Source of the DNA: Oscillospiraceae bacterium
GTDB lineage: Bacteria > Bacillota > Clostridia > Oscillospirales > Ruminococcaceae
NCBI GenBank assembly: GCA_017848155.1
Contig: JAGAKC010000295.1
Coordinates: forward strand, 1-8,565
Direction: 5' to 3'
DNA: 8,565 nucleotides
Of the stretch, positions 1 to 8,565 are shown in pieces (the stretch's first letter is position 1; each line of letters opens with the position of its first letter). Below the pieces are notes generated by a model. That model was not told the origin of the DNA and did not search any database. It saw only the letters and a list, made by a program, of their open reading frames with translations. The translations under genes and the position numbers were made by a program.

Positions 1-500
1 ATCGGCATGCTGGGCGCTCCGATAAGCACTAACACCGTCAGATAGAACACGATCGTAGCAGCCTTTCCGAACCACTTTGCACCGCCGAGGTCCTGCCCCT
101 TTTTGAGGAACAGAAGTCCCACGACAAGCATTGTAACTTCCTTGATTACGATCATAAGAAACAGCGTCACAAGCAGCCACCATATGCTCCTGTATCTGAC
201 GATAAGGCACACCACCACCGCAGCCTGTGTCAGCTTATCCGCAAAAGGGTCCAGTGCTTTTCCGAGATCGGTGATCATATTGAACCTGCGTGCAATAAAT
301 CCATCAAGCGCATCAGTAATGCCTGATATCAACACGATGACCGCTGCAAGAACATAACCGCTGACGTCACTCTCATCTGCACTCTTCATCATGCCGTCCT
401 CCCAGAGGAAAACTATGACAAACACAGGGATAAGCAGGATACGTGCCACGGTAAGTAAATTCGGAAGTTTTGTAATATCCCGAAGCTCTAACTTCATCAT
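1..500 (-). CDS. pgsA: CDP-diacylglycerol--glycerol-3-phosphate 3-phosphatidyltransferase (PgsA), C-terminus cut by window edge
   Basis: This membrane enzyme joins CDP-diacylglycerol and glycerol-3-phosphate to make phosphatidylglycerophosphate, the first committed step of phosphatidylglycerol and cardiolipin synthesis. The visible 166 codons start MMKLELRDITKLPNLLTVAR, a typical PgsA opening. They contain the complete CDP-alcohol phosphatidyltransferase signature D-x2-DG-x2-AR-x8-G-x3-D-x3-D, with D63, D66, G67, A70, R71, G80, D84 and D88. Hydrophobic segments lie near residues 19-33, 48-62, 92-115 and 117-132, and the conserved-looking AKWFGKAAT follows at about 141-149. Family members are usually 180-200 residues, so roughly 15-35 residues lie beyond position 1. 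A strong ribosome site (AGAGGTGAT, 501-509) sits directly before two tandem ATGs at 500 and 497. The second has the better spacing, so the true start may be 497. The gene follows the polysaccharide gene by 53 bases and is probably cotranscribed with it. The family call is firm. Confidence 0.93.
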   Translation of the reverse strand, partial: MMKLELRDITKLPNLLTVARILLIPVFVIVFLWEDGMMKSADESDVSGYVLAAVIVLISGITDALDGFIARRFNMITDLGKALDPFADKLTQAAVVVCLIVRYRSIWWLLVTLFLMIVIKEVTMLVVGLLFLKKGQDLGGAKWFGKAATIVFYLTVLVLIGAPSMP

Positions 501-553
501 ATCACCTCTCGATGTCATACACAAGGCGTGATCCATTCCGCCACGACCTACAT

Positions 554-2704
554 TTACTCGTTTTCGTCTTTTTCTGTTGCTGCGCTTTCTTCAGCTGCCT
601 TATTCGCAAGGAAACGTGCCTGACGCTCCTTTGCCTTTTCAAGCATTGCATCCACATCAGCCTTTGTCGGATTGGGCGCAGGCTTTTTCTGCATTTTATC
701 ATTTATAAGGCTTTCTGCCAGCTGTCTGCCACGATCCTCATAATCGGACAGCTCCTCGGCTGTAGCTACAGGAGCCTTCTTCTTAACGACCGCTATATCG
801 TCAACATCAACTACCTCGTTTCTGTCGGCTCTGCGGTTGATCGTATTCAGCGCAGCGCCTGTACCAAGAAGTATCCAGAATACGGGAGCGACCGATACGA
901 CAGAGTCGTTGAACATTCCTGCCGCAAGATATCCTATTATACCAAGCATGACCGATATACCGTATATCTGCTCGATACGATATTCTTTTCTGAGCGCATA
1001 CAGTCTGAAGCAGTCAACGATATAGAAAACACATATTGCCAGGAACGCTATCAGCGCAATTAATCCGTTTGATACAAAGATCTGGAGATAAAGGTTATGC
1101 GCCTTGTCGATGGTAACATGGAAGCCCTCTGTATACTCCTCGGAGAAGGTGTAGGTGTAGTACTTTGCAAGGTAATCCGTCTGCGGGAACACGTATGCAA
1201 ACGTATCTGCGCCATAACCTGTGATAAGGCAATTTTTCAGCAGAGGAAGCGTTCTCGACCAGATATAGCCACGACCGGAACCTATCCTCTCCTTGCCCTC
1301 AAAGCCTATATGCTCTGCGTTTACAGGCAGTATCCTTTCGCCGACCTTGAGGTCGATCATGTGTATCTGCTTTTCGTTGTGCAGATGGAAAAGCAACGCA
1401 GATTCGTCAGTATCATAGAACCACATGAAGAAGCTGTCCATATAGTCCAGCTCGTCATCAGAGGATACGAATTCAAAGTTTATATCTTTGAAATCCTCGT
1501 CAGCAACTGTTATCATGCCACGATCATCTTCCAGCTCAAGGACATTTCCGGCAGAGTCGGTAAATCTGTAATCAAGGCTTTCCTGATCGAACGAGATAGT
1601 CAGCTTGTCGGTCTGTGTTTCAAACGAAACACTGCCATCCTTGTTGTGGGTTATCTCTCTTACGGGAAGCTGTGAATAGATATCAGCGTCCTCCGCAGGA
1701 ACGATAAGCTCTGTAATATCCTGGAACAGGGAAGGTATTCTTCCGAAAAGTCCGTTATCCGTAATGATATTAGCGCCAACCAGCACCACAGCCGCAGCGC
1801 CGACTACCGATACAGTGATCTTCCAGCGGCGGACGAGCACCCGTCCGAATACGATAAGACCCACCACAAATGCCGCCGCAACCGCAACGATACCACTTCT
1901 CGCAACACTGCCAAACAGCATGAAGATGGCCATAAGGTCAAATACGATAAGCAGTAGCTTCTGCCACACAGGCTTCACATAAAGAGTGAGCACCGTGAAC
2001 AGCGGTATTATCATACCTGTAAAGCTGCCGACATAGTTAGAGTGGTAAAGTGCGCCGTAAAGTGCGCCCTCTCCGAGGCTCTCCTCCTTAAGCTGCAGCA
2101 TATCAGCGTATTCCCTGTCAGTAAATACGGAACGGAACCAGTCATACTGGAACAGGTTATTATCGGTAACCTGGAATATGCCGTAGATAAAGTTCACGCC
2201 TGTACAGATAAACAGCGCAAGGATTATATATCTGAAATTCTGTGTTTTCCTGAAAGCATACATCGTGAAAAGGAACATCACGAAGTAGCATGCGGTAGTA
2301 TAAAATCCCTCTGCCCTGTCAAAGGCTCCGAAAAAGGCTACCTCGGGATATGCGGAGCCAAGCGCTGAGAAAAGCGCCATCAGCACATAAACGACTGATG
2401 CGCCCGTATAGACCAGCGTGCGCTTCTCTACTCGTCTGAAAAGGAAAACACAGCACATAAGCGCCACAGACATCATGATGATGGCAAACACCACCACCGC
2501 AAATGCCTTACACTGCGAGAAGATATCTATCAGCAGATACGTGCCGTCCTCGGCGGCGGTCGCCGAAAACATCTTGAATGTTTCTACCAGACTTGACGTT
2601 GCGAATGTTACCTGCATAAGCGTCGGAATAAGGGCGAGCGCCACAACAGCAGGCAGGAATATCGCCAGCGCAGTAAGGTCTGTCTTCTGGGTTTCGTTCT
2701 TCAT
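554..2704 (-). other. Domain region: O-antigen ligase/polymerase (Wzy_C-type) part with its own possible start at M489
   Basis: From M489 (MKNETQKTDLTALAIF) the frame encodes a full 716-residue multi-spanning protein. Helices lie at about 498-520, 553-578, 584-604, 624-640, 647-668, 712-734, 737-755, 757-776, 786-801, 1032-1056, 1066-1085 and 1092-1110. A long hydrophilic stretch (802-962) precedes the Wzy_C signature GSGRGYIW, GYGADTF and HNLYLQ, so it probably lies outside the membrane. A charged tail (1111-1204), rich in Lys, Glu and Ala with helix and coiled-coil character, should be cytoplasmic. GGAG at 2714-2717, nine bases before the ATG at 2704, could serve as a ribosome site. Wzy polymerase, O-antigen-type ligase and cell-wall glycopolymer ligase cannot be separated by sequence alone. 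Confidence 0.75.
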
Positions 2705-4114
2705 TATCTTTTTCTCCGGTTTGGTCTTTTTTGTCTTTTTGTTCAGCTTTTCACTGTTCATGAATCCACTGAGAGCAGTCTTGACAAGTATAGATATATC
2801 AAGAAAGATGTTCCAGCTCTCTATGTACTCTATATCACATTCGATCCTTTTTTCAATGGATGTATCACCACGGAAGCCTCTCACCTGTGCAAGCCCCGTC
2901 ATGCCTGGCTTTACCTGATGCTTTATCATATACATCGGGATGCTCTTTTTGAAGCTCTCCACAAAGAATGGCAGCTCGGGACGGGGACCGACAAGGCTCA
3001 TATCACCTTTCAGGACGTTGAACAGCTGCGGCAGCTCGTCTATCGAGAATTTTCGAATGAACGCACCGAATCTTGTCTTTCTCGGGTCGTTGTCAGTGCT
3101 CCACGCTGTATCGGATGTGTCATTGTCCTTCATGGATTTCAGCTTGTACATCGTGAATATCTTTTTGTTCAGTCCGACACGTTGCTGCCTGAAGATCACC
3201 TTTCCACCCATGGTCGCCTTTATCACGATGGCCGAGACCAGCATCACAGGTGAAGAAAGTATAAGCAGCACCAGCGAGCCGATGATATCCATCGCCCTTT
3301 TCATGAAGGCGTTACCGATATTATCCAACGGTATGCGACGTATATTCATCATCGGAATACCGCCGACCACGTCAAATGACGGACTGGTGGTCATATATTT
3401 GTATATCGAAGGGATAACAGATATCTTTGTACCCGTAAGCTCACAGGCTTCTACAGCGTCGCCGAGATGCACCGTTTCCTCTGCATCCAGAGCACATACT
3501 ACCTCGCTGTAGCTGCGCCTGTCCAGTACGTTGAATATATCATCGAAGCTGCCAAGCCGCTTTGCGTCAAGACCTTCCGCATCCGCAATGTAGCCAGCGC
3601 ACTCGAAGCCCATCTGAGTTTCAGCACGTATAACATCAAGATAATGAGCGGCAGTTTCTCCACCACCGATAATGACCACGTGCTTTTTATTGTAACCACT
3701 GCTTCTGAATCTTTTCAGTGAATTGCGCAGGATAAACCTTTTGAGTGCGATTATAAAAAAATCCAGCACAAGGAATATTGCAAGCGCAAGACGAGAGAAA
3801 TTGAATATCTTCACGATGTACAGCATTGCAATGATTATCATGCCGTCCATCAGGAATGCCTGAAATATCCGCCACAGCTCCCTGCCGAAGGTGCTTGTCC
3901 TGAATGAATCATAAAGACCCATGCAGCCATAAGTGATGAGCTGGATAGGTATAAACACCAGAGCCAGCTTTATATAATCTATCAGAGGATAGTTTCTGTC
4001 AAAAACAAGCAAATTGAAAACAAGGAGGTAGGATATCACGACCGCAACAAGAGAAACCGCCGCATCGCTGATAACATTCAGCCTGTTGAACAGTTTCTGG
4101 TTTTCTTTTATCAT
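554..4114 (-). CDS. Sugar-1-phosphate transferase (WbaP/WcaJ-like) joined in frame to an O-antigen ligase/polymerase-like membrane protein
   Basis: One open frame encodes two normally separate polysaccharide proteins. It stays open to an ATG at 4168 (1204 codons; residues numbered from there), but I choose the ATG at 4114 (M19). M19 has GGAAAGGG five bases upstream, while 4168 has no ribosome site and lies about 10 bases from the predicted transcription start. Residues 19-470 are a polyisoprenyl-phosphate hexose-1-phosphate transferase. They comprise four membrane segments (about 34-150), a Rossmann-like region with VVIIGGG at 164-170, and the catalytic domain from 290 with KRAMDI, FRQQRVG, SIDELPQ (Asp377-Glu378 is the expected catalytic pair), GDMSLVGPRPE and VKPGMTGLAQVRG. 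It would load the first sugar phosphate onto undecaprenyl phosphate. After a Lys-rich linker (473-488), M489 begins a Wzy_C-type polymerase/ligase of 716 residues with many membrane helices, GSGRGYIW at 963-970, and HNLYLQ at 1024-1029. That part would polymerise or transfer the glycan outside the membrane. Whether one protein or two are made is open; see the junction entry. Confidence 0.85.
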   Translation of the reverse strand: MIKENQKLFNRLNVISDAAVSLVAVVISYLLVFNLLVFDRNYPLIDYIKLALVFIPIQLITYGCMGLYDSFRTSTFGRELWRIFQAFLMDGMIIIAMLYIVKIFNFSRLALAIFLVLDFFIIALKRFILRNSLKRFRSSGYNKKHVVIIGGGETAAHYLDVIRAETQMGFECAGYIADAEGLDAKRLGSFDDIFNVLDRRSYSEVVCALDAEETVHLGDAVEACELTGTKISVIPSIYKYMTTSPSFDVVGGIPMMNIRRIPLDNIGNAFMKRAMDIIGSLVLLILSSPVMLVSAIVIKATMGGKVIFRQQRVGLNKKIFTMYKLKSMKDNDTSDTAWSTDNDPRKTRFGAFIRKFSIDELPQLFNVLKGDMSLVGPRPELPFFVESFKKSIPMYMIKHQVKPGMTGLAQVRGFRGDTSIEKRIECDIEYIESWNIFLDISILVKTALSGFMNSEKLNKKTKKTKPEKKIMKNETQKTDLTALAIFLPAVVALALIPTLMQVTFATSSLVETFKMFSATAAEDGTYLLIDIFSQCKAFAVVVFAIIMMSVALMCCVFLFRRVEKRTLVYTGASVVYVLMALFSALGSAYPEVAFFGAFDRAEGFYTTACYFVMFLFTMYAFRKTQNFRYIILALFICTGVNFIYGIFQVTDNNLFQYDWFRSVFTDREYADMLQLKEESLGEGALYGALYHSNYVGSFTGMIIPLFTVLTLYVKPVWQKLLLIVFDLMAIFMLFGSVARSGIVAVAAAFVVGLIVFGRVLVRRWKITVSVVGAAAVVLVGANIITDNGLFGRIPSLFQDITELIVPAEDADIYSQLPVREITHNKDGSVSFETQTDKLTISFDQESLDYRFTDSAGNVLELEDDRGMITVADEDFKDINFEFVSSDDELDYMDSFFMWFYDTDESALLFHLHNEKQIHMIDLKVGERILPVNAEHIGFEGKERIGSGRGYIWSRTLPLLKNCLITGYGADTFAYVFPQTDYLAKYYTYTFSEEYTEGFHVTIDKAHNLYLQIFVSNGLIALIAFLAICVFYIVDCFRLYALRKEYRIEQIYGISVMLGIIGYLAAGMFNDSVVSVAPVFWILLGTGAALNTINRRADRNEVVDVDDIAVVKKKAPVATAEELSDYEDRGRQLAESLINDKMQKKPAPNPTKADVDAMLEKAKERQARFLANKAAEESAATEKDENE
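2701..2743 (-). promoter_or_regulatory. Fusion junction: A-runs, internal ribosome site and hidden TAATG stop/start
   Basis: Read on the minus strand, this stretch has an A5 run (2736-2740), an A6 run (2727-2732), GGAG (2714-2717), another A5 (2709-2713) and then ATG (2704-2702), which is in frame with the long ORF. In the +1 frame TAA (2706-2704) overlaps this ATG as TAATG and is followed at once by TGA (2703-2701). Removing one A from the A6 run would make the upstream protein end in that TAA. The arrangement matches a translationally coupled gene pair. The in-frame heptamer A AAA AAG (2732-2726) is also a classic slippery sequence. The bases are directly visible; the function is inferred. 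Confidence 0.6.
2705..4114 (-). other. Domain region: polyisoprenyl-phosphate hexose-1-phosphate transferase part
   Basis: This half is complete by family standards. It runs from the four-helix N-terminal membrane region through the CoA_binding_3-like Rossmann segment to the bac_transf catalytic domain. The domain ends with YIESWNIFLDISILVKT, which is where stand-alone members normally stop. If translation ended in the alternative (+1) frame through the A-rich stretch, the protein would finish with the basic tail KRPNRRKR and a TAA at 2704-2706, about 470 residues from M19. That is an ordinary length for the family. The sugar used cannot be told from sequence; Gal, Glc and GlcNAc/diNAcBac transferases share these motifs. 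Confidence 0.85.
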
Positions 4115-4127
4115 AATTACCCTTTCC
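4115..4127 (-). promoter_or_regulatory. Ribosome binding site that supports the start at 4114
   Basis: GGAAAGGG (4127-4120) lies five bases before the ATG at 4114. The upstream in-frame ATG at 4168 has only GCGTAGT before it and no purine-rich site. This decides the start in favour of MIKENQKLFNRLNVIS, which also resembles the usual N-terminus of this transferase family. Confidence 0.65.
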
Positions 4128-4184
4128 ACTATCCTGGCGAAATACTGCAAAAGCGCATATTTCGCCATACTACGCTATTATATA

Positions 4185-4213
4185 ATTATATCATATTTCA
4201 CATTGCTATGCAA
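4185..4213 (-). promoter_or_regulatory. Predicted sigma-A promoter with extended -10 for the polysaccharide/pgsA unit
   Basis: On the minus strand a perfect TATAAT (4190-4185) is preceded by TGA, giving the extended -10 TGnTATAAT. A weak -35, TTGCAT (4213-4208), sits at exactly 17 bases spacing. A second perfect TATAAT overlaps at 4182-4177 but has no convincing -35. Transcription should begin near 4178, leaving a leader of about 64 bases before the ATG at 4114. Confidence 0.6.
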
Positions 4214-4316
4214 CACGTACATTTACTAAATTATTTCCTTATAATACATTTTTTTTGACATTTTGAGATAATATTTTTTCACGATCATCTATGTTTATCC
4301 TCTTTTGTAAACAATT

Positions 4317-4348
4317 TGACCGCCGAAGATAACTTCCCTCGGCGGTCA
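4317..4348 (-). terminator. Strong hairpin directly after rnhA, possible bidirectional terminator
   Basis: TGACCGCCGA (4317-4326) pairs perfectly with TCGGCGGTCA (4339-4348) around a 12-base loop. The stem begins four bases beyond the rnhA stop codon, where a terminator is expected. On the minus strand the tail is AAATTGTTTAC, a weak T-tract. On the plus strand it is ATTTTTTATT, a better one. It therefore looks like a bidirectional terminator, although no plus-strand gene is seen upstream of it. Confidence 0.65.
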
Positions 4349-4352
4349 TTTT

Positions 4353-4796
4353 TTATTGCGCTGAAAACAAGTCACGCTGCTGCACGGCAAGTCTGTCGCA
4401 TCGCTCGTTTTCCTCGTGTCCTGCGTGTCCCTTTATCCAGCAGAATTCAACGTCGTGTATTTCCAGCAATTCAAGCAGCCTCTGCCATAGGTCAGGATTC
4501 AACGCAGGCTTTCCGTCGCTTTTTTTCCAGCCACGCTTTCTCCAGCCTGCTGCCCAGCCCTTTGTTATGCCATCAACAACATACTTGCTGTCTGTTGTCA
4601 GCTTCACCTTGCACGGAAATTTCAGTGCTGCAAGCGCTGTTATAACACCTGTCAGCTCCATCCTGTTATTTGTGGTGTGAGCATCTCCGCCGCTAAGCTC
4701 CTTTTCTCTTCCATCGCAGCGAAGTATCGCACCATAACCACCGGGGCCGGGATTACCACTGCATGCTCCGTCTGTAAAAATTTCTACATATTTCAT
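4353..4796 (-). CDS. rnhA: Ribonuclease HI
   Basis: This cytoplasmic enzyme cuts the RNA strand of RNA-DNA hybrids, clearing R-loops and replication primers. The 147-residue product is close to the usual length (E. coli 155) and all catalytic residues are present: D9 in [18 protein letters not shown]47 in NNRMELTG, D69 in [11 protein letters not shown]124 in IKGHAGH and D134 in ERCDRLA. The segment [17 protein letters not shown] (81-97) is the basic handle loop of the bacterial HI type. AAAGGGG (4804-4810) lies seven bases before the ATG at 4796. The gene stands alone between two hairpins, after the sugar-permease operon and before the polysaccharide unit. I see no clear promoter in the 55 bases upstream, so expression may depend on read-through or on a promoter inside the permease gene. 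No defects are visible. Confidence 0.97.
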
Positions 4797-4818
4797 CTCT
4801 TATCCCCTTTTATCCAGC

Positions 4819-4843
4819 AAAACAGCCTCCTTACGGAGGCTGT
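4819..4843 (-). terminator. Rho-independent terminator of the permease operon
   Basis: Read on the minus strand, ACAGCCTCC (4843-4835) pairs with GGAGGCTGT (4830-4822) in a nine-base-pair stem with a GTAA tetraloop, followed by a short T-tract (TTTTG counting the last stem base). It lies eight bases after the TAA of the MalG-type permease. The short T-run suggests incomplete termination, which would let some transcripts reach rnhA. Confidence 0.75.
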
Positions 4844-4851
4844 ATGTTTTA

Positions 4852-6150
4852 TTAGTTTGCAAGACCTGCACGCTCGATACCTTCTGTAAAGTACTTCTGG
4901 AGGAAGATATACATGATAACGATAGGAGCGATAGCAAGCAGACAGCCAGCTTCCATCCATACGATGAAGTCTGTAGCACGGCCTATCTCACCTGTGAGGT
5001 ACATGGAGATAAGGTTTGCAACGGAGTCTATCTTCAGGGAGATCGTGTTGCCCTGTGTAAAGTACATGGAGGAAACATAGAAGTCGTTCCAGTACCATAC
5101 GATTGAGAAGATAAACACTGTCAGGAATGAGCTTGCCGCATTGGGAACCATTACGCTGATAAAGGTCTTGAACGGACCGCATCCGTCAAGGTACGCAGCA
5201 TCCTCAAGCTCCTTGGGAAGTCCACGGAAGAACTGTCTGAACAGATAAATGAACAGACCCGAACGGATACCGTTACAGAAGAACGCAGGGATGTACATTG
5301 CCCAGTTTATATCAACAAGGGAAATGGAGTCGCCTAAAAGCCCGTTCAGCAGACCGAATACGTCAAAGTATCTGAAGCCCATGTACTGAGGGATAAGGAT
5401 GATCTGTGTGGGAACGATGATCTGCAGGATAACTATTCCGAACAGTATACCCTTGCCCTTGAACTTGAATCGTGCAAATCCATAACCTGTCATCGCACAT
5501 GTGGCAACCTGAAGTATCGACGAAACGATGTTAAGTACGATCGTGCTCCACAGCGTCTGCGGATACGATATTGCTTCCCATATCTCAGAGAAGTTTTCAA
5601 GACGGATGGTCTTAGGTATCCACATTACAGAGGGGTCGTTCATCTCCGACTGAGGACGCAGCGATGTAGACACCATGTAGATAATGGGATACAGGATTAC
5701 GAAGGAAAGACCGAATACAATGATAAATCTGAAGAACGGCCAGATATAGCTGGATATCCTGCGCCAGAAAATGTAGCGATAATGCTTCTTTTCCTTATCG
5801 GTATAGTGACGATAATTCTTGATGATATCAAAGTTCGACACACGATAGTCGTCTTTCTTTTTCTTTTCCTTCTTAGGCTTCTTTTCGGTCGCAACGGGTG
5901 TGACCACTGCGGAAGCCGCTTCCATATTAATGTCAGCGATAGGTTCGGCAGCAGGGGCTGCGGGAGCTACGGGTGCAGCGGGTGCAGCCTGAGGTGCAGC
6001 AGCACCAAACTCTGCGGCAAATGCAGCCGCTGCAGAGGACTGATCCTCTGCCACGGGTGCAGCCATTGTATCCGATGTTACATTTTCAGCAGGCTGATTA
6101 GCAACATTTGTATTCTCCCCGTTGGGGAAGCCGAAATTATTTTCTGTCAC
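4852..6150 (-). CDS. Carbohydrate ABC transporter permease, MalG type, with long Ala/Pro-rich N-terminal extension
   Basis: This is one of two inner permease subunits of a sugar importer of the binding-protein-dependent transport family. The conserved core (about 131-432) has six predicted helices near 137-161, 203-225, 235-256, 282-304, 340-356 and 396-418. It also has the EAA loop that contacts the ATPase, EDAAYLDGCG at 316-325 followed by VP at 335-336, and the family-typical WYWNDF at 352-357. The protein has 432 residues against about 270-300 for typical MalG-type subunits. The excess is an N-terminal Ala/Pro-rich stretch (about 30-90), then a Lys-rich block (KKPKKEKKKK) and a charged segment before the first helix. 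Translation starts at GTG (6150), eight bases after a perfect AGGAGG (6163-6158). An ATG at 6156 between them gives only six codons. The gene follows the MalF-type gene by 13 bases. The exact sugar is unknown. Confidence 0.93.
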   Translation of the reverse strand: MTENNFGFPNGENTNVANQPAENVTSDTMAAPVAEDQSSAAAAFAAEFGAAAPQAAPAAPVAPAAPAAEPIADINMEAASAVVTPVATEKKPKKEKKKKDDYRVSNFDIIKNYRHYTDKEKKHYRYIFWRRISSYIWPFFRFIIVFGLSFVILYPIIYMVSTSLRPQSEMNDPSVMWIPKTIRLENFSEIWEAISYPQTLWSTIVLNIVSSILQVATCAMTGYGFARFKFKGKGILFGIVILQIIVPTQIILIPQYMGFRYFDVFGLLNGLLGDSISLVDINWAMYIPAFFCNGIRSGLFIYLFRQFFRGLPKELEDAAYLDGCGPFKTFISVMVPNAASSFLTVFIFSIVWYWNDFYVSSMYFTQGNTISLKIDSVANLISMYLTGEIGRATDFIVWMEAGCLLAIAPIVIMYIFLQKYFTEGIERAGLAN

Positions 6151-6166
6151 TTCTCATACCTCCTTA
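6151..6166 (-). promoter_or_regulatory. Consensus ribosome site that selects a GTG start
   Basis: TAAGGAGGTATGAGAAGTG reads from the stop codon of the MalF-type gene (TAA, 6166-6164) through AGGAGG (6163-6158) to GTG at 6150. The TAA is part of the ribosome-site motif, so the ribosome ending one permease is placed to start the next. The intervening ATG (6156-6154) runs into TAA after six codons and is too close to the site. Confidence 0.8.
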
Positions 6167-7393
6167 ATCATTCTCGTAGAATACGAATCTGTTTACAATT
6201 ACCGTAATAAGTGCAAGGCACGCACCGATAATTGCGAAGTAGATCCACGCCAGTGCTGCGGAATAGCCGTATTCCCAGTCTCTTGACAGCATCAGAACGT
6301 ATTCCATTACCTTGTTATCCGTTGCAACGAATGCGTCGATGATCGTATATACAAGGTTAGAAAGGATCATCGGGCTTATGTAGGGGAATGTGATCTTCCA
6401 GAAGAACTCCCAGGAAGTTGCACCCTCCATAGCAGCCGCTTCCTTTGCGGACGGAGGTATCGTCTGCAGAGCGGAAAGGAAGATAAGGATCTGAATACCG
6501 GAGTTCCATACAAGGTTCAGTACGTCACTGGTAATATTCTTAATGACTTCTGTAAACGTCTGGTTGATATTGTAGATACCGATGAATTCCATCAGCTCCG
6601 TTACAAGGTCAGTCTTGAACAGTGTGCTGAACTGGGATGCATCAGATACACCCTGAGAGCTCATATCACCGTTGATAACGCTGATAACAGGACCTGTTGC
6701 GATAAGAACAGGCAGGAAGAAGATAGCACGTGCAAGTGTTCTTCCTCTGAACTTCTGGTTCAGGATAACTGCGATAAACAGTGAGAATATCAGGATAACG
6801 ATGGACTTCGGTCCGATATCCGCAAGGGATTCGGTCAGATAAGGCAGGAAGTTCGTATCACCTGTGAAAGCCTTGATGAAGTTACCAAAGTTGTTCCACT
6901 CGGTATAGATACCTGCGGTGGTCATACCATGTGCAAGTGCGTCTGCCTTACTGTAAAGGTGAGTTTCACTGAGCGAATACCACAGTGATGTGATTACAGG
7001 GATAACGAACAGCCAGAGTGTACCGATAGCCCAGAGACCAATAAATCCGTAACCGTAAAGGCTCTTCTTTCTCTCGTAGGATATCTTTGTGGTCTTGATC
7101 TTACGCTGTACCTTTTCGCCGTTTGCTCTGCGGACATCCACCTCTTCGTTCGCTGCGTTGAGCGCAGCGGCAGCGGCAGTATTGTGAGCAGATACTCTTA
7201 CGGGTGCGGGCGCAGGAGCTTCCTCTTTAGCAGGAGCCTCCTCAGCGGGAGCTTCCTTTTCAAGCTTTACAGGCGCCACGGACTGTGCGATCTCGGAAAC
7301 TGCTTCTGCAGGAGCTGCAGCAACTTCCTGTGCTGCTTCAGCTGCCTTTTCGGCTTCTGCGGCTGCAAGATCGAAATTTCTTTCGTCACTCAT
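6164..7393 (-). CDS. Carbohydrate ABC transporter permease, MalF type, with Ala/Glu-rich N-terminal extension
   Basis: This is the partner permease of the same importer, forming the membrane channel with the MalG-type subunit. The core (about 112-409) has predicted helices near 113-138, 196-212, 222-240, 292-311, 341-357 and 381-403. The EAA loop KEAAAMEGAT (317-326) is followed by FP (336-337). A hydrophilic region at about 140-190 after the first helix would face outwards. Typical family length is about 290-320 residues; this one has 409 because of an N-terminal extension. Residues 8-65 are almost all Ala, Glu, Pro and Lys, and a basic segment (RRANGEKVQRKIKTTK, 88-103) follows. Its ATG overlaps the stop of the preceding DUF5696 gene by one base (TGATG, 7395-7391). 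The nearest ribosome site, AAAGGAG (7413-7407), is 13 bases away, so translation is probably coupled. Transported sugar and partner ATPase are not identifiable here. Confidence 0.93.
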   Translation of the reverse strand: MSDERNFDLAAAEAEKAAEAAQEVAAAPAEAVSEIAQSVAPVKLEKEAPAEEAPAKEEAPAPAPVRVSAHNTAAAAALNAANEEVDVRRANGEKVQRKIKTTKISYERKKSLYGYGFIGLWAIGTLWLFVIPVITSLWYSLSETHLYSKADALAHGMTTAGIYTEWNNFGNFIKAFTGDTNFLPYLTESLADIGPKSIVILIFSLFIAVILNQKFRGRTLARAIFFLPVLIATGPVISVINGDMSSQGVSDASQFSTLFKTDLVTELMEFIGIYNINQTFTEVIKNITSDVLNLVWNSGIQILIFLSALQTIPPSAKEAAAMEGATSWEFFWKITFPYISPMILSNLVYTIIDAFVATDNKVMEYVLMLSRDWEYGYSAALAWIYFAIIGACLALITVIVNRFVFYEND

Positions 7394-8565
7394 CAGTCAG
7401 TTGTCGCTCCTTTCAGTCCATAATCAGCAAGAGAGATCTCTGTGCCGTTGATCTCAAGTGTAAAGTTATAAAGGTCAGCCTTGATAACTGTGCCATCGGA
7501 GAAGGTCGTTTCAACGATATCTCTGTCGATGTACTTGAAATCTGTGATAGTTTCATCGGAGAGCTTAGCGATGTGATCCTTTGCGAGCTTGTACTCGCCG
7601 GCAGCTACATCAAGCCAGCCCTCGTAGAATGTGTAGAACAATGTGTCATAGCTGCAATCCGTGAACTCGTTGGGGTTCTCGTGCATTACCTCGTAGTGGA
7701 GAGGTGTGCCTGTTGCAACAGAGAGGATAAACAGTTCCTCCGCACCGGAGCTTGCATTCTTAGCCTTTGTCGTGTAGGGAACATAGCCGTGAAGCACGAT
7801 CTGGATGAACGGGATATCATAGTCGTAAACATCAAAGTTACTGCTATAAAGCGGAACGTTTCTTATGCAGTCTGCATACGGGATAGCATAATCGTTACAA
7901 GCATTTGCAACGAACTTCATGCCGCTTGCATTGATCTTAGCGTAATTTTCCTTCAGGATCTCAACAGCCTGCTGTCTGGAGGTCTTTCTGGTAGCGTTAC
8001 CTGTGAAGTCACTGTACAGCATGTTCGTGCCGTCAGCAACGGAGATAGCGCTCATGCCCTCCTTGGTATAGCTGGAGATAACGGAATCGTATGCCTTGTT
8101 GTAGTTTGCGGGAGAAAGGATATACCAGTTTGCTCTGGTGTCATGAGGAGTGCCGAATGCACGCTCGTAAGCACCCTGAGTAGCATATGCCTTTGTTACT
8201 CTTATGGAGGACGCACCAGTCTTGGAGAAGCCGTTGCCGGATCTCTCGTACTCCATCAGCTCAACGCTTGGAGCAAGTGTAGCACCTATGCTTGCGCAGT
8301 AGTCAGCAAGCTGCTTGAACTTACCCTTACCGCCGAGTGTACCGGAGTAATCAACACCGCCGGAGATCCTGTCGGTAATTCCTGCGCCGTTGAAGTCCTC
8401 ATAAGTGATGACCATATCGTTGATTCCGAGGTTGTAGAAGCTCTCAACGATCTCCTTTGCCTCTTCATATGTCGTTGCAGGTGTTTCAAGAGAAATGGGG
8501 AAGCCCATTACGGACTGCTGCTTAACAGTACCGCCGAAGATATCAAGATAGAAGGGTGAGCTTCC
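7393..8565 (-). CDS. DUF5696-domain protein, probable glycosidase-like barrel, N-terminus beyond window edge
   Basis: The frame is open to the window edge, so 390 codons of a longer protein are visible; the ATG at 8508 is internal. The visible start GSSPFYLDIFGGTVKQQSVM, then TTYEEAKEIVESFYNLGIND and DMVITYEDFNGAG, fit my memory of the DUF5696 family, large proteins encoded beside sugar ABC permeases in Firmicutes. The alternation of short hydrophobic strands and helices (MVITYED, GATLAPSVEL, GMSAISVADG, GMKFVANACND, FIQIVLHGY) suggests a TIM-barrel like those of glycoside hydrolases. Acidic residues at strand ends (EDF, SVELME, VADG, YSDF) are possible active-site candidates. No enzyme activity is established for this family as far as I know. 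The C-terminus (TTFSDGTVIKADLYNFTLEI) looks like a small beta domain. The gene probably heads or sits within the operon with the two permeases and may process the sugar they import. Location (secreted or cytoplasmic) cannot be judged without the N-terminus. Confidence 0.8.
   Translation of the reverse strand, partial: GSSPFYLDIFGGTVKQQSVMGFPISLETPATTYEEAKEIVESFYNLGINDMVITYEDFNGAGITDRISGGVDYSGTLGGKGKFKQLADYCASIGATLAPSVELMEYERSGNGFSKTGASSIRVTKAYATQGAYERAFGTPHDTRANWYILSPANYNKAYDSVISSYTKEGMSAISVADGTNMLYSDFTGNATRKTSRQQAVEILKENYAKINASGMKFVANACNDYAIPYADCIRNVPLYSSNFDVYDYDIPFIQIVLHGYVPYTTKAKNASSGAEELFILSVATGTPLHYEVMHENPNEFTDCSYDTLFYTFYEGWLDVAAGEYKLAKDHIAKLSDETITDFKYIDRDIVETTFSDGTVIKADLYNFTLEINGTEISLADYGLKGATTD

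Follow-up and report, generated by a model that had tools for sequence, protein, structure and literature searches.

A fused transferase–polymerase gene

The DNA analyzed here (the window) is an 8,565-nucleotide stretch of the Oscillospiraceae contig JAGAKC010000295.1. Its minus strand carries one open reading frame of 1204 aa (554..4168) that, from profile and fold matches, is predicted to join a sugar-phosphate transferase to a Wzy_C/O-antigen-ligase-type polymerase. Because the fused relatives, read as DNA, begin at an aligned MIKENQ or MVKENQ, the gene probably starts at 4114 instead of 4168. In 7/7 of these relatives, the open frame has as its first Met the one that aligns with the probable true start codon (MIKENQ; 4112..4114, minus strand). 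This codon is residue 1 in the numbering used below, in which M489 of the initial annotation is residue 471. A ribosome-site-like sequence, GGAAAGGG (4120..4127, minus strand), lies ahead of this start; its anti-Shine–Dalgarno (anti-SD) pairing of −4.1 kcal/mol is weaker than the −6.6 kcal/mol of the internal site described below. Domain matches assign residues 1–470 (2705..4114, minus strand) to the transferase part and linker (CoA_binding_3 and Bac_transf). The polymerase part extends from an internal Met through the stop codon (554..2704, minus strand) and, if translated alone, would be a protein of 716 aa (80.6 kDa).

In profile searches, the transferase part scored above the curated cut-offs of TIGR03023 (423.4 bits vs. 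410.75) and TIGR03025 (422.1 vs. 295.55), which places it among the undecaprenyl-phosphate sugar transferases (WcaJ/EPS_sugtrans), and it also matched PF02397 and PF13727. The polymerase part exceeded the cut-off of PF04932 (Wzy_C/O-antigen ligase; 41.7 vs. 31.7 bits) and has a WaaL-like fold (WaaL 7tpg, Foldseek E 2.4e-4, TMt 0.62), as in the Wzy/WaaL polymerase–ligase superfamily. The best two fold matches of the fused protein's predicted structure were WbaP and WaaL, and WbaP was also the best PDB sequence match. The fused gene is thus predicted to encode an undecaprenyl-phosphate sugar transferase followed by a Wzy/WaaL-type enzyme, both acting in surface-sugar synthesis, and the domain assignment in the initial annotation was correct (TIGR03023, PF02397 and PF13727, then PF04932). 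The AlphaFold model is uninformative on the joint because it is poor there: its pLDDT is below 50 at residues 302–343 and 364–475, which take in the linker and a large part of the catalytic region of the transferase.

A probable ribosome site and start codon at the junction

At the domain boundary, the minus strand reads GGAG (2714..2717), nine bases (2705..2713) and an in-frame ATG (2702..2704). The GGAG, an internal Shine–Dalgarno (SD) core, spans parts of the codons CCG and GAG (Pro-Glu). A TAA in the +1 frame (2706–2704) overlaps the ATG and is followed by TGA (2703–2701), so that two stops cover the start (2701..2706, minus strand). These elements had all been pointed out before and were found as described, as was the TGATG at 7395–7391, where the ORF for DUF5696 meets that of the first permease and the two have base 7393 in common.

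The overlapping TAA occurs only in the window gene among the eight fused genes that were read as DNA. The initial annotation had held that uniform A6 in deep reads, together with relatives that share the fused frame but have lost TAATG, would argue for a fixed fusion and against a switch. The expectation for the relatives holds by half: all seven fused genus relatives read as DNA do share the frame and lack TAATG, but the site is not lost with it, as 7/7 keep GGAG-N9-ATGA. The TGA of ATGA is thus present in 8/8 fused genes. As a conserved coupling signal, ATGA was nevertheless rejected, because the fused protein P0068 has Leu after the Met and the motif is therefore not obligatory. An A following the ATG is usual at starts.

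Conservation of the putative internal start

Glu and Met lie exactly four residues apart in 75/75 full-length fused proteins; the motif pattern used to count them itself demands Glu-x-x-x-Met, and free alignments agree. The cut fused proteins P0075 and P0076 have the same spacing, no loss of the junction Met was seen in the 75 proteins, and the Met is invariant in the 38 that were aligned. The linker ahead of the Glu, on the other hand, varies from 7 to 20 residues across the 75. Its length has shifted at least 14 times in a clade of 44 rows that are all fused (counted among the matches listed) and 12 times or more among the 31 rows outside it, compared with zero shifts in the Glu–Met spacing. 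Both residues are retained in 44/44 members of the all-fused clade.

At the DNA level, GGAG-N9-ATG is present in 8/8 fused genes, the spacer always having nine bases but differing in sequence; for the remaining fused rows, the site is deduced from the encoded residues. The eight genes show two marks of genes with an internal in-frame translation start (iTIS), namely an in-frame internal start codon with an SD at workable spacing and conservation beyond what the protein needs. The Glu codon could be GAA, and the preceding codon could end in any base. The residue preceding Glu varies among the 75 proteins (P, A, S, T, L, M), yet its codon ends in G in 8/8 DNA sequences, and the junction holds the only GGAG that is aligned in all eight. 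For scale, G is found in 8/8 at 2/261 four-fold columns, and all-GAG occurs at 3/15 Glu columns. From the codon usage of the individual genes, GGAG in all eight would have a joint probability of ~2e-6 were the rows independent; they are not fully so, since the eight genes are related, and the figure makes the case look stronger than it is. Four-fold third-base identity was 0.30–0.49 over the 28 pairs, compared with 0.24–0.31 expected from composition, and it was still 0.43–0.49 among L034–L037, four genes that belong to one clade. Synonymous sites between the eight genes are therefore largely, though not fully, randomized.

All eight genes have Met at 11 internal columns, of which only the junction has an SD core in 8/8, and the next best has one in 3/8. 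Other in-frame ATGs with an SD core do exist: over the eight genes, 23/320 internal ATGs carry one, the junction's eight included, with a maximum of 7/45 (L034).

Fused and split relatives

Among the matches listed, 74/120 are fused. There are also relatives in which the two genes are split, out of frame with each other, at the very same spot; in 3/3 split same-genus relatives, the stop of the first ORF falls on or close to the start of the second, and GGAG stands 7–9 bases before the polymerase start. The window and its seven fused relatives have a single open frame in place of such a pair. On four quick trees made without bootstraps, we counted 7–9 changes between the fused and split states, of which 5–8 are forced by supported branches, and the equally short histories range from three fusions plus six fissions to five plus four. 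A single fused clade was rejected by the polymerase tree (AU p 4e-61), a quick tree of 77/124 rows; the 47/124 rows dropped from it include near-copies and 32 members of the 44-row clade. L090_out is absent from the trees because a wrong open frame had been taken for it. The nearest stand-alone transferase and polymerase among the matches listed are at most 80% and 62% identical to the window's, respectively, and no split copy from the window species was found among these matches, although the 90% clusters could hide one. In G003, a polymerase piece lies at a contig edge and has no junction.

Could the internal site be a remnant of the split pair, left behind by repeated recent fusions that gave GGAG and ATG no time to decay? 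The recurrent changes agree with this, as does the same kind of site in the split relatives. On the other hand, the uniformly fused 44-row clade has kept both residues through all of its linker length changes. GGAG has also been kept while synonymous sites were largely randomized, with a G closing a codon whose residue varies. We therefore consider a leftover site unlikely. The few-member fused clades could be recent, and there the site could be a leftover. If the fused form were only a by-product, selection would act on the polymerase start alone; the 44-row clade, as found in lists of at most 120 rows, speaks against this view.

Ribosome pairing, RNA structure and unfused starts

The anti-SD pairing of the internal site is −6.6 kcal/mol in 8/8 fused genes and in each exceeds that of the gene's own start (−2.1 to −5.6 kcal/mol). 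A strong SD, however, does not always foretell initiation (PMC7043885). In each of the eight genes, the 60-base window on the internal ATG ranks among the least structured 0.4–1.6% of windows, and this low structure at the joint may follow in part from the A-rich composition. The position of the internal Met also matches unfused starts, as in 65/68 stand-alone polymerases listed the distance between start and first membrane segment equals that measured from the internal Met. The exceptions are P0098, P0241 and P0247; the latter two begin inside the polymerase, look truncated and were excluded from the last tree.

These features bear on a second alternative, in which GGAG slows ribosomes for folding of the transferase or for insertion of the first polymerase helix, and no internal initiation takes place. 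A GGAG within the coding region, at a domain joint and before a membrane segment, would suit such a role. A pause site leaves unexplained the invariant Met at a fixed distance, its match to the unfused starts and the unstructured RNA at the ATG, which makes it an improbable account.

The adenine runs

The initial annotation had proposed that the fusion may come from a one-base homopolymer change, possibly a switch in which slippage or indels in an A6 run toggle the fused and separate forms. The A6 run (2727..2732, minus strand) and the A5 runs (2709–2713 and 2736–2740) are where it had placed them, and the +1 frame past the A6 run does read KRPNRRKR and then stop. Moreover, A runs of 5–7 are found in every linker (8/8), and in 7/8 no stop interrupts the +1 frame between the longest run and the one that covers the ATG; L035 has an additional +1-frame stop after its A6.

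However, these properties are what the encoded residues would give. A lysine-rich linker such as this one predicts a run as long as the A6 (P 0.47 against a back-translation null), the longest runs in the eight genes have chance probabilities of 0.10–0.66, and 0.24–0.80 of the null draws leave the +1 frame open through the entire linker. The runs also shift in position between genes; relatives lack the A6 or place it elsewhere, and in two of them the longest run does not exceed 5. We thus found no tract that is longer than the residues predict and kept in relatives, as a phase-variable tract would be. Six is a short run by the standards of phase variation or transcript slippage in bacteria. 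Because the runs fit the null, A-tract slippage and phase variation are unsupported, and slippage is in any case unnecessary for making a separate polymerase, since the internal start is in frame. No split copy of the window species was seen among the matches listed, where clusters at 90% may hide variants, and we consider a switch of this kind very improbable. A part of the proposal that stands, in a wider sense, is the split/fused change itself, as frame changes did happen here in evolution, recurrently and at this exact spot.

An assembly or sequencing error at one base of truly split genes, or a recent mutation, had also been suggested, and the assembly is fragmented (498 contigs, 76.9% complete) and split-gene relatives exist; but P0001 (a cluster of 9 member sequences) is fused and 98% identical over 1204 aa, and the fused frame shared by 7/7 fused genus relatives read as DNA and by most of the matches listed leaves this the least credible explanation.

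Two probable products from one gene

Taking together the observed fusion, the site, its fixed spacing, the low predicted RNA structure and the match to unfused starts, we favor, with a probability of roughly 0.77, a long-kept in-frame fusion with a selected internal start that likely yields both the fused protein and a free polymerase. One mRNA would give the 1186-aa transferase–polymerase of about 134 kDa and, from ribosomes initiating at GGAG-N9-ATG, the 716-aa polymerase. Selection would keep the internal start since free polymerase would be needed beside the fused form. The initial annotation had likewise seen a ribosome site and start here and suggested both fused and separate proteins; the site is well formed, and both products are predicted to be likely. 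As the polymerase would retain its own start, linker indels could join or part the genes without loss of the polymerase, which would explain the repeated changes between the two states.

What might the cell gain? There is perhaps an even chance that one mRNA supplies tethered and free polymerase at a defined ratio, with the start fixed while the joint opens and closes in evolution. Lineages would then pass between one gene and two and never lose the second enzyme, at least one divergent lineage would have fixed the two-product form, and the first and polymerizing steps of surface-polysaccharide synthesis would be linked in part of the enzyme pool only.

Several known systems resemble the proposed arrangement. 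In the SctQ family of type III secretion (HrcQ, Spa33), one gene gives a full-length and a C-terminal protein through an internal start (PMC8553256, PMC6925163), and in HrcQ, a potential SD (GAGG) is reported 11 bases upstream of it (PMC8553256). The short SctQ form is a piece of the long one and binds to it, as shown by mutation and blot of the two products; in the window, the second product would be a whole enzyme, as predicted from sequence. Cas8/Cas11 and RpnL/RpnS are likewise genes within genes, in which internal initiation adds a second product in the same frame (PMC11899642, PMC10327210). They yield a small subunit or an antitoxin, whereas the window would yield a complete membrane enzyme, and the passages on them describe no alternation of fused and split forms such as the window's relatives show.

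The split relatives resemble coupled gene pairs, as their genes overlap or abut and the second start and GGAG lie inside or just past the first gene; coupling between such genes is the subject of PMC6728339. The window differs in that its two ORFs are one, with no termination before the second start. It is also similar to the Bi-PGTs, bifunctional monotopic phosphoglycosyl transferases that are fused to another functional domain (PMC10942596), but it has a large-PGT make-up and a polytopic Wzy/WaaL-type partner, of which the passage in that paper names none. Among the papers listed in literature searches, no title or abstract opening describes a transferase–polymerase fusion with an internal start, which is no proof of absence.

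With their common fixed start, the fused and the split pairs form a natural series on which the steps by which genes fuse, and what is gained by fusion, are testable. Fusions are usually read as one gene with one tethered protein, and such annotation would hide a second product. Should the internal start be functional, an unannotated polymerase would be encoded in many of the fused genes in public databases. Four of the fused proteins among the matches listed carry a source name, and all four are named only undecaprenyl-phosphate glucose phosphotransferase.

The fused gene and its relatives

The open reading frame at 554–4168 on the minus strand encodes a WcaJ/EPS-type predicted undecaprenyl-phosphate sugar transferase, followed by a Wzy_C/O-antigen-ligase-type predicted polymerase. 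Seven PDB sequence matches, to WbaP-type and diacetylbacillosaminyl-phosphate transferases, covered only the first part of the fused protein, and WbaP and WaaL were the top two fold matches to its model, in which much of the transferase catalytic part was poor. The true start is probably at 4114, because the open frame of the relatives starts at an aligned MIKENQ or MVKENQ.

The fusion is real and common to relatives. Among the best 120 of 243 database matches, 74 proteins were fused at full length (P0001–P0074), including the closest public protein, P0001 (98% identity over 1204 residues, 9 member sequences), and two further proteins, P0075 and P0076, were cut fused proteins. In a sample of 43 genomes of the genus, the window's included, the complete fused gene was present in eight (the window's, G017, G008, G035, G015, G022, G004 and G012), and the transferase and polymerase were two split genes in three (G027, G037 and G030). 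G003 had a polymerase piece only, at a contig edge, and the remaining genomes showed no close match. The DNA of seven fused relatives and two split ones was read from Oscillospiraceae or Clostridia metagenome assemblies (loci L031–L039).

A probable internal start at the joint

Does the joint carry a start of its own for the polymerase? The initial annotation had described a GGAG, a nine-base gap and an in-frame ATG within 2701–2743, and its letters and coordinates proved correct when the window sequence was re-read. The glutamate of this SD site (E467) and the internal methionine (M471, ATG at 2704–2702) are four residues apart in all 75 full-length fused proteins, the window's included, as they are in the two cut ones, and both fell in invariant columns when 38 of the 75 were aligned. 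The residue preceding the glutamate was P (44), A (18), S (6), T (5), L (1) or M (1), all residues with at least one G-ending codon. In the eight fused DNA sequences, this codon ends in G and the glutamate is GAG in 8/8, for which the joint chance is ~2e-6 from the genes' own codon use, assuming independence, which holds only in part. Four-fold sites were 0.30–0.49 identical vs. 0.24–0.31 expected over the 28 pairs of these genes, and the values of 0.43–0.49 within L034–L037 indicate that the randomisation of synonymous sites is incomplete.

The junction is the sole place with GGAG aligned in all eight genes; G is shared by all at 2 of 261 four-fold columns, and GAG at 3 of 15 Glu columns. Methionine is common to all eight at 11 internal columns, with the SD core present in 8/8 at the junction and in 0–3 at the others, while internal in-frame ATGs overall have it at 23/320, the 8 junctions included. 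Anti-SD pairing at the junction reached −6.6 kcal/mol in 8/8, stronger in each case than at the same gene's true start, and the 60 bases around the internal ATG have folding energies of 0.0 to −3.5 kcal/mol, compared with gene means of −11.5 to −13.9, which places them among the weakest 0.4–1.6%. Furthermore, 65 of the 68 listed stand-alone polymerases (P0077–P0120, P0240–P0263) begin 10–16 residues ahead of a shared reference point at the first membrane segment, and the internal Met of the 75 fused proteins spans the same range; of the exceptions, P0098 begins farther upstream, and P0241 and P0247 are apparently truncated. These comparisons of sequence suggest that the internal start is likely selected.

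K, E or Q never precedes the SD glutamate (window 2718–2720; 0/75 with P0001–P0074), yet these residues make up 42% of the upstream linker. A codon ending in AG at this place would create a stronger AGGAG, which seems to be avoided.

In the proposed working, initiation at 4114 would yield the fused protein, and initiation at 2704 the polymerase by itself. The linker, rich in lysine, would be cytosolic, as would the polymerase N-terminus by the positive-inside rule. Both forms might be kept if polymerase is needed in excess of transferase, with the tethered share coupling the first step to polymerisation.

Separate C-terminal proteins from internal in-frame starts are described, in the excerpts available, for SctQ proteins (PMC8553256; PMC6925163) and for Cas8/Cas11 and Rpn genes (PMC11899642; PMC10327210). 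Excerpts likewise present transferases joined to other domains as a known class (PMC10942596) and treat frame transitions and coupling in general (PMC3711429). Among the titles and abstract starts listed by searches on transferases and fusions, one of which listed 15 of its 36 hits, no description of a transferase–polymerase fusion was found.

The proposed slippage switch, split genes and history

The A6 run in the linker (2727–2732) had been proposed as a slippage switch yielding both fused and separate proteins. Reading in +1 from the longest A run meets no stop before the one that overlaps the ATG in 7/8 fused genes, L035 having a further stop. The longest runs, of 5–7 in the eight linkers, are at chance (P 0.10–0.66, linkers back-translated with each gene's own codons), and two linkers have no A run longer than 5. 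Among the matches listed, stand-alone transferases reached at most 80% identity to the window's, and stand-alone polymerases at most 62%. With run lengths at chance and no closer stand-alone copy listed, such a switch is unlikely.

In the three split genomes of the genus, the polymerase frame is one base off the transferase frame in 3/3, with GGAG 7–9 bases upstream of the polymerase ATG; the transferase frame passes the polymerase start and ends inside the polymerase in two, and ends ten bases short in the third. An outgroup genus likewise has the two genes split and adjoining (L013, L086, L088 and L089). In all eight fused genes read as DNA, the frames agree and GGAG-N9-ATG-A is in frame. 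At the split loci L039 and L084, the transferase gene runs over the polymerase start in a different frame, so that the last transferase residues are encoded atop the N-terminus of the polymerase; tails resembling these (such as TDERTKTKA and NERTEKN) recur at the C-termini of listed stand-alone transferases (P0121–P0180). The stand-alone polymerase P0098 is annotated from MKIAEKNYMNNN, a stretch with the fused-type Glu-x-x-x-Met motif, and may represent either a truncated fusion or a gene that split recently.

Polymerase trees of 123, 77 and 145 rows required 7, 7 and 9 fused/split changes, of which 6, 5 and 7, respectively, were forced by starred (supported) branches; a transferase tree (135 ingroup rows) required 8, all forced. 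With a split root assumed, the shortest histories have 3–5 fusions with 6–4 fissions. A single clade of all fused genes was rejected in the 77-row tree. One clade of 44 rows is fused in 44/44, and its sister is P0240, a stand-alone polymerase beginning MNNKGKTN at the internal Met; the 45 rows with P0240 are starred, and the 44 without it have a support of 89, not starred. At least 14 linker length changes occurred within this clade, all in frame and with Glu and Met kept in 44/44, although frame-keeping is partly built in because the rows were picked as fused. When the clade's polymerase was used as a query that could match either fused or stand-alone proteins, the 44 fused ones and P0240 were listed ahead of a drop in score (949 to 790 bits).

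In the model, a beta-rich stretch lies amid the polymerase membrane segments at ~1280–1699 (residues ~806–945 from 4114), ahead of the C-terminal Wzy_C match; proteins of the 44-row clade are ~70–140 residues longer than the window's, and their alignment to it ends near this stretch. Besides the fused gene, no polysaccharide genes were seen in the window (3–536, 4353–8565). Ribonuclease H, two ABC permeases and a DUF5696 gene lie upstream, and a CDP-alcohol phosphatidyltransferase lies downstream. The latter follows the fused gene in 2/7 fused relatives (L032 and L033); the available stretches of the other five showed no such gene. At L039, the ribonuclease H and permeases sit on the opposite strand.
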